From Clostridiales bacterium (GTDB taxonomy: Bacteria > Bacillota > Clostridia > Christensenellales > Pumilibacteraceae), in the NCBI GenBank assembly GCA_022508365.1, contig JAFLVH010000002.1, positions 1 through 64,000 of the forward strand: a stretch of DNA of 64,000 nucleotides, written 5' to 3'. Shown piece after piece: positions 1 through 64,000 of this stretch. Each line of letters starts with the position of its first letter. Position 1 is the first letter of the stretch. The translations under genes and the position numbers were made by a program. The notes below the pieces were generated by a model, which searched no databases, was not told the origin of the DNA, and was given only the letters and a program-made list of their open reading frames with translations.

Positions 1-485
1 GGGCGCATGCCGGACACGGCAACGCCGACGGTAAGCCCGAGAAAGCGGTGAATCTTGCCCATCCACTCGGCGTCACGGCGCGCAAGGTAATCGTTGACTG
101 TGACAACGTGCACGCCCTTGCCCGTCAGCGCGTTAAGATATGCAGGCAGAGTGGAAACAAGCGTTTTACCCTCACCTGTGCGCATCTCGGCAATTCGCCC
201 CTGATGGAGCGCTATGCCGCCCATTATCTGAACTTTAAAGTGCTGCATGTTAAGAACGCGCTTGCCCGCCTCGCGCACTACTGCAAACGCCTCGGGCAAA
301 AGATCGTCAAGCGTCTCGAAGTTTTCGTTGTAACGCTTTTTAAACTGCTCGGTCATGCCGCGCAACTCATCGTCGGACATCGCAGCAAACTTCGACTCGA
401 GCGCAAGCACCTGTTCCGCCTTGGCAGAAAGCCGCTTAACGTTGCGACGGTTATCGCTGCCTGTAATAAAAGAAATAAGACCCAT
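1..485 (-). CDS. secA: Preprotein translocase subunit SecA, N-terminal part (runs off window start)
   Basis: Minus-strand translation from ATG at 485: [33 protein letters not shown]...[54 protein letters not shown], the SecA Walker A region; SD GAGGTAG upstream. Confidence 0.95.
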
Positions 486-592
486 ATCTACCTCGCTATG
501 CTATAAGAGAAAAAATCTTATAGGCACGCAAAAAATGTGAACGCATTATACGCCACATAAATTCTACCATAAACCAAAGATAAAATCAAGTA

Positions 593-627
593 AATTCGGA
601 ATTATGAATTCGGAATTCGGAATTATT
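593..627. repeat. Heptamer tandem repeat (aattcgg aattatg aattcgg aattcgg aattatt)
   Basis: Five period-7 units read directly. Confidence 0.8.
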
Positions 628-689
628 TTGTAGAAAACAATCGCCGCTTGCGACATGTTCTAAACTATGCATTTATAATTCTACAATAA

Positions 690-722
690 AACAACACGGC
701 CGCGGAAAGCGACCGTGTTGTG
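690..722 (-). terminator. Intrinsic terminator downstream of the TasA-like genes
   Basis: Hairpin ACAACACGG-C-CGC-ggaaa-GCG-A-CCGTGTTGT followed on minus by TTTTATTGT. Confidence 0.6.
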
Positions 723-873
723 ATTGTGTGCGCACGCAGGGACATAAGCGCATATTTACGCTGTTACGCCATACGGCGCAAACAAGCAATATTCTTTTAG
801 TTTATACCTTTATGTAACGGTATCACGGATTGGAGTAAGAAAGGTTTATGTTTGACTTTATGAGCTGTGATAA

Positions 874-1419
874 TTAGTCGGCGAGTTCGGCAGAGACCGT
901 AATTTCGTAATCCTGATTCATTTCCGCAACAGCCGCCGCGCCCTTAGCATCGGAAACTAAAATAATGTTAATTGTAACAGTGCCCGATGATGCAAGAGCC
1001 GCTAATTCCACAGAACCTGTAAATGCCGTCCAACCGGAAGGAGTGCCTGTTCCGGTAGGCGTAGAAACACTGGCACCAATTTGATAATAAAGCGGGAGGT
1101 CTTCGCCGTCTGTCAACTCCATCGAGAAAGTATAGGTGCTCGCGGGTGCTCCTCCAGTATATGTCACAGTGTATGTGTGCATTAGCGCCATTGAGGCTTC
1201 CAGATAACCAAATTCTTGGTTATACGGCACTAAAGCTTTTTCAGCATTTTCAGGTGCAAATGCTAATGTACCTGCAGTTGTTGTGATTGAGCCGGTAGTA
1301 CCAGAACCGGTAGCATCCGATACATCACCTGCTTCCCACGCTGCAAACGAGACCGCGCCAATGCCGGCAATAGCGGCAACAGAAGCCGCAATTACAAGAG
1401 ACTTAATAGTCTTTTTCAT
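874..1419 (-). CDS. TasA/camelysin-like secreted protein with SipW-type signal peptide (paralog 1)
   Basis: MKKTIKSLVIAASVAAIAGIGAVSFAAWEAGDVSDATGSGTTGSI..., N-terminus shared with two adjacent paralogs; SD AAAGGAG. Confidence 0.7.
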   Translation of the reverse strand: MKKTIKSLVIAASVAAIAGIGAVSFAAWEAGDVSDATGSGTTGSITTTAGTLAFAPENAEKALVPYNQEFGYLEASMALMHTYTVTYTGGAPASTYTFSMELTDGEDLPLYYQIGASVSTPTGTGTPSGWTAFTGSVELAALASSGTVTINIILVSDAKGAAAVAEMNQDYEITVSAELAD

Positions 1420-1552
1420 AATTTTGTTTTCTCCTTTAAATAATTTTTTGATTATATTATTTTTACATTTCGATACCCTGCTATCAAAATGGAAAAATCA
1501 ATGAATTGTTTAGATTCCCCGACTACGCTTGAAATGTCAAAAGATTAACAAA

Positions 1553-2074
1553 TTATGCATTAGTTGCCGATGCGGAGAATGTCAATTTGATTTGGCCACC
1601 CATCATATCATAATTAGTGGCACCTTCACCATTTGTAAAGAAAACATAAATAGTAGCTGAACCACTTGACAAAGTGATTTCCTGTGCTGTTGCAATATCT
1701 TGTTTGGAAGAAGGCGCTGCGCCATTAGGCTGTTGTGTGGAATAATAAATTACACCATCGCCAATTGCTTTACCGCTGCTGCCAGCCTCATACTCTCCTT
1801 TTAACGTAACAGTTTGATCGCCATTACCCTCAACAGTTACAGTAAAAGTCCAATAAGTGGTATAAGAGCCGCCCTGGTCAACCGGATACAATGCACTTAA
1901 GCCTGAGTCAGGAGAAACCGACAATGAACCTATAGTGTTAATTGACCCGGTATTACCTGTAACGGTTTTGTCGGCTACTGAGCCTGCACTCCATGCCGCA
2001 TAAGATACTGCGCCCACGCCTACTACTGCGGCTACTGCCGATGCTGTGATTAATGCTTTGACTGCTTTTTTCAT
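1553..2074 (-). CDS. TasA/camelysin-like secreted protein with SipW-type signal peptide (paralog 2)
   Basis: MKKAVKALITASAVAAVVGVGAVSYAAWSAGSVADKTVTGNTGSINTIG...; SD AAAGGAG. Confidence 0.7.
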   Translation of the reverse strand: MKKAVKALITASAVAAVVGVGAVSYAAWSAGSVADKTVTGNTGSINTIGSLSVSPDSGLSALYPVDQGGSYTTYWTFTVTVEGNGDQTVTLKGEYEAGSSGKAIGDGVIYYSTQQPNGAAPSSKQDIATAQEITLSSGSATIYVFFTNGEGATNYDMMGGQIKLTFSASATNA

Positions 2075-2175
2075 GATTTGTTTTCTCCTTTAAGAAAATT
2101 TTTTTAATTTTTTATTTTATTGGGCATCTGTGCCCATTAAAACCGTTGTGTGTAATCGCTTGCGCGACATTGAGA

Positions 2176-2712
2176 TTACGATGCATTAGCGGTGAACGTG
2201 AGCGATATGTCTTTATTCATGGCACTTGCGCTGTATGCCACCATACATACATACACGGTAGCCGAGCCGTTATTGAGAGTGATGTTTGACGTATCTATCG
2301 TCTCGGGTAGCCGCGTGCCAGGGCTTGCCGCCGTAGGTGCCGTATCCCCCACCTTGTAGTAGAGTTGTGCTACTTTGGCGTCGCAATCCATCGTGCCTTC
2401 CAATTTAACGAATACATCCCCCACGCTGCCGGTGAGCGAAACAGTAAACTGCCAATACTTGGTGCCGGTCACGTCGTTGTTGTCAATGGGGAGCAGGCTG
2501 TCCATCACTATATCTTTGGTTGTTGACGAACCCGACCCGCCTTTTTCAACCGTAACAGAAACATCTCCGACGGTGTTAATCATTCCTGTAGGGCCTTCAG
2601 CTGTAGCCGTGGAAGAACCACCGGCAGTCCACAAGGCATAAGACACTGCACCCACTCCGAATACAGCGGCTACTGCCGACGCGGCTATTAACATTTTGAC
2701 TGCCTTTTTCAA
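2176..2712 (-). CDS. TasA/camelysin-like secreted protein with SipW-type signal peptide (paralog 3, TTG start)
   Basis: MKKAVKMLIAASAVAAVFGVGAVSYALWTAGGSSTATAEGPTGMINTVG...; SD AAAGGAG upstream of TTG. Confidence 0.7.
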   Translation of the reverse strand: MKKAVKMLIAASAVAAVFGVGAVSYALWTAGGSSTATAEGPTGMINTVGDVSVTVEKGGSGSSTTKDIVMDSLLPIDNNDVTGTKYWQFTVSLTGSVGDVFVKLEGTMDCDAKVAQLYYKVGDTAPTAASPGTRLPETIDTSNITLNNGSATVYVCMVAYSASAMNKDISLTFTANAS

Positions 2713-2792
2713 GATTGCCGAAGCTCCTTTAGAGAATAATTACTTGTTGTTGTCTTGCTGTTGTTTACCGTCTACTCGCCCGACGAGGATTA

Positions 2793-5700
2793 CTACCAAG
2801 AGAAAGTACTATTAATGGCAAGCCAGTAGTATGTATCATTGTATTTGTACCCATTAAGAGCTTTACTACTACTTGCAGTTTGGGATGCGATTGTACAAGA
2901 TAAGTTTCCGGTTTGTCCGGTGTTCCAAGCAGTTCCTCCAGTAAAGATTGCGCCAAATGTTTGCTGTCCAACTGTTGATGAACTACCCAATGACCCGACA
3001 CCACCATAATCGTAACCATTGGTATTGAATAGATAGATACCTTGTGCACCAAAAACATAGAGTGTAGTAGAGTATGATGTGCCACTACGCGTAATCGTGT
3101 GCGTCTTATAAGAAGAATTATTGCCCTTAATATTGGAAGCTAAATTGCTAATCGCGACAGAGTAAGAATATATTTTGTATCCGTATGTTGCGTCAAGAGT
3201 TGGCGTTAGGTTACTTAACACTATATCATTAGTCTGCAAATCGCCTATTCGTACTATCATTCTGTCAACATCACCAAACGAAACACTCGATTTTACCAAG
3301 CCGGTGTTATTGCCATATCTTACATACGGGTCACTATCCCAAGCGGTAACTGCATTGTCTGTTGACAGGTTCCATAAATGCAATTTGAAAGTAGAATAAT
3401 TATAAGAGGTAGCACCAGTAAGTTTTATCCAGACGACGCCATCATTTGCAACCGCCATCAACGAGCCTTCCGTCGAGTTAGATGTTACGGTGGCCTGCAA
3501 ATCTTTTACGTGCTTGTAAACAACATAGAGGTTGTTGCCACTACGATAGAAAGTATAGTAACCGGATTTTACGACAGTGACGGTATTTGAGCTCACTGTT
3601 AAGAACGAGTTCAAGCCGGACGAAACGCCGTTAATGCTTTGCAAGCTGATAGTTTGCACTGTCGCAGAATTGCCATAGTAAATTCTGAACTGCAGATCCG
3701 CTTGCAGATATAGATTTTTAAGCTCATACTGACTATTGACATAGCTCATTGCAAATCCGTCGTCGGTATAAACGAACGAGTTATCGCTTCTATACGACAC
3801 AACAACACGATATACTCCGGTATTAGTGGTGTTAGCATTTTGAGTCCAGCCGTCGTCTATGTTACCAGTCATTGTGGCATCTAAGCACCAGGAAGTAGGA
3901 CTACTTACACTCTGTTTAAGGACAAACTTATACGTAGCATTGACCGTTGCCGTCAGTGTAGCACCGCCGCTCTGTTTCAATCGACTGCTAATGTTAATCG
4001 CAGGATAGCTGCCGATAGCGGTGTATGTTATATCTGCCTTATCTGAATCAATGAACTTAAGAGTTTCTCCTGCCGTAAGCGAAATGTTTGTGAGCTCATA
4101 TTGAACAACTGTAGCGTCGGATTGCGTAGTCGACTTAGTGAAAGCGATTGACGCTCCTTTGTAAACCAATTGAGGCGGATCCGGCTCTTTTGCCTCTTCA
4201 TAATGTGCTATCAGTGTGACATCACTTGTAATATTTTGATTATTGTACTTGGCGCCGTTGTAATACCAGCAATCAAAAGTATAACCGGTTTGGTTAGGCG
4301 TAGGCGCATTGTCCGCACTAAGTACAGACTCGGGTATAGGAGTACCGTCCGGAACTAATGTTGTATGCTCGGTAGTGCCGTCCGACCAGGCGCCGTCGCC
4401 GGCGTTGAGCGTGACGGTGTGGATATCGCTTGCATAGCTTATAATAAGGTCGTCAATTAAGAAGTTGGAAGGCGCAAGCGCATACCATCCATTAGCATTG
4501 GTTATATTAGAGGGTTTGTTAGCATCCGTATATTGCGCCGGTGTTTTTGTTTTGTCTTTAATATTTACATACCATACGCTATTACCTGATTTATAAGGAA
4601 CGGCATTACCTCTGAGTATGAATGTATACTCACCGTCCTTGGGAATATAAATATTCATATCCGCTAAGCCGGATACTGCGGCATTAACGTTGAAATACGG
4701 TGTATTACTGTCGTACAAACCGGCAGGAGCGGTAATATTTTTGGGCACAAAGTATGCGGTTTTCGCTTTGTTCCCATCCTGCTGGCGCTCACCGGTACTG
4801 TCAAGCATATAAGGCTTTACGATAGTGCCTGCCGTCAAGCTGACGGTAAGCGAGTACTCTATCGGCTTGTTCGGATAGTATACGCCGTCAGGGTCGGTAG
4901 AGACGTCTCCGGCACCTGTGATTACGGGCGTACCTTCCATCTTAAGCGTTCTGCGCGGGTCCCACGTCCAAACGCCGTTGACAAGTCCGCCCATGTAAAA
5001 GCCCCAAGCCGAACCGTAACCCTGCTCGTAGCGCTGCCAATGGTTTATGTTGCTGGCGGTGGCCTTTAGGTAGAATGTACCTGCATTGCCTTGAGTTACG
5101 ATAGTTATATCCAATGCAAAATACTGCTCTTCATAATCGCCGAAGAACAACACGCAGTACATTCCGTCCTCATAGTACTCGTCGACATAATGACTATCGT
5201 TTGTGCCCGAAAGATTTCTGGGTATGTAGTTGATGCCGCTGAGAGTCGTCGCAGAGCCGTACAATTTAGGCGCACTGACTTCGCCGTCCGACGGATTGCC
5301 GTCCTCGTCCGTGGCCGTACGGGAAACGTCAAAGCTGACAAGCGGAGTGTTGTTGTTAGTAATAGGATTGCCTGAAGCGTCCACAATCTGGAATATCAAA
5401 AAGCATATTGTGTTGTCACTGGTCGTGTATTCCGAGCTTGCTCGTGACACGGCAACATAAGTCGTATATGTATAATTAGTGCCGTTATTGGTGGCATACA
5501 TAGTAGCAGCATTTCGAATAGCCTTGTCATCATTGGTGCTTTGTTTTGATCCGTCAAACGAAGTCGAGCCAAACGCAACCGGTTCCGCAAGCTTTTTAGG
5601 ATAATATTTTCCACCGGATTCGAGTGTTACTGTATTTTCTTCGTCGGGCATATATAAACCAAGACTCAAATCGTATGTCTGATTGCTCCAAGTCGATGAA

Positions 5701-6539
5701 CTGGCAAAAATTACTCTTGTGGTAGTGGCTTTGCCCACAACAATGGTTTTCCCGTTTGCCGAAGAATAAAGCGTGGGAGTTCCGGAACTGGTGATTCCAC
5801 TTCCATTGATAGTGCCGTCTGTAGTTTGATATCCAGATGTAGAATAATACACTGTATCCTTATTATCACTGTTCTTTTCGAAAATAAAAATATAAGGCGT
5901 GTAATTACTGCTGTAAATATTTAAAGTTCTGACAACCGAATCACCGCTAAACTGCACTTTGAACGAATATTTTGTTCCTGTGGTACTGGGAGCAGTATAT
6001 GAGGATGAATATTCGACATACATCGAATTATATTCATACTGATAATGAAAAGCATAGTAACCGGTAGCAGTCACCTTACCTGTACCGGCGGTCTCACTGA
6101 CTATCGAAAACTGTGATGCGTTGCCAACTGTATATGTATCTTTGTACAAAGTCTTTAGAGGTGTTGCACCATTATATATTTGAAAAACTGTATTCGCTTG
6201 TAAATATACAGTATATAATGTTACTTCTTTGTTATTTGATTTAGGGGTTGGACTTTCTACCATCTTATAGTAGTCGGACATATCATTGGCTTTTCGTATT
6301 TGCAAATAATATGCTCCGCTTTCCAAAGTGGGCATTATTATATTACTGCTGCCATTATTATAGACTTGCTGCGGATAGCTGACATAGAACTGATCGGAAC
6401 TGCTATCTGTGACTTCTACTTCGGCACTTTCGGTTGAAGTCCACTTTGCCCAAGACACGGAAAAAGCGGCGATACTTAGCAGTATCGCGCACGCAAACAT
6501 CGCAAATATAACAAATCTAAAACGATGTGTCCGCTGCAT
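2793..6539 (-). CDS. Large secreted surface protein (1248 aa) with SipW-type N-terminus, internal duplication and an InlB-B-type repeat
   Basis: N-term MQRTHRFRFVIFAMFACAILLSIAAFSVSWAKWTSTESAEVEV; repeat VTLNAGDGAWSDG...TGYTFDCWYYNGAKYNNQNITSDVTLIAHYEE; SD GAGGG; upstream promoter. Confidence 0.8.
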   Translation of the reverse strand: MQRTHRFRFVIFAMFACAILLSIAAFSVSWAKWTSTESAEVEVTDSSSDQFYVSYPQQVYNNGSSNIIMPTLESGAYYLQIRKANDMSDYYKMVESPTPKSNNKEVTLYTVYLQANTVFQIYNGATPLKTLYKDTYTVGNASQFSIVSETAGTGKVTATGYYAFHYQYEYNSMYVEYSSSYTAPSTTGTKYSFKVQFSGDSVVRTLNIYSSNYTPYIFIFEKNSDNKDTVYYSTSGYQTTDGTINGSGITSSGTPTLYSSANGKTIVVGKATTTRVIFASSSTWSNQTYDLSLGLYMPDEENTVTLESGGKYYPKKLAEPVAFGSTSFDGSKQSTNDDKAIRNAATMYATNNGTNYTYTTYVAVSRASSEYTTSDNTICFLIFQIVDASGNPITNNNTPLVSFDVSRTATDEDGNPSDGEVSAPKLYGSATTLSGINYIPRNLSGTNDSHYVDEYYEDGMYCVLFFGDYEEQYFALDITIVTQGNAGTFYLKATASNINHWQRYEQGYGSAWGFYMGGLVNGVWTWDPRRTLKMEGTPVITGAGDVSTDPDGVYYPNKPIEYSLTVSLTAGTIVKPYMLDSTGERQQDGNKAKTAYFVPKNITAPAGLYDSNTPYFNVNAAVSGLADMNIYIPKDGEYTFILRGNAVPYKSGNSVWYVNIKDKTKTPAQYTDANKPSNITNANGWYALAPSNFLIDDLIISYASDIHTVTLNAGDGAWSDGTTEHTTLVPDGTPIPESVLSADNAPTPNQTGYTFDCWYYNGAKYNNQNITSDVTLIAHYEEAKEPDPPQLVYKGASIAFTKSTTQSDATVVQYELTNISLTAGETLKFIDSDKADITYTAIGSYPAINISSRLKQSGGATLTATVNATYKFVLKQSVSSPTSWCLDATMTGNIDDGWTQNANTTNTGVYRVVVSYRSDNSFVYTDDGFAMSYVNSQYELKNLYLQADLQFRIYYGNSATVQTISLQSINGVSSGLNSFLTVSSNTVTVVKSGYYTFYRSGNNLYVVYKHVKDLQATVTSNSTEGSLMAVANDGVVWIKLTGATSYNYSTFKLHLWNLSTDNAVTAWDSDPYVRYGNNTGLVKSSVSFGDVDRMIVRIGDLQTNDIVLSNLTPTLDATYGYKIYSYSVAISNLASNIKGNNSSYKTHTITRSGTSYSTTLYVFGAQGIYLFNTNGYDYGGVGSLGSSSTVGQQTFGAIFTGGTAWNTGQTGNLSCTIASQTASSSKALNGYKYNDTYYWLAINSTFSW

Positions 6540-6562
6540 TTTCCCTCTATGCTACTCCCATC

Positions 6563-6585
6563 ATACTTAGATGTATGGTAAGTAT
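6563..6585. promoter_or_regulatory. Candidate operator, inverted repeat ATACTTA-N9-TAAGTAT overlapping the -10 box
   Basis: Perfect 7-bp arms at 6563-6569 and 6579-6585. Confidence 0.4.
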
Positions 6586-6609
6586 AGCAAATATGTGTAT
6601 ACATGTCAA
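6581..6609 (-). promoter_or_regulatory. Promoter of the 1248-aa gene: TTGACA-17-TATACT
   Basis: Minus strand TTGACA (6604-6609), 17-bp spacer, TATACT (6581-6586). Confidence 0.7.
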
Positions 6610-6654
6610 TACCCTGTGAAAATTTTTTTAGAAAATTTCCACAGGGTATTGACA
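6604..6654. repeat. 51-bp near-perfect inverted repeat between signal peptidase and 1248-aa gene
   Basis: TGTCAATACCCTGTGAAAATTTT / GAAAATTTCCACAGGGTATTGACA, one mismatch by eye. Confidence 0.85.
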
Positions 6655-6669
6655 ATTAAGAATTATGAA

Positions 6670-8349
6670 TTAACTTAGTCTGTTGAGTATCTTTCTGTCG
6701 GCCTCTATGCGCTGCAGCTGACGGATAGAGCTTTCGCGGGCTCTGGCAAGCTTTTGCTCGTTTAGATACAATTCCCTGTCCTCGGGTGTGAGCGAATTTA
6801 GAAAAGCTTCAAGCTCTTGCTTTCTGCGTTCCGCAGCCGCCTTGCGCTTGGCTTTCTGCTCGTCCGTGAGCGGCTTTCTTTCGCGCTTTTTAGGCGGATT
6901 CATGGATTTGTATTCCGCCACCTTGAGCTGCTCCTCCGCAGTGAGCGGCGAAGTCTCGCTAAGCAAGGTCCTAAGCCGCGCCACGCGCCTTAGCTCTTTT
7001 TCCAGCATCATCTCGCGATAGCGCAAGTATGCTCGATGCTTTTGCTCGCCGTCCTCGTCCGGCTTTGTCGTGGCAGCCTGGCCGAGCTGTTTGGGCGTCT
7101 CGGGCGTAGATGACGGCAACGCCTGCTGACCCTGCGCTTGCGCTCCGCTGCCGGTCAAAAGTTCCTGCGGGCCGAGCTTTACGTTCGGCTGAGGCAGTTC
7201 CGGATATTCCACGTTCTTCTCCAGCGGCTGACCCTCGAAAAATTCGGGAACCGCCGGCATGCTCGTTATGCCAATCGCCTCTATATTAGGCGCTATGTCC
7301 GAATTGATCCTAACGCCCTGCTGACACAATATTATGCCGTCCCGAGTATTGACGGGTGTCAACAATATGTTCTTGCCGCCAGACATAGTCGTAAGCACCA
7401 GCGTTTGCCCGTCCTCCGCCTGTCTGAGCGTAGCGCCTGCTGCAAGCGCCGCCGCAAGCGATCCCGGGGTATCCGGCGCGGGCAGACTGTCCAGCATTGC
7501 CGCGGTCTCCGGCGTTTGCGGCAACTCCAGACTGGATGCGCGAATAAACGCGTTAAGCCGTTCCACCAGTTCCTTGTTTTCGGCATGTGTCTTGGGCTCT
7601 TCCGTTACCATACCCAATACGTCCATGACCGCCGTAATCTCGTGAACGTTATCGTACCTTAAACTTACGTTGCCCAAAGCCTCGTTGCTCTTTTTGAGCG
7701 CGGCGGTCTCCAATGCTTTGCGTTGTTCAGTGTTGTTTATGTAGCGTATGATTATCCACGCCACAACCACTATGAACAATGCGAATATCAGCACGCTCGC
7801 GCCTATCGACGATGCGAAAAACCCGAACAGCGCGCCGAAAAATCCCGCCTTTTTACCTGTGTATATACCTACAACGTCGTCCCACGTCGGCTTGACTCCG
7901 TCCACGCCTGCCGCATTGTCGCCGCGCGTCGTGAACACAGTTTTGCCGTTCTCCGTAGATATGGCGACTACGCGGTGAGTCAACAGAATGGTCTCTCCAT
8001 TCGCGTTTTTCGCCTTGAACGTGATTATCGTTCCGTCCTTGGCGTCTTGAGAGCTGCTCGCCTTAATCGCTTTTACGTCCGTCGGCTTTTTGCCCACGAT
8101 CATGCTTCCCTTGGGTATAGTAGGCTCCATGGAATCCGACACTATCGAAAACAACCGATAGTCGCCAAACGTCGTGTAGTAGTTGTCCATGAACATAGAC
8201 AGCACAGCGTTGAGTATGAGCACAACCAAAATTACGACCAGCAAAACTACGCCGGCTATGCTGAAACCACGCTTCAACTTACTACGTTTTTTTGTAGGCT
8301 GCTGCGCGGCAACCTCCCCCGTTTCGTTCTGTTGCACTTCATTTTCCAT
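6670..8349 (-). CDS. SipW/ER-type signal peptidase I with long charged cytoplasmic C-terminal tail
   Basis: SIVSDSMEPTIPKGSMIVGKKP (Ser), ILLTHRVVAI (His instead of Lys), TTRGDNAAGVD, C-terminal TM, then ~330 aa charged tail. Start placed at ATG 8349; the track's TTG at 8388 is the -35 hexamer. Confidence 0.85.
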   Translation of the reverse strand: MENEVQQNETGEVAAQQPTKKRSKLKRGFSIAGVVLLVVILVVLILNAVLSMFMDNYYTTFGDYRLFSIVSDSMEPTIPKGSMIVGKKPTDVKAIKASSSQDAKDGTIITFKAKNANGETILLTHRVVAISTENGKTVFTTRGDNAAGVDGVKPTWDDVVGIYTGKKAGFFGALFGFFASSIGASVLIFALFIVVVAWIIIRYINNTEQRKALETAALKKSNEALGNVSLRYDNVHEITAVMDVLGMVTEEPKTHAENKELVERLNAFIRASSLELPQTPETAAMLDSLPAPDTPGSLAAALAAGATLRQAEDGQTLVLTTMSGGKNILLTPVNTRDGIILCQQGVRINSDIAPNIEAIGITSMPAVPEFFEGQPLEKNVEYPELPQPNVKLGPQELLTGSGAQAQGQQALPSSTPETPKQLGQAATTKPDEDGEQKHRAYLRYREMMLEKELRRVARLRTLLSETSPLTAEEQLKVAEYKSMNPPKKRERKPLTDEQKAKRKAAAERRKQELEAFLNSLTPEDRELYLNEQKLARARESSIRQLQRIEADRKILNRLS

Positions 8350-8359
8350 AATTGCTAAT

Positions 8360-8388
8360 ATTATACCACCGTTACTATTGTATGTCAA
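8360..8388 (-). promoter_or_regulatory. Consensus promoter TTGACA-17-TATAAT, 10 nt from ATG of the signal peptidase gene
   Basis: Minus strand TTGACATACAATAGTAACGGTGGTATAATATTAGCAATTATG. Confidence 0.85.
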
Positions 8389-8404
8389 TATACATTTTAA
8401 AATT

Positions 8405-8432
8405 AATTCGGAATTCTCAATTCAGAATCATT
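8405..8432. repeat. Heptamer tandem repeat (aattcgg aattctc aattcag aatcatt)
   Basis: Period-7 array read directly. Confidence 0.6.
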
Positions 8433-8500
8433 TTGTGTGCATACGCGATATTAATGTTATGCGTTGCGCATTAATTTCAATTAATTGTGCCGTTATTTTC

Positions 8501-8529
8501 TTGCAATGCCGCGCGCTGCGGTGTATAAT
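8501..8529 (+). promoter_or_regulatory. Promoter TTGCAA-17-TATAAT, 6 nt from ATG of 52-aa ORF
   Basis: TTGCAA 8501-8506, TATAAT 8524-8529, ATG 8536. Confidence 0.75.
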
Positions 8530-8535
8530 ACAATT

Positions 8536-8694
8536 ATGACAAACCTTGAGCTTATGAGATTATCGGATAACGCGGACGAGGACGCCTTTGAACAGGAGGA
8601 TTTTCCCGTACTTAAAAAATCCGCCAAGGACGCGTACGACGAGTTTTACGACGACGTTAAACAGCCGTCACGGTATATAAAGGAAGACTGGTAA
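8536..8694 (+). CDS. Small acidic protein of unknown function (52 aa)
   Basis: MTNLELMRLSDNADEDAFEQEDFPVLKKSAKDAYDEFYDDVKQPSRYIKEDW; strong promoter directly upstream. Confidence 0.6.
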   Translation: MTNLELMRLSDNADEDAFEQEDFPVLKKSAKDAYDEFYDDVKQPSRYIKEDW

Positions 8695-8697
8695 AGC

Positions 8698-8732
8698 GAG
8701 TTAAGAGTGCAGAGTTAAGAGTTAAGAGTGGT
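8698..8732. repeat. Heptamer tandem repeat (gagttaa gagtgca gagttaa gagttaa gagtggt)
   Basis: Period-7 array read directly. Confidence 0.75.
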
Positions 8733-8760
8733 AATAAGGTTTGCGCTATCGCGCTTATAT

Positions 8761-8812
8761 ATTACCTCATCCGTCGCTACCGCGACACCTTCCCCCAATG
8801 GGAAGGCTGATA
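8761..8812. repeat. Dispersed intergenic repeat of the CCTCATCCGTC...CACCTTCCCC...GGGAAGGC type
   Basis: ATTACCTCATCCGTCGCTACCGCGACACCTTCCCCCAATGGGAAGGCTGA; pattern recognised as common in gut Firmicutes, not verified here. Confidence 0.55.
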
Positions 8813-8818
8813 AGAACG

Positions 8819-8860
8819 CATCAAAAAATCCCGTGCCTGTCGGTACGGGATTTTTTGATG
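8819..8860. terminator. Bidirectional intrinsic terminator of upp
   Basis: CATCAAAAAATCCCGT-gcctgtcggt-ACGGGATTTTTTGATG, 16-bp perfect arms with T runs. Confidence 0.9.
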
Positions 8861-8867
8861 TCCATTA

Positions 8868-9518
8868 TTATTTTGTGCCGAAAAGTCTGTCGCCGGCATC
8901 GCCCAGTCCGGGCAAGATATAGCCGTTTTCGTTGAGCTTTTCGTCGAGCACAGCGACAAAGATCTTTACGTCCTTGTGCGCGGTAGCAAGCTTTTCCACA
9001 CCCTCCGGCGCGGCGATTATCGACATTTGGCGTATGTCCTTGCAGCCCTTGCGCTTTAACAGGTCTATCGCCGCCGCAGCGCTGCCGCCGGTAGCCAGCA
9101 TGGGATCGAGCACTATCGCGCGCATGTTTTCTATTCCTTGCGGAAGCTTGCAGTAGTATTCCTGCGGCTCCAGCGTCTCCTCGTCGCGGTACATACCTAT
9201 GTGCCCTACCTTGGCAGTCGGGAACAGCGTGTGTACGCCGGCGACCATGCCAAGCCCGGCGCGTAGCACAGGTATAATCGCAACCGAGTTTTCCTTTACC
9301 ATCTGCTGCTTGCATTTGACAAGCGGAGTTGTCACTTCAACCTCGTGCGTGGGCATGTCCTTGAACGCCTCGTACGTTAGGAGCATGGTTATTTCCTCAA
9401 CCAGCTCGCGGAAGTCCTTGGTCTTTGTGTCGACCGACCGCAGCATAGCTATCTTGTGGTTGATGAGCGGATGGCTTAATATCGTCACATTATCGAATTG
9501 TTTCATTTTTTTCTCCAA
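8868..9518 (-). CDS. upp: Uracil phosphoribosyltransferase
   Basis: [47 protein letters not shown]...[17 protein letters not shown]...; probable start at MKQFD. Confidence 0.95.
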
Positions 9519-9524
9519 AGCATT

Positions 9525-10988
9525 TTACTCGCCGTCTTCGGTAGCCGCCGCCTCGTCAGTCGCGTCGGGCTTCGCTACGGTGTCGGCTTCAGCATTTTCC
9601 ACTTCGGCGGTTTCCGCCTTTTTGCCGCCAAGGTTGACGAGTAGGTTGGTGACAATGCCGAGTATAAGCGCGCAAGCAACCGCAGTTAGCGTTACCTTTC
9701 CGATACTGAGCACCATGCCGCCCACGCCTGCTATGAGAATAATGCATACCGTGAACAGGTTGCGGTTGTCGTTAAGATCTACCTTTTGGATCATCTTAAG
9801 ACCGGATACTGCGATAAAGCCGTAAAGCGCAATGCACACGCCGCCCATTACGCAGTTGGGTATGCTGGCAAGGAAGAGCGTAAACGGCGCGAGGAAGGCG
9901 GCAAGTATCGCCATGCACGCCGTAACCAAAATGGTGATGACCGACGCGTTGCGAGAGATAGCGACGCAGCCTACAGATTCGCCGTAAGTGGTGTTGGGGC
10001 AGCCGCCGAAGAGCGCACCCGCCATCGAGCCGATACCGTCGCCGAGTAGCGTACGGTGAAGACCGGGGTCTTTAAGCAAGTCGTGCTCGATAATGGAGGA
10101 AATGTTTTTGTGATCGGCAAGGTGTTCGGCAAACACGACAAACGCGACAGGTATGTACGCAACCGCTATCGAACCGATATACGCGCCGATATTGGTGTTG
10201 CCGTAGCCGCCGCCGTGCGCGTTGAACGCGGTAAGGAATGTAAAGTCGGGGTACCACGCCGAGCCCTGACTGAGCGAACTGAATGTTTCAAAGTTGATTA
10301 TGCGCATTGCTTCTGCGCCATCGATATAGCTGAAACCGGTGAAAATTGCAGCTAATGCATAGCCGGCGAGAATACCGATAATAAACGGTATCATCTTCAT
10401 CATCTTTTTGCCGTAAACCGAGCATGCGACCGTTACGCCAAGCGTTACGAGGCCACAGATAAGGCATAGCCACGCCGTGGTATCCATTATGTAACCGCCG
10501 TCATATGAAGCATAGCCGTAAAATCCGCTACTGACCAAATCCTTGATGGCGTTGCCGGAAAGCGAAAGTCCGATTATGGCAACAGTAGGGCCTATGACGA
10601 CCGCAGGCATAAGCTTGTCTATCCATTTAGTTCCGACAAACTTAACAACTACGGCGATTACCACGTACACAAGTCCTGCAAATATCGCGCCGACAAGCAG
10701 ACCAAGATAGCCGAGTGACATGGATACGCCACCTGCAAAAGCCGCCGCCATCGAACCGAGGAACGCGAACGAACTGCCCAAGAATACGGGGCTTTTAAAC
10801 TTTGTTAAAAGTAAGTACACGATTGTGCCGACGCCCGCGCCGAAAAGAGCCGCCGCAGGCTGCATGCCGTTGCCTACAATCATGGGTACAGCGATAGTTG
10901 CTGCCAGGATTGCAAGAAGCTGTTGTAGCGAAAAAAGAACAAGACGCCCTGCTTTGGGTCTGTCCTTAACGCCGTAGATCATTTCCAT
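9525..10988 (-). CDS. uraA: Uracil/xanthine permease
   Basis: MIYGVKDRPKAGRLVLFSLQQLLAILAATIAVPMIVG..., NCS2 family; SD AGGAG; adjacent to upp. Confidence 0.93.
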   Translation of the reverse strand: MEMIYGVKDRPKAGRLVLFSLQQLLAILAATIAVPMIVGNGMQPAAALFGAGVGTIVYLLLTKFKSPVFLGSSFAFLGSMAAAFAGGVSMSLGYLGLLVGAIFAGLVYVVIAVVVKFVGTKWIDKLMPAVVIGPTVAIIGLSLSGNAIKDLVSSGFYGYASYDGGYIMDTTAWLCLICGLVTLGVTVACSVYGKKMMKMIPFIIGILAGYALAAIFTGFSYIDGAEAMRIINFETFSSLSQGSAWYPDFTFLTAFNAHGGGYGNTNIGAYIGSIAVAYIPVAFVVFAEHLADHKNISSIIEHDLLKDPGLHRTLLGDGIGSMAGALFGGCPNTTYGESVGCVAISRNASVITILVTACMAILAAFLAPFTLFLASIPNCVMGGVCIALYGFIAVSGLKMIQKVDLNDNRNLFTVCIILIAGVGGMVLSIGKVTLTAVACALILGIVTNLLVNLGGKKAETAEVENAEADTVAKPDATDEAAATEDGE

Positions 10989-11071
10989 AATGGCTTTCTC
11001 CTATTGTGTTTTTTAGTCCTTCCGGACACTCTACCGCATATGATAACAAATATCGACAAAAATGTCAATAG

Positions 11072-11139
11072 AATTCGGATTTATGAATTCGGATTTTTTT
11101 GGTAAACAAAACCGACACAATTCTTAATTCTTAATTGAA
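11072..11139. repeat. Two heptamer tandem repeat blocks (11072-11099; 11119-11139)
   Basis: aattcgg atttatg aattcgg atttttt ; aattctt aattctt aattgaa. Confidence 0.6.
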
Positions 11140-11165
11140 AAAATCCGCCTGAGCGGATTTTTATA
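11138..11165. terminator. Terminator overlapping the 3' end of the response regulator gene
   Basis: AAAAATCCGC-ctga-GCGGATTTTT. Confidence 0.8.
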
Positions 11166-11820
11166 GGATTGCTTTATAGCCCATGCCTCTTACGGTAACT
11201 ATCTTGTCGCGGTGATTGCCGAGGGACTTGCGCAGCATCTTTATATGCGTATCGACGGTGCGGTCGTCGCCGTAGTAGTCGAAGCCCCAGATTTTATCGA
11301 GCAGCTCCTGCCTTGTAAAAGCCTTGCCGTTGTAGCGCGCCAAAAGGAACATCAGCTCGCATTCCTTGGGGGTCATTGGCACGCGCTTTCCGCCGATAAA
11401 CACCGCGCAGCCGGCAAAGTCGATTGTTAGATTGCCGGAGGTCATCTTGTCCTCGCTAAGCGCGCCCCTTCGCATAATTGCCGCCGCGCGCGCCATGAGC
11501 TCCTTGGGGCTGAACGGTTTGGTTACGTAATCGTCTACGCCCATCTCAAAGCCGTGAAGCTTATCGTACTCCTCAACTCGCGCGGAAAGCATGATAATAG
11601 GCGTGTTTTTGCTTTTGCGTATTTCCTTAGTCGCGGAAAACCCGTCGAGCTTGGGCATCATAGCGTCCATGATGATCATATCAAAATCGGTTTCGCGCGC
11701 CTTTTTTACGGCGTCCATGCCGTCCGCGGCGAACTCCGTTTCGTAGCCTTCAAACTCGCAATATTCCTTGATGACCTGGCGGATGCCCTGTTCATCGTCT
11801 GCTATAAGAAACTTTGCCAT
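11161..11820 (-). CDS. OmpR/PhoB-family response regulator
   Basis: MAKFLIADDEQGIRQVIKEYCEFEGYETEFAADGMDAVKKARETDFDMIIMDAMMPKLDG... REC plus winged helix; SD AGAGGTG. Confidence 0.93.
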   Translation of the reverse strand: MAKFLIADDEQGIRQVIKEYCEFEGYETEFAADGMDAVKKARETDFDMIIMDAMMPKLDGFSATKEIRKSKNTPIIMLSARVEEYDKLHGFEMGVDDYVTKPFSPKELMARAAAIMRRGALSEDKMTSGNLTIDFAGCAVFIGGKRVPMTPKECELMFLLARYNGKAFTRQELLDKIWGFDYYGDDRTVDTHIKMLRKSLGNHRDKIVTVRGMGYKAIL

Positions 11821-11920
11821 ATTACACCTCTGAGCTTTATACCGTTCCGGTTAACAGTCCGCATTCGGTATGATTTTCTTCTCGTTCCCCCTGCGACTTC
11901 TTTCTCCCCTTTTTCTCCTT

Positions 11921-14731
11921 TTATTTCAGTTTGATAGCGCTCAAGATTTTTGTGAGGATTGTGACAACAAAGTAGCTTGCAAGCACCACCGTGGAAACAA
12001 AGCACAGCTGCGTAAAATCCAGTTTGACGATGCCTATGTCCGGCATGAAATATATAAAGCCCAGCGTCAGCGCAATTACGCTTATCATAAGCACCGTGCG
12101 GAATGTGTTGAACGGCTCGCACTGCTTAAACAGCACCATCATGCCCACGCACGTGATTGCAATAACCATCATGGATATAAGCTGCGGCGGATATTTGTCC
12201 GCGCTTGTCATGGGCAGGTTGAAGAACATGTTGTACATATACATAGTCATAACGCCCAAAACAAGCGCCACCCCGCCCGGCACGGCGCGCGATACGACGT
12301 TTGACAGGAATTTACCGCGAATAATGTTTTTGTTGCCCTGCAGCGCCAAGAAGAAGGACGGAATGCCTATAATGCAAACCTCAAGCGCCATAAGATTATT
12401 GGTGGCAAGCGGATACGTCTTTTGCATTGCCAAAAATATTATGGACAACACTATCGACATGAACGTCTTCATAAGAAACATTGCGGACGAAGCCTGAATG
12501 TTGTTGACAACGCGCCGACCTTCCATAACGACGTCGGGCATGGACGTAAAGTCGTTGTTTAAAAGCACCAAGTGGCTGACGTTTCTTGCCGCCTCCGCGC
12601 CGGACGCCATGGCGACCGAACAATCAGCCTCGCGCATAGCGAGTATGTCGTTTACGCCGTCGCCCGTCATTGCCACGGTGTGATTTTTCGCCTTTATCGC
12701 GCCGATTAGCAGCCGCTTTTGCTCGGGCGTTACCCTGCCGAAAACGGTATACTTGTGCGCCGCTTCTATTACGTCCTTGTCGGAAAAGCCTTCAAGCGAC
12801 ACGTACAGCTCGGCGTTTTCCACGCCCACACGCCGCGCGACCTCGGACACCGTCATGGGATTGTCGCCCGAAATGACCTTGATAGCGACGTTGTTCTCCT
12901 TGAACCAGCGGATAGTGTCCACCGCATCCTCTCTGATATGGTCCTCTATAACCAAAAGACACACGGGTCTACGCACTGCCGGCAGCTTTTCGCCGACGAT
13001 ATCCGCAGGCGAATGCGCAAGCACAAGCACCCTAAAGCCGTTTTGCGCGTTTTCCTTGATGATGCGCTCTATGCGAACGCCCATATCCTTCAGCACAAAC
13101 TCGGGCGCGCCAAGCATGTATGTGCCCTCGCCCTCAAACGACGCCGCGGACAGCTTGCGCTGCGAGGAAAACGGCAAGACGGCTTTGGGGTTGAGCGCCT
13201 TGCTGTACCCGAACTTAGCGGCAAGCGCAAGCGCGGTCTGGTTGTTGTCGCCGGTTGCCGTAAGCAGCGAGCCTATAATATCGGCTATGGGATAATGGTT
13301 GTCAAAGCCCTTGATCTCTATTACGTTGTTTACTTCCATCGACCCGTCCGTGATAGTGCCGGTTTTGTCCAAGCACAAAACGTCCACGCGCGCAAGCATC
13401 TCTATACAGTACAAGTCCTGCACCAACGTCTGTTTGCGCGCAAGCCTCAAAACGGATGCGGCAAGCGCAAGCGAAGTCAAAAGGAACATGCCCGACGGTA
13501 TCATGCCTATGACCGAACCCGCCGCGCCGGTGACAATTCTGTTCCAGTCGGAATAGGTTGCCTTCTGTCCCACGGGCACGATGTCGCGATAAGCAATCCA
13601 CACCATTAGCGCGCCTATGGCTATGATAAACGGCGAAAGCACCTTTATTATAAGCTTTATTGAGGACATAAGCTCGCTCTTGGGCTTTTTGTACTTTTTG
13701 GCATGGGAAGTGAGCGTTTCCACATAGTTGGAGGAGCCCACCTTGTCGACGCGAGCCACCACCGATCCGCTGCTTAAAAACGAACCGCTGTACAGCACGT
13801 CGCCCACGCGTTTTTTAACGGGCTCGCTCTCACCGGTCAGCATGGACTCGTTTACTTCGCACTCGCCCTTTACAACAATCGAATCGGTACAAATCTGCTT
13901 GCCCATCTCAAAGCAAATGATATCGTCGAGAACGACGTCGGCAGTGGGTATAACGCACCTTTCGCCCTCTCTTATGACAACCGCGCTCGGCGCAGACACC
14001 AGCGACAGCTTGTCAATCTTCATCTTGGAGCGAATCTCCTGGAATATGCCTATAACGACGTTGGCGGTGATTATGACTATAAAGAACAGCTGCGTAGCGC
14101 CTGCGCCCACCGCCAGCAGCGCCCCGGCAACAATAAACGTCAAAATATTGAAGAACGTGAAAATATTGGATACGAAAATGGAAAGATAGCTCTTGCCGCT
14201 ATTCTTTTTGACAAAGTTGTCATAACCCTGCTCGGAGCGGATTCGCACTATCTCGTTGGACAAGCCCACCTCGGGGTCGGGATTATACCGTTCCGCAGTG
14301 GTCAGATCCACCGTCTTCTTTTTGCGGTGCTTGCCCGACCTGCGCCGCGACGCCGCAGCCTCGTGGCTGAGCATGTTGTTGTCCACGGTCATCGTCTTAT
14401 AGTGATACGACATGACAGGTTCGTCGGTGATGTCGTCGTCAAACACGGAGTTGTCAATTACGGACTGATCTATAGTGGCGCTGCCGGTGTATGCCGCACC
14501 GCTGTATTCCGCGTCCTTGGTTATGATGCGCTGCTCGGGCTTTTTGTCCGGTTTTTTCCGCGCGACAGGGTCGGCAACTGCGCCCACCTCGGAAAGAATC
14601 TCTTCTATCTTTGCCGTCTTGGGCGAGGCGGTCTTAGGCGTAGCCGTTTTGGGCACAGACCCTTCCGACACCGTTTTCGATTTTACGGGCGCCGCTTTGG
14701 CAGGCACCGTTTTCTTACCTTTTTCTTGCAT
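11921..14731 (-). CDS. Cation-translocating P-type ATPase with Lys/Pro/Thr-rich N-terminal extension
   Basis: DKTGTIT, LTGESEPV, TGDGVNDILAMREADCSVAMASG motifs; ~130 aa low-complexity N-terminus. Confidence 0.92.
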   Translation of the reverse strand: MQEKGKKTVPAKAAPVKSKTVSEGSVPKTATPKTASPKTAKIEEILSEVGAVADPVARKKPDKKPEQRIITKDAEYSGAAYTGSATIDQSVIDNSVFDDDITDEPVMSYHYKTMTVDNNMLSHEAAASRRRSGKHRKKKTVDLTTAERYNPDPEVGLSNEIVRIRSEQGYDNFVKKNSGKSYLSIFVSNIFTFFNILTFIVAGALLAVGAGATQLFFIVIITANVVIGIFQEIRSKMKIDKLSLVSAPSAVVIREGERCVIPTADVVLDDIICFEMGKQICTDSIVVKGECEVNESMLTGESEPVKKRVGDVLYSGSFLSSGSVVARVDKVGSSNYVETLTSHAKKYKKPKSELMSSIKLIIKVLSPFIIAIGALMVWIAYRDIVPVGQKATYSDWNRIVTGAAGSVIGMIPSGMFLLTSLALAASVLRLARKQTLVQDLYCIEMLARVDVLCLDKTGTITDGSMEVNNVIEIKGFDNHYPIADIIGSLLTATGDNNQTALALAAKFGYSKALNPKAVLPFSSQRKLSAASFEGEGTYMLGAPEFVLKDMGVRIERIIKENAQNGFRVLVLAHSPADIVGEKLPAVRRPVCLLVIEDHIREDAVDTIRWFKENNVAIKVISGDNPMTVSEVARRVGVENAELYVSLEGFSDKDVIEAAHKYTVFGRVTPEQKRLLIGAIKAKNHTVAMTGDGVNDILAMREADCSVAMASGAEAARNVSHLVLLNNDFTSMPDVVMEGRRVVNNIQASSAMFLMKTFMSIVLSIIFLAMQKTYPLATNNLMALEVCIIGIPSFFLALQGNKNIIRGKFLSNVVSRAVPGGVALVLGVMTMYMYNMFFNLPMTSADKYPPQLISMMVIAITCVGMMVLFKQCEPFNTFRTVLMISVIALTLGFIYFMPDIGIVKLDFTQLCFVSTVVLASYFVVTILTKILSAIKLK

Positions 14732-14737
14732 AACAAT

Positions 14738-14765
14738 AGTATAGCATATTATTTTTATTTGTCAA
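14738..14765 (-). promoter_or_regulatory. Promoter TTGACA-16-TATACT, 6 nt from ATG of the P-type ATPase gene
   Basis: Minus strand TTGACAAATAAAAATAATATGCTATACTATTGTTATG. Confidence 0.75.
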
Positions 14766-14784
14766 GTTTAGATTGTTCATTTAA

Positions 14785-15555
14785 TCAATCATCGGCAAAT
14801 CGCCTAAGCGCAATTTTAAGCACGCCGCGGATTGTCACCTCTAAAATCACGGACAGCACAACCGCCGTTATCACAAACGCCATAAGCATCGCCGGCTGAA
14901 AATACACCTGACTGAGCTTCATAAGCATGCCCAAGCTATCCACCGTTTGCGCAAGGATTTCCGCGCCGATAACCGCCTTTATGTTGTACGAAAACGCCGT
15001 GGCAAGGCTTTCCGGCAGTCCGCCGGCAAGACAAGGCAGATACACCGATTTAAGCATCGTAAATTTTCCGCCGCCGCACAGCACACAAATTTCTTTAAGC
15101 TCGGTCGGAGTAGTGGCAGTCCTTGCTATCGCCGCGGAATACATAATTGGAAAAATCACCAGCACACCCAAAACAACAGGCGTGACGTTGCCGCCCACCG
15201 CAAGGATAAGTATAAGCGTGACCGCCACCGCAGGCAGGGAGCGCATTACGCCGATTATGATATCCGCCACCCTCTTAAACGGCTCAAACGCCGTGGACAG
15301 CAAAAAAGCAACCAAAAAAAGCGCCGTAGCCACTGCAAACCCTACCGTGCTGCGAAGCAAAGTTCCGATTAATCCGTCCCAAAAAAACGGGTTTTGAAAA
15401 ACGTCTTTAAACGCGGAAAAAGTAGCGCCGACGGACGGCACTACAAATTCCGAATCGGTTGCCGCAGACATTGCCCACCATGCGACAAATATAATAGCCA
15501 CGGCGAGCGCAGTGTACAGCAGATTGAATATTATTGTCTTTTTTGCGCTTTTCAC
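14785..15555 (-). CDS. ABC transporter permease (SsuC/ThiX-like)
   Basis: Multi-TM BPD-type permease with ...ATTPTELKEICVLCGGGKFTMLKSVYLPCLAGGLPESLATAFSYNIKAVIGAE...; overlaps upstream SBP gene. Confidence 0.85.
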   Translation of the reverse strand: MKSAKKTIIFNLLYTALAVAIIFVAWWAMSAATDSEFVVPSVGATFSAFKDVFQNPFFWDGLIGTLLRSTVGFAVATALFLVAFLLSTAFEPFKRVADIIIGVMRSLPAVAVTLILILAVGGNVTPVVLGVLVIFPIMYSAAIARTATTPTELKEICVLCGGGKFTMLKSVYLPCLAGGLPESLATAFSYNIKAVIGAEILAQTVDSLGMLMKLSQVYFQPAMLMAFVITAVVLSVILEVTIRGVLKIALRRFADD

Positions 15556-16574
15556 GATTGATAGTAGAATTTGTCGTCGGGCACCTTGTCGAGTACAGGC
15601 GTACCGAGACCGTATGCGGTAAGTCCGCTAAGCTGTGTAAAGTACGCATTGCAACGCGCTTTAGCGTCACTTGCGGAAACATATGATATATTGCAACGCT
15701 GTACAATTTGCGCAGTGAGCGCGGCAAGCGTTGTTTGATTGCCTTCCTTCATGTTGTCCGCAACGGCCTGGCGCGCTTTGTCCGGATTTTGTTCCGCCCA
15801 ACCGTCGCTGTCCTTGACCGCAGTCAAAAATTTATCGACGTCGGCTTTTCTGTTTTTTACGAGCGATCCCTTTGCCACCAAGCATGCTTGAGGAAATTTC
15901 TGTCCGTCAAACGCGGCTTCCCATTGCTGCTGCATATCCATGGATATTTTTCCGCCGGTAGCGTTTATCGCATTTGTCACGGCAGGCTCGCCCAAAAGAA
16001 TGTAATCGAGCTTGTTCTGCTTGTACATGGGTATCAACGCAGTGGCGGCGTTGTAGTAAAGCGCGACCTTACCGTTTACCGCGGTTTCGGAGATTACGCT
16101 GTCTATATTCGCATTCTTTAACAGCATGCGCAACGTGTTGTCCGGAACACTGCCCTGCCCGATCACGCCCAGCCGCTTGCCTTTGAGGTCGGAGAGCGAA
16201 ACGTCCTGCTCGCCGCCCACCATATAAAGATTGCCGTGCGTATTGACGGACAGCATAACTATCTCCACATTGCCGTTATATAATTTAGCCGCAGCGTCAA
16301 TCGGCATTATCGCCATGTCTGCCGTGCCGTTAGCGACAACTCCGCCTATTGTTTCGGACGGAACGACCGTAAAGTCAAAACCGTCATATCCGCTGTCCAT
16401 GACAGATGCTAGCGCAATAGCCGGAGCGCCGTCCGGCATGTATACGTGCACTGTTTCTTTATCGCCGCCTGTCGGGTCGCCCTGTGTTTTGCCGCTTTGT
16501 CCGCTTCCGCAAGCAGTTAGCGGAAATACAAGTGCCAGCGAGACCGCGCAAACTAAATAACCGAGTTTTTTCAT
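15552..16574 (-). CDS. ABC transporter substrate-binding lipoprotein (NMT1/SsuA-like)
   Basis: MKKLGYLVCAVSLALVFPLTACGSGQ lipobox; VHVYMPDGAPAIALASVMDSG...GGVVANGTADMAIMPID. Confidence 0.85.
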   Translation of the reverse strand: MKKLGYLVCAVSLALVFPLTACGSGQSGKTQGDPTGGDKETVHVYMPDGAPAIALASVMDSGYDGFDFTVVPSETIGGVVANGTADMAIMPIDAAAKLYNGNVEIVMLSVNTHGNLYMVGGEQDVSLSDLKGKRLGVIGQGSVPDNTLRMLLKNANIDSVISETAVNGKVALYYNAATALIPMYKQNKLDYILLGEPAVTNAINATGGKISMDMQQQWEAAFDGQKFPQACLVAKGSLVKNRKADVDKFLTAVKDSDGWAEQNPDKARQAVADNMKEGNQTTLAALTAQIVQRCNISYVSASDAKARCNAYFTQLSGLTAYGLGTPVLDKVPDDKFYYQS

Positions 16575-16616
16575 AATAATTACTCTCCTTTATAAAATAT
16601 TATCCGAATTTAGATA

Positions 16617-16862
16617 TTATCTGAACAAAGCCTTAGCGCTGACGCCGTCAATCTTGCCGAGCTTGCCGGTGAGCGCGTTGATAGCGTTTTGCGGCGCGTC
16701 AAGCACAACGGTAATTGCGCTGACGCCTCGCTCGCGCATAGGAAGCCCCATACGCCCCACAATATAAGTAGCGTAATCGTGCAGTACGGCGTTAACCTCT
16801 TCCACCGCCCTGCCGTCCGATACTATTATGCCGATAAGCGCTATTCTGCAATCGTTTTCCAT
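16617..16862 (-). CDS. TM1266-family iron-only hydrogenase system putative regulator
   Basis: MENDCRIALIGIIVSDGRAVEEVNAVLHDYATYIVGRMGLPMRERGVSAITVVLDAPQNAINALTGKLGKIDGVSAKALF. Confidence 0.85.
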   Translation of the reverse strand: MENDCRIALIGIIVSDGRAVEEVNAVLHDYATYIVGRMGLPMRERGVSAITVVLDAPQNAINALTGKLGKIDGVSAKALFR

Positions 16863-16894
16863 AAAAAAACACCCTCCGATAAAATCGAAAGGCG
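16863..16894 (-). terminator. Intrinsic terminator/SD-sequestering hairpin abutting the TM1266-like start codon
   Basis: Minus RNA CGCCUUUCGAU-UUU-AUCGGAGGGUG-UUUUUUU-AUG; 11-bp stem with three G-U pairs, SD GGAGGG in the 3' arm. Confidence 0.75.
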
Positions 16895-17125
16895 CAAAAA
16901 ACGGCTATGCCGAAAAAGACATTGTCAAGGAGACTTTTGCATATGTGACGCGCCAAGATTGCGTAAGAAATTTGTGCGATACGAAGGACATGCGTTGCGT
17001 TCGTAGCAACGCTACGGGCGCGACACATAGACGCACGTAGCACGCAAATTTATAGCAAGATTGGTGCACGAACTTGTGCAAAGGCTCCAAGCCGTCTTTG
17101 CCGTCAGCGCGCTTTCGACTCAGAC
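16863..17125 (-). ncRNA. Candidate structured leader RNA (possible cis-regulator) of the TM1266-like/ABC transporter genes
   Basis: Promoter upstream (17132-17160), ~150-nt imperfect hairpin (16934-17083), terminator-SD hairpin before ATG. Confidence 0.45.
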
Positions 17126-17131
17126 AATATC

Positions 17132-17160
17132 AGTATATGCTCCGCACACACAATTGTCAA
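17132..17160 (-). promoter_or_regulatory. Promoter TTGACA-17-TATACT for the leader RNA
   Basis: Minus strand TTGACAATTGTGTGTGCGGAGCATATACT. Confidence 0.75.
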
Positions 17161-17175
17161 GCGTTTTGCGGCAAG

Positions 17176-17207
17176 CAAAAACGCCGCCCTATCGGACGAC
17201 GTTTTTT
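17176..17207 (-). terminator. Terminator of the zinc-ribbon membrane protein gene
   Basis: Minus AAAAAACGTCGTCC-gata-GGGCGGCGTTTTTGC. Confidence 0.65.
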
Positions 17208-17228
17208 ACTGTATTGCATTACATTAGT

Positions 17229-19016
17229 TTATTGAAGCTGTTTACCGCACTTCATGCAGAACCGCGCATCCGCACCGTTTTCCATGCCGCACGCAGGGCA
17301 ATACTTCTTTCCGGAAGTGGCCGCAGGCTGTTCGGGCTGCTCCACGGGTTGTTCGGCAGGCTGTTCAACGGGCTGTTCCATAGGCTGCTCCACGGGTTGA
17401 GCCGCAGGCTGTATTTTGTCCGCAACCTTTACGACGTACTTATGCAGCTTGGGAACAAGCGCAAATACAACGTCCGCAATTGCAAACAGCATTGTGAGTA
17501 TGGAGCCAAACACATATCCGCCGCCCATGCCAAAGCCTTTGGGCTTGCCACCGGCAAACGATATAAGCGCGATTAACGCCAGCACGCCAACAGCCGCAGG
17601 AACGAGGAATTCAAACAACCAGGCTATCTTGCCGGGCAACTTTTTGACCTGCATGACGGTAAGCAGCACAAGCGCCGCAATGCACGCAAGCAGCATTATG
17701 AACGCAAAGCCGCCGCCGACCGAGTGTCCTGCCGCATATGCGCCGTACCAACCCTTGACATTATAAATCGCGTTGGATGTCAACAGGAACGTGCAAAGCA
17801 TTATCATTACAAGGTTCGCGATAGAGAAGAACGGGAACATTCCTCCGCGGTTTTGAAGCAGTATAACAAAAATCGTGTAAGCGAGCAATACGATAGAGAA
17901 TATCAGCGAAAGCGTTTGTCCCCAAGTCGGATTGGCGCCGTAAAGATTGTAGATGCCGAGATAGGCTACAAGGAATGCAAACGTGATTATGGCGTCGAGC
18001 ATATGCACGTTCTTATCCTTTTTGAGTATAAAGAACAACACATTTTTTACAAGCAACGCAAGCGGCACAAGGAACGATAAGAACATGAGTATGCCTATCA
18101 TTACGTAACCGCCGTTTGTCCACTCGCCCGCAGTGCCTACCCAGTACATCTTGATGGTGTCGGCATTGCTCAAATATGTAAAGAGCGTTCCGGTTACAGG
18201 CTTGCCGTTGTTCATATACGGGAACGGATTGGGAATGCTGAACGCACCCAGCATAAGGAATAATGAGCTCAAGAACAACAAGGCATTTGCTACAATAAAC
18301 AACGGGAGCTTGCCCTTGTTGTGTATAAACTCGTGGGACTTGTCTAAAGCCACATTCGCCTTTGCCGCAAAAGCCGCTTTCTTTGATGGCGTGGGGGCGG
18401 GCGCAGGCGCAGGCGTTTCTGCCGATTGTTCGACAGGTTGCTCTGCCACAAGCTCTTCTGCGGGTTGTGCCGCAGGCTCTGCCACAGGTTGCTCTGCCAC
18501 AGGCTCATCCACGGGTTGTGCCGCAGGCTCTTCCGCAGGTTGTTCCGCCACAGGCTCAACGGGTTGTTCGACGGGCTCCTCTGCAGGTTGTTCCGCCACA
18601 GGTTCTTCCACGGGCTGTTCCGCCACGGGCTCTGCCTTTTGTTCCTCGGCGGTGTCTTCCGCTTTGACCGCCTTGGTTGCCGGCTTTTTGGTAGTCGGCT
18701 TTTTAGCGGGCGCTTTGGGCTTGTCTGCCGGCGTCTCTTCGGGCGCCTCGGGTTCTGTCGGTTGCTCGTCCGCAGGCTCTTTTGCTGCCGGCTTCTTTGC
18801 CGCGGGCTTCTTTGCGGTAGACTTAGCGCCTGTCGACTTTGCCCCGGCGGACTTTGTTCCGGTAGACTTAGACTTTGTTCCGGTAGACTTTTTAGCCGCA
18901 GGTTTATCGGACTTCGTGCCCTCGAGAGCCTCGGCCATAAGTCTAAGCGCTTCGGCCATTTCGGCGTTGGTTTTAGGCTTGCCTTTGCCGGTCGAAGACT
19001 TCTTGCTTTCTGCCAT
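17229..19016 (-). CDS. Membrane protein with Lys/Ala/Pro/Glu low-complexity repeats and C-terminal zinc ribbon
   Basis: EQPVEEPVAEQPAEEP repeats, ~6 TM helices, C-terminal YCPACGMENGADARFCMKCGKQL; start at MMAESKK because GGAGG lies just upstream. Confidence 0.8.
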   Translation of the reverse strand: MAESKKSSTGKGKPKTNAEMAEALRLMAEALEGTKSDKPAAKKSTGTKSKSTGTKSAGAKSTGAKSTAKKPAAKKPAAKEPADEQPTEPEAPEETPADKPKAPAKKPTTKKPATKAVKAEDTAEEQKAEPVAEQPVEEPVAEQPAEEPVEQPVEPVAEQPAEEPAAQPVDEPVAEQPVAEPAAQPAEELVAEQPVEQSAETPAPAPAPTPSKKAAFAAKANVALDKSHEFIHNKGKLPLFIVANALLFLSSLFLMLGAFSIPNPFPYMNNGKPVTGTLFTYLSNADTIKMYWVGTAGEWTNGGYVMIGILMFLSFLVPLALLVKNVLFFILKKDKNVHMLDAIITFAFLVAYLGIYNLYGANPTWGQTLSLIFSIVLLAYTIFVILLQNRGGMFPFFSIANLVMIMLCTFLLTSNAIYNVKGWYGAYAAGHSVGGGFAFIMLLACIAALVLLTVMQVKKLPGKIAWLFEFLVPAAVGVLALIALISFAGGKPKGFGMGGGYVFGSILTMLFAIADVVFALVPKLHKYVVKVADKIQPAAQPVEQPMEQPVEQPAEQPVEQPEQPAATSGKKYCPACGMENGADARFCMKCGKQLQ

Positions 19017-19155
19017 CATTTCCTCCATTAAAATTAATTCTTGTGCAATTATAGCATATATTCAACAAACAATCAATATGTTTGAACAAATTTTTTCGGC
19101 GAAATTTTATCGTATGAGCGCGTTTACATATGCGCATATGCGCATCAAGCGGAAA

Positions 19156-19992
19156 CTAAACTTCCAATACCATGCCGTCGTATGCGACTGTAATATTGTA
19201 ATCCTTGGCTATTGCGGATATTCCGTCGTAATCGAGATCTGTATTGTGCGATAAGTGCGTAGCAATGACAAGCGTATCCTCTTGCAGCACGCCCGCTTGC
19301 GCCATAATTGCTTTTTGGTCCACTATGTCATAAAGCCCCATGTGTCTGCCCTTGCCGTGGCGCAAAGCGCCGTACGTGCAGTCAAGCGCCGCCACGCGCA
19401 CGTTTACATTCTTTTTTGCAAGAAAGGAATACACGTCCTTATCCAAAACGCCTGTGTCGTTGAGCAGCAGCGCGCCTATGCCGCCTCGCTCCACATAATA
19501 CACCAGACAATCCTCACCCACGGTGTGCGACGCAGGCAAAGCGATAATTCGCATGTCGCCGGATAAGATTTCGTCATACGGTCTAAGACGCCTTAAAGCT
19601 ATGCCTTCCGCCACCGCCGGACGAATCTCACGCGCGGTGTCGCTTTTGAACATTTCGCAGACCTTGTCGTTGCCCAAAACCTCCACGACGTCCGCCGTCA
19701 TGTTTTTGGCAAACGGACCGCCGCGCATGCAAAACTCCTGCGGATAGCAGTGATCCATGTGGCTGTGCGTAATGAGAACGCGCTTAACCCTAGACAGATC
19801 CAAACCGTAACGCAGCATGTGCATGTATGTGTCCATGGGGAAGTCAAACAGCGTGTCGTCGTCTATAAGAATCTGACTGCGCGTTCTGACGTCCTTGCCG
19901 CCCTTGGCTTTGGCGCGTATACACGTGGGACAATTGCAAAACACCGCGGGAACGCCCTCGGCCGCCGCCGTGCCCAAAAACATTAGTCGCAT
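19156..19992 (-). CDS. MBL-fold metallohydrolase (PhnP-like)
   Basis: MRLMFLGTAAAEGVPAVFCNCPTCIRAKAKGGKDVRTRSQILID...LITHSHMDHCYP. Confidence 0.85.
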   Translation of the reverse strand: MRLMFLGTAAAEGVPAVFCNCPTCIRAKAKGGKDVRTRSQILIDDDTLFDFPMDTYMHMLRYGLDLSRVKRVLITHSHMDHCYPQEFCMRGGPFAKNMTADVVEVLGNDKVCEMFKSDTAREIRPAVAEGIALRRLRPYDEILSGDMRIIALPASHTVGEDCLVYYVERGGIGALLLNDTGVLDKDVYSFLAKKNVNVRVAALDCTYGALRHGKGRHMGLYDIVDQKAIMAQAGVLQEDTLVIATHLSHNTDLDYDGISAIAKDYNITVAYDGMVLEV

Positions 19993-21588
19993 TTAATTTA
20001 CCTCCCCGTTTGCCGTCTTGGTTGCCAGAGCCGATAAAGCTATCGTATCCGCCTTCATCATCGGTGTCAAAGGTATCGCGTCTATAAACTCCACGATTGT
20101 GGGCATCGCGTAGTGCGACAGATCGGACGCTATCTTGTTTTTGACAGTCTGCTCGGGTACGGGCGAGCCCGTAAGATACAGCGCTATCTTTGTCTTGCCG
20201 TGGTCCTTGTATTCCACCGCGCACGCGCCCGTAATTCCGTCCAGCTCCATAACGGAGCTTTCAATATCGCGCGGAAAAACGCTCATGCCTGAAATCTTTA
20301 TTATCCGCTTTAGGCGCTGCACAAAGTACAAAAACCCGTCGTCGTCCATATATCCGTAATCGCCGGTGCGCACATACCTTGTGCCGTCTATCACGGTAAA
20401 CGCCTTAATTGTCTCCTCGGGATTGTTCAAGTACCCGGTCATAAGCGTGTCGCCCGAAATAAGAATTTCGCCTTTTTCGCCGGGCGGTAAAAGCCTGCTT
20501 GTTTCTATCTCCGCTATAGCCGCGGACAGACCTTTAAACGGCTTGCCTAAGCTTCCGCGTCGATTGTACTTGTAATTATTGACAACGCACACGTTGGTAG
20601 TCTCTGTCAGCCCGTAGCCCTCAAACAACCTGCCCGAAGCTCCCGCCTCTTTCATGCGATTGTTAAACTCGTCCAAAAGCATCTGTGGCGCGACGTCTCC
20701 GCCGATATATCCGACATATATATTGCGGAGCCCTTTACCGTTAAAACCTTTCTGCTTAAGCAGCGCCCTATACAGATTGGGCACCCCAACCAAAAAGTGC
20801 ATTTTGTTTTGATTTATCAGCTTGACGGTTAATTTGGCGTCAAACTTGGGCATAAGCACGCTCACGGCGCCGTAAGTAAGCGTTGTGTGCACGCCCATGG
20901 TCAGTCCGTAGCCGTGCGACATCGGCACTACCGCCAGCATGTACATGCCGCGCGCATCGGGTAGATCCAGCGCCTCAAGCCCGCGGTTTCCCAGCGCGTT
21001 TATCGCGTTGTCGGATAGCTCTATTATCTTGGGCTCGCCGCTCGTGCCGCCGCTGTTTAAGTACACGCCGGTGTCGTTTCCGTCGCGCTTGGGCTCTGGC
21101 GGAAACTCGCCTATCGGCACGGCGTCGTAGTCTGTTATGCCGCTCATGTCGCCGCGGTACGGCTTTACCTTAATGTCGAATAATTTGCGCTTTATCCATC
21201 CGAGCGACCGCGCCGGATGCACGGAAATTATAGGATAATCCTTAGCAATGGGCGCGTACTTGTTTAGGTTTATGGAAAGCGTGATAAGAAGCTTGGATTT
21301 TGCCGCCGTCATAAATTTTTTCAGCGCGTTAAGCGGCGCCAAAGGATGCACCATGTGCGCAATCGCGCCTATGCGGTTGATTGCGTAAAAAGCAAAAACG
21401 CACTCGGGCGTATTGGGCATGCACACGGTGACAACGTCCCCTGCTTTTACGCAAGAGGAAAGCTTTTTTGCGGCAGTATCTATCTCCTCGAACAGCTGCG
21501 CGTAGGAGAACGTTTTTCCCATGTACAATAGCGCCGGGCTGTCGGGATCCTTTTTATAATAATTTTTTATGGTGTCGTACATGTACAT
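19993..21588 (-). CDS. Class I adenylate-forming enzyme (acyl-CoA synthetase/AMP-ligase family)
   Basis: YLNSGGTSGEPKIIELS, GYGLTETTNVC, YVRTGDYGYMDDDGFLYFVQRLKRIIKISG motifs. Confidence 0.9.
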   Translation of the reverse strand: MYMYDTIKNYYKKDPDSPALLYMGKTFSYAQLFEEIDTAAKKLSSCVKAGDVVTVCMPNTPECVFAFYAINRIGAIAHMVHPLAPLNALKKFMTAAKSKLLITLSINLNKYAPIAKDYPIISVHPARSLGWIKRKLFDIKVKPYRGDMSGITDYDAVPIGEFPPEPKRDGNDTGVYLNSGGTSGEPKIIELSDNAINALGNRGLEALDLPDARGMYMLAVVPMSHGYGLTMGVHTTLTYGAVSVLMPKFDAKLTVKLINQNKMHFLVGVPNLYRALLKQKGFNGKGLRNIYVGYIGGDVAPQMLLDEFNNRMKEAGASGRLFEGYGLTETTNVCVVNNYKYNRRGSLGKPFKGLSAAIAEIETSRLLPPGEKGEILISGDTLMTGYLNNPEETIKAFTVIDGTRYVRTGDYGYMDDDGFLYFVQRLKRIIKISGMSVFPRDIESSVMELDGITGACAVEYKDHGKTKIALYLTGSPVPEQTVKNKIASDLSHYAMPTIVEFIDAIPLTPMMKADTIALSALATKTANGEVN

Positions 21589-21598
21589 GCGGTCCACC

Positions 21599-22486
21599 TC
21601 ACAGCCTAAACCCGAGGCAAAGCCCGAGTAAAATCACAATGCCGGCTATTATCACCTGATGGACAAAGTATGTGATAAGCGCGTGACGACCTACAAATGC
21701 AAACGGCTTGTTCCACTTGCCGTTAAGCCGAGGAAAAAGGGAGGCTTTGGAAGGATACGCCGCCTTGCCCCAGTATATGCCCAAAAACACAAAGCCTATG
21801 TACGGGAACAGCCCAAACCAGTCGTCCCCAAACGCGTGCGTGCCGAATATGTAGCCCAAAAAATGCTCGTCCACAAACTCGCTTTCAAACAGTCTGTTTC
21901 CGCTGCCGTCGTACGTAAGTTTGTTCCAGGCGCCCAAATAAATGGCGACAATCAAAATTATTGTGCCTATTACGAGCGGCGCGTAAAGATTTACATATTT
22001 ATTGAACTTGGTCAGGTTGTCCACCGCCGCGCAAATCAGCACGGAAAGCGCAATACAGTGCAAAATTCCGAATATGACGCCATCGTCCATTATGCCCATT
22101 TGTTTGAGCACAAACGAAATTCCCGTGAACAAAAACGCCGCTACGCCTATCTCGGCGCCGCGCCTGCCGTTGTCGCGCGAAAACGCACAGCTTGTCCCCA
22201 CCAAAAACAAAAACAAAAATATAAATACCGCGTGACCCCAAAACCTAAATCCGCTTAAGTGATTGCTTGTGGAACGCCAGTAATCGCGCGCTAAAGCGGA
22301 CAGCTTGTCCAAAAAGTTTTCGCCCATGCCGTACCCGTTGCTGAACCAACCGCGGTAATACGCAAAGTCGAACATAGCGTGATCGAAGCACATTGCAAGC
22401 ACGGCAATACCGCGCAGGACGTCCACTTCCCACACGCGGCGTTTTTTATCCCTAAATAACGGCTTTGCGCTTGCAATTTTTTCCAT
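21599..22486 (-). CDS. DUF1624/heparan-alpha-glucosaminide N-acetyltransferase-like membrane protein
   Basis: RRVWEVDVLRGIAVLAMCFDHAMFDFAYY... multi-TM. Confidence 0.75.
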   Translation of the reverse strand: MEKIASAKPLFRDKKRRVWEVDVLRGIAVLAMCFDHAMFDFAYYRGWFSNGYGMGENFLDKLSALARDYWRSTSNHLSGFRFWGHAVFIFLFLFLVGTSCAFSRDNGRRGAEIGVAAFLFTGISFVLKQMGIMDDGVIFGILHCIALSVLICAAVDNLTKFNKYVNLYAPLVIGTIILIVAIYLGAWNKLTYDGSGNRLFESEFVDEHFLGYIFGTHAFGDDWFGLFPYIGFVFLGIYWGKAAYPSKASLFPRLNGKWNKPFAFVGRHALITYFVHQVIIAGIVILLGLCLGFRL

Positions 22487-22493
22487 AACACAT

Positions 22494-22499
22494 ATTATA
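22494..22499 (-). promoter_or_regulatory. -10 TATAAT 7 nt from ATG of the DUF1624-like gene (weak -35)
   Basis: Minus strand ...ACTGTATAATATGTGTTATG. Confidence 0.5.
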
Positions 22500-22531
22500 C
22501 AGTATTACGGAAAAAAAGTAAAGTTATTTAG

Positions 22532-22566
22532 ATAAGAGATAATATATAAGAAATAAGAGATAAGAA
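22532..22566. repeat. Heptamer tandem repeat (ataagag ataatat ataagaa ataagag ataagaa)
   Basis: Five period-7 units read directly. Confidence 0.75.
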
Positions 22567-22573
22567 AAAACTA

Positions 22574-22595
22574 AGGCGGTTCAGCCGAACCGCCT
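22574..22595 (-). terminator. Terminator of mnmG
   Basis: AGGCGGTTC-ggct-GAACCGCCT then TTAGTTTTTTC on minus. Confidence 0.8.
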
Positions 22596-22598
22596 ATC

Positions 22599-22679
22599 AT
22601 TCTGAATTCTGCATTCTTAATTCTGCATTCGCGTAGCCGCCCATAACTCTTAACTCTTAACTCTGAACTCTGAACTTGA
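22599..22679. repeat. Heptamer tandem repeats (22599-22626; 22645-22679) running into the mnmG 3' end
   Basis: attctga attctgc attctta attctgc ; aactctt aactctt aactctg aactctg aacttga. Confidence 0.8.
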
Positions 22680-24504
22680 CAATAAGCACCCACACGTCCG
22701 CCGGAGTGACGCCGGGAATGCGCGACGCCTGGCCTATCGACAACGGCTTTATTTGATTTAGCTTTTCCCGCGCCTCAAGCCTTAAGCCGTCCACCATGCT
22801 GTAGTCCATATCCGCAGGCAGGCGCATGTTTTCAAGCCGAGATTTTTCGGCAAGCTCGGACTGCTGCCGCCTTAGATAGCTGTCGTAACGAATGCGCGCA
22901 TACACCTCTAACTTAGCCGCCGGCATTATATCCTTTAATACGTCAAAATGTTGTTCAAACAAATCAAGCGTAACAGTAGGTCGCTTAAGTACGTCCTCCA
23001 CCGTCATGGCGCGTGTGGGATTCTCCTCCCCTGCGCATTCAAACAGCCGCACCACCGTGTCGTCGTCCAGCCGAGTGTTAATCAAGCTTTCGCACTTTTC
23101 TATCTGCTTTAGCTTGCGGTCCAAAAGGCGCTTTCTATCGGGCGAAATCGTGCCGTACTTCTCAGCAAGCGCGGTAAGCCTAAGATCTGCGTTGTCCTGT
23201 CTTAGGCTGAGCCTGCACTCCGCCCTGCCCGTAAGCATACGGTACGGCTCGTCACTGCCCACCGTCACCAAGTCGTCCGTCATTACGCCGATATAACTGT
23301 TGGTCCTATCTAGCACAAGCGGCTCCATGCCTCTTAGATATGCCGAGGCGTTGATGCCTACCAATAGTCCTTGCGCCGCCGCCTCCTCGTAGCCGCTGGT
23401 GCCGTTGACCTGCCCCGCAAAAAATAAGCCGTCAATTCGCTTTGACATAAGCGAGGGATACAGCTCGCGCGCGTCTATGCACTCGTATTCTATTGCGTAT
23501 GCGTCGCGCACGATATGCACGTTTTCCAGCCCCGCGATAGACCTATACATGTCGCGTTGAACAGATGGCGGAAGCGAAGTGGAAATACCCTGAATGTACC
23601 ATTCGTCGGTGCCGGCGCCCTCCGGTTCAAGGAAGAACGCATGCCGAGATTTGTCCGCAAACCGCACAATCTTATCCTCTATGGACGGACAGTATCTTGC
23701 GCCAGTGCCTGTAATAAGTCCCATTTTGCGCGGCGAAAATTCAAGCGCGGCGCGGATAATATCGTGCGTAGTTTCGTTGGTATAGCCGAGGTAGCACACA
23801 GTCGTGTTTTTAGGCTGCTTTTTTGTAAGCGCGGAAAAGGTGTAAGGGACAATATCGCCCTCCTGCACTTCCAGTCGCGAAAAGTCAATGGATTTGCCGA
23901 GCAGCCTTGCAGGCGTACCGGTCTTAAACCGCCTAAGCTTAAAGCCGAGCGAAACAAGAGATTGCGCCAAGTAATCGCTTCTCGGAAAGCACACCGGACC
24001 GCGCTGTTGCACAGCGCTTCCGGTAATGATTGTGCTGTCCATGTACACGCCTGTGGCCACTACCACCGCGCGGCAGGAGTAAACGCTGCCTGTGACGCAC
24101 TCCACCGTAAAATCCTTGCCGTCACGCGTAATGCTTTTAACTTCGTCCTGACGGAGCGAAAGATTGTCCGAGGTTTCCAGTGCGCGCTTTACGAACGCGT
24201 GATATTTATACTTATCCTCTTGAGCTCTAAGCGAGCGCACGGCAAGCCCTTTTGACGCGTTGAGCATGCGGATTTGCGTGGCGCAATTGTCTGCCGCTAA
24301 TCCCATAAAACCGCCGAGCGCGTCAAGCTCGCGCACCAAGTGTCCCTTGCCGGTTCCGCCTATGGACGGATTGCACGCCATATAACCGACGTTGTCGGGC
24401 GTGATGGAAAGGACGAGAGTTTTTGCTCCCGTCTTAGCTAAAGCGAGCGCCGCTTCCACCCCGGCATGACCCGCGCCTATTACAATCGCGTCGTAAAAAA
24501 TCAT
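22657..24504 (-). CDS. mnmG: tRNA uridine-5-carboxymethylaminomethyl modification enzyme MnmG/GidA
   Basis: DAIVIGAGHAGVEAALALAKTGAKTLVLSITPDNVGYMACNPSIGGTGKGHLVRELDALGG... Confidence 0.97.
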   Translation of the reverse strand: MIFYDAIVIGAGHAGVEAALALAKTGAKTLVLSITPDNVGYMACNPSIGGTGKGHLVRELDALGGFMGLAADNCATQIRMLNASKGLAVRSLRAQEDKYKYHAFVKRALETSDNLSLRQDEVKSITRDGKDFTVECVTGSVYSCRAVVVATGVYMDSTIITGSAVQQRGPVCFPRSDYLAQSLVSLGFKLRRFKTGTPARLLGKSIDFSRLEVQEGDIVPYTFSALTKKQPKNTTVCYLGYTNETTHDIIRAALEFSPRKMGLITGTGARYCPSIEDKIVRFADKSRHAFFLEPEGAGTDEWYIQGISTSLPPSVQRDMYRSIAGLENVHIVRDAYAIEYECIDARELYPSLMSKRIDGLFFAGQVNGTSGYEEAAAQGLLVGINASAYLRGMEPLVLDRTNSYIGVMTDDLVTVGSDEPYRMLTGRAECRLSLRQDNADLRLTALAEKYGTISPDRKRLLDRKLKQIEKCESLINTRLDDDTVVRLFECAGEENPTRAMTVEDVLKRPTVTLDLFEQHFDVLKDIMPAAKLEVYARIRYDSYLRRQQSELAEKSRLENMRLPADMDYSMVDGLRLEAREKLNQIKPLSIGQASRIPGVTPADVWVLIVKFRVQS

Positions 24505-24517
24505 AATGAATTAAAAG

Positions 24518-24556
24518 GTTGAGATTCTTCGGCGGGCAAAAAACGTTCAGAATTAC
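24518..24556. repeat. GAGATTCTTC...TTCAGAATTAC dispersed-repeat-like element
   Basis: GTTGAGATTCTTCGGCGGGCAAAAAACGTTCAGAATTAC; related copy at 35533. Confidence 0.4.
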
Positions 24557-24591
24557 AAAAAATTAAATACTTCAGCCCACACAGAACGTAT

Positions 24592-24719
24592 CTTTGAGTG
24601 CGTAGGCGCGCGTCAGACGGGCAACAGGCGATGAGCCGCGACGGGAGTGTAGATAGACCTACATGACCTAGCGGCGAATTGCACGTAGCCCGTATCACGC
24701 GATGTATACGCGCTCAAAG
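24592..24719. repeat. 128-bp nested imperfect hairpin element (E2)
   Basis: CTTTGAGTGCGTA/TACGCGCTCAAAG outer stem; inner ACGGGC/GCCCGT, GCCGC/GCGGC, TGTAG/CTACA; shares GCACGTAG with element at 16934-17083. Confidence 0.6.
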
Positions 24720-25946
24720 GGTTTTAACATCAATCCACATGCTGTCCAGCTCCGTACTCCACTTTTTGCCGAAGTCGCGCATGACGCCGCAGCGCGCGAG
24801 CACATCCTCGGATGGGAACATCATGTCAAGATACATGTCCTTAAACCAGTCTTCCTTGTCCTCGAAAAAGCCGTCCTCGTCCTCGGTAAGAGCGATTTTC
24901 GCGTCGTCCATAACCGCCTTGTTTGCCATTGACGTGCCCATGTAATCAAAGTTGGTCATAGCAAAGTCATAATCGTCGTCGTACAGATTGATAAACTTAA
25001 GAAAGTAGTTTGCGGCAGTCTTGTTGCCGGCGTACTTAGGGATTATCCAGCCGTCCAACCAAACGTTGCTGCCCTCTTTAGGCACCTCGTAGTAGAAGTG
25101 TTCTCCGCCGTCCTCCTGCATGATAAGCCCGACGTCGCACGACCAAAACGTGCCTAAGTATGCCTGCGTTGTGCCGGCGAGCATGTCGTTCTTTCCGTCG
25201 TCCACCTCGTACTTATACAGCATGCGTTTTTGCTTGACAAGCGAGTCGCGCGCCGCCCGAATAAGCTTGTCATTCGTTGCGGTAAAGTAAGACACAAGCT
25301 CCGCCCTATACGCCTCGTTGTAGTCGGTAAAGCCGTTGGACAAGCCCGAAAGCTTGTCGGTGTTTATATAAATCTGCGCAATGGAATATGCGTCGCGCAC
25401 GCTGTCCTTCATAAGAATGTGCTTTTTGTAATCGTTTGACCACGCCGCCGCCCAGGACTTCATCGCTTCCGATCCCGGCTCTATTTTGTCGGTGTCGTAC
25501 ATAATGCCGAGCGTGCCCCAGCAGTACGGCACAAAGTATTCGTTGTTAGGGTCGAAAGGTTGAACCATTTCCGCAAGCCCGTCCACCAAAAATCCGTCCT
25601 CGGTTATGTCTATTATGTCGCGGTTAACCTTTTGCGCGAGTCCGCTGTTTATCATGCGCTCCGCCATGTAGTCCGACGGACAGACAAGGTCGTAATCGGA
25701 CTTTAACACCTCTATGCGCATCAGCATGTCCTCGTTGGTGTCAAAGGTGTCGTACTGAACGGTGATGCGCTTGCCTGTTTCTTTTCGGTACCAGTCCTCA
25801 AACTCGCCTATAAGGCTTTCGTCAATGTAATCTCCCCAGTTGTATATCTTGAGTACTTCGTTTCTTGGAGTGCACGCCATCAGCGCCGCCGCGCTTGACG
25901 TTGCCATTACCGCCGACAATATTAAACCTATGATTTTCTTTTTCAT
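24714..25946 (-). CDS. potD: Spermidine/putrescine ABC transporter substrate-binding protein
   Basis: Lipobox LMACTP; EVLKIYNWGDYIDESLIGEFEDWYRKETGKRITVQYDTFDTNEDMLMRIE. Confidence 0.93.
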   Translation of the reverse strand: MKKKIIGLILSAVMATSSAAALMACTPRNEVLKIYNWGDYIDESLIGEFEDWYRKETGKRITVQYDTFDTNEDMLMRIEVLKSDYDLVCPSDYMAERMINSGLAQKVNRDIIDITEDGFLVDGLAEMVQPFDPNNEYFVPYCWGTLGIMYDTDKIEPGSEAMKSWAAAWSNDYKKHILMKDSVRDAYSIAQIYINTDKLSGLSNGFTDYNEAYRAELVSYFTATNDKLIRAARDSLVKQKRMLYKYEVDDGKNDMLAGTTQAYLGTFWSCDVGLIMQEDGGEHFYYEVPKEGSNVWLDGWIIPKYAGNKTAANYFLKFINLYDDDYDFAMTNFDYMGTSMANKAVMDDAKIALTEDEDGFFEDKEDWFKDMYLDMMFPSEDVLARCGVMRDFGKKWSTELDSMWIDVKTL

Positions 25947-25953
25947 ATTGCAC

Positions 25954-26748
25954 CTACTTAACTACGGTTTTGCGCCGTTTTGCGGACACAACGTTTAGCG
26001 CGATAAGCACTGCCAAGACAGCCACAAACAACATTGACGACAGCGCGCGCAGCGTGGGATCGGCGCCGCGCTTGGCGAGCGCGTTGTACAAATATACCGG
26101 AATTGTTTCCACACTGCCGTTGACAAACTTACTTACGATAAAGTCGTCCAGCGACAGCGCAAACGCCATAACAAATCCGCTCAACATTCCGGGGATAAGC
26201 TGCGGCACGATTACGGTGAACATGGACTTTATAGGCGACGCGCCGAGATCCAGCCCCGCCTCGTACAGATTGGGATTGAGCTGAGACAGCTTGGGCGTGA
26301 CCGAAAGTATCACGTACGGCGTTGTTATCATAGTATGCGCAATGATAAGCGTCACCCAGCCGTACTGCAGATGCAGCGCCAGAAAGAACATCATAAAGGT
26401 AACGCCGGTGACGATTTCCGCGTTTTCCATTGTTATGTTTGCGATAAAGTTGGCAGTGGTCTTTTTCCACTTGCGCATGTAGAATATGCCGACCGCGGCG
26501 GTGGTGCCGAACACGGTAGCAAGCAGCGAGGATACAAGCGCAAGAACAAGCGAGTTTTTAAACGCGCCCATTATGCTCTCGTTGGTAAAAAGATCTGCGT
26601 ACAGCTCGAATGAAAATCCGCTCCACACGCCCATAGCCTTTGCGCCTGTAAACGAATAGATGATAAGTATTAGTATGGGAATATACATGACGGCGAGCAT
26701 AATGCCGACAAACGCCCAAATAAGCCCTGTCTTAACGTTTTTACTCAC
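25954..26748 (-). CDS. potC: Spermidine/putrescine ABC transporter permease PotC
   Basis: GTG start at 26748 with SD AGGAGGTG: MSKNVKTGLIWAFVGIMLAVMYIPILILIIYSF. Confidence 0.9.
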   Translation of the reverse strand: MSKNVKTGLIWAFVGIMLAVMYIPILILIIYSFTGAKAMGVWSGFSFELYADLFTNESIMGAFKNSLVLALVSSLLATVFGTTAAVGIFYMRKWKKTTANFIANITMENAEIVTGVTFMMFFLALHLQYGWVTLIIAHTMITTPYVILSVTPKLSQLNPNLYEAGLDLGASPIKSMFTVIVPQLIPGMLSGFVMAFALSLDDFIVSKFVNGSVETIPVYLYNALAKRGADPTLRALSSMLFVAVLAVLIALNVVSAKRRKTVVK

Positions 26749-27623
26749 AGCACACCTCCTACTTCCGTCTTGCCCTTGGTCAGCTTGTTGGCGAGTAATA
26801 CGGTTGCGGCTATCAGAATAAGCAATATGAATGAGTACGCCGAGCCGATATTCCAGCCGCCGCTGTTGGCAAACCACTGGTTGATGATGTTACCGAACAT
26901 GTACGTTGACGTGTCGCCCAAAACGTCGGATATGGCAAAGGTGGAAACCGTGGGCATAAACACCATCAGCACGCCCGAGATTATGCCGGGGAGAGATAGC
27001 GGAATACGCACTCTTATAAGCGTCTTTAACGGCGACGCGCCGAGGTCCTGCGACGCTTCTATAAGCGACTTATCCATGCCGGACACCACAGAGTATACGG
27101 GGAGCAGCATAAACGGAAAAAAGTCGTACACCATGCCGACGGTCACTGCCACCCACGCGTTGGTCACGTTCATCATGTACAGCACTATTTTTACGGCGTA
27201 CGTTCTGAGCAGGGAGTTTATCCACATGGGCAGAGTAAACAGCATTACAATAATAAACTTTTTGTTGAGCGTGGGCGAAGAGAGCGCCAGCGCCAAAGGA
27301 TAGGCAAGTATCAGGCAAAAAACGGTCGTCAGCAGCGCGACCAAAAACGATTTGCCCATGACCGCCATTATGTTGGGACGAGAAAAAAAGTGCACAAAGT
27401 TTGCGCCGGTGATTCCGCCAGTCGCGCCGTCAGTAAACGCGTAGTACAGCATAATAAACAGCGGCACAATGACAAATACGATACTAAGCGCCAAATACGG
27501 AAAGGCAAACGCCGAACGTTTTATGCCGCGCATTTTGCGCAAGCCTTTAGGCGCGGGCGTGGGCGTGGTTCCGTTGTTTGTTTGCGGTTCGGGCGCCGCG
27601 ACGACAGTTTTTTCGTTACTCAT
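26745..27623 (-). CDS. potB: Spermidine/putrescine ABC transporter permease PotB
   Basis: Start MSNEKTVV with SD GAGGAGG; BPD permease; overlaps potC. Confidence 0.9.
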   Translation of the reverse strand: MSNEKTVVAAPEPQTNNGTTPTPAPKGLRKMRGIKRSAFAFPYLALSIVFVIVPLFIMLYYAFTDGATGGITGANFVHFFSRPNIMAVMGKSFLVALLTTVFCLILAYPLALALSSPTLNKKFIIVMLFTLPMWINSLLRTYAVKIVLYMMNVTNAWVAVTVGMVYDFFPFMLLPVYSVVSGMDKSLIEASQDLGASPLKTLIRVRIPLSLPGIISGVLMVFMPTVSTFAISDVLGDTSTYMFGNIINQWFANSGGWNIGSAYSFILLILIAATVLLANKLTKGKTEVGGVL

Positions 27624-29127
27624 CGGCTTCCTCCTCGCCTTCCGCTTGCTCGTTTTCTGCGTTTTCCTTGACCTCTTCACCGGCGCCGGATACCTTGCGA
27701 GTGACGGTTAAATCCTTGGGGTTGATTTTTATGCCCACGCGGTCGCCGATGTCCCATTCGTCCACGGTGTCGATAAAAAAGTCATGGTCGTCGTCTGTGT
27801 ACACCTGCACCTGGTAGTAGCTGCCCTTGTACAGCGTTTGCGTGACGTTGGCGCCTATGACGCCGTCCTCCTCGTCGTCGGTGAGCTCCACCTTGTCAAA
27901 GGGTACAAGCACTTTCACCTCGTCGCCGCGCTCGAAGTTTTCGGTATTTTCAAACTCAAACTCGCCGCCGCAGAATTCCACGGTGTTTTCGGATAAGACC
28001 TCGCCGTCAAACGTATTGACCGTCTTAAGCTTTTTCATGATGTGAATGCCGTCCGGCTCGATAGAAAGCCAAACCTTGCTTCCAACGCCGTACTCAGTGG
28101 TGTTCTGCACGGTGAATTGATAGCCGTTTGTTTCAATCTCCATCTCGTAGTACGTGCCCTTGAACACGGCGGAAACAACCTCGCCGCACAGTGCGCCCTT
28201 TTTGTTGCTGATAGCAATGTCCTCCGGACGGACGACAAGGTCCACCTTTTCGTCTTGCTCAAAGCCCTTGTCAAGGCACTTAAACTGCGTGCCGCAAAAC
28301 TCGACAAGAAAGTCCTCCTTCATCGTGCCGGACAGAATGTTGCTTTCGCCTATAAAGTCGGCGACAAACGCGTTGGCGGGCTCGTCGTAAATCTTTTTGG
28401 GCGTGCCGTACTGTTGCACCGCGCCGTCCGTCATTACGACCACCTTGTCGGACATGGTCAGCGCCTCCTCCTGGTCGTGCGTGACGTATATGAAGGTTAT
28501 GCCGATGTTCCTGTGCATTGCGGCAAGCTCGACCTGCATCTCCTTGCGCATCTTAAGATCGAGCGCGCCGAGCGGCTCGTCAAGGAGCAGCACCTTGGGC
28601 TCGCAAACGATAGCGCGCGCAATAGCTACACGTTGCTGCTGTCCGCCGGAAAGCCCCGTAATGTCGCGGTAGCCGTACGCCTCGAGGTTTACAAGCTTCA
28701 AAACGCGCTCCACCTTTTCCGCGATCTCGTCCTTGGTGAACTTGCGTAAAATAGGCCGCCCCTTTTTATCAACCTCCCCGGTAGGAATTCTTTTAAGCTT
28801 CAGTCCGAACGCTATATTCTTAAACACGTTGAGGTGCGGGAAAAGCGCGTACTTTTGGAATACCGTGTTTATGGGACGCAGGTGCGGCGGAACGGTTGTA
28901 ACGTCCTGTTTTTCCAAAAGTATGGTGCCGGACGTCGGCATCTCAAAGCCCGCAATCATGCGGAGCAGAGTGGTTTTGCCGCAGCCGGACGGGCCCAAGA
29001 GCGTAACAAACTCTCCGCGGCGCACCGCAAGATTGACGTTGTCAACGGCAGTAATGCCGTCAAAAACCTTTGTTACGTTTTTGATTTCGATAATGTTATC
29101 GAACTTTTCTCGTGTGACTGTCGCCAT
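27616..29127 (-). CDS. potA: Spermidine/putrescine ABC transporter ATP-binding protein
   Basis: GPSGCGKTTLLRMIAG, LSGGQQQRVAIARAI, plus extended C-terminal TOBE-type region. Confidence 0.93.
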   Translation of the reverse strand: MATVTREKFDNIIEIKNVTKVFDGITAVDNVNLAVRRGEFVTLLGPSGCGKTTLLRMIAGFEMPTSGTILLEKQDVTTVPPHLRPINTVFQKYALFPHLNVFKNIAFGLKLKRIPTGEVDKKGRPILRKFTKDEIAEKVERVLKLVNLEAYGYRDITGLSGGQQQRVAIARAIVCEPKVLLLDEPLGALDLKMRKEMQVELAAMHRNIGITFIYVTHDQEEALTMSDKVVVMTDGAVQQYGTPKKIYDEPANAFVADFIGESNILSGTMKEDFLVEFCGTQFKCLDKGFEQDEKVDLVVRPEDIAISNKKGALCGEVVSAVFKGTYYEMEIETNGYQFTVQNTTEYGVGSKVWLSIEPDGIHIMKKLKTVNTFDGEVLSENTVEFCGGEFEFENTENFERGDEVKVLVPFDKVELTDDEEDGVIGANVTQTLYKGSYYQVQVYTDDDHDFFIDTVDEWDIGDRVGIKINPKDLTVTRKVSGAGEEVKENAENEQAEGEEEADE

Positions 29128-29141
29128 ATTTACCTCCGGTA

Positions 29142-29246
29142 AAAATGAATAATGAAGAATGAAGGAATGAAATCGCGCTCCGCGCTAATTTCGGACTGCG
29201 CTCCGCGCTTTAACTCTTAACTCTGCACTCTTAACTCTTAACTCAA
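29142..29246. repeat. Heptamer tandem repeats (29142-29170; 29212-29246) flanking a GCGC-rich segment
   Basis: aaaatga ataatga agaatga ; aactctt aactctg cactctt aactctt aactcaa. Confidence 0.75.
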
Positions 29247-29797
29247 AAACTCGGTGGGCAGGACACCCATAGCACGCGGCTTACGCCATCGTAAATGTTG
29301 ATTATGTAATGCTTTTTGTCGGACGAAAAGTAGAACGCATCGCCTGCCGACGCCTCGGCCGTTCTGTCGCCTACGACGACCTTTACCTTGCCCTGCAGGA
29401 CATATCCGAACTCCTCACCCTCGTGCGGAAAGTCCTCGTCGGTAGCAGCGCCCTTTTTTAGCTCGGTAATAATCGGCTCCATGGCGTTCTTTTGCGCGGT
29501 GGGCACAATCCAGTGCACCGTCATGTCGTCATACTGCTTTTCAAAGTAATCCTCCGGCGTAAACACAAGCTGCGACTGGTCATAGTCGGCAAAGAATGCG
29601 GAAAGATTGGAGCCGAGCAGCGTAAGTATGTCTATAAGCGTCGTAATGGACGGCGAAGTCAGATCGTTTTCCAACTGGCTTATAAATCCCTTACTTAGCT
29701 CGGCGCGGTCGGCAAGCTCCTCCTGCGTCAGCCCGTTTTTACGCCGCAGGTCCCGTAGCTTAGAGCCTAGTGTCGTATTATCGTTTTCGTTGTTCAC
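29243..29797 (-). CDS. XRE-family regulator with C-terminal cupin domain (PuuR/PotR-like), GTG start
   Basis: LGSKLRDLRRKNGLTQEELADRAELSKGFISQLENDLTSPSITTLIDIL...cupin; SD AAGGGG; immediately upstream of potA. Confidence 0.9.
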   Translation of the reverse strand: MNNENDNTTLGSKLRDLRRKNGLTQEELADRAELSKGFISQLENDLTSPSITTLIDILTLLGSNLSAFFADYDQSQLVFTPEDYFEKQYDDMTVHWIVPTAQKNAMEPIITELKKGAATDEDFPHEGEEFGYVLQGKVKVVVGDRTAEASAGDAFYFSSDKKHYIINIYDGVSRVLWVSCPPSF

Positions 29798-29855
29798 GAG
29801 CGCACCCCTTTTGTTCGTTTCGCTTATCGCGCGGTTTGGTTTATTTAAACTTTTT

Positions 29856-29909
29856 GTTTACATTTAGTAAACCGAAAGCCATTATAAAGCATATGTGCGC
29901 ATATGTCAA
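29856..29909 (-). promoter_or_regulatory. Promoter (TTGACA-17-TATAAT, 29881-29909) with downstream operator GTTTAC-N5-GTAAAC (29856-29872)
   Basis: Minus TTGACATATGCGCACATATGCTTTATAATGGCTTTCGGTTTACTAAATGTAAAC. Confidence 0.65.
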
Positions 29910-29971
29910 ATGATTTATATATAATTGCGGCAAAAAAATAAAATTTTTTTCGACTGAGATACAGCATAAAA

Positions 29972-29996
29972 AAGACGCGGCATTTTCTGCCGCGTC
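29972..29996 (-). terminator. Terminator of the aldo/keto reductase gene
   Basis: GACGCGGCA-gaaaa-TGCCGCGTC-TTTTTT on minus. Confidence 0.9.
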
Positions 29997-30013
29997 ACAA
30001 ATGTGTAATATTG

Positions 30014-31144
30014 TTATTTAACCTTTTGGACAAAGTCCTTCATCATCTCGGAGATTTTTATCTGTTGCGGGCAGACCGCCTCGCAGCTGCGACAGCCCAC
30101 GCAGGATGTGGGACGCTTGCCCTCCTCTATCGCGTCAAGCGCCATGGGAGCAAGGAAGCCGCCGTCGGAGAAAACATGCTCGTTGTACAGCTTTATTATC
30201 TCCGGAATGTCTATGTTCTTTGGACAATAATTGGTGCAGTAACGGCACGCCGTGCAAGGCAAGCTCTTTGCGCTTGTCATCTCCTTTGCCATAGCGAACA
30301 GCTGTTCCCTTTCGCTTTCGGTCAGCGGTTTGTTTGCTTCATAGGTTTTTATATTTTCCGCAAGCTGTTCAAAGTTTGACATGCCGGACAGCGTGACGCC
30401 CACCTGCGGAACGGACTGAATAAACCTAAACGCCACTTCCGCCGCCGTCTCGTCCTTTCGCATTGTCTTTAGCTTTGACAAATACTTATCGGGAAGATTG
30501 ACAAGCTTGCCGCCGCGAACAGGCTCCATCACCCATACGGGAATGCCCATTTCGCCGAGTAACTCAACCTTCTTCTTTGCCTCCTGAAAATCCCAATCGA
30601 GCCAATTGAGCTGGACCTGGCAGAATTCCATATCCTTGCCGTACTTATCCAAAAAACGCTTTAGTATGTCCAAACTGCCGTGCACCGAAAGCCCGAGGTG
30701 CTTTATTTTGCCCGCGTCGCGCTGAGCAATAAGATAATCGTAAACGCCGTACTTTTCGTCGAGATACGCGTCTATATTCATTTCGCACACGTTATGGAAA
30801 AGATAGAAGTCAAAGTACGGCGTGCGGCATTTTTCCAGCTGCTTGGCAAATATCTCGTTGACCTTGGTCATATTGCCTAAGTCATACCCGGGAAACTTGG
30901 ACGCAAGGAAATATTTGTCGCGCGGATACTTACTTAAAAGCTTGCCTGCGACTATTTCCGAATGACCGTTGTGATAACCCCACGCCGTGTCAAAGTAATT
31001 TACGCCGTGCTCTATTGCGTACGCTATCATCCTTTCGGTGTGCGCTTCGTCTATGTCGCTGTCGGAACTTCCCTTTAACGGAAGGCGCATCATCCCTAAA
31101 CCCAGCGCCGAAAGCTTTTCGCCCTTAAAATCCTTGTAAAGCAT
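30014..31144 (-). CDS. Aldo/keto reductase with C-terminal 4Fe-4S ferredoxin domain
   Basis: ALGLGMMRLPL...; CTACRYCTNYCPKNI and CVGCRSCEAVCPQQI. Confidence 0.93.
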   Translation of the reverse strand: MLYKDFKGEKLSALGLGMMRLPLKGSSDSDIDEAHTERMIAYAIEHGVNYFDTAWGYHNGHSEIVAGKLLSKYPRDKYFLASKFPGYDLGNMTKVNEIFAKQLEKCRTPYFDFYLFHNVCEMNIDAYLDEKYGVYDYLIAQRDAGKIKHLGLSVHGSLDILKRFLDKYGKDMEFCQVQLNWLDWDFQEAKKKVELLGEMGIPVWVMEPVRGGKLVNLPDKYLSKLKTMRKDETAAEVAFRFIQSVPQVGVTLSGMSNFEQLAENIKTYEANKPLTESEREQLFAMAKEMTSAKSLPCTACRYCTNYCPKNIDIPEIIKLYNEHVFSDGGFLAPMALDAIEEGKRPTSCVGCRSCEAVCPQQIKISEMMKDFVQKVK

Positions 31145-31161
31145 AATATACCTCTGCGTTT

Positions 31162-31590
31162 TTATTTTTTGTCCGTGTTTGTTTTCGCCTGCATCAGTTT
31201 AATCTTTTCGCGTATCGCTTTAAGTGCGGCGTCGGGGCTGTCCGCGTCAGCAACCGCCATTTCCATGGGACAAAGCCCGTCGCCCTTGCGGTTGACTATG
31301 TTTTCCGTATATGTGTCCGCTTCGCATTGTATCCCGTTAGCCGTAAGAATATCTTTTGCGGCATAGGTCATTACGCATGCGCGCACGCTTTTTACGTTGA
31401 TAAGCAAATACAGATTGGCGGCAGCCTTGCCCACTATTTTGTCCGCAGCGTCGCAATCCGAATAGTCAACGCCGCTGTCTATTGCGGCGATTAACGGCTT
31501 TACGCCCCTATCCGCACTCTCATACACCACCTGTCCTTTGCGCGTAAACACAACCGTACGCGAGGACAAAAAATTCTCGACATTGTTCAT
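31162..31590 (-). CDS. DUF1893-family protein
   Basis: TVVFTRKGQVVYESADRGVKPLIAAIDSGVDYSDCDAADKIVGKAAANLYLLINVKSVRACVMTYAAKDILTANGIQ. Confidence 0.75.
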   Translation of the reverse strand: MNNVENFLSSRTVVFTRKGQVVYESADRGVKPLIAAIDSGVDYSDCDAADKIVGKAAANLYLLINVKSVRACVMTYAAKDILTANGIQCEADTYTENIVNRKGDGLCPMEMAVADADSPDAALKAIREKIKLMQAKTNTDKK

Positions 31591-31596
31591 AGCGCC

Positions 31597-32259
31597 TTAC
31601 TTTTTCAGCTTTTTCTTAAGCGCGCGTTGTTTGTTTTCCGGAGCGGAAGCGGCCTTTTCCATTTCCTCAAAGAACTCTTTTTCCTCCGCTTCGTCGGTTA
31701 TTTCGGGCGGACTGTACAGCTTGTCGTCCACAGTCTTTCCCTCGAGGTAGTCTATAAGCGGTTGAATGTTGGCTTGCTTCACCTCGTCCACCGGGGTTAC
31801 AACGGCACCGAGTATAAACGTCTCGTCGTCGTCTATTATGTTTTGCGTCTTTATCCTGCGCACAAGCATGTTGATTGCCATGCGCTCGGTTCTGGTAAGC
31901 TCCGATATGTCAAACCCGCCCTGCGCGTAGAATACCGGAATAAACTTTTCGTACACGACGGAAATTGTAGCATCCTTTATTTTATTCGGGCGGTTCTCGT
32001 TGAACGGGAGCATGCCCACGCCGCACACGATAAGTTTTTTGTAGATTATATCAAGATATTGCGACATCTTGTCGAATCCGTTTATGCTTCCGCCGCGCGT
32101 GGTGCCGATATACAGAATCTTGTCGTAGCCGGACAGCATATCGCCGCGAAACTTTTCCACAGGCACGGCGTCACAGCCGAGCGCATTGCCCAGTATATCC
32201 ACATAGCGTTTGGTGTAGCCGTGGCTTGTTTTAAAGATTATCAAAAGCTTCTCTTTCAT
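31597..32259 (-). CDS. Flavodoxin-domain protein
   Basis: MKEKLLIIFKTSHGYTKRYVDILGNAL...DKILYIGTTRGGSINGFDKMSQYL. Confidence 0.7.
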   Translation of the reverse strand: MKEKLLIIFKTSHGYTKRYVDILGNALGCDAVPVEKFRGDMLSGYDKILYIGTTRGGSINGFDKMSQYLDIIYKKLIVCGVGMLPFNENRPNKIKDATISVVYEKFIPVFYAQGGFDISELTRTERMAINMLVRRIKTQNIIDDDETFILGAVVTPVDEVKQANIQPLIDYLEGKTVDDKLYSPPEITDEAEEKEFFEEMEKAASAPENKQRALKKKLKK

Positions 32260-32324
32260 AATAACCTACCTTATGGTTTTTATTATATCACACATATACC
32301 TTATTTTCAAGTATTTACAAGCAA

Positions 32325-32355
32325 AAAGCGGCTTCGGTGTTTTTCACGCGCAGCC
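32325..32355 (-). terminator. Terminator of the feo operon
   Basis: AAAAGCGGCT...AGCCGCTTTTTGC on minus. Confidence 0.75.
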
Positions 32356-32369
32356 GCTTTTGTATTGTA

Positions 32370-32531
32370 TTACTTTTTTTCCGTTTTTTGTTTATACGCC
32401 GTGCAGCGCTTGCAACATTTGCAATCGCCGCAGCAGGATTTGCCCTTAATCTTATTGTAGATTATTACGCCCACAGCAACAAAAAACGCCAAACACAAGA
32501 CCGCAAGTATCGCTATTTCCCAGCCGTTCAT
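32370..32531 (-). CDS. FeoB-associated Cys-rich membrane protein (53 aa), absent from supplied ORF track
   Basis: MNGWEIAILAVLCLAFFVAVGVIIYNKIKGKSCCGDCKCCKRCTAYKQKTEKK; TAATG overlap with feoB stop. Confidence 0.9.
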   Translation of the reverse strand: MNGWEIAILAVLCLAFFVAVGVIIYNKIKGKSCCGDCKCCKRCTAYKQKTEKK

Positions 32532-34816
32532 TATGCCGCCTCCGCTTGTTTTTTGCGTCTATTGAATTTGATTTTGCCCTTGTTGTTGAGCTCGATTAAC
32601 GTCACCGCGACGGCTACTGCCAAGAGCCAAATAAACAGCGTCCACCACCATGTGCCAATCGTATACACCGCCGCGCTTATTATGTAGCTTGCCGCCACCC
32701 AAAACAGCAACGTCCACTTAAAGGTGCCTTTCTTTAGCTCGCCCTTTGCCGTAGCGCACGCCGCAAAGCACGGGATTGTCAGCATGTTGAACGCGATAAA
32801 CGATATAAGCGCCGGGATGGTTATGCCGGTTGCCGTTATCATTGCAATCGACGACAGTATACCCTCCTCGTCCGCGAGAAGTACGTCGCCTGTGACGCCG
32901 CCCACGTTTGCGCCCATAGCGATGAGGCATGCGCCCAAAGTGCCGAATGTGGCGACAACGTTTTCCTTTGCGATAAGTCCGGTGAGCGCCGCCACCGCAA
33001 AAACCCAACCAAACGAGTTAAGTTGCGACCCGAAACCGAGCGGGGTGAATATAGGCTGAATGAGCTTTCCGAGCGACGCGAGAATAGAATCGTTCATCTG
33101 TTCGTCGGGGAGATAGCGCCACGACCAGTTGAGATGCGAGAACAGCCAAATGATTACCGTAGAAGCAAAAATAATTGTGAACGCCTTTTTTACAAAGTGC
33201 TTTGTCTTGTCCCAAAGGTGCAACATCAAGCTCTTAAACTGCGGCCGATGATAAGTGGGCAGCTCCATGATAAACGGAGGTATCGCGCCTTTCATTGTGG
33301 TGTTGCGCATTAGCAATACACATACGACAGCCGAGACAACACCCAATAAGTACATTCCGTACGTGATAAGATCCGCATTACCCACGCCGAAGTATTCGCA
33401 AATTCCGCCCGCTATTGCCGTAAGAATAGGCAGCTTGGCGCCGCAGGAGAAGAACGGTATTACGCGTATAGTCGCTGTGCGCTCGTTTTCGTCGGCGAGC
33501 GTTCTGGTGTTTATCATTGCGGGCACGCCGCACCCAAAGCCCATTATCATGGGCATAAACGACCTGCCCGAAAGTCCGAACCTTCTGAATATTCTGTCCA
33601 GAACAAACGCGACGCGCGCCATGTATCCCGTATCCTCCAAAATGGAGAACCACAAAAACAGCATAAGGATTTGCGGCAAAAAGCCGAGCACTGCGAATAG
33701 TCCGCCGAGCACACCGTCCGCTATTAAGCCCGAAAGCCATTCGGTGGAGATTGCTCCGCCTATCGCGTCCATAATTGTGGAAAACAGCGTGTCGAATATG
33801 TTAAACAGTATTACGCCCGGCGAGAACACCGCGCCGTCATAGAATATGCCGACAAAGGTCCCCATGCCCTCGGAAAGGCCCAAATCGGCAAGTGTGGGAA
33901 GTCCTCCGCCTAAGCTAGCCCATGCGCCTATGTACAAAAAATCCTCGGAGAATGTTACATGGAATATCGCAAACAGAATAACCAAAAAGATGGGAATAGC
34001 CCAAACCCTGTGCGTAAGCGCCTTGTCTATCTTGTCCGATTTACTCAAATCGTCGCGCTTTGCCTTTTTCTTGGCGACGGCAAGGCGGGACACTATGTAC
34101 TTGTACCGCTCGTCAACAACGGCGGCCTCCAAATCATTATCGCCTGCAATCTTTTTCAGCAGTTCCTTTGCGCCATTGCGCTCTAACTCTATCTCGTCGT
34201 TTTCCAGCAGCTTGATTGCGTGGAACAGCGGCGACGACACTTCCGCGCTCTCGTAAAAATCGAGCGTTGCGGCAACCTCCGCCTTAAGCGCGTCGTTTAC
34301 AACGCTCACGCCCTTGCGCGGCTTGCATTCTTCCACGGCGCGCTCCATCATTTTGTCAACGCCCGTCCCCTTTAACGCGCTTATCGGCATTACGGGAACG
34401 CCGAGCTCGCGTTCTAAGACCTTGACGTCAATGGTATCGCCAGATTTTTCCACAGCGTCCATCATGTTGAGCGCCACCATTACAGGCACGTCCGCTTCCA
34501 ACACCTGCGTGGTAAGATACAGATTGCGCTCGAGGTTTGTCGCGTCCACAATATTGATAACAAGGTCGGGATGCTCGTCTATCATAAAGTTGCGCGAGAT
34601 AACCTCCTCCGGCGTGTACGGAGAAAGCGAGTAGATACCGGGAAGGTCTACAATTTCGATTTTTTCGCCGCATCGTCCTTTAAGACCTTTGTAAACGCCC
34701 TCGCGCTTTTCCACCGTGACACCCGGCCAGTTGCCAACATGCGCGGTGCTTCCCGTCAAAAAGTTAAACAGCGTGGTCTTTCCGCAGTTGGGATTTCCTA
34801 TCAGTGCTACCTTCAT
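32531..34816 (-). CDS. feoB: Ferrous iron transport protein B
   Basis: MKVALIGNPNCGKTTLFNFLTGSTAHVGNWPGVTVEKREG... G domain plus multi-TM. Confidence 0.97.
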   Translation of the reverse strand: MKVALIGNPNCGKTTLFNFLTGSTAHVGNWPGVTVEKREGVYKGLKGRCGEKIEIVDLPGIYSLSPYTPEEVISRNFMIDEHPDLVINIVDATNLERNLYLTTQVLEADVPVMVALNMMDAVEKSGDTIDVKVLERELGVPVMPISALKGTGVDKMMERAVEECKPRKGVSVVNDALKAEVAATLDFYESAEVSSPLFHAIKLLENDEIELERNGAKELLKKIAGDNDLEAAVVDERYKYIVSRLAVAKKKAKRDDLSKSDKIDKALTHRVWAIPIFLVILFAIFHVTFSEDFLYIGAWASLGGGLPTLADLGLSEGMGTFVGIFYDGAVFSPGVILFNIFDTLFSTIMDAIGGAISTEWLSGLIADGVLGGLFAVLGFLPQILMLFLWFSILEDTGYMARVAFVLDRIFRRFGLSGRSFMPMIMGFGCGVPAMINTRTLADENERTATIRVIPFFSCGAKLPILTAIAGGICEYFGVGNADLITYGMYLLGVVSAVVCVLLMRNTTMKGAIPPFIMELPTYHRPQFKSLMLHLWDKTKHFVKKAFTIIFASTVIIWLFSHLNWSWRYLPDEQMNDSILASLGKLIQPIFTPLGFGSQLNSFGWVFAVAALTGLIAKENVVATFGTLGACLIAMGANVGGVTGDVLLADEEGILSSIAMITATGITIPALISFIAFNMLTIPCFAACATAKGELKKGTFKWTLLFWVAASYIISAAVYTIGTWWWTLFIWLLAVAVAVTLIELNNKGKIKFNRRKKQAEAA

Positions 34817-34878
34817 ATTTCTTTTATCTCCTTTCGCTCAAACGCGGCTGCACTTATCCGCCGCGTTCGGTTTATTAC

Positions 34879-35109
34879 TTAATCAACCGTCATTACGACA
34901 CATTCGGCCTCGGTCTTGCGGAGCGTCAGCTCATATCCGCGCAACGTGACCTCCATAGGATCGCCGAGCGGCGCGAGCTTGCGCATGACTATTTTCGCTC
35001 CGGGCGTAATGCCCATGTCAAACAGCCTGCGGCGAATCCTACCCTCACCGCCTACCTTGCTTACAACGCCTTCGTCACCGACGACAAACTCCGATAATTT
35101 CTTTTCCAT
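34879..35109 (-). CDS. feoA: Ferrous iron transport protein A (copy 2)
   Basis: Start MEKKLSEFVVGDEGVVSKVGGEGRIRRRLFDMGITPGAKIVMRKLAPLGDPMEVTLRGYELTLRKTEAECV. Confidence 0.92.
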   Translation of the reverse strand: MEKKLSEFVVGDEGVVSKVGGEGRIRRRLFDMGITPGAKIVMRKLAPLGDPMEVTLRGYELTLRKTEAECVVMTVD

Positions 35110-35168
35110 ATCCACCTCGATAATATTGTTAGCGGTTAGCAATGACTAACTTAACTGTAAAAAATTTT

Positions 35169-35399
35169 TTATGCAAAACTCGGACGGTGCCCAACAATTA
35201 TGCTCTGCGCCAACTCTTTGTTTAAGGCGATACGCGAATCGTGCACGCGCACAATCATATTGCCGTCCGAACAGGAAAGCGGCGTGAGGAGAGCGCCCGT
35301 CATGATGCCGAGGTTTTCCAAATGCTTGCGCGTCTTGGGTTCGGCGGCAACTCGTATAACCAACATTGTTTCACCCTCTCGGGCCAAAAGTAACGGCAT
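35169..35399 (-). CDS. feoA: Ferrous iron transport protein A (copy 1)
   Basis: Start MPLLLAREGETMLVIRVAAEPKTRKHLENLGIMTGALLTPLSCSDGNMIVRVHDSRIALNKELAQSI; SD AAGGAGA. Confidence 0.88.
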   Translation of the reverse strand: MPLLLAREGETMLVIRVAAEPKTRKHLENLGIMTGALLTPLSCSDGNMIVRVHDSRIALNKELAQSIIVGHRPSFA

Positions 35400-35451
35400 A
35401 TGTATCTCCTTTTTATATGATATTCCGCATTGTTCGCAATATGCAACTTTA

Positions 35452-35506
35452 GTTAGCAATGTGCAACTGCTAACCGTATTATATGACTTAAATTCGGCTT
35501 TGTCAA
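35452..35506 (-). promoter_or_regulatory. feo promoter (TTGACA-17-TATAAT) with adjacent inverted repeat GTTAGCA-N9-TGCTAAC
   Basis: -35 at 35501-35506, -10 at 35478-35483, inverted repeat 35452-35474; related motif at 35132-35149. Confidence 0.7.
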
Positions 35507-35532
35507 GCGAATTTAAGATATTTTTTAAAAAA

Positions 35533-35562
35533 GTTGAGATCCTTCACTTCGTTCAGATGACA
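35533..35562. repeat. GAGATCCTTC...TTCAGATGAC dispersed-repeat-like element
   Basis: GTTGAGATCCTTCACTTCGTTCAGATGACA; related copy at 24518. Confidence 0.45.
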
Positions 35563-35743
35563 AAAAAAGCTGTTCAATTATTGTTATTTTCAAATCTTAT
35601 TAAACGACCGGTTAATAAGGGAATTCAAAACAAATTATAAGTGAATTGCTTGTTTGTCCTACGAAGCAACCGAAGGTTATTCCGAGGTACGATGAATCCC
35701 ATCGACATTGCCTATCCGGAAAAGCAAAGCCCAACCAACATTT

Positions 35744-35764
35744 ATTCTTAATTCTGCGTTCTCA
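35744..35764. repeat. Heptamer repeat at the 3' end of the RsmF-like gene
   Basis: attctta attctgc gttctca. Confidence 0.5.
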
Positions 35765-37043
35765 ACTGCTTCGGGTATCTGTTTTTAAGCACTTTTTCCC
35801 CGTCGCCGCCTGCCGCAGATTTTGCAAGCCCCAGCGCAAAGCCGTTTACTGTTGCAATAACAAAACCGTTCGGCGCCGAAATATCTATCTGTTCGCCGGC
35901 AATGTAGTTTTGCGCAAGCTCGCCGAGCTCCACCGTCCCAAACCGTTTTATGCTCTCATCTCCTAGCGCATGCGTTAGCGCGTGCGACGGGTCTTTGCCG
36001 TCAAATACGGGCGTACCTACCCCTATCACGTTAAGCCCCGACAGATCGGGCAGGACAAAATCGTCTGCGTCCAGAATGACGCGCTTGTTCATTATTTCCG
36101 CCGCCACCGCCGTAAGCCCACCAAGCTTCACCGTTTTGCACTTTTTACGCAGTCGCGGTTTTTCGGTCTTTCCGCCGTCAGCCTTCTGAAGCACACAGTA
36201 AAAATGCCCCTCGCCGTCAAAGTCTATCGGGTATATACGCCGCGCATCGGGAGCGTCTATCCCACGCCACGACCCTAAAAGCAGCGGAATATCCACGGTG
36301 CGCATGCCGAGCGACAATAAATAATTTATATTGTCCTCGTTCTCTTCCTTGGAAAAAGTGCATGTGCTGTAAAGCATGTATCCGCCGCCGCACAGCAGCT
36401 TTACCGCGCTATCTAAAATGGCGCGCTGGCGCAAAGCACAGCCTTTTACTATATTCTCGGAATACGGAACTTCCTCGTACCGCATCATGCCGCCGCCGCT
36501 GCACGGCGCGTCCACTATGATTGTATCAAAGTATTCCGAAAACCCAGCCGCTACGTAATCGTCCGCAGTGCCGCAGGTTACGACGGCATTACTTATGCCC
36601 ATGCGCTCTATGTTTTCCGCGAGCGCCTTTGTCCGCTTGTATTCGCTGTCGTTGCAAAACAGCACGCCGCCCTTCATATATTCCGCGGCCTGCGTACTCT
36701 TGCCGCCGGGCGCGGCGCAAAGGTCGAGCACGCGACTTCCTATAAACTGAGAAAACGCCGCCACCGCCGCCGACGCGGATGGCTCCTGCATGTAGTACAG
36801 CCCTGCATGATACAACGGGTCGAGCGACGGCTTTATGTTGCAGTAAAACGAATTTCGGCACAGCGGATTCTGCCTAAGCTCACCGTTAAACAGCTTTTTA
36901 AACTCACTCACCGATATTTTATTGGTGTTGATTCTCAGCGCCTTGTGCCGCGGTTTGTTTTTGTAAGCGTCTATAAACTCGCCGTACCGCTCGCCCAAAA
37001 GTCCGCGCATATACTCGAAGAAGTAGCCGTCAGTCATTTTCAT
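35748..37043 (-). CDS. RsmF/NOP2/Sun-family rRNA cytosine-C5 methyltransferase
   Basis: VLDLCAAPGGKSTQAAEYMKGG, VDAPCSGGGMMRYE, LYSTCTFSKEENEDNI; start at MKMTDGYF overlapping truA. Confidence 0.92.
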   Translation of the reverse strand: MKMTDGYFFEYMRGLLGERYGEFIDAYKNKPRHKALRINTNKISVSEFKKLFNGELRQNPLCRNSFYCNIKPSLDPLYHAGLYYMQEPSASAAVAAFSQFIGSRVLDLCAAPGGKSTQAAEYMKGGVLFCNDSEYKRTKALAENIERMGISNAVVTCGTADDYVAAGFSEYFDTIIVDAPCSGGGMMRYEEVPYSENIVKGCALRQRAILDSAVKLLCGGGYMLYSTCTFSKEENEDNINYLLSLGMRTVDIPLLLGSWRGIDAPDARRIYPIDFDGEGHFYCVLQKADGGKTEKPRLRKKCKTVKLGGLTAVAAEIMNKRVILDADDFVLPDLSGLNVIGVGTPVFDGKDPSHALTHALGDESIKRFGTVELGELAQNYIAGEQIDISAPNGFVIATVNGFALGLAKSAAGGDGEKVLKNRYPKQLRTQN

Positions 37044-37770
37044 CCGTCCCGTACTTAACCGAATACAAATATAATCCGCACGCCGGCGCAAGCTCCTTTG
37101 CATACGAGCGGTCGCGCTTTTCCAATAGCTCCGCGATATTCACATCATCGCCCATTCCCGCCTTTATCAGTTGTGCGGTGATGATGCGCACCATGTTGTA
37201 CAAAAAGCCGTCGGCGGTGATAAAGAACTTTATAAACCTTCCGTCACGCTCGAAGTGTGCGTCGAAAACCGTACGAGTAAACGTTTTTGCGCCGCCGCCC
37301 GCCGCCATAAACGTGGAAAAGTCATGCTTGCCCACAAGCTCATGTGCACATGTGTTCATGCGTAGTATATCGGGCTCTTTATTTAAACAAATCGCGCGGT
37401 CATTCAGTATGGGAAGGACTTCCCCTACGTACATGAGATACATGTAAGTCTTTTGTTTGGCGGATTTTCGCGCGTCAAAGCCGTCCGCCACCGTCTCCGC
37501 CCTATTAACGCGTACGGTGCGAGGTAGATATGCGTTAAGTCCGCCGACTATATTTTTTTCAGGCAAAACTTTGTCTGCGTCAAAGTGCGCGACCTGCGCT
37601 ACGGCATGCACTCCGGCGTCGGTCCTGCCCGACCCGACCACACTCACCTTTTGCCCGAAAAGCTTCTCTGCCGCAGTTTCCACGGCGTCTTGTATGCTGT
37701 TACCGCTCGGCTGGCGCTGCCAACCGCAAAAGTCGGTTCCGTCATAGGATAACGTTATTTTGTACCGCAT
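37030..37770 (-). CDS. truA: tRNA pseudouridine(38-40) synthase TruA
   Basis: MRYKITLSYDGTDFCGWQRQPSGNSIQDAVETA...GSGRTDAGVHAVAQVAHFD. Confidence 0.97.
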   Translation of the reverse strand: MRYKITLSYDGTDFCGWQRQPSGNSIQDAVETAAEKLFGQKVSVVGSGRTDAGVHAVAQVAHFDADKVLPEKNIVGGLNAYLPRTVRVNRAETVADGFDARKSAKQKTYMYLMYVGEVLPILNDRAICLNKEPDILRMNTCAHELVGKHDFSTFMAAGGGAKTFTRTVFDAHFERDGRFIKFFITADGFLYNMVRIITAQLIKAGMGDDVNIAELLEKRDRSYAKELAPACGLYLYSVKYGTDEND

Positions 37771-37791
37771 GTCCGTTTCCCCTTGCCACGA

Positions 37792-38631
37792 CTATATCGA
37801 CAGCATTGTGATAAATGCCCAACCGAACCAATTGTAGTTTAAGAACAATATGCACACGGTTATTACGCACCAGAACAATAGCCCGATAAAATCGCCTGCC
37901 TTGGCCTTTAGCTTTTTCATGCGCGTCCTGCCCTTGGCGCCGCGGTAGCAACGGCTGTCCATGGCGTCGGCAAGCTCGTCCGCGCGGCGGAATGACGACA
38001 CAAACAGCGGAATCAAAACAGGAATCATCGCCTTGATTTTTTTAAACGGATTGCGCGAATCGAACGCCGCGCCGCGCGCTTTTTGCGCGTTGATAATTTT
38101 GTCCGTTTCCTCGATTAGCGTGGGGATTAGCCTTAATGCTATGCTCATGATAAGCGCAAGCTCGTGCACAGGCAGGTGCAGTACTTTAAGCGGCGAGAGC
38201 AGGCTTTCCAGCCCGTCGCACAGCTCGGTGGGCGTGGAAGTCAAAGTGAGCACCGTCGGCATCATAACAAGCAGCATCAGCCGCCAGCCGAGCTTAATCG
38301 CCGCGTAAATGCCGTTTAGGTAGATGTGAAAAATCCCCCACTCGGCAAGCGGCGCGGAGCCCTCGTCTACGTAAAAAATCATCATGAGTACAGTGGTAAA
38401 CAGCAGTATAAATAAAATAAGTCTCAAGCTCTTTAGCACCTTTAATATGGGCACGCGCGACAACAGTATTGTTATCAACACAAACACCGTCATAAACGCG
38501 TAAGAAAAAAAGCTGTTACAAAAGAACACTGTGACCAAATACAATATCAGTATTACAAGCTTAATCCTCGGGTCGGCGCGGTGAACAACAGACGACGCCG
38601 GATAATATTGACCCATGCTTACGTCACGCAT
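37792..38631 (-). CDS. ecfT: Energy-coupling factor transporter transmembrane protein EcfT
   Basis: GQYYPASSVVHRADPRIKLVILILYLVTVFF...; located after ecfA2. Confidence 0.93.
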   Translation of the reverse strand: MRDVSMGQYYPASSVVHRADPRIKLVILILYLVTVFFCNSFFSYAFMTVFVLITILLSRVPILKVLKSLRLILFILLFTTVLMMIFYVDEGSAPLAEWGIFHIYLNGIYAAIKLGWRLMLLVMMPTVLTLTSTPTELCDGLESLLSPLKVLHLPVHELALIMSIALRLIPTLIEETDKIINAQKARGAAFDSRNPFKKIKAMIPVLIPLFVSSFRRADELADAMDSRCYRGAKGRTRMKKLKAKAGDFIGLLFWCVITVCILFLNYNWFGWAFITMLSI

Positions 38632-39478
38632 CTTTTACCGCCTTTTTAAGCTGCTCAAACAGCTCGTCTTCTGTAAGTACCGACCTATCGACATTAACGC
38701 CCAGCTCATTCAGCTTGACGGCTATTTCGGTGACAAGCGGCAGCTCCACGCCGCAGCTATTCAATAGCTCTTCGGACCCGAAAAGCTCGCGCGGAGAGAA
38801 CACGCCCATCACGCGTCCATGCTTTAGCACGGCAATTTTATTGCAGTATTCCGCAATCTCGTCCATGTTGTGCGATATCATGATAACCGTCGGGCACGAC
38901 TCTTTTATGCGCAGCACAAGCTCCATTATGTCGCGCTTGCCTCTGGGGTCAAGCCCGGCGGTCGGCTCGTCTAACACAAGTATTTCGGGCTGCATGGCTA
39001 TTACGCCGGCAAGCGCCACGCGCCGCTTTTGTCCGCCCGACAGCTCAAACGGCGAACGCTCCGCAATTTCCCCGTAGTTAAGCCCTACAAGCTCTATGGC
39101 GCGTTTTGCGCGCTCCTCCGCCTCGGCACCGCTTAGTCCTATATTTTTAGGTCCGAACATGACGTCGGCAAGTACGGTGTCGGCAAAAAGCTGATGTTCC
39201 GGATACTGAAACACCATGCCCACCTTGGCGCGAAGCTTGTTAAGATCCACCTTTTTGGCGGATAAATCCATATCCTCGACGATTACGGTGCCGCTGTTTT
39301 TTTGGATTTTTGTCAGCGCGTTAAAGTGGCTTACAAGTGTGGACTTGCCCGCGCCCGTGCTACCTATTATCCCAAAAAAGTCGCCCGTTTCAATCTTTAA
39401 ATTTATGTCGAACAGCGCCTGCGTGGTAAATGGGGTTTTGGGGCTGTAAACAAACGAAAGATGCTTAACTTCTATCAT
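38624..39478 (-). CDS. ecfA2: Energy-coupling factor transporter ATPase EcfA2
   Basis: GSTGAGKSTLVSHFNAL, LSGGQKRRVALAGVIAMQPEILVLDEPTAGLDP. Confidence 0.93.
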   Translation of the reverse strand: MIEVKHLSFVYSPKTPFTTQALFDINLKIETGDFFGIIGSTGAGKSTLVSHFNALTKIQKNSGTVIVEDMDLSAKKVDLNKLRAKVGMVFQYPEHQLFADTVLADVMFGPKNIGLSGAEAEERAKRAIELVGLNYGEIAERSPFELSGGQKRRVALAGVIAMQPEILVLDEPTAGLDPRGKRDIMELVLRIKESCPTVIMISHNMDEIAEYCNKIAVLKHGRVMGVFSPRELFGSEELLNSCGVELPLVTEIAVKLNELGVNVDRSVLTEDELFEQLKKAVKDA

Positions 39479-40324
39479 TTATTCTTCCCCCTCCCCTTTT
39501 AGATTCGCCACGGCACGGGCAAATTCGTCCGATGACAGCGGACAGCCTATATCCGCGCCAATGCCCTTTAGCCGACGGGATAGCCGCACGTAAAGCGGCA
39601 GATCAAGCCCTGCGGACTCAAACACCTCGGGAGTGTCAAACAGCTCCTTGCCGCCGTCCGCCTGCTTTGCGCCGCCGTTCAATACGATAATCCTATCCGC
39701 CGCCGCAGCTTCTTCCATGAAGTGCGTTATCATTATTACCGCCATGTTCTCGTCGCGGTTTAGCTTTTTAACCACGTCCAGCACCTCGCGCCTACCCATT
39801 GGGTCGAGCATGCCGGTGGCCTCGTCCAGTATCATAAGCTCGGGCTTTATCGCAAGCACGCCGGCAATCGCCACGCGCTGCTTTTGTCCGCCGGAAAGAC
39901 GGAACGGTCCGCTTGTGGCGTAATCTTGCATTCCGACGCTCTTTAACGCCCAATCTACGCGAGCGCGGATTTCGTCCTGCGGTAAGCCCAAATTTTCGGG
40001 ACCGAACGCGACGTCGTCCTCCACTATGGTAGTTACCATCTGGTTGTCGGGGTTCTGAAAAACTATGCCTATTTTTTTGCGAATGTCAAAAAGCGCGGAC
40101 TTGTCCGTGGTGGGCATACCGTCAACAAGCACCTGTCCGCTGTCCGGCGTTATCAGCCCGTTAGCTAGCCTTGCCAGCGTGGACTTGCCCGATCCGTTGC
40201 AACCTACAAGCGCAATAAACTCGCCGCGCTCGACGGCAAACGACACCTTGTTTAACGCTTTGGTCAGTTCGTCCTCGCCGCTGACGTAAGAATATTCCAC
40301 ATCTTTAAATTCCAAAAACGGCAT
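39479..40324 (-). CDS. ecfA1: Energy-coupling factor transporter ATPase EcfA1
   Basis: GCNGSGKSTLARLANGL, LSGGQKQRVAIAGVLAIKPELMILDEATGMLDP. Confidence 0.93.
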   Translation of the reverse strand: MPFLEFKDVEYSYVSGEDELTKALNKVSFAVERGEFIALVGCNGSGKSTLARLANGLITPDSGQVLVDGMPTTDKSALFDIRKKIGIVFQNPDNQMVTTIVEDDVAFGPENLGLPQDEIRARVDWALKSVGMQDYATSGPFRLSGGQKQRVAIAGVLAIKPELMILDEATGMLDPMGRREVLDVVKKLNRDENMAVIMITHFMEEAAAADRIIVLNGGAKQADGGKELFDTPEVFESAGLDLPLYVRLSRRLKGIGADIGCPLSSDEFARAVANLKGEGEE

Positions 40325-40330
40325 ACAAAA

Positions 40331-40359
40331 ATTTTAGCATTTTTTATAAAGCATGTCAA
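40331..40359 (-). promoter_or_regulatory. Promoter TTGACA-17-TAAAAT, 6 nt from ATG of ecfA1
   Basis: Minus TTGACATGCTTTATAAAAAATGCTAAAATTTTTGTATG. Confidence 0.75.
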
Positions 40360-40361
40360 AC

Positions 40362-40398
40362 AAAAAACCGCCGTAGGACTTGTGCCTAAAGCGGTTTT
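40362..40398 (-). terminator. Terminator of the lipoprotein gene, T run merging into the ecf -35 box
   Basis: AAAACCGC...GCGGTTTTTTGTTTGACA on minus. Confidence 0.7.
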
Positions 40399-40420
40399 GA
40401 TAAAACAATTATTTAATGGA

Positions 40421-42175
40421 TTAATATTCGGACGGATATTCCTCAAAGCCTATATCGCCGCCGGAGCCGCCGAAAAGGAAGCCCATCATGCTGCCGACCT
40501 TGCCCATAGCATACTGCAAAACTTCGAGCGGATCGCCTTCCATATACGTGACCATCACGTTGAACTGCGCGCCGTCAGCGCTGTAAACCTCTACGATAAG
40601 GTCTGTGCCGACAGCCGCACCCTCAAAGTAACTCTTTAAGAACGCGCTGTTAAACACAAAGCTGCTGTCGCTGAACATGACCGCGTTGTTGGGCGCGTCA
40701 TCGATAGGATTGTAATAATTGTCAAAAAGCGCGATGCCGTTATAGCTCATTTCGTTACCGGCGGTCTCGTAGTAAACGTGAAGGTCGGTATCGGTAAGCG
40801 CATACAGGAACACCGTGACGTTGCGTCTGTATTCGAAGTCGTGATCGAATGTGATATCAAAGTCAGACGGCGCAGTCTTGTACTCCGTGATCTTAAGCTC
40901 GACGGACGCCAAGTAATCATTATCGGCAAGTATCGAACCTGCGGAAGCGGCGCCGGTATAGGTGTGGGAAGCAAAGCAATCGATCTTTATGCCGGTCAAT
41001 ACGTCGTTGCTCTCCGTCAAGGAGACGGTAACGGACAATTCGTCAAATACGACTGCGCTCTTAATAGCGTTGTAGAGATCGGCAAGGTCCGCTCTGTCTG
41101 CAAGCACCATGTCGACCGCCGCCCTTGTGCCGTACAGCAAGGCTATATCGAGCATAGACTTTACGCTTGCAAGCTTATCCTCCAAATCGGTTGTGTCTAC
41201 CTCTTCAAAGAACATAGCGCTGAGTGCGCCCATAAGAATCTCCATCATTTGGTCGCTTTCGCTATAATCTTGGTCCGACCCGTCATTTCCTTCGAGCTCG
41301 GCGGCCGTTGCAGTGCCAAACTCGGGCAACATATCGGCTATGAGAGTCATCAAGTAATCATAAGCGCCGACAAAAACTTCGCTGAGCTTACGCTCCTTAA
41401 TCATGTTAACCAAATCATCTTCAAGCGGCATGTACTCGCCCATAAGCTCAAACAAGTCCACGTCAAACGTTGCGCCGAGAAAATCCGCAACAACGCCTAC
41501 CGTATTTTCCTCGTCCTTAATAAAGTCTTCAATAGCGCTGTAGATATCGTCAAAGCTGACGCCGAACAGCAGATCGCAATAATCGTTGAGAAGCACGTTT
41601 ATTGTCTTGTTGTTTTTGTACGCGGAATAGAGCGGAGTAAAGTATTTGTTTACGTCCTCGGCAACGTCAATTGTAAGTACGGTTTTGCCCTCATCCTCGT
41701 AATAGGTTGCGGCAAGCTTTTCGTCAGCGGCGTCGTCACCGATAAGAGCAAGCATGCCACGCACTTGGTCCAACGCCCCACCAAACGGATACTCGTAAAA
41801 ATGATATCCGTCCTCGGTGGAAACATAGGTATAGCCGGTGTCAAAGTCCAGTATCATGTCGCCGACCATAAGCTTGTTGCCGCGCTTATCAAGCGCAATG
41901 CTTTCGCTCACCTTTTGGGTGTTTTTGGTGGACAGAGTGTACGATGCGGAGCCTGTAAAGCCTGCCGCGTCAAGCACGTCTGCAGCCGAGCCCAAAAGCT
42001 CGTTGAGCGAAACGGATATCAACTTGCCGCCGTTACCGCCCTCATCGTCATCTTTGCCGCCGGCAGGTTTTTTGCCGCCCGATGACTTTTTGTTGCCCCC
42101 GCTGCACGCCACAAACGCAAAGCACAACACAAACGCCATGACGAGCGAAAGCAATGTCAGCAATCTTTTCTTCAT
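40421..42175 (-). CDS. Putative secreted lipoprotein of unknown function (584 aa)
   Basis: MKKRLLTLLSLVMAFVLCFAFVACSGGNKKSSGG lipobox; SD AGGAGG. Confidence 0.8.
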   Translation of the reverse strand: MKKRLLTLLSLVMAFVLCFAFVACSGGNKKSSGGKKPAGGKDDDEGGNGGKLISVSLNELLGSAADVLDAAGFTGSASYTLSTKNTQKVSESIALDKRGNKLMVGDMILDFDTGYTYVSTEDGYHFYEYPFGGALDQVRGMLALIGDDAADEKLAATYYEDEGKTVLTIDVAEDVNKYFTPLYSAYKNNKTINVLLNDYCDLLFGVSFDDIYSAIEDFIKDEENTVGVVADFLGATFDVDLFELMGEYMPLEDDLVNMIKERKLSEVFVGAYDYLMTLIADMLPEFGTATAAELEGNDGSDQDYSESDQMMEILMGALSAMFFEEVDTTDLEDKLASVKSMLDIALLYGTRAAVDMVLADRADLADLYNAIKSAVVFDELSVTVSLTESNDVLTGIKIDCFASHTYTGAASAGSILADNDYLASVELKITEYKTAPSDFDITFDHDFEYRRNVTVFLYALTDTDLHVYYETAGNEMSYNGIALFDNYYNPIDDAPNNAVMFSDSSFVFNSAFLKSYFEGAAVGTDLIVEVYSADGAQFNVMVTYMEGDPLEVLQYAMGKVGSMMGFLFGGSGGDIGFEEYPSEY

Positions 42176-42250
42176 TTATAAATACCTCCTAAAAGTATAT
42201 ATTGTTAGTATAATACGCTTTTGAAAAAAAGTCAACAATTCAAAAGTTTT

Positions 42251-42577
42251 TTAGCCGTTTTCATTGAAATACCGCGGCAGCGGCTTGATTGTGCCGGACG
42301 AATTTTCTATGGTAAAGTAGTCAAAGTCCACTTCCTCCACAAACTCGCGCGGAAGGAACCTTGCGATGTTAAAGTGCACAAAGTTGTACTTATGGCTGGT
42401 GAGTATTATCGGCGTGGGTATGTCCATTGCTCGCGTTATATCGCAAATGTAATCGAACAATTTGTCCTCGTCAAACGCTTCGTCCAGCGTGTACATATAA
42501 TCGCGCGTTATCTTGTCGCCGCGCATTGTCTTTGCCCATATTCTGGGAAAAACCTTTGCTTTAAGTTCCTTTTGCAT
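42251..42577 (-). CDS. Small conserved-looking protein of unknown function (109 aa)
   Basis: Start MQKELKAKVFPRIWAKTMRGDKITRDYMYTLDEAF...; SD AAAGGGC. Confidence 0.7.
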   Translation of the reverse strand: MQKELKAKVFPRIWAKTMRGDKITRDYMYTLDEAFDEDKLFDYICDITRAMDIPTPIILTSHKYNFVHFNIARFLPREFVEEVDFDYFTIENSSGTIKPLPRYFNENG

Positions 42578-42733
42578 AATGCCCTTTTGCGTATAAGATA
42601 TAATATATATAGCATATTTTTCCACGTATAGCAACAAATAATGTCATTGACTTTGTATCATTTTTTATGTACTCAAAGCAAAGACGCAATATGATTACGG
42701 ACAAACAGTTTTCGCCGAGCTTTGATAATAAAA

Positions 42734-42757
42734 ATGATAGGCCTTTTCGCCTATCAT
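42734..42757 (-). terminator. Terminator of guaA
   Basis: ATGATAGGC-gaaaag-GCCTATCAT-TTTTATT on minus. Confidence 0.85.
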
Positions 42758-42765
42758 AATTTCAG

Positions 42766-42844
42766 ATAAAAAATAAGAGATAAAAAATAACACAAAGCGG
42801 CAACAATATTTTACGCTCTATTCTTATCTCTTATATATTCTTTT
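42766..42844. repeat. Inversely oriented heptamer repeats (42766-42793 and 42817-42844)
   Basis: ataaaaa ataagag ataaaaa ataacac ... tctattc ttatctc ttatata ttctttt. Confidence 0.55.
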
Positions 42845-42866
42845 AGGTGCGTCAGCGCCGATTGGT

Positions 42867-44405
42867 TTACTCCCACTCTATCGTTGCGGGCGGCTTGCTG
42901 GTTATGTCGTAGACAATGCGGTTTATGTGCCCCACCTCGTTAACTATGCGGTTGGACACCTTTTCGAGCACGTCGTAGGGAATGCGCGAAAAATCTGCGG
43001 TCATAAAGTCGGTCGTGGTGACGCCGCGGAGCGCGAGCGTATAATCATACGTTCTGCCGTCGCCCATAACGCCCACCGAGCGCATATTGGTAAGCACTGC
43101 AAAATACTGATTGATGTCGCGGTCCAGCTTTGCTTTGGCTATCTCCTCGCGGAATATCGCGTCGGCGTCCTGCAAAATAGCAACCTTTTCCGGCGTTATC
43201 TCGCCTATGATTCTGATAGCAAGCCCCGGACCCGGGAACGGCTGACGCCACACAAGAGTGTCGCTAAGCCCAAGCGCGCTGCCGAGCTTTCTCACCTCGT
43301 CCTTAAACAAAAGTCTAAGCGGCTCCACAATCTCTTTAAAGTCTACATAATCGGGAAGGCCGCCTACGTTATGGTGCGATTTAATAACCGCAGCGTCGCC
43401 GAGTCCGCTCTCTATCACGTCGGGATAGATTGTGCCCTGAACAAGATAGTCCACCTTGCCTATCTTTTTGGCCTCCTGCTCGAACACGCGGATAAACTCC
43501 TCGCCTATTATCTTGCGCTTTTTTTCAGGCTCGGTAACGCCTGCGAGCTTTTCCAAAAACCTATCGCCGGCATTCACGCGCACAAAGTTGACGCCGCTGT
43601 CACGGAACGCCGCCTCCACTTCGTCGCCCTCGTTCTTGCGCATAAGCCCGTGATCGACAAAGATGCAGGTAAGCTGACTGCCTATAGCGTTTGCGAGCAG
43701 CTTGCACGCGACAGAGCTGTCCACGCCGCCGGAAAGAGCGAGCAGCGCTTTGCCCTTGCCTATTTTTTCACGAAGCTCTTTGGTTGCGATTTCGGCGTAA
43801 TTTTGCATTGTCCAGTCGGGCTTGCAACCGCACACGTTAAACAGGAAGTTTTTAAGCATATCAAAGCCCTGCTCGGTGTGGTTGACCTCGGGATGGAACT
43901 GTGTGCCGTAAAACTTTTTTTCAAGATTTTCAATCGCGCCGTACGGGCATTTTGCGCTGTGAGCAATCGCCTTAAAGCCTTTCGGCAGCGTCTTTATGTA
44001 GTCGTTGTGACTCATCCAAACAACCGATTCTTTTTTCAGCCCCTTAAACAACGGCGAAGAAGTATCGAACTTGCAATCCGTCCTGCCGAACTCCGCAGCC
44101 GCCTCTGCGCTTGCCGCGCCTATTTCGCCGCCCAGCCCGTAGACAAGAAACTGCGCGCCATAGCAAATGCCGAGAATGGGAATGCCGAGATTAAAAATCT
44201 CGCTTGACATGCGCGGCGAATCGTCAAGATACACAGACTTCGGACCGCCCGTAAATATAATTCCCTTGGGACCCATTGCGCGAATCTCGTCTATCGGCGT
44301 CTTATACGATTTAACCTCGCAGTATACGTTTGCCTCACGAACTCTGCGCGCAATAAGCTGATTGTACTGCCCTCCGAAATCCAAAACCAAAACCGTCTGT
44401 GCCAT
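42867..44405 (-). CDS. guaA: GMP synthase (glutamine-hydrolysing)
   Basis: [31 protein letters not shown]...ILGICYGAQ...[15 protein letters not shown]. Confidence 0.97.
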
Positions 44406-44511
44406 AATAAACTCCTTAGTAAAATGCTGCGAATATCGCACACTTCTTTAAAAACATTATATCATTAAACCGCGCCGAAAGCAAACTTTTTTGCTATGAT
44501 TATCAAAAGAG

Positions 44512-44540
44512 AAAAGGCAGACCGGTTCAGTCTGCCTTTT
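44512..44540 (-). terminator. Terminator downstream of typA
   Basis: AAAAGGCAGAC-tgaaccg-GTCTGCCTTTT. Confidence 0.8.
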
Positions 44541-44717
44541 AAAGTAAAAGTCGGTTGCTTTGTCTTCAAAAATAGCGGTAATTCTGCCTACCGTTACTGT
44601 ATATCATATAGATTATAAAAAATCAACATAAAATATACAAATTAATGATTTTCTATCTACAATCTGTCCAAATATTGCAATAACTGTAGAATAGCGGCTC
44701 AAGTAACGGCAAAGACC

Positions 44718-46562
44718 CTAATCATTAGCGTGCTTGCCGAGGCCCAACATTTTTGCGCGTTCTCTCATTCGTGCGGTGGGGTCTAAAAGGCGCTTACGTA
44801 TCCTAAGCGACTTGGGCGTAACCTCCAATATTTCGTCGTCTGCCAAAAACTCTATGCAGTCCTCCAGCGTCATGCGCTTGGGGGTTATCAGCTTTAGCGC
44901 GTCGTCGCTGCCGCTGCTGCGCGTGTTGGTAAGATGTTTGCGCTTACACACGTTTACGACGATATCCTCGCCGCGCGGATTCATGCCAACCACCATGCCG
45001 CCGTACACCGGAACGCCTGCGCCTATAAACAGCGTGCCGCGTTCCTGCGCGTTAAACAGACCGTAGACAATAGAATCGCCCGCCTCGTGTGCAATCAGCG
45101 ACCCGAAGTCGCGGCGAGATATTTCGCCCTTGTAAGGTTCGTATCCGTCGAACACGCTCGACATTACGCCTTCGCCTTTTGTGTCGGTCATAAGCTCGCT
45201 CTGGTATCCGAACATTCCGCGCGCAGGCACTTTAAAGTTCATCTTAATGCGGCTGCCGTGCGGCGTCATGTCTATAAGCTCGCCCTTTCTTGTGCCCATC
45301 TTGCTCATGATTGTGCCAACGCAAGCCTCGGGCACGTCAATAAACACGCGGTCAATCGGCTCGCACTTTACGCCGTCTATCTGTTTGATCAAAACCTTGG
45401 GCATGCTGACGGCAAACTCGTAACCTGCCCTGCGCATGGTTTCTATAAGTATGGAAAGGTGCATTTCACCCCTGCCACACACGACAAAGCTGTCCGCCGT
45501 CGCGCCGTCAGACACGCGCAGCGACAAGTCCTTTACCGCCTCCTTGTACAGTCTGTCGCGAAGGTGACGGCTTGTAACGTACTTGCCTTCCTTGCCTGCA
45601 AGCGGCGAATCGTTTACCATAAAGGTCATCTCTACGCTCGGCTCGGCAATTTTTACAAATTCAATCGGAGTGGTGTCCGTTTCCGCACACAGGGTGTCGC
45701 CTATCATTACGCCCTCTATGCCCGACACGCACACAATGTCGCCCACTGTCGCGCTTTCCGCAGGGACGCGCTTTATGCCCTCGTAGGTAAACAGGCTTAC
45801 CACCTTGCTCTTTACCGCCTTAGTTTCGTCATGGTAGTTGGTAAGCACCACGCTGTCGCCCACGGATACGCTTCCGCTGCCCACCTTGCCGACGGCTAGT
45901 TTGCCCACGTAATCGTTGTGTTCGGCAGATGACACAAGCATCTTAAATGGCGCGGTCTCTTCGCCGCCCGGCGCAGGGATATGCTCTATAATCGTTTGGA
46001 AAAGCGGTTGCATATTTCTGCCGCTTTCGGTTATCATTTTTGACGCTGTACCGTAACGCGCGGAGGCAAACACAAACGGACTGTTAAGCTGATCCTCGTT
46101 GGCGTCGAGGTCGAGGAAAAGCTCCAAGATCTCGTCCACCACTTCCTTTAGCCGAGCGTCCGGTCTGTCTATCTTGTTGACGACCACAATTATTTTCAGT
46201 CCCAATGCAAGCGCGCGCTCAAGCACAAACCGCGTCTGCGGCATGGGCCCCTCAAACGCGTCCACGACAAGAAGCGCGCCGTCCACCATTTTTAGGACGC
46301 GCTCCACCTCGCCGCCGAAGTCGGCATGCCCGGGAGTGTCAACAATGTTTATCTTGAAGCCGTCGTACACGCACGACGCGTTTTTGCTGAGTATGGTTAT
46401 GCCGCGCTCGCGCTCAAGAGCGTTGCTGTCCATGACGCGGTCCATAACCGCTTGATTATCGCGAAAGACGTTGCCTTGCTTGAGTAATTCGTTTACAAGC
46501 GAGGTCTTGCCGTGATCGACGTGCGCAATGATTGCGACGTTTCTTATCTTGCTTTGTTCCAT
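44718..46562 (-). CDS. typA: Translational GTPase TypA/BipA
   Basis: MEQSKIRNVAIIAHVDHGKTSLVNELLKQGNVFRDNQAVMDRVMDSNALERERGITILSKN. Confidence 0.97.
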   Translation of the reverse strand: MEQSKIRNVAIIAHVDHGKTSLVNELLKQGNVFRDNQAVMDRVMDSNALERERGITILSKNASCVYDGFKINIVDTPGHADFGGEVERVLKMVDGALLVVDAFEGPMPQTRFVLERALALGLKIIVVVNKIDRPDARLKEVVDEILELFLDLDANEDQLNSPFVFASARYGTASKMITESGRNMQPLFQTIIEHIPAPGGEETAPFKMLVSSAEHNDYVGKLAVGKVGSGSVSVGDSVVLTNYHDETKAVKSKVVSLFTYEGIKRVPAESATVGDIVCVSGIEGVMIGDTLCAETDTTPIEFVKIAEPSVEMTFMVNDSPLAGKEGKYVTSRHLRDRLYKEAVKDLSLRVSDGATADSFVVCGRGEMHLSILIETMRRAGYEFAVSMPKVLIKQIDGVKCEPIDRVFIDVPEACVGTIMSKMGTRKGELIDMTPHGSRIKMNFKVPARGMFGYQSELMTDTKGEGVMSSVFDGYEPYKGEISRRDFGSLIAHEAGDSIVYGLFNAQERGTLFIGAGVPVYGGMVVGMNPRGEDIVVNVCKRKHLTNTRSSGSDDALKLITPKRMTLEDCIEFLADDEILEVTPKSLRIRKRLLDPTARMRERAKMLGLGKHAND

Positions 46563-46655
46563 AAAGTAAAGTACCGTACCACAAATTTTACGGATATAAT
46601 TGTATTATATTCCGAAAAAATTGTCAACAAAATACGGCGTGGCTTTGCAACCATT

Positions 46656-46676
46656 AGTCTTAACTCTTAACTTTCT
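46656..46676. repeat. Heptamer repeat overlapping the spoIIE stop codon
   Basis: agtctta actctta actttct. Confidence 0.5.
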
Positions 46677-48909
46677 CGTACAGTCTAAACGCTATTGCTG
46701 TCATGTCGTCCTTGGGCGTTCCGCCGGAAAGACTTAGGGCGCGCGCCACCACTTCTTTTACCGCGGTTTCGGGATTGAACGCGGACAGTCCGTTTATAAA
46801 CGACGGCAATTCGTCGCCGTCAAAGCAGTCGTAGACGCCGTCCGTCACCATAATAAGCATTTGCCCGGGATAAAGTTTTTTGGTAGTTATGTACGGGCGC
46901 ATTTCGTCAAGCACGCCGATAGGAAGCGAGCTGCCCTCTATCTTAAGCACGGTGTCCGTAGTCTTGATGTAGCACGGAGGCGCGCCAAGCTTGATAATAT
47001 CCACTACTGCGGTATCCAGGTCGCACACCGCCACGTCCGCCGCGGAATAGTTTTCGGCGGTGGGCAGCTTTAAAAACCTGTTGACGCCGGCAATGACCGA
47101 CTTAGAATCGAAACCGGCGCGGTAAAAGCATTCTATCAGCTCGACCGCCGCGCCCGAGCTTTCGCCTGCGCGCGTGCCCGACCCCATGCCGTCTAGCAGC
47201 GCAGCCAAAAACCTATCGCCTATGCGCTTAAAGGTATAGCTGTCGCCGCTTACGCCGCTTTTTCCCACGCCGGCGCGCGCATACACCGCCTCGTACATGG
47301 GCTTAGCCTTTAGCGTGGCGACGCTCCAGCCAGCGGCCTGGGTCTTTTCTATAGCAACAACTTCAAACCTGCGCTTCATGCACACGCTTACCGCGCGGCG
47401 AATTTTCTCATGCGACACGGACGAAGTGCGCACCACTGCCGTGACGCTGCTTTTGGTGACAAACGCGTCCGCGCACTCCACGCCGTTGTTATTAAGCTCA
47501 AAGATAACGCGCTTTTCTTTGTCCGCGTCAAAGCCTACCGGGGTCGCCTCCGCGTGTCCAAGCTCCTCCAAAACGTCCTTTATGGCGGCAAGCCGCTCGG
47601 TGACTATTGCCTTGGCCTTGTCCTCGCCCTCCATTTCCTTTGCACGCTCGCGCGCGCCGTCCGTGATTTCCGCCGAGCCGGCTATAACGTCGCTCGCGTG
47701 GACGCACTCCGCCGTAAAAAACTCGGGAAGGTCGGTCAGTATAGCCCGAGCATAAGTGGCGCGCTCGGCAAGCAGCGTGAAAGCCGCCTCCCTTGCTGCG
47801 CGGTCGCACACCGGGTTCTTCGGACAGTACGGACAAATTCTGTTACTTAGCGACAGCCCCGTGGCTGCGTAATCGGGCTGGGGCGAGCCCATAACGGTCA
47901 TTAGCCGCGCGGTCTCGTCAAACACCGACGCCACGGCAAGCATGCGGTTGCCTGCGTCGTACTTGCTGCGGTTGATGTAATGCCGTAATGCAATGTGCGA
48001 GCTGCCGTCATAATCAAAGTAGTCTCGCACTTTTTTTACCGCACGGCGCGGCAGAACGCAAAACAGCGCTCCGCCTGCCGCGAGCATTAGCGCATTCCAC
48101 CCGACTTGCACCGAGCTCATAAAAAACAGTATGGAGGTCATTGCAAACACTCCGATAGCCGCAATCACATACAACGGTCTATATAGCTTGGAAAACGCCG
48201 GGATAGTAGTAGCGCACATTAAAAACGCCGGGATAAGCGGCAGAGACGTAAAGCCCAAACCCATTGCAACAAAAGCTCCGCACAATGTTACGGCAGAACC
48301 TCCCACAAGCCCCATAAGCAAAACCAACAGCATGGCAGGCGCAAGACCTATTATAAATTCGCCGTAATGCGCTCTGCCGAACGCGAGCCCGGCGACAAAC
48401 ATCACCACGCACACGGACGCCGCCTCGATAACGCTCAGCTTGGTTGAAAAAACCGAACGCGCGCATGCGGCGACGTTGACCGAAAAGTAGTAGAACAAGC
48501 ACCCGATAAAGCCGGAGACAGCGGCAGAAGCCACAGGCACAAACAGCGCGGCAAGCACGGTGTGCACAAGCAAAGCAAACAGCGAAAAAAGCGTCTTTGC
48601 CGCGCCGCGGTCGAGCCTATGAAACCGCAGTGACAGCATCCACCGCACCGTCATGATAAATATGACTACCCCGCCTGCGTAAAGCCGCCACACCTCAAAC
48701 GAGAACAAAAATTCACAAAGTAAATATACGGGCGCAACAAGCCCGATAAAAAAACTACCTGACAGCGCGCAAAACATAGCCGAACCAAACGGCGAAATTC
48801 CGTATATCCTGCCGCCGACCGAAACCACAATAAGCGCCAATGCCGTGAGCGCCGCTGTCGGCGATACCTTGCCCGATTTTAGTATTGTTTTACCGCCCTC
48901 GCTAACCAT
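46660..48909 (-). CDS. spoIIE: Stage II sporulation protein E-like phosphatase
   Basis: N-terminal multi-TM, C-terminal PP2C-type GDSYTFKRIGDRFLAALLDGMGSGTRAGESSGAAVELIECFYRAGFD. Confidence 0.88.
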   Translation of the reverse strand: MVSEGGKTILKSGKVSPTAALTALALIVVSVGGRIYGISPFGSAMFCALSGSFFIGLVAPVYLLCEFLFSFEVWRLYAGGVVIFIMTVRWMLSLRFHRLDRGAAKTLFSLFALLVHTVLAALFVPVASAAVSGFIGCLFYYFSVNVAACARSVFSTKLSVIEAASVCVVMFVAGLAFGRAHYGEFIIGLAPAMLLVLLMGLVGGSAVTLCGAFVAMGLGFTSLPLIPAFLMCATTIPAFSKLYRPLYVIAAIGVFAMTSILFFMSSVQVGWNALMLAAGGALFCVLPRRAVKKVRDYFDYDGSSHIALRHYINRSKYDAGNRMLAVASVFDETARLMTVMGSPQPDYAATGLSLSNRICPYCPKNPVCDRAAREAAFTLLAERATYARAILTDLPEFFTAECVHASDVIAGSAEITDGARERAKEMEGEDKAKAIVTERLAAIKDVLEELGHAEATPVGFDADKEKRVIFELNNNGVECADAFVTKSSVTAVVRTSSVSHEKIRRAVSVCMKRRFEVVAIEKTQAAGWSVATLKAKPMYEAVYARAGVGKSGVSGDSYTFKRIGDRFLAALLDGMGSGTRAGESSGAAVELIECFYRAGFDSKSVIAGVNRFLKLPTAENYSAADVAVCDLDTAVVDIIKLGAPPCYIKTTDTVLKIEGSSLPIGVLDEMRPYITTKKLYPGQMLIMVTDGVYDCFDGDELPSFINGLSAFNPETAVKEVVARALSLSGGTPKDDMTAIAFRLYEKVKS

Positions 48910-48999
48910 ATGTTACGTTATAACATATACGATAGCGCCGATTTTGCAATATTTGCTATTACGCTGTCGAATAAGTAGAGAATGCAAAAATAAGAATAA

Positions 49000-49866
49000 T
49001 TATTTTTTGATCAATCGTAAACCTACGGCGATTCCGTCGGCGACGGCCTTGCCTATTTGCTTAATACCTGCGGTGCAATCCCCCACGGCGTACAAACCCT
49101 TTACGTTGGTCATGCCGTCATTGTCGGTGATAATCGCGCCGTTGTTGTCCGTAAACACGCCCACGCTTTTTGCTATTGCCGTGCTACCCATGCTGCCAAC
49201 CGCAACAAACACCCCGTCAACGGCAATCGCGCTTCCGTCCTCGAACTCGACAGCATTCACGCGCCGATCACCCGTAATGCGCTTTAACTTTTTTGTCACG
49301 GTGTTTTCCGCAACAAAGCTCGCATTCTTTCCGTCCGTCAAAAGATAGACCTTGCCGGCAAGGTTTTTAAGCGCGTCGTACTCATGAAGCGCATACTCGC
49401 TTTCTCCGATTACGGCGACCGTCTTTTTTCGATAGAAAAATCCGTCGCACACCGCGCAATAGCTTACGCCCCTGCCCTCAAACTCCTTAACGCCATCCAC
49501 ATTAATGCTTGTCCGCGGCGCGCCCGTTGCTATGACAAGCCGTGAACAAACGTATTCGCATTCGGGTGTGACAACCGTAAACTTGGTAGCTTTGTCGTCG
49601 CTGTCGCACCGCACAAAAGTCACCTGTCCGAGGGTGACGGTGACGCCCACGCTCTTTGCCTGCGCAATGCCGTTATCGTACAGCTGTTTCCCGGACACCT
49701 CGCCCGTACCGTAATAGTTTTGAATGCGTTCGGCACGGTGCAGTGCGGAATTGCCGCTGTGGATAACCATAACGTTAAGTCCGCCGCGCGCGGCATACAG
49801 CGCGGTAGACACGCCGGAAGGACCACCCCCGATTATGATTACGTCGTAACTATTTGTTTTGCTCAT
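49000..49866 (-). CDS. NAD(P)/FAD-dependent oxidoreductase, thioredoxin reductase family
   Basis: YDVIIIGGGPSGVSTALYAARGG, GRGVSYCAVCDGFFYRKKTVAVIG. Confidence 0.9.
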   Translation of the reverse strand: MSKTNSYDVIIIGGGPSGVSTALYAARGGLNVMVIHSGNSALHRAERIQNYYGTGEVSGKQLYDNGIAQAKSVGVTVTLGQVTFVRCDSDDKATKFTVVTPECEYVCSRLVIATGAPRTSINVDGVKEFEGRGVSYCAVCDGFFYRKKTVAVIGESEYALHEYDALKNLAGKVYLLTDGKNASFVAENTVTKKLKRITGDRRVNAVEFEDGSAIAVDGVFVAVGSMGSTAIAKSVGVFTDNNGAIITDNDGMTNVKGLYAVGDCTAGIKQIGKAVADGIAVGLRLIKK

Positions 49867-49938
49867 AATTGTTTTTCCGTTTTTCTGTTAGTATATCCAA
49901 TAAAGCGCATTATGTCAATAAATAATTTCCCATACAAA

Positions 49939-49969
49939 AGCGCGGAAGGCTTTATATGCCCTCCACGCT
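49939..49969 (-). terminator. Terminator of the giant surface protein gene
   Basis: AGCGTGGAGGGC-atataaa-GCCTTCCGCGCT-TTTGT on minus. Confidence 0.8.
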
Positions 49970-50013
49970 GTTTGTTTTTTACTCAACTACTCGACTTAGC
50001 TGTGTGCGTATGA

Positions 50014-53000
50014 TTACTTATACGTCTTGCTCGGACTGACATTCGGTGACGTTATGTTAAACGTAACTAGCTCATACGTGTTGCTGCCTTTTGTAATTTT
50101 GTATCTGCAAATCGAACCGGACGAATACGACCACCACAAATTGTCTGTTTGGTTAGTCCAACTATTTACTCCGGCGGTGAAGATTACTTTTATTCCTCCC
50201 CATTCATTTGCCGTTAGCTTAGATACCGTCGACGGATTTACAGGACCGCCGGGCGTGGGTTCCGGTATTTCAAAGTAGTATAAACCACCTATCCCGTACA
50301 TGAACATATAGCCGGTCAATCCGTTTCCGTAATCTATCGTTAACTTGTGGTAATTATCAACAGTAATATCTGCGAGCGTGGCGGTATATTCCTTAGTTGC
50401 ACCTAGAGTCAATCCGCTAACCTTGACTTGATAACGCGAAATCTCGTTGCGAGTGCCCTTTTCGTCATGAGTAAAGATTATATCGGTAATTCCGGCATTA
50501 GAGATATCGAAATAGTATTTACCGCTACCCATGGATGTCAAAATGTCGCGCGTACTCCATCTATTATCGTCCGCACCCGTACCGGTAACAGTACCAACGC
50601 CTGTGCCGCCCCAAGCATGAATGTGGTAATCAAATGTAGTACCGGTACCACCCCAGCCGGACGCATTAAGCACTATGCGCACCCTTGCCGCCTTATAGCG
50701 AGCGTAGTACGTCACGTCGGCGCCGTTGACAGTAACGGAGGTTGCCGTAAGCTTTGTGCCGCCGGTCTGGGCGTCGTACCAACCGTCAAAGTCGTACAAT
50801 GCGTTATTCGGAGTCGGATCCTTAGGCACGTCTACAGAATCACCGTTCTCGACATCTGTAAATGTATAGGTTGCGCCCGAGGCAGCCGTACCGTCGCCCA
50901 ATACAAACGTAACATTAAATGTGTTCTTTACAAACTTACCGTACAGCTTAATAGCGACTTTGCTGTCCATGCCTTCGAACAAATCTTTAAACTTAAGTTC
51001 GGTGTACTTTGTACCGTTGTATTCGCCGTCCGTGTACCAACCGTCAAACAAGTAACCGGTCTTTACTGGTGTCTTTAATTGCGTACCGTCGTATTCAATC
51101 GTAAAGATAGTGATGTTGCCGACGGAATTATCCTTGCTGCCGTCCACATAGTATTCGACCGTGTAGGTTATAACGTTCCACTTGGCATACAGCGTGGTGC
51201 CGTCAATCGGCATTGTGTCTGTATCAAAGTCCCAAGGCGTAGTCAGCGAGGACTCCTTGTACCAGCCGCCAAAGGTGTAACCGTCTTTGGTCGGTACATT
51301 CGGCTCCTCCACGAGCGCATTATAATCGCCTGTAAAGTCGTTTACGTCACTTCCGCCCATGCTATCGAACTTGACGGTATACTGATTAGGCGTCCACTTG
51401 GCGTACAGCGTTATATCGTCTGTAACCTTGTCGCCGTTTTCGCCGAAGGTCCATACGTTGCTTAGCGCAGCGTCCTTATACCAACCGTCAAACCTATAAC
51501 CGGCTTTGGTCGGTGCGGTGGGCGCGGAGATTGTTGTGTTGTAAACAACGTCGGTGATTTCCGCTACGTCGCTGCCGCCGTTACTGTTGAACGATACGGT
51601 GTACTTGTTGGGTATCCACTTGGCATAGAACTCGGTAGGCATGCCTTCCGCTGCTGCCGCAAATGTGTATTCAACGCCGTCGCATTCCGCATTGGTAAAC
51701 CAACCGCCGAACTCATAGCCGTCGCGGCTTACCTGAGGCGGAGTGGGCGTCTTGCCCATCTGAACGTTTAGCGTGGAGAACGTGTCTGTTCCGTCGTTGC
51801 GGTAGAACTTGAGCTCGACCGTAGGAACGGCTGCCACGTGCGCGTAAAGCGTTATATCGCCCTCAACCGTAATCTGACCTGTGACGTAAGCGGTATTATC
51901 GCCGTTAATCTCAAGCGTCCAACCGAGGAAGATGTAAAGCTTGTCGGTGAGATTGGTAACAGTCACCTGCGGCAGAGTGAACTTGGAGCCGTACGGCATG
52001 TCTACGATAGTTTCACCGTCGATTGTTGCGGTATACTCCGCACTTTCGCCAAGCACAAGCGTGATCGTGTAATCTACAGGCGTCCAGGTGGCGATAAGCT
52101 CCATATCCTCGGTCACGCCGGTGCCGAAGTCCCAAGCCCTGCCATTGTACTGCCAGCCGCCCAATGTGTAGTGTTCACGACTTACCGTAGGTTGGGTTAC
52201 CGTAGCGCCCAGTGTGGTTACGGAAACGGTAGCGGAGCCCGTAAGCGTACCGCCGTTTGCGTTGAACGTGACGGTAAGCGCGCCGAGCGTAATGGTGAAC
52301 TCGGCAGTCTGTCCGCCAAAGCCGATGGTTACGGTGGCGTTGCCCGCCCTGGTGTTGTCTACGTCTATCGTGTAGCCTGTAACAACGGCATTGGTGTCGT
52401 TGTTGTAGTATGCGGTTACGGTAATGCCGGTCTTGGTAATCTCCTGACCTATCTTGTATGTGGGCATGCCGTCATGCTTGACGTCAAGTCTCGTCACGGA
52501 GGGCGCAACTATCGTAATCTTGAACTTGCCGGTCACGCCGTTATACGACACGGTTATTTCCTGCTCGCCGAGGCGCGTCATGTCTATGGCGCTCAGAGTA
52601 AATTCGGTAACGGCGGTAGGCGCAACAGGCGTGGCGCCCTCGACGCCCTCGTTGTAGTTGGCGGTAACGTCGATAAGCTTAGCGAGGTCCGGAGCCGCCG
52701 CGTCCTGCACAAACTCGAGCGTTTCGCCGGACTTGGCAACAGCGGTGAGCGACGTCATTACGTTGTTTACGGTAATCTGATACTCGCCCGACTCGTTGCC
52801 ATTGTACAAGACCTTGACGGTATAAGTGCCTGCGGTAAGAAGCTTGCCGCTTGTTTCGCCCGTGCAGGTGTACGTGATATCCGTGGTCTTTTCCACCTTT
52901 CCGTTGTTGTAGGTAAGCGTAACTTCCGCGCCGGTAAGCACAATGGCGTCGCCAACGTTGTACGTCTTTTTGCTCGGATCGGTCGTAAGCTCTGTCTTTT

Positions 53001-56000
53001 CCACAGCAAGCGCCACAGCCGTGTAGTTAAAGTTCACTACGGTGTTGCCGCACACAACCTTAATTGTGTTTTCGCCGAGCGTTGCCGCTTTGCTTTCAAC
53101 ATAGTTAATGGCGCTGTTATCACTTGCGGTAAGGTCGCTTGCGGTGAGCTTATCGCCGACCACAATCTTGGCCTTTTTGCTGGTGACGGTTATTTCCTTG
53201 TGCTGCACTGCGGTAAGCTTGTTGCCGCCCAAATCAACCACAAGGTCGTAGAATCCGCTCGTGCCCATGAAGGTTATGTTACTACCGGAGGTTGAGATAT
53301 TTACAGTAACCGCCGAGGAAGTCGGATTGAGTGATCCCGACGAAATTCCGTACCACGAACTTCCCTTCATAACCTTGAACGTATCGTACTTGGCGAGGTA
53401 TACGTAGGTGAAGTAGTACTTATTTCCGTTGACCGCAGTCAACATCATGGTGCTGACGTCGGACCACGCGCCGCTGTCATTCCATCCGTTGAACGAACCT
53501 TTTATGAAGACAGTACCTTTATCCGCCGTCCATTTGCCTGTGGTATTGGCAGTGCCGTCGGGATAACGAGGTGTATCGGAAGGCCGTGCGTATATTTGAG
53601 TGGTTTCAATCTCCAATGTCCATTTTACGTCGGCGACGTTAGCGGAAAGCACGCTTACTTTATACATGTAACCGTTGTCATCCTTTTCCGCAACGAATTT
53701 AAGATCGGTTGTTGCCGATATCTCCGACGGAGAAGTATAAGTTGCCAAATTGGCGTTAGTCGGCTTTATGTCACTACTGCCGTTGCCTTGTGCGTCATAC
53801 TTGGCGATATAGAAGATTGCGTTTTTATCCAGCGTTATTCCGTCTACAATATACACAGTGCGGCTGTAATCGTTCGTACCCACTGTAACCGCAAACGCCT
53901 GTACAGTCTGCCAGTTGTCTGTGGTGTAGCGCATAAACCAGCCGTTCTTGGGATTGGCGGTCCACTGCGCGACAAGCGTGATATTGCCTGTGACGGGTGT
54001 AGCAAAGCTGTACTTGGCTCCGTTAAGATACCAACCGACAAAGTCGTTTCCGGCAAGCGTCGGATTCTTAGTGGGCTGAGCCACGGGTTTTCCGTACTCT
54101 ACCTGAACGGTAGCCTGAGTGCCTGTAGCAAGCGTGCCGCCGTTGGGATCGAAGGTTACGGTGTACAGATTGGAATAGTGCGCGGTGACCGTCAGCGTCG
54201 TGCCGTTAAGGCCGTCGAGCAGGTCGGAGGTTACGGAGGTTATCTTTTCGTCTCCGCAATACCATTCTGTAAAGTAGTAACCGTTTGCTCTGCCCGTGGC
54301 GTTGATGGTGACCTGCTCCTTAGTGGGCAGTGTCGCAACCGTCGAGGCAAGGTTTTGTATGGTAAACGTCTTGCTCGCTATAGTCTCGCCGTAAGCGCCC
54401 ATGTCGTACGCAAGCGTGTATTCCACAAGGGTCCAGGCGGCGTACAGATTGATAGCGGTGCCGCTTTCCGGTATAGCGTCGATAAGCGCGGTAACCTTTT
54501 TGCCGCTCATGCTGCCGACATGCCAGCCGTCAAACGCGTAGCCGATCTGAGACATAACCTTAAGCGTATCATCTTGCACCGTAACGTCGTACGAAGTGAT
54601 ATTGCCTGCGGTGTTGTCAACTTTGTCGTTTATATAGTACGTGACGATATAAGTGATAAGCTCGTATTTGGTGTAAAGCGTGACATTGCTTGTTACTGTA
54701 TCGGACGCAAAGTTCCACTGCTTTTCCTGTTCTTCGACCATGTAGAACCAGCCGAGCAACTTGTAGCCCGTCTTAGCGTCGAGCGTGGGCTCTTCCAGCT
54801 TGGAGCCGTGCGTCACGTCGGACTGGGTCTTCACAACGCTCTCTCCGTTCTTAAACGTGACGGTGAACTTTTGGATATCCCATTTGGCGTAAAGCTCGAT
54901 ATCGCTCGTAACCGTATCGGTCTCGAAGTTCCACGGCGTCCGGAACCCGTTGTCCTTGTACCAGCCGCCAAAGGTGTATCCCTCATACGTAGGATCGGTA
55001 GGCTTTTCTATTGTGGAGCCGTGCTCAACTTCCGTATACGGATCGACATCCGAGCCGTTGAACGTCTCAAACGTGACGGTGTACTTGTTGATTTCCCAAC
55101 CGGCAAACACCTCGCAGCCCTCTACCATGACCGGGAAGGTATACTTATTCTCTTCGGTGAAGTTGTCCTTGTCGGTGAACCAGCCGAGGAACTTGTAGCC
55201 TTCACGCTCGGGCGCGGGGCTGTACGCCTTGCCCGCCGTACCTATAACCACCTTTTGCACATGAGTCTCGGGCGTTTCGCCGTAGTTGAAGTTGAATGTG
55301 AGATCTACGGTTTCGTTCTGTTCTATTCTTGCATAGAACTCTTTGGCTCCCGTGCTGCCTTTTGCTATAGTTGTAATAGGCGATCCGGAGAACTCTTGAT
55401 CCTCGTACCAACCAAGGAAGGAGTAACCGCCTTCGGTTACGGTGGGATCGGGCAGCGTTACGGCGGTTTCAACCGTGTATTCTACGGGCGCAGTGGGCGC
55501 GGTTGCCAAAGCGGTATCCACAACGTAGGTAATTTTGTATTTTATCACTTCCCACTTGGCGGTGAGCGTAAAGTCTTCAGTAACGGGAGTGCTGAATACA
55601 TACTTCTCGACCGCGTCACCCTTGAACCAGCCTAAGAAGGTATAGCCCTTGCGCGTAACCTTGTTGGACTCAGGCTGAGATACAGTGCTGTTGTAGTTGA
55701 TATACTGGGTTTCGGTCTTGCCGTCGTAATTGTAATCGAGGATGACCGTGTAGCTGTGTATGGTGTAGTCGGCTATAAGCTCCAGATCCGAAGTGACAGG
55801 CGTATTAAGATTGAAGATAGTCGTTCCGTTCTTCCAACCGTTAAAGTCGTAACCTGTCTTGGTCGCGGAGGGAACCTTACCGGAAGGAATGGCCGTGTTG
55901 TACGGCACCTTTAAGGTCTCCTTTGTCACACCGTCGACAATAAACTTGACGGTGTACTCGTGGACAGTCCACTTGGCTTTGAGCACGATTGGCTCGTTGA

Positions 56001-59000
56001 CATCGGTATCAAACTCATACTCGGTGGTTTGCATTACGCCGTTCACCACCAAATACCAACCGCCGAAGTCGTGACCCGTCTTGGTCGGGTTGTTAGGTCT
56101 ATTTGCCTGCTCGCCGTAAAGCGGATGCTGAGTATCGACGCTTGTGCCGCCGTCGCTGTCGAACGTGACCGTAAGATCCTTAACCTTAATCGTAAACGTG
56201 GTATCCTTGCCGCCGTACGATACGGTTATGGTCTTGTCGCCCACGCTGTTGGTAGAAGTGCCGTCAAGCGTGTAATCGGTTACGGTATAGCTCTTGCCGT
56301 CGCTGTCGGTCACGGTAACCACCATGCCGGCATCGCTGAACGTTTCGCCGCGCCAGTACTCGGTCTTGGAAGGCTGTGTGGTGACCTTGACGGTTGTAAT
56401 TGTGGGCGCCTGCCATTTGACTATCTTAAGCGTCCTTGTAGCGCCGTTTACAAATATAATGTCGTAATAGCCGTTTTCTATGCCGCCGAGGTACAGGTTG
56501 CCTTCGTCGCCGTTATTGCCCAGGGTGATTACGGTGTTCAATCCGGTGAGCTCGCCGCCGAACCAGCCCTTGTCGTCGGTACCGACTTGCACGCCCTTGA
56601 CGTAAATCTTGAACGCGTCGCCCTTCTTGAGGTAAACCTTGCGGAATGTGTACTCAGTGCCCGATTTAAGCACGGTCAAAAGCGTGCTGCCGGACGACCA
56701 TTCCTTAAACAGCCCAAACTCGTCGGTGAACGAGCCGCGGATATAAACCTCCGCCGTAGCCGCATTTTCATTGGTATAGGTTGCGGCATTGCCGTCAGTG
56801 GGATTGCGCAGCTCCTTGGTGTATTCTATAGTAACACCAAAGCTTATGCCCCAGCAATCCTTTGTTTCGTCGTTAATATCGCCGATGTACAGCGTCCACT
56901 TGGCGCCGGTGTACATTTCGTTGTAGGCAGTGACTTCAAAGTTGTAGTTGTCGCCGTCTTTCTTGCTGCCGACAGTAAGAATATTCTTAAATGTATGCTG
57001 GGTAACATTGCTTGCCGCATGATACCATGTTTCTTCGCCGCCGGAGCCATACGTGACAACGATAAACTGCATGCCCTTACTCAGGGTTACGCCTTCTACC
57101 TTCCATTCGTTCTTGTCGCCGTTCTTTACGGCAGTGTATCCGGCCGTCCAAGTCTTGCCGTCCTGCGAGTAGTACAGGAACGTTCCGGTTCCGACTTTGC
57201 TCTCCCATTGCGCCGAAAGCTTAATGTTGCGAGTGATTGCCGTCGTAAGCTCAAACTTATTTCCGCTCTCGTCGTTCCACTGTACAAACGTCCAGTCTTT
57301 GCGCGTGGTGTTGACCTTGCTTGCGTCTATCTTTTCGCCGTGCTTGACGGTTTGCGCTGCAACAGCGGTGCCGCCGTTGGCGTTGAACTCGACTGTGTAC
57401 TCGTTGAGTTCCCAATCGGCAGTCAACCACATCTCGCGAACAACGGGATCTCCAAAGTTCCAAGGCGTGCCGTTCTTTAAATTCCAGCCTTTAAGGGTGT
57501 GACCAACCCACGTGATTCCGGTGGGCTCACTTGCGGTCTTGCCATGCTCAACGGTTTGGTCATCGGCTTTGCCTGTGCCGCCGTTCAAGTCGAAGTGTAC
57601 GGTGTACTTGTTGATCACCCACTTTGCATACAGCGTGATATTGCCGGTTACAGTGTCGGTCTCGAATACCCACTCTGATGTGAAATCTTCCCTGTACCAG
57701 CCCATAAAGGTGTACCCTTCCAGCGTGGGATCGTTGGGCTTGTTTGTAATCTTGTTGCCGTACAAAACCTTGATTGCATCAACGCCGCTGCCGCCCATGC
57801 TGTTGAACTTGACGGTATATTCCTCAAGCTCCCACTTGGCATACAGCGTTACGTCCTTGGTGGGCTTTTGTCCGAATCCGTCATAGGCGATAGTTTCGTC
57901 TTCCACATACCAGTGGATAAATTTATGACCCGTCCACGTGGGCGCTTCTATAGCCTGAACGGTCTGTTCGGAAGTAAAGTACCGTTTTTGATTTTCTTCA
58001 CCGTTGCCCAATACAAACGTGATGGTGTACGTAATCGGATCCCACTTGGCAAAAACGGTGGTTTCTTGCATTATATCCTGATCGAACGAGAACAGGTTTT
58101 TGCACTCTTTTTCCTTGTACCAGCTTATAAAGGTATAGCCGGTGCGGCTGGGCTTATACGGGCTTGTTATGCGAGTGCCCTGCACCACGTATTCTTCGTG
58201 GTTTTGTGCGCCCTCGTAGTTTAGGTTGTAAATAAACTTGACCGTAGAGTTTCTGGTTATCTGCGCATAGAAGATTTGGTCGCCCATTGTGCCTGCGGCG
58301 ATGCTGCTGATGCGCTCACCCGTGTAGTCTCTATTATTGTACCAGCCTATAAAGGTATAGCCCGGTTCGGTTACGTTAACGCCCGGAAGAGTAAATTCTT
58401 GATTGTAGATATACTCGCCTTCGTCGACGGCGTCGGCAAGGCCGGTATCCACAACGTACGTAATCTTATAATGCTTGGCGTTCCAATGCGCCTCGAGCGT
58501 GATAAGACCTTCGCGCTCTACCAACTTCTCCTCGAATTTCCAAATGGTTTCGCGGTCGAGCATGTGCCAGTGCAGGAAGTCATAGCCGGGTTCTTCGGGA
58601 TCGCTCGGCTTATCCGTAATAAGTCCGCCGAATTTTACCGTGGCAGTATAATATGCGACGGTATTTGCGTCTACGTAGTGCAATACGTACTTAATGGTAA
58701 CGTCCTTGGCTTCCCACTTGGCGGTGAGAGTAAGCCCCTCGGTTTGAAGCGTATCTTGATTGAATATCCATTCGTCTTCGCCGTTGAACCAACCTTTAAG
58801 ATTGTAGCCGTATTTGGTAACGGTAACCGTGGGCGCAGGAACTTTTTCGCCAAACGCGACAGTCTGGCTTGTCACCGCAGGCGTGCCGCCGGCAGTATCA
58901 AACGTAACGGTGTATGTTTTGGCAGTCCAATGCGCGGTGAGATTGAGCCCTTCTGCGTCAAGCGGCTGAGTGGAGCTCCATTTTTCGCCTTCCTCGGTGA

Positions 59001-61359
59001 ACCAACCGTCAAATCTGTATCCGGTTTTTTCGGGATCGGCGGGAATCTTTTCCGCGGCTATAACAGCGCCGAATTTTACTTTAACGGTGGTAGACTGTCC
59101 GCCGTTGTCGGGATTGAACACAACGTCAAACTCGGCGGCTTCCCAGTGCGCTCTGAGCGTAAGGTCCTCTTTTTCCAGCTTGTCGCACAGTTTGTCGGCA
59201 AAAGTCCACTTCGTGCCGTCAATCCTGTACCAGCCCAGGAACGTATGTCCGAGCTTTGTGGGCTCCGACGGCTCGGGTACCGCTTGGTCGAACGGAACCT
59301 CTTCGGTTGTGGGATCACTGCCGTTGTCGGCGTTGAATATAACTGTTATGGTCTTGGCGGTCCACTTGGCATAAACCACGGTGCCGTCTGCGGTGATAGG
59401 CTCGTCAAACTTATACTCTGTAGTGCAATCTTGTTCCTTGTACCAGCCGCCGAAGTTGTAGCCTATGCGCGTGGGATCGGGATTCATGCGCGTAGCGGTT
59501 TTGCCCTCCATCACTTTTACGTCAACGGTTTTGTTGCCGTAGTTGTAATCGAAGGTAAACGTGTACGTCGCCTTTGCGTCGATATACGCATAGAGCGTAT
59601 AATCGCCGATAGAGCCGTGCTCTATGGTGACAACCTTGTGTTGCTCGTCATAGACCTTTTGGTCGTCCTCGCCCGTGCCCACTTCGGTGTACCAACCGAT
59701 AAAGTTGAATCCGTCCTTAATATTTGTGGGATTGGGCAGCGTGATGGTGTCGTCTTCTATCGTGTACGTGCGGTTTGCGGGTGCGGTTGCAAGCGCAGCG
59801 TCCACAATGTATGTAATGTGGTACTCTATTATATTCCACTTGGCGGTGAGCGTTATATTGCCGGTAATGGGCGTAGTGTCAAAGTCAAACGCGTCATTTG
59901 CGTCGCTTTCAAACCAGCCGAGGAAGGTGTAGCCCTTGCGCTCGGCAAGATTGGGCTTTTGCGCGCGCGCGTTTTTGTTTACGGTTTGTTGCTGCGGCGC
60001 GGCAATTCCGTCCACACCGGTTATAAACTTGACGGTATATTTAACCTGAATTACACGAACGGTAAACGGCTCGGCATTAAAGCCTCTGTACGAAATTACA
60101 ATTGTGCATGTGCCCTCTTTGCTGCTGTCAAAGCCGCCCACCGTGTATTCCGTAACCGGAATTGAAATGTTGTTTTCATACTTGGCGGTGACTATCATGC
60201 CGGTGCGGTCAAACTCGTCGCCCACCTCGTATTCGGTCCTAGTCGGCATATGGGTCACTTCTATGCCGATAAGCGTTGCGGCTTGTACCTCGACTTCAAA
60301 TGTATCGGTCTCGCCCTGATACTCGACGGTGACGGTCTGCTTGCCCGTTGTGTGGCTGTTGTAGCCCGTGACGTTGCAGTCTTCTATGTCTATTATTTCG
60401 TCCGTGTCGTCCGTATAGTACGCGGTAACCTCTATTCCGTCGAGGTTGAGATTTTCGCCCTCTATATAATTCTTTTTGGTAGGCTCTTTCGTAATTTCTA
60501 TGCGATCGAGCGTGCGCAAGGGCTCCGAGGGAGCAACGCTGACGGTAATCGTGGGGGTGACGGTGATTGTGCCGTTGTAGGTAAAGGTTATTACGGCGTT
60601 ACCCGACACGGTGAACTTGCCGTCGGCGTCGAGAGCGGGGCTGGTAAATGTGATTAAATCGGTGGATATAGCTGCGGGCTCGCCCACGTTGTAAGTGGCG
60701 GTAAAGGTAAGTCCCGCCATGTCAAACGCGTCGCCTACCTTAAACGTGCCGCTCGGCGTGCCGGAAACAGCTACCGACACGACCTCGCGCGCCAGCACTT
60801 CTACGGTAACCGGCTTGCTCTTGCCTTGGTACTTGACGTTTACGACCGCCGCGAGATTGGGCTCGGAAAAATCATACTCGACTTGGTAATCGGTAATCAC
60901 TTCCTTATCGCCGTTGTCGTACACGGCTTTTACCACCATACCGGTTTTGTCGAACGTCTCCCCTACATAATATGTCTTAGTGGTAGGCTGTTCGGCTATC
61001 TCTATGTCGGTGAGAATGCGACCGTCGGGCTTTTCAGTCCACTGCGCATACAGCTTTAAGTCGCCGGTTATAGTTTTGGCAAACGCATATTCGTTGGCGC
61101 CCGCCGTATCCGTGGTCCACTTGCTAAAGTCATACTTATCGCGCGTGGGATCCGTAGGCTTCTTTGCGGCGGTGTTTTGCTTAACCTTATCGGTACGGTA
61201 AACACCGTTATCCGGCGCACCGTCATAGTTATAGTAATATGTGACGGTGTAGGTCTTGTCCTTGTTGTCAAGTTGAACCTTAGAGCAAGCAAGAACGGTG
61301 CCGACGGTCATAGCCAAAACGGCAATAATAAATAATAACCCTATTTTCCTTCTCATCAT
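50014..61359 (-). CDS. Giant putative lipoprotein (~3780 aa) with ~30 InlB-B/Listeria-Bacteroides-type repeats, Ig-like domains and carbohydrate-binding-like modules
   Basis: MMRRKIGLLFIIAVLAMTVGTVLACSKV lipobox; repeats of GYTFxGWYxxxxxxxxxxFxTxVTxxxTLYAKW; Big_3-like PTKTxYxVGDxFDxTGMxVTAxY. Start at ATG 61359 because the track's TTG overlaps SD GGGGG. Confidence 0.9.
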   Translation of the reverse strand: MMRRKIGLLFIIAVLAMTVGTVLACSKVQLDNKDKTYTVTYYYNYDGAPDNGVYRTDKVKQNTAAKKPTDPTRDKYDFSKWTTDTAGANEYAFAKTITGDLKLYAQWTEKPDGRILTDIEIAEQPTTKTYYVGETFDKTGMVVKAVYDNGDKEVITDYQVEYDFSEPNLAAVVNVKYQGKSKPVTVEVLAREVVSVAVSGTPSGTFKVGDAFDMAGLTFTATYNVGEPAAISTDLITFTSPALDADGKFTVSGNAVITFTYNGTITVTPTITVSVAPSEPLRTLDRIEITKEPTKKNYIEGENLNLDGIEVTAYYTDDTDEIIDIEDCNVTGYNSHTTGKQTVTVEYQGETDTFEVEVQAATLIGIEVTHMPTRTEYEVGDEFDRTGMIVTAKYENNISIPVTEYTVGGFDSSKEGTCTIVISYRGFNAEPFTVRVIQVKYTVKFITGVDGIAAPQQQTVNKNARAQKPNLAERKGYTFLGWFESDANDAFDFDTTPITGNITLTAKWNIIEYHITYIVDAALATAPANRTYTIEDDTITLPNPTNIKDGFNFIGWYTEVGTGEDDQKVYDEQHKVVTIEHGSIGDYTLYAYIDAKATYTFTFDYNYGNKTVDVKVMEGKTATRMNPDPTRIGYNFGGWYKEQDCTTEYKFDEPITADGTVVYAKWTAKTITVIFNADNGSDPTTEEVPFDQAVPEPSEPTKLGHTFLGWYRIDGTKWTFADKLCDKLEKEDLTLRAHWEAAEFDVVFNPDNGGQSTTVKVKFGAVIAAEKIPADPEKTGYRFDGWFTEEGEKWSSTQPLDAEGLNLTAHWTAKTYTVTFDTAGGTPAVTSQTVAFGEKVPAPTVTVTKYGYNLKGWFNGEDEWIFNQDTLQTEGLTLTAKWEAKDVTIKYVLHYVDANTVAYYTATVKFGGLITDKPSDPEEPGYDFLHWHMLDRETIWKFEEKLVEREGLITLEAHWNAKHYKITYVVDTGLADAVDEGEYIYNQEFTLPGVNVTEPGYTFIGWYNNRDYTGERISSIAAGTMGDQIFYAQITRNSTVKFIYNLNYEGAQNHEEYVVQGTRITSPYKPSRTGYTFISWYKEKECKNLFSFDQDIMQETTVFAKWDPITYTITFVLGNGEENQKRYFTSEQTVQAIEAPTWTGHKFIHWYVEDETIAYDGFGQKPTKDVTLYAKWELEEYTVKFNSMGGSGVDAIKVLYGNKITNKPNDPTLEGYTFMGWYREDFTSEWVFETDTVTGNITLYAKWVINKYTVHFDLNGGTGKADDQTVEHGKTASEPTGITWVGHTLKGWNLKNGTPWNFGDPVVREMWLTADWELNEYTVEFNANGGTAVAAQTVKHGEKIDASKVNTTRKDWTFVQWNDESGNKFELTTAITRNIKLSAQWESKVGTGTFLYYSQDGKTWTAGYTAVKNGDKNEWKVEGVTLSKGMQFIVVTYGSGGEETWYHAASNVTQHTFKNILTVGSKKDGDNYNFEVTAYNEMYTGAKWTLYIGDINDETKDCWGISFGVTIEYTKELRNPTDGNAATYTNENAATAEVYIRGSFTDEFGLFKEWSSGSTLLTVLKSGTEYTFRKVYLKKGDAFKIYVKGVQVGTDDKGWFGGELTGLNTVITLGNNGDEGNLYLGGIENGYYDIIFVNGATRTLKIVKWQAPTITTVKVTTQPSKTEYWRGETFSDAGMVVTVTDSDGKSYTVTDYTLDGTSTNSVGDKTITVSYGGKDTTFTIKVKDLTVTFDSDGGTSVDTQHPLYGEQANRPNNPTKTGHDFGGWYLVVNGVMQTTEYEFDTDVNEPIVLKAKWTVHEYTVKFIVDGVTKETLKVPYNTAIPSGKVPSATKTGYDFNGWKNGTTIFNLNTPVTSDLELIADYTIHSYTVILDYNYDGKTETQYINYNSTVSQPESNKVTRKGYTFLGWFKGDAVEKYVFSTPVTEDFTLTAKWEVIKYKITYVVDTALATAPTAPVEYTVETAVTLPDPTVTEGGYSFLGWYEDQEFSGSPITTIAKGSTGAKEFYARIEQNETVDLTFNFNYGETPETHVQKVVIGTAGKAYSPAPEREGYKFLGWFTDKDNFTEENKYTFPVMVEGCEVFAGWEINKYTVTFETFNGSDVDPYTEVEHGSTIEKPTDPTYEGYTFGGWYKDNGFRTPWNFETDTVTSDIELYAKWDIQKFTVTFKNGESVVKTQSDVTHGSKLEEPTLDAKTGYKLLGWFYMVEEQEKQWNFASDTVTSNVTLYTKYELITYIVTYYINDKVDNTAGNITSYDVTVQDDTLKVMSQIGYAFDGWHVGSMSGKKVTALIDAIPESGTAINLYAAWTLVEYTLAYDMGAYGETIASKTFTIQNLASTVATLPTKEQVTINATGRANGYYFTEWYCGDEKITSVTSDLLDGLNGTTLTVTAHYSNLYTVTFDPNGGTLATGTQATVQVEYGKPVAQPTKNPTLAGNDFVGWYLNGAKYSFATPVTGNITLVAQWTANPKNGWFMRYTTDNWQTVQAFAVTVGTNDYSRTVYIVDGITLDKNAIFYIAKYDAQGNGSSDIKPTNANLATYTSPSEISATTDLKFVAEKDDNGYMYKVSVLSANVADVKWTLEIETTQIYARPSDTPRYPDGTANTTGKWTADKGTVFIKGSFNGWNDSGAWSDVSTMMLTAVNGNKYYFTYVYLAKYDTFKVMKGSSWYGISSGSLNPTSSAVTVNISTSGSNITFMGTSGFYDLVVDLGGNKLTAVQHKEITVTSKKAKIVVGDKLTASDLTASDNSAINYVESKAATLGENTIKVVCGNTVVNFNYTAVALAVEKTELTTDPSKKTYNVGDAIVLTGAEVTLTYNNGKVEKTTDITYTCTGETSGKLLTAGTYTVKVLYNGNESGEYQITVNNVMTSLTAVAKSGETLEFVQDAAAPDLAKLIDVTANYNEGVEGATPVAPTAVTEFTLSAIDMTRLGEQEITVSYNGVTGKFKITIVAPSVTRLDVKHDGMPTYKIGQEITKTGITVTAYYNNDTNAVVTGYTIDVDNTRAGNATVTIGFGGQTAEFTITLGALTVTFNANGGTLTGSATVSVTTLGATVTQPTVSREHYTLGGWQYNGRAWDFGTGVTEDMELIATWTPVDYTITLVLGESAEYTATIDGETIVDMPYGSKFTLPQVTVTNLTDKLYIFLGWTLEINGDNTAYVTGQITVEGDITLYAHVAAVPTVELKFYRNDGTDTFSTLNVQMGKTPTPPQVSRDGYEFGGWFTNAECDGVEYTFAAAAEGMPTEFYAKWIPNKYTVSFNSNGGSDVAEITDVVYNTTISAPTAPTKAGYRFDGWYKDAALSNVWTFGENGDKVTDDITLYAKWTPNQYTVKFDSMGGSDVNDFTGDYNALVEEPNVPTKDGYTFGGWYKESSLTTPWDFDTDTMPIDGTTLYAKWNVITYTVEYYVDGSKDNSVGNITIFTIEYDGTQLKTPVKTGYLFDGWYTDGEYNGTKYTELKFKDLFEGMDSKVAIKLYGKFVKNTFNVTFVLGDGTAASGATYTFTDVENGDSVDVPKDPTPNNALYDFDGWYDAQTGGTKLTATSVTVNGADVTYYARYKAARVRIVLNASGWGGTGTTFDYHIHAWGGTGVGTVTGTGADDNRWSTRDILTSMGSGKYYFDISNAGITDIIFTHDEKGTRNEISRYQVKVSGLTLGATKEYTATLADITVDNYHKLTIDYGNGLTGYMFMYGIGGLYYFEIPEPTPGGPVNPSTVSKLTANEWGGIKVIFTAGVNSWTNQTDNLWWSYSSGSICRYKITKGSNTYELVTFNITSPNVSPSKTYK

Positions 61360-61406
61360 TACCCCCAAATATGTGGCGATATACGCACTTTCGGTTGATA
61401 TATTAT

Positions 61407-61435
61407 ATGATACTACTCAAATAATAGTTTGTCAA
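61407..61435 (-). promoter_or_regulatory. Promoter of the giant gene: TTGACA-17-TATCAT
   Basis: Minus TTGACAAACTATTATTTGAGTAGTATCAT. Confidence 0.7.
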
Positions 61436-61479
61436 TAGAAAATAAAAATTTTATGGCGCGCGATTAAATTCGAGCGCAC

Positions 61480-61508
61480 TTGACAGCAAAATGACGCCGT
61501 GATATATT
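61480..61508 (+). promoter_or_regulatory. Promoter TTGACA-17-TATATT, 6 nt from ATG of the PHP gene
   Basis: TTGACAGCAAAATGACGCCGTGATATATTATAGTTATG. Confidence 0.8.
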
Positions 61509-61514
61509 ATAGTT

Positions 61515-62258
61515 ATGAAGCTATTACCCAACAATACCGATTTAACCGATATGGATTGCCACATTCACAGCGCCTTCTCACCGGACGCAAAGGCTATCGG
61601 CGCGGACGAGCCGCAAAAGATAGCGGACGCCGTTAGGGCAAAGGGCTTGCGCGGTTTTATTGTGACCGATCACCTGGACGTCGGGCACTGGAACGGCTAC
61701 GTCATTGACTTTGACAAATACTTTTCCGTTTGGAACAGGGTGCGCGAAAATAACCCCGATTTAACTATATATATAGGTTTGGAGGTTGGGTTCGAGCAAA
61801 AGTACGTAAAAGAGACGACAAAGCTTGTAAAGGACCTGCCGCTGGAATACGTGATAAACAGCGTGCACTACTGGGAGCACGAGGTGCCCATTCCCAAAGG
61901 CGTGCCGCCGTACCTGTCCTACCTGAAAGCGATACGGCAGTCGCTGGACGTGGACTATGGCTTTAACACGATAGGACATATCGGATTTTTACAGCGGTAT
62001 ATACATACACCCATGCTGTACGACGATTACCGCGGCATAATGGACGACATAATTAAAACCGCCGTGTCGCGCGGAATAAGGATAGAGGAAAACACCAACG
62101 AGCCGCTGCCCATAAAGCAGCCGCGCGAGGACTTTCTTACCGCATACAAAAAAGCCGGCGGAGTGCGGCCGGTGCTCGGCTCGGACGCCCACACCTCGGA
62201 CAAAATAGCGCAACACTTCAAGGAAGCGAATGAACTGTTGGATAAAATATTCGTTTAA
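61515..62258 (+). CDS. PHP-domain phosphoesterase, histidinol-phosphatase-like
   Basis: MDCHIHSAFSPDAKAIG...FIVTDHLDVGHW...VLGSDAHTSDKIAQHF. Confidence 0.88.
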   Translation: MKLLPNNTDLTDMDCHIHSAFSPDAKAIGADEPQKIADAVRAKGLRGFIVTDHLDVGHWNGYVIDFDKYFSVWNRVRENNPDLTIYIGLEVGFEQKYVKETTKLVKDLPLEYVINSVHYWEHEVPIPKGVPPYLSYLKAIRQSLDVDYGFNTIGHIGFLQRYIHTPMLYDDYRGIMDDIIKTAVSRGIRIEENTNEPLPIKQPREDFLTAYKKAGGVRPVLGSDAHTSDKIAQHFKEANELLDKIFV

Positions 62259-62267
62259 ACTAAAAAC

Positions 62268-62287
62268 AAGCCTTTCGGCTTGTTTTT
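62268..62287 (+). terminator. Terminator of the PHP gene
   Basis: AACAAGCC-tttc-GGCTTGTTTTTT. Confidence 0.9.
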
Positions 62288-62311
62288 TCCTTAATGCCGC
62301 GACAGCGGACT

Positions 62312-62339
62312 AACTATTAACTCTGAACTCTTAATTCTA
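62312..62339. repeat. Heptamer tandem repeat after the DAK2 gene
   Basis: aactatt aactctg aactctt aattcta. Confidence 0.7.
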
Positions 62340-62341
62340 TT

Positions 62342-64000
62342 TTACTCCACGACAAAGATAAAAGCATACACGTCCTGGCCGCCGTCAAAGTCGTAAAATT
62401 CGAGGTCGGTCGTTGTTGTTATATGCTCTGCGATTTTTGCCGTAACACTTTCGTCTGCGGATTTGCCGCGCATGGCGATAATCACGGACTTGTCCGTCTT
62501 GTCTATCTTGTCCAAGAGCGCGCACGACGCCTTGACTATATCCGCGTCGCACGACAATAGAGCCTTGTCCGCAAAACCCAAAAAGTCGCCCTTTTTCACA
62601 TCAAAGCCGCCCACGTGACTGTCGCGCACGGCGTATGTGATAAGCCCGGTCTCAACAGACTTAACCGCGTCCTCAAACGCCGCCTTGATTTTTTCCGTAT
62701 TATCGGACGAGTAGTCCAGCATGGACATGGCAGAATAGCCTTCCGCAAGCGTTTTGCTGCCTATAACCACTATTTGGGATTTTTTGTAAAGCTCCGCCGC
62801 CTGCTTTGCGGTGAGAATGATATTGGCGTTGTTTGGCAGGACAAATATGACCTGCGCATTCACTTCGTCAAACGCGGAAATAAAGTCCTGCGCGGACGGG
62901 TTCATCGTCTGCTTGCCGTCCACAACGTAGTCGGCGCCCAAGGACTTAAACTGCTCTATAATGCCGTCGCCGTCGGCAACAACCACCGACGCGTATTTTT
63001 TTCGCTCCGTCTTTTTTTGCGATTGCCTTTTAAACCGATTGCGAACGACTGCGCCGGTGTGCTGAATGGACATGTTTTCCACCTTGACGGCTACAAACTC
63101 GCCTATCGTCAAGCAGTAAGAAAGCACCTTGTCAGGCTCGAACGTATGTACGTGCAGCTTAATCCTTGTGCCGGTCTTAAACGCGACAATCGAATCGCCG
63201 CCCATGCTCTCCAAATAATCTATAAGCGTCTGGACGTCAAACTTTTCCGCGTCGGTCTTGCTGTTTAACAGCTGAACGATAACCTCGGTGCAGTAGCCGA
63301 ACTTCATCTCGCTGTTTTCGTGGAAGTTGCCGTCGTCCGCCGCAGCCGCCACCTCGCCGTGCGTGTGAGCATCCGTCGACTCCGCCGCCTCGCCGGACAG
63401 CGCCCTACTCATGCCCTCCAAAATGTACGCAAAGCCCGCGCCGCCGCTGTCTATGACTCCGGCGTCTTTCAGCACGGCAAGCAGCTCGGGCGTGCGGTCG
63501 AGCGACGCGTACAGCTCGTCTATAAACACCGCAAAATACGTTTCCAAACTTTTGTCATCGCCCACCCTGTCCGCGGCGGCAGTAGCCTCGCGCATGACGG
63601 TGAGTATAGTACCCTCGGTGGGTTGAACCACCGCGGAATACGCCTGATTTACTCCGGCGTTGAACGCGGTCTTTAATTGCTTTATCCCCGCCTGCTTTAC
63701 GCCCTTAAAGCCCAGTCTGAGCCCCTCGAAAAATTGCGAAAGTATTACGCCGGAATTTCCGCGCGCGGCAAGAAGCATTCCTCGGGCAAGCGAATCCGCC
63801 ACCTCGGAAATGTCAGGATTGCCGTACGGGATGACGGCAACGCCGCCCTCGATGGTGCGCGACATGTTTTCGCCGGTGTCGCCGTCCGGTATGGGAAAGA
63901 CGTTAAGCTCGTTTACGGTTTGAGCGTTGTTACGCAGGTTAATCGCGCCGAACTTTACCATTTCGGCAAAGAGCGCGCCGTCGATATATTCCATAGCCAT
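62342..64000 (-). CDS. DAK2-domain fatty acid kinase FakA-like protein (starts at window edge)
   Basis: MEYIDGALFAEMVKFGAINLRNNAQTVNELNVFPIPDGDTGENMSRTIEGG...LLAARGNSGVILSQFFEG. Confidence 0.92.
   Translation of the reverse strand: MAMEYIDGALFAEMVKFGAINLRNNAQTVNELNVFPIPDGDTGENMSRTIEGGVAVIPYGNPDISEVADSLARGMLLAARGNSGVILSQFFEGLRLGFKGVKQAGIKQLKTAFNAGVNQAYSAVVQPTEGTILTVMREATAAADRVGDDKSLETYFAVFIDELYASLDRTPELLAVLKDAGVIDSGGAGFAYILEGMSRALSGEAAESTDAHTHGEVAAAADDGNFHENSEMKFGYCTEVIVQLLNSKTDAEKFDVQTLIDYLESMGGDSIVAFKTGTRIKLHVHTFEPDKVLSYCLTIGEFVAVKVENMSIQHTGAVVRNRFKRQSQKKTERKKYASVVVADGDGIIEQFKSLGADYVVDGKQTMNPSAQDFISAFDEVNAQVIFVLPNNANIILTAKQAAELYKKSQIVVIGSKTLAEGYSAMSMLDYSSDNTEKIKAAFEDAVKSVETGLITYAVRDSHVGGFDVKKGDFLGFADKALLSCDADIVKASCALLDKIDKTDKSVIIAMRGKSADESVTAKIAEHITTTTDLEFYDFDGGQDVYAFIFVVE

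Follow-up and report, generated by a model that had tools for sequence, protein, structure and literature searches.

A 64,000-nucleotide stretch of DNA (the window) from an uncultured clostridial genus (MAG of 1.67 Mb) holds a five-gene cassette that probably (roughly 0.68 by our own estimate) represents a divergent, genus-restricted SipW/TasA-type fibre system, whose mode of assembly we infer. All five genes lie on the minus strand in the order peptidase, large gene and three small paralogs, the cassette is flanked by upp and secA, and both of its ends carry terminator-like hairpins. A first-pass annotation had called a peptidase, a 1248-aa protein and three proteins of ~175 aa on one strand, and the open reading frames bear this out:

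6670..8349, minus strand: ER-type (S26B, SipW-like) signal peptidase, 559 aa; TIGR02228, NF046067, SEC11 relatives, Ser73/His125
2793..6539, minus strand: large secreted protein (1248 aa), a proposed adhesin that may also initiate the fibre; SipW-type signal VSWA-KW
2176..2712, minus strand: small paralog 3, 178 aa, proposed fibre subunit; TTG start with AAAGGAG
1553..2074, minus strand: small paralog 2, 173 aa, proposed fibre subunit; modelled, best PDB match the TasA fibre 8aur_A
874..1419, minus strand: small paralog 1, 181 aa, proposed fibre subunit; ORF, genus family

The catalytic part of the peptidase places it, by sequence, within the ER/archaeal S26B type. The Ser-His pair noticed at first pass in place of Ser-Lys is there, with SDSMEPTIP and LTHRVV both present; Asp72 and Ser73 are invariant in 17 of 17 aligned copies and His125 is nearly so. 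The protein matches TIGR02228 with 72.4 bits (cut-off 51.85), and its closest PDB relatives are SEC11C and SEC11A (E 3.6e-10). NF046067, the equivalog model of Bacillus SipW, gives 72.7 bits (E 2.8e-20), below its cut-off of 190; judged from these profiles the peptidase is a relative of Bacillus SipW and not the Bacillus equivalog. No phage record matches it, and a phage origin was discarded. The cassette's enzyme is the one SipW-type peptidase of its own genome, with no second copy.

To follow the cassette across the genus, 20 of its genomes were sampled. The small genes were found in 17, all of which also have the large gene, detected by search in 16 of them and by synteny in G001; small and large genes are jointly absent from G006, G010 and G014. 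Peptidase and substrates share one contig in 12 genomes and are directly adjacent in 10. In G015 and G017 the contig ends where adjacency would fall, and in G013 the large gene lies directly behind the start of the contig, which may leave the peptidase outside it. The cassette's neighbours are upp and secA in one species group and a PLD-family cardiolipin-synthase-like gene in another, hence the cassette keeps together whatever its surroundings; owing to this difference the downstream secA was not counted as a member of the system. Since G006 and G010 look like sister lineages, the joint absences correspond to perhaps two independent losses. Linkage in related genomes, which the first pass had proposed to check, is thus conserved, and as far as genome comparison can tell the gene set is real and functionally coupled. 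The idea of a dedicated SipW-type secretion of four substrates is well supported by this linkage, by the common signal peptides and by the coupled loss. It could be argued instead that this enzyme serves secretion in general, or as an alternative signal peptidase, and is linked incidentally, as the genes are separable, the distance between them being ~3 kb in G019 and ~20 kb in G007. This seems very improbable, because one canonical signal peptidase I exists elsewhere in the genome and because G006 and G010 lose catalytic residues exactly where the substrates are lost.

Concerning the substrates, the signal motif that had been seen in the small proteins extends to the whole family, K6, A11, S24, A26 and W28 being invariant in 27 proteins of the genus; on the alignment, the sharing of this motif is not due to chance. 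The VSWAKW proposed as the equivalent signal position of the large protein also finds its counterpart in the relatives, since large proteins' signals end in A/C-x-W. After the signal, the mature small proteins start with A/K-W (a few have another residue before the Trp), and in the 27 aligned mature sequences W2, L36 and P38 are the only invariant residues. A proline box, L-x-P-x-[DN] at positions 36-50, is carried by 26 of the 27; scanned for as L-x-P-x-[DNE] in the first 75 residues, it is likewise present in 26 of 27, against a shuffle mean of 0.49, a contrast that carries no probability, as the shuffle takes homologous rows as independent and the pattern was picked after seeing TasA.

Sequence profiles do not recover this family. 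The own genome, which holds exactly three small genes, has no match to PF12389 (TasA/camelysin) or to TIGR04088 (SipW-dependent signal peptide), whereas both models detected the B. subtilis control; the related model TIGR04089 reaches two small proteins at E 2.4 only. Pfam and NCBIfam scans of the small proteins returned nothing, nor did a PDB sequence search with the small-protein profile, and hhalign detected no signal between the small family and TasA taken by itself. Membership of the TasA/camelysin family by sequence was hence rejected. The HMM comparison suggested at first pass comes out divided, with the peptidase over the TIGR02228 cut-off on one side and, on the other, its score below the NF046067 cut-off and the unmatched small proteins. 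Outside the genus, when 391 genomes drawn from the class were searched for the small family, one weak partial match was the sole result.

The predicted structure tells more. AlphaFold2 models mature small paralog 2, with 27 relatives in the alignment, as a beta-sandwich (pLDDT 83.2, pTM 0.77) in which the first ~20 residues form no strand and residues 1-4 and 12-16 fall below pLDDT 50. A Foldseek search of this model against 350,542 PDB chains returned as its top match the TasA fibre 8aur_A, with a modest E of 2.4e-3, probability 1.00 and TM 0.45/0.32; the next matches were CfaB, FimG, FimF, FimA and the Sulfolobus 0406 filament (7pnb), mostly strand-complemented pilins. TasA fibres polymerise by donor-strand exchange, the N-terminal strand being the donor strand (PMC9674648), and the proline box around P62, in contact with A28/F29, is the most conserved protomer interface of TasA and the camelysins (PMC10151520). 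In the 8aur sequence, TasA starts with A28-F29 and has its proline box at L60-K-P62-G-D, and W2 and L-x-P-x-D of the small proteins correspond to this donor-strand start and proline box. Given the TasA-like predicted fold and these key contact residues, the small proteins agree with a donor-strand subunit whose likeness to TasA would lie in fold and contacts and not in a sequence profile. The structure-prediction check foreseen for the paralogs, made on small paralog 2, therefore gives a fold that is TasA-like in prediction, and the proposed fibre system of three paralogous subunits draws support from the predicted fold and from contact-residue conservation, and none from the PF12389 and TIGR04088 profiles. 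The term amyloid, also used at first pass, is unlikely to be the right word for fibres that polymerise in this way.

Fold resemblance is no proof of polymerisation, and the small proteins might instead be surface proteins, monomeric or oligomeric, which the SipW-type enzyme processes and which, like camelysin-type adhesins or proteins of the cell wall, have a TasA-related fold and do not polymerise, the large protein then being an independent adhesin that shares the peptidase. B. cereus CalY acts as a surface adhesin before forming fibres (PMC13082335), and the small paralogs diverge strongly outside the interface residues, with a mean column identity of 30%. However, conservation is concentrated on the TasA-TasA contact residues, the top structural matches are mainly strand-complemented pilins, and most genomes carry linked sets of two or three paralogs. 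We consider this alternative unlikely, at about one chance in five, and keep the fibre system as the preferred reading.

The large protein is more variable, its relatives ranging from 757 to 2040 aa. One repeat was recognised in the copy of the window when its region was scanned alone:

4203..4418, minus strand: InlB-type B-repeat (Flg_new) in the large protein; PF09479, 27.7 bits (cut-off 27), E 3.1e-6

PF09479 is found in 8 of 10 relatives, the best at 6e-72. The first-pass description of the large protein as an anchor or adhesin fits these InlB B-repeats and the CBM26 domains of relatives as far as adhesion is concerned; as to an anchor, no LPXTG or other anchor was seen in it. For the large protein of the window, the model reaches a moderate pLDDT of 69.5 and no fold match is significant; the best of these weak matches include surface lectins and SusE/SusF. 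Its mature N-terminus (W...G) resembles the small proteins weakly (hhalign probability 37%, P 3.6e-4), and the possibility that its conserved core is a TasA domain was dismissed, hhalign against the small family giving a probability of 0.4%.

CBM26 matches occur in several large relatives (best 3.8e-7, over the cut-off once, in G011), and CBM20 matches were also among those seen in several large proteins. Together with SusE/SusF among the weak fold matches, they could be taken to mean that the cassette is a substrate-adhesion system, for starch or another glycan, centred on the large protein, with the small proteins as stalk or scaffold and not as a biofilm matrix. We hold this to be quite improbable, although less so than an incidental linkage of the peptidase, given that CBM26 is present in few large proteins and absent by profile from that of the window, and that InlB-type repeats are generic surface repeats. 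Adhesion to glycans is compatible with a fibre system and does not exclude it.

For the fibre system, the following course of assembly can be proposed. The S26B peptidase would remove the A-x-W-type signals from all four substrates, as the shared signals, the linkage and the coupled loss suggest. Each cleaved small protein would expose a free N-terminal stretch beginning with A/K-W, ahead of a beta-sandwich that carries the L-x-P-x-D proline box, and this stretch would insert into the next subunit, as in TasA, to give a sortase-independent donor-strand fibre. TapA is thought to supply the first donor strand in B. subtilis (PMC9674648, PMC10151520), and the large protein, with its similar W...G start, may do the same here while displaying its adhesive domains, namely the InlB-type repeats and, in relatives, starch-binding modules. 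This double role of the large protein as initiator and adhesin, proposed by analogy, is the least certain step.

The signals around the genes indicate how the cassette might be expressed:

8360..8388, minus strand: peptidase promoter, TTGACA-17-TATAAT with TG extension; 12/12 consensus
6581..6609, minus strand: large-gene promoter, TTGACA-17-TATACT; 11/12 consensus
691..721, minus strand: terminator-like hairpin closing the cassette before secA; 13-pair stem and T-rich tail

In the window, 10 nt separate the -10 box of the peptidase promoter from the ATG, and this architecture is common to 15 genomes of the genus, with 7-10 nt to the ATG. Such a distance leaves no room for a ribosome-binding site, and the peptidase mRNA is hence predicted to be leaderless or nearly so. 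A TTG at 8388, giving a 572-aa ORF, was rejected as the peptidase start because it belongs to the -35 box of the 12/12 promoter; the ATG gives 559 aa. The large gene has a leader of about 40-41 nt that contains GAGGGAAA, its promoter layout recurs in 13 large genes of the genus, and AAAGGAG sites precede the small genes. A structured-RNA search found no Rfam family in the window.

The peptidase is ~3 times as long as SipW of B. subtilis because of a C-terminal extension:

6670..7710, minus strand: peptidase C-terminal extension, ~345 aa (residues about 214-559); genus-restricted, predicted cytoplasmic

As it follows the second predicted membrane segment, the extension should be cytoplasmic. 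A Pfam scan found no known domain in it, and a search of 390 other genomes of the class found no relatives, so by these searches it is restricted to the genus. In G006 and G010, where the substrate genes are absent, the peptidase gene is still an open frame (in G006 it is divided between two contigs), but Cys has replaced the catalytic His in both and Thr the catalytic Ser in G006, and the promoter lies ~60 nt upstream instead of 7-10 nt. The catalytic domain of G010 shows 31-38% identity to the other species, as compared with 51-74% among compared pairs of those species, whereas its extension retains 57-76%, a level also seen in other pairs. When G006 is compared with G010, dN/dS comes to ~0.15 for the extension and 0.13 for what was the catalytic part; by this measure the two genes are under purifying selection and are not decaying pseudogenes.

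A retained open frame and a low dN/dS despite lost catalytic residues point to a function of the extension that does not depend on proteolysis, and these natural inactive copies thus support a second role for the conserved extension. SipW of B. subtilis reportedly is a bifunctional peptidase with a second, proteolysis-independent role, and by analogy that of the extension is perhaps regulatory. One could go further and regard the extension as a regulatory or sensory module of its own, coupling fibre secretion to a cytoplasmic output and persisting in the sister species as a natural pseudopeptidase after the loss of substrates, catalytic residues and leaderless promoter; we offer this tentatively, as an idea somewhat more likely to be wrong than right.

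Among known systems, the sipW loci of B. subtilis, B. cereus and C. perfringens are analogues of the cassette, which, judged by sequence and prediction, would work like the TasA system. With tapA-sipW-tasA of B. subtilis it shares linkage between secreted proteins and a dedicated signal peptidase of the Ser-His type, the lack of a sortase, a subunit whose modelled fold resembles that of TasA (small paralog 2), an N-terminal aromatic residue followed by L-x-P-x-D in the same order and at similar spacing, and an accessory secreted protein, TapA there and the large protein here. It differs in that the subunits are three paralogs with no sequence-profile match, the accessory protein measures 757-2040 aa and bears InlB-type repeats and CBM26, the peptidase has its ~345-aa cytoplasmic extension and the host belongs to uncultured Clostridia. 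The sipW-bsaABCRSD locus of C. perfringens, also of the class Clostridia, likewise has sipW first and then several secreted proteins, and its BsaA forms SipW-dependent extracellular polymers and a pellicle matrix (PMC7395162); unlike it, the present cassette has no linked two-component genes and includes a very large adhesin-like substrate and an extended peptidase. The multi-subunit logic recalls sipW-tasA/capP/calY of B. cereus, where two TasA-like paralogs form heterofilaments and a SipW-processed accessory protein acts as chaperone (PMC13082335, PMC4292775), although the large protein has other domains than CapP (DUF4047, QKKV/AEE repeats). The 0406 threads of Sulfolobus acidocaldarius, a donor-strand filament (PMC9715654) from a different domain of life, are akin through 7pnb among the top structural matches of small paralog 2.

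What is new here is a genus-specific subunit family, a large partner of the InlB/CBM26 type and an extended peptidase with natural inactive copies. If the preferred reading holds, the range of SipW/TasA-type fibres widens to include an uncultured genus of Clostridia, whose version goes unrecognised by sequence profiles; this suggests that the feature kept is the set of residues at the TasA contact and not the sequence as a whole. The extension, kept in catalytically dead copies, provides a natural experiment on the proteolysis-independent role reported for SipW.

Two sister genomes of the genus, G006 and G010, carry inactive copies of the peptidase, in both of which the catalytic His is replaced by Cys, with the catalytic Ser additionally changed to Thr in G006:

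L094:13730-14164 plus L051:3-989, peptidase copy of G006, open frame
L050:18028-19812, peptidase copy of G010, open frame

No substrate genes were found in G006 or G010, and the C-terminal extension of the His-less copies is conserved and under purifying selection. Gone from both genomes is also the short promoter arrangement present in 15 genomes (window 8349-8388 and relatives), in which the -10 box lies 7-10 nt from the peptidase ATG, a spacing from which a leaderless peptidase mRNA is predicted.

G006 and G010 also host a distinct SipW-type cassette (L069:560-7396, L070:1557-8481), composed of a peptidase whose N-terminus is long and Lys/Thr-rich, a protein of 293 aa with a signal ending in the classical CGTTFAKY, and a membrane-anchored protein of ~1245 aa. 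Paralogous SipW-type peptidases with C-terminal extensions different from that of the window peptidase occur in some genus members (L053:11234-14738, L054:9827-11269, L092:1-1824), those of L053 and L092 being adjoined by small genes with an A-x-W signal.

Regarding lipoproteins, a gene for one of the BspA-type leucine-rich-repeat kind (1478 aa, L042:2202-6638) is inserted between upp and the peptidase in the relative G009, and window 50014-61368 (minus strand) encodes a 3784-aa protein, predicted to be a surface lipoprotein, that contains 28 InlB-type B-repeats as well as eight Big_3 domains.

What the first reader, a model, noticed from the sequence alone, without database searches (positions are those of the whole stretch)
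16863..17160. Candidate regulatory leader RNA with a terminator whose 3' arm contains the Shine-Dalgarno of a TM1266-like gene
A promoter (TTGACA-17-TATACT) ~270 nt upstream drives a leader with a long imperfect hairpin, then CGCCUUUCGAU-UUU-AUCGGAGGGUG-UUUUUUU immediately before AUG. The stem hides GGAGGG and ends in a U7 tract, so it could control both transcription and translation. Upstream GGCGC (in UUGGCGCGUC) could pair with GCGCC at the 5' arm as an anti-terminator. Downstream genes are TM1266-like, an ABC SBP and a permease. I do not recognise a known riboswitch class.
Basis: partly seen in the sequence, partly recalled or inferred. Interest (0 to 1): 0.7.

Follow-up and report, generated by a model that had tools for sequence, protein, structure and literature searches.

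The report
New RNA switch before transporter operon
The start of this gut bacterium's transporter operon carries a small, previously uncatalogued RNA switch that can form either a stop signal for transcription or an alternative fold, and in this species a 156-base dispersed repeat has landed inside it.

Summary
The promoter, the leader and a terminator hairpin whose 3' arm holds GGAGGG and runs into U7-AUG are all present. Comparison splits the leader in two. (1) The conserved part is a ~32-nt motif starting at about +1 (window 17125-17094, minus strand) plus the terminator. It precedes the TM1266-SBP-permease operon in all 19 same-genus genomes with an intact leader, and recurs in other families of the order (65 of 80 pattern loci lie before TM1266, 5 directly before the SBP). 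P1 and P2 covary. The terminator's 5' arm pairs alternatively with the motif, better within a species than when swapped between species (p=1e-4). Enforcing the motif's pairs makes the terminator form in all 73 leaders tested. No Rfam family or held paper matches. (2) The "long imperfect hairpin" is a 156-bp genus-restricted dispersed repeat inserted into the leader. Best reading: a new order-restricted attenuator, probably a metabolite-sensing OFF riboswitch for an ABC importer of unknown substrate. Sensing through the TM1266 protein is a live rival: TM1266 occurs in every motif-bearing genome checked, even unlinked, and is absent from 22 of 28 genomes with an SBP but no recognised motif.

The parts
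17132..17160 (-). Sigma-70-type promoter TTGACA-17-TATACT; predicted start at about 17125
   Evidence: a promoter of the same type precedes the motif in the orthologous leaders aligned
17094..17125 (-). Conserved aptamer-like motif GUCUGAGUCGAAAGCGCGCUGACGGCAAAGAC (P1 GUCU/AGAC, P2 UCG/CGG, P3 AG..CU)
16932..17087 (-). Inserted genus-specific dispersed repeat (imperfect palindrome, 156 bp); not part of the conserved regulator
   Evidence: absent from orthologous leaders
16893..16905 (-). GCCGUUUUUUGCG segment that can pair with GCAAAGACGGC of the motif (extends the alternative, antiterminating fold)
16869..16895 (-). Intrinsic terminator hairpin GCGCCUUUCGAU-UUU-AUCGGAGGGUGU; 3' arm contains GGAGGG, the SD of TM1266
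16863..16869 (-). U7 tract, immediately before AUG
16617..16862 (-). TM1266-family ACT-like putative regulator (81 aa), first gene of the operon
   Evidence: PF21699 1.3e-30, TIGR03959 1.6e-31
15552..16574 (-). ABC substrate-binding lipoprotein, NMT1/SsuA-like
14785..15555 (-). ABC permease (BPD_transp_1)

Best explanation
The leader is a cis-acting transcription attenuator (and SD sequesterer) with a new small aptamer-like domain, controlling a TM1266-ABC importer operon. Without signal, the motif strand (UCGAAAGCGC and, in other clades, GCAAAGG...) pairs with the 5' arm of the terminator, so RNA polymerase reads through and the SD is free. When the motif folds (P1-P2-P3), stabilised by its ligand, the terminator 5' arm is released, the terminator forms, and the operon is shut off. 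The ligand is most likely the imported compound or a product made from it (feedback OFF switch). In this species a 156-bp self-folding dispersed repeat sits in the linker and appears to be tolerated. Shown: conservation, covariation, mutually exclusive pairing in silico, genomic association. Inferred: ligand binding, direction of switching; ligand identity is unknown.
For: Motif and terminator upstream of TM1266 in all 19 genus members with an intact leader. Pattern scan of 85,462 species: 65 of 80 returned loci directly before TM1266, 5 directly before SBP-permease(-ATPase). Exact pattern in 18 of 297 genomes of the order (one probably chance), reversed control 0; no hit outside the order in the class sample. 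Covariation: P2 middle pair GC 37 / CG 31, P1 CG 48 / UA 21, covariation score reached by 0 of 500 shuffles and by no slid structure; further P2 types CGA/UCG, CUA/UAG, UUC/GAG in distant leaders. Terminator with SD and AUG in 66 of 73 leaders. Motif-terminator pairing better within species than swapped: p=1e-4 overall, p=0.007 in each of two groups. Enforcing motif pairs gives P(terminator) about 0.96 on average, terminator over antiterminator in 73 of 73; window leader: P(antiterminator) 0.97 free, P(terminator) 0.97 with motif enforced. The RNA stays with the transporter where TM1266 is elsewhere.
Against: No ligand is known and no experiment was run. The motif is small (about 30-45 nt) with short helices, so it could be a protein site. 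Free folding prefers the antiterminator in only 26 of 73 leaders, so the direction of switching rests on co-transcriptional folding order. TM1266 was found in every motif-bearing genome checked, which fits protein sensing too. The swap test does not correct for shared ancestry.
Confidence: 0.55

Rival explanations
1. Protein-sensed attenuator: TM1266, usually the first gene product, binds the motif (alone or with a small ligand in its ACT-like domain) and sets the terminator/antiterminator choice, in cis or in trans.
For: TM1266 is present in every motif-bearing genome checked, including 6 where it is unlinked to the motif, but in only 6 of 28 order genomes with the SBP and no recognised motif (Fisher 0.0007 for 6/6 against 6/28). 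It is usually the first gene behind the motif. The motif is small and rich in conserved internal-loop purines.
Against: The unlinked cases share one gene neighbourhood and are probably close relatives, so the Fisher value overstates the evidence. Unlinked TM1266 genes have no motif of their own, so this is not simple autoregulation. TM1266 also occurs in genomes with no recognised motif. SBP subtype may confound the association.
Confidence: 0.28
2. The conserved part is only a constitutive terminator or leader-processing element with no sensor; conservation of the motif reflects promoter-proximal or RNase requirements.
For: The motif starts at about +1 and abuts the promoter in many species.
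Against: Covariation inside the motif and species-matched pairing with the terminator arm imply a structural switch; the unpaired positions of the motif are nearly invariant.
Confidence: 0.1
3. The regulator is the long hairpin (dispersed repeat) itself, recruited as a leader element in this species.
For: It lies in the leader, folds strongly, and copies are often co-oriented with the upstream gene.
Against: Absent from orthologous leaders that keep the switch; other copies lie at many other genes; the window leader's switch pairing is predicted with or without it.
Confidence: 0.05

Closest known systems
HMP-PP (thiS) riboswitch (PMC6478431)
   Same: Small motif in Bacillota with an intrinsic terminator mutually exclusive with the aptamer fold; NMT1/THI5-type proteins, the fold class of this SBP, include thiamin-precursor binders
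   Different: The thiS aptamer is embedded in the terminator, is an ON switch and associates with thiS/thiazole genes; here the motif lies upstream of the terminator, and Rfam scans gave no match to any riboswitch family
NMT1 motif (xanthine) riboswitch (PMC7373994)
   Same: Named after NMT1-type genes, the fold class of the SBP here
   Different: No Rfam match to any riboswitch family in the window or in orthologous leaders
Protein-responsive attenuators (e.g. TRAP, PyrR, ribosomal protein leaders; own knowledge)
   Same: Small leader site plus terminator/antiterminator upstream of an operon that may encode the binder
   Different: No known RNA-binding family in the operon; TM1266 is ACT-like (own knowledge) of unknown function
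ERIC-type / MITE-like dispersed palindromic repeats (own knowledge)
   Same: The inserted 156-bp element: imperfect palindrome, multicopy, mostly intergenic, genus-restricted
   Different: No Rfam match found; arms vary between copies but remain paired; many copies abut stop codons

Membership tests
Known Rfam cis-regulatory RNA classes | Match at or above a family's gathering score | tested here: not met
   No gathering hit in the window; permissive scans of the leader, of orthologous leaders and of distant leaders gave no match at or above a gathering score
Riboswitch (as a kind) | Conserved structured aptamer in the 5' UTR with covariation | tested here: met
Riboswitch (as a kind) | Expression platform mutually exclusive with the aptamer | tested here: met
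   In silico only:
Riboswitch (as a kind) | Direct binding of a small ligand that changes gene expression | not testable with these tools
   Needs in-line probing, in vitro termination and reporter assays
Protein-responsive leader (TM1266 as binder) | The protein is present wherever the RNA is | tested here: met
   20/20 genus genomes and 8/8 further genomes, including unlinked cases
Protein-responsive leader (TM1266 as binder) | Protein binds the RNA | not testable with these tools
   Needs EMSA or footprinting
Mobile dispersed repeat (the insert) | Multiple copies and an occupied/empty site polymorphism | tested here: met
   11 full copies in own genome; orthologous leaders empty in G019, G005, G007, G004, G009 and separately occupied in G015
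Mobile dispersed repeat (the insert) | Target site duplication / mobilising transposase | tested here: inconclusive
   No clear duplication by eye at the window site; no transposase was searched for

The most novel reading that the evidence does not exclude
TM1266, a long-orphan ACT-like 'iron-only hydrogenase system putative regulator', is the sensor protein of a new RNA attenuator, binding the conserved leader motif in cis or in trans and thereby controlling an importer; the order-wide type-1 and type-2 motifs would be two forms of its RNA target.
Probability: 0.25. Interest if true: 0.8.

Novelty: new member of a known kind. Interest (0 to 1): 0.62.

Why it matters
It adds an uncatalogued, order-wide RNA switch with a defined aptamer-like domain and expression platform in mostly uncultured gut Clostridia, and points to a transporter whose substrate is the obvious ligand to test. 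It also gives the uncharacterised TM1266 family a concrete, testable regulatory context. It shows how a dispersed repeat can sit inside a leader and mislead single-sequence reading.

Tried and rejected
Known riboswitch by Rfam: none. Simple TM1266 autoregulation: unlinked TM1266 genes carry no motif. Ligand from SBP homology: the closest solved relative, 3hn0, has no ligand stated in the outputs; TauA, PqqT, SsuA and THI5 relatives are too distant. Hydrogenase ligand from the TM1266 name: no support found. Literature: no paper with the motif sequence or a TM1266 riboswitch in the held library. Type-2 pattern outside the order: 0 of 288 genomes. First type-2 alignment (A6) contained misplaced rows and was replaced by A7. 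A first count of start codons next to the U tract used too loose a pattern and was replaced.

Full report
Observation. The leader is more stable than dinucleotide shuffles (z = -3.5). The downstream proteins are TM1266 (TIGR03959), an NMT1/SsuA-type binding protein and a permease. A terminator-like pattern alone is not above chance here, so comparison was needed.

The long hairpin is an inserted repeat. A BLASTN search of the own genome with the leader found the leader itself and nine other places, most of them matching its central 130-160 nt. A covariance model (24 of 55 pairs with two-sided compensation) finds 11 full copies in this genome. Copies occur in 18 of the 20 genomes of the genus, in none of the five other genera of the family sampled, and weakly in one further genome of the order. 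Fifty-one copies were examined with plain ORF calls: they lie mostly between genes, 21 start within -2 to +5 nt of the stop codon of a co-oriented upstream gene, and the upstream gene is co-oriented in 40 of 49. Orthologous leaders in G019, G005, G007, G004 and G009 lack it; G015 carries its own copy at a slightly different point.

The conserved leader. All 20 genus genomes have one TM1266 gene. In the 19 with an intact leader the promoter is followed by CUGAACCGAAAG-loop-CUGACGGCAAAG and then, before AUG, a hairpin ending in a purine-rich SD and a U tract. In the window the predicted start is the first G of this motif (about 17125). A model of the motif finds further members in other genera and families of the order, all before TM1266-SBP operons. 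A degenerate pattern over one genome per species (85,462) returned 80 loci: 65 directly upstream of TM1266 and 5 directly upstream of the binding protein without TM1266; the remainder are coding, chance or contig-end cases. Within the order 18 of 297 genomes carry the exact pattern (one probably by chance) and the reversed control none; elsewhere in the class sample there was no hit. Named carriers include Pumilibacter muris and Candidatus Gallimonas species.

Structure. P1, P2 and P3 form in 90.5% of cells; P2's middle pair is GC in 37 and CG in 31 distinct sequences, and a P1 pair is CG in 48 and UA in 21; no shuffle reaches the covariation score and no slid register does. The pattern did not require the middle P2 pair to match (8 mismatched cells were let through), so that pairing is not imposed by the search. 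More distant leaders add P2 types CUA/UAG, CGA/UCG and UUC/GAG. The unpaired positions are nearly invariant.

Expression platform. A terminator was located in 83 of 87 leaders by an automatic scan, some of them misplaced; of the 73 kept, 66 have the purine-rich SD in the 3' arm and AUG right after the U tract. The remaining seven end in a terminator further from the start codon. The terminator's 5' arm can pair with the motif: with its 5' half in the window's genus (CGAAAG/CUUUCG; GAGGCGC/GCGCCUC in G002; CGAAAGAGGC/GCCUCUUUCG in G008) and with its 3' strand in others (GCAAAGGAGACG with CGUCUCCCUUUGC in L117). This pairing is better within a species than after swapping terminators between species (p = 1e-4, and 0.007 within each group). 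Enforcing the motif's own pairs raises the terminator to about 0.96 probability on average, above the antiterminator in all 73. Unconstrained, 26 of 73 prefer the antiterminator; the window leader, analysed separately, also prefers it (0.97). The window leader keeps its alternative pairing with or without the 156-nt insert. The step from these calculations to an OFF switch is inference.

What is sensed. The binding protein has a confident model (pLDDT 88) closest to 3hn0, then TauA, PqqT, SsuA and THI5-type proteins, which does not fix a substrate. In five loci and in G066 the motif sits directly before the transporter while TM1266 lies elsewhere without a motif: the RNA follows the transporter. 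Yet TM1266 is present in all these genomes, and absent from 22 of 28 order genomes that have the binding protein but no recognised motif. This keeps TM1266 as a possible sensor. The unlinked cases are probably close relatives, so the Fisher value of 0.0007 is optimistic, and motif variants may have been missed in the 28.

A second form. In other families the same operon position carries CUGNA-UCGAUGA-loop-UCGGAGA-GUAAG followed by a terminator. It shares the CU-GNA / NNA-AG frame and shows CU/AG to CC/GG and U-A to A-U changes in its helices, so it is probably a distant form of the same RNA; this was judged by eye on 21 aligned sequences and not tested statistically. Its exact pattern is absent from 288 genomes sampled across the class.

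Verdict. A real, uncatalogued cis-regulatory attenuator; a riboswitch is the likeliest reading, a TM1266-dependent leader the main rival. No Rfam family matched and no held paper describes it; unpublished or subscription work could not be checked.

Noticed in passing
window 16932-17087 (-); genus-wide (L001-L020, L206-L245): Genus-restricted dispersed 156-bp imperfect palindrome with GA...TC ends, arms that vary between copies but stay complementary, often abutting the stop codon of a co-oriented upstream gene; two separate insertions in this same leader in different species.
   Followed up: partly
L117, L169, L174, L204 (downstream SBP): The substrate-binding protein appears naturally circularly permuted: the C-terminal half (YPQAVLVAK...FYY) comes first, then the VYAPDGAPALALA half, behind a lipoprotein-like signal.
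   Followed up: no
window 11921-14731 (-): The window operon has no ABC ATPase after the permease (a P-type ATPase gene follows), whereas most related operons have one; the importer may share an ATPase encoded elsewhere.
   Followed up: no
L261-L300 (leaders in other families of the order): A divergent type-2 motif AUCGAUGA...CGGAGAGUAAG occupies the same place before TM1266-SBP operons.
   Followed up: partly
L322, L324-L326, L328, L329: Where TM1266 is unlinked from the transporter it lies between a sigma-factor-like gene and an SDR-like gene followed by a thymidylate-synthase-like gene, a conserved neighbourhood of unknown meaning (names by eye).
   Followed up: no
window 17178-17209 (-): Strong terminator-like hairpin after the 599-aa zinc-ribbon membrane protein gene (17229-19028), just upstream of the leader promoter.
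   Followed up: no
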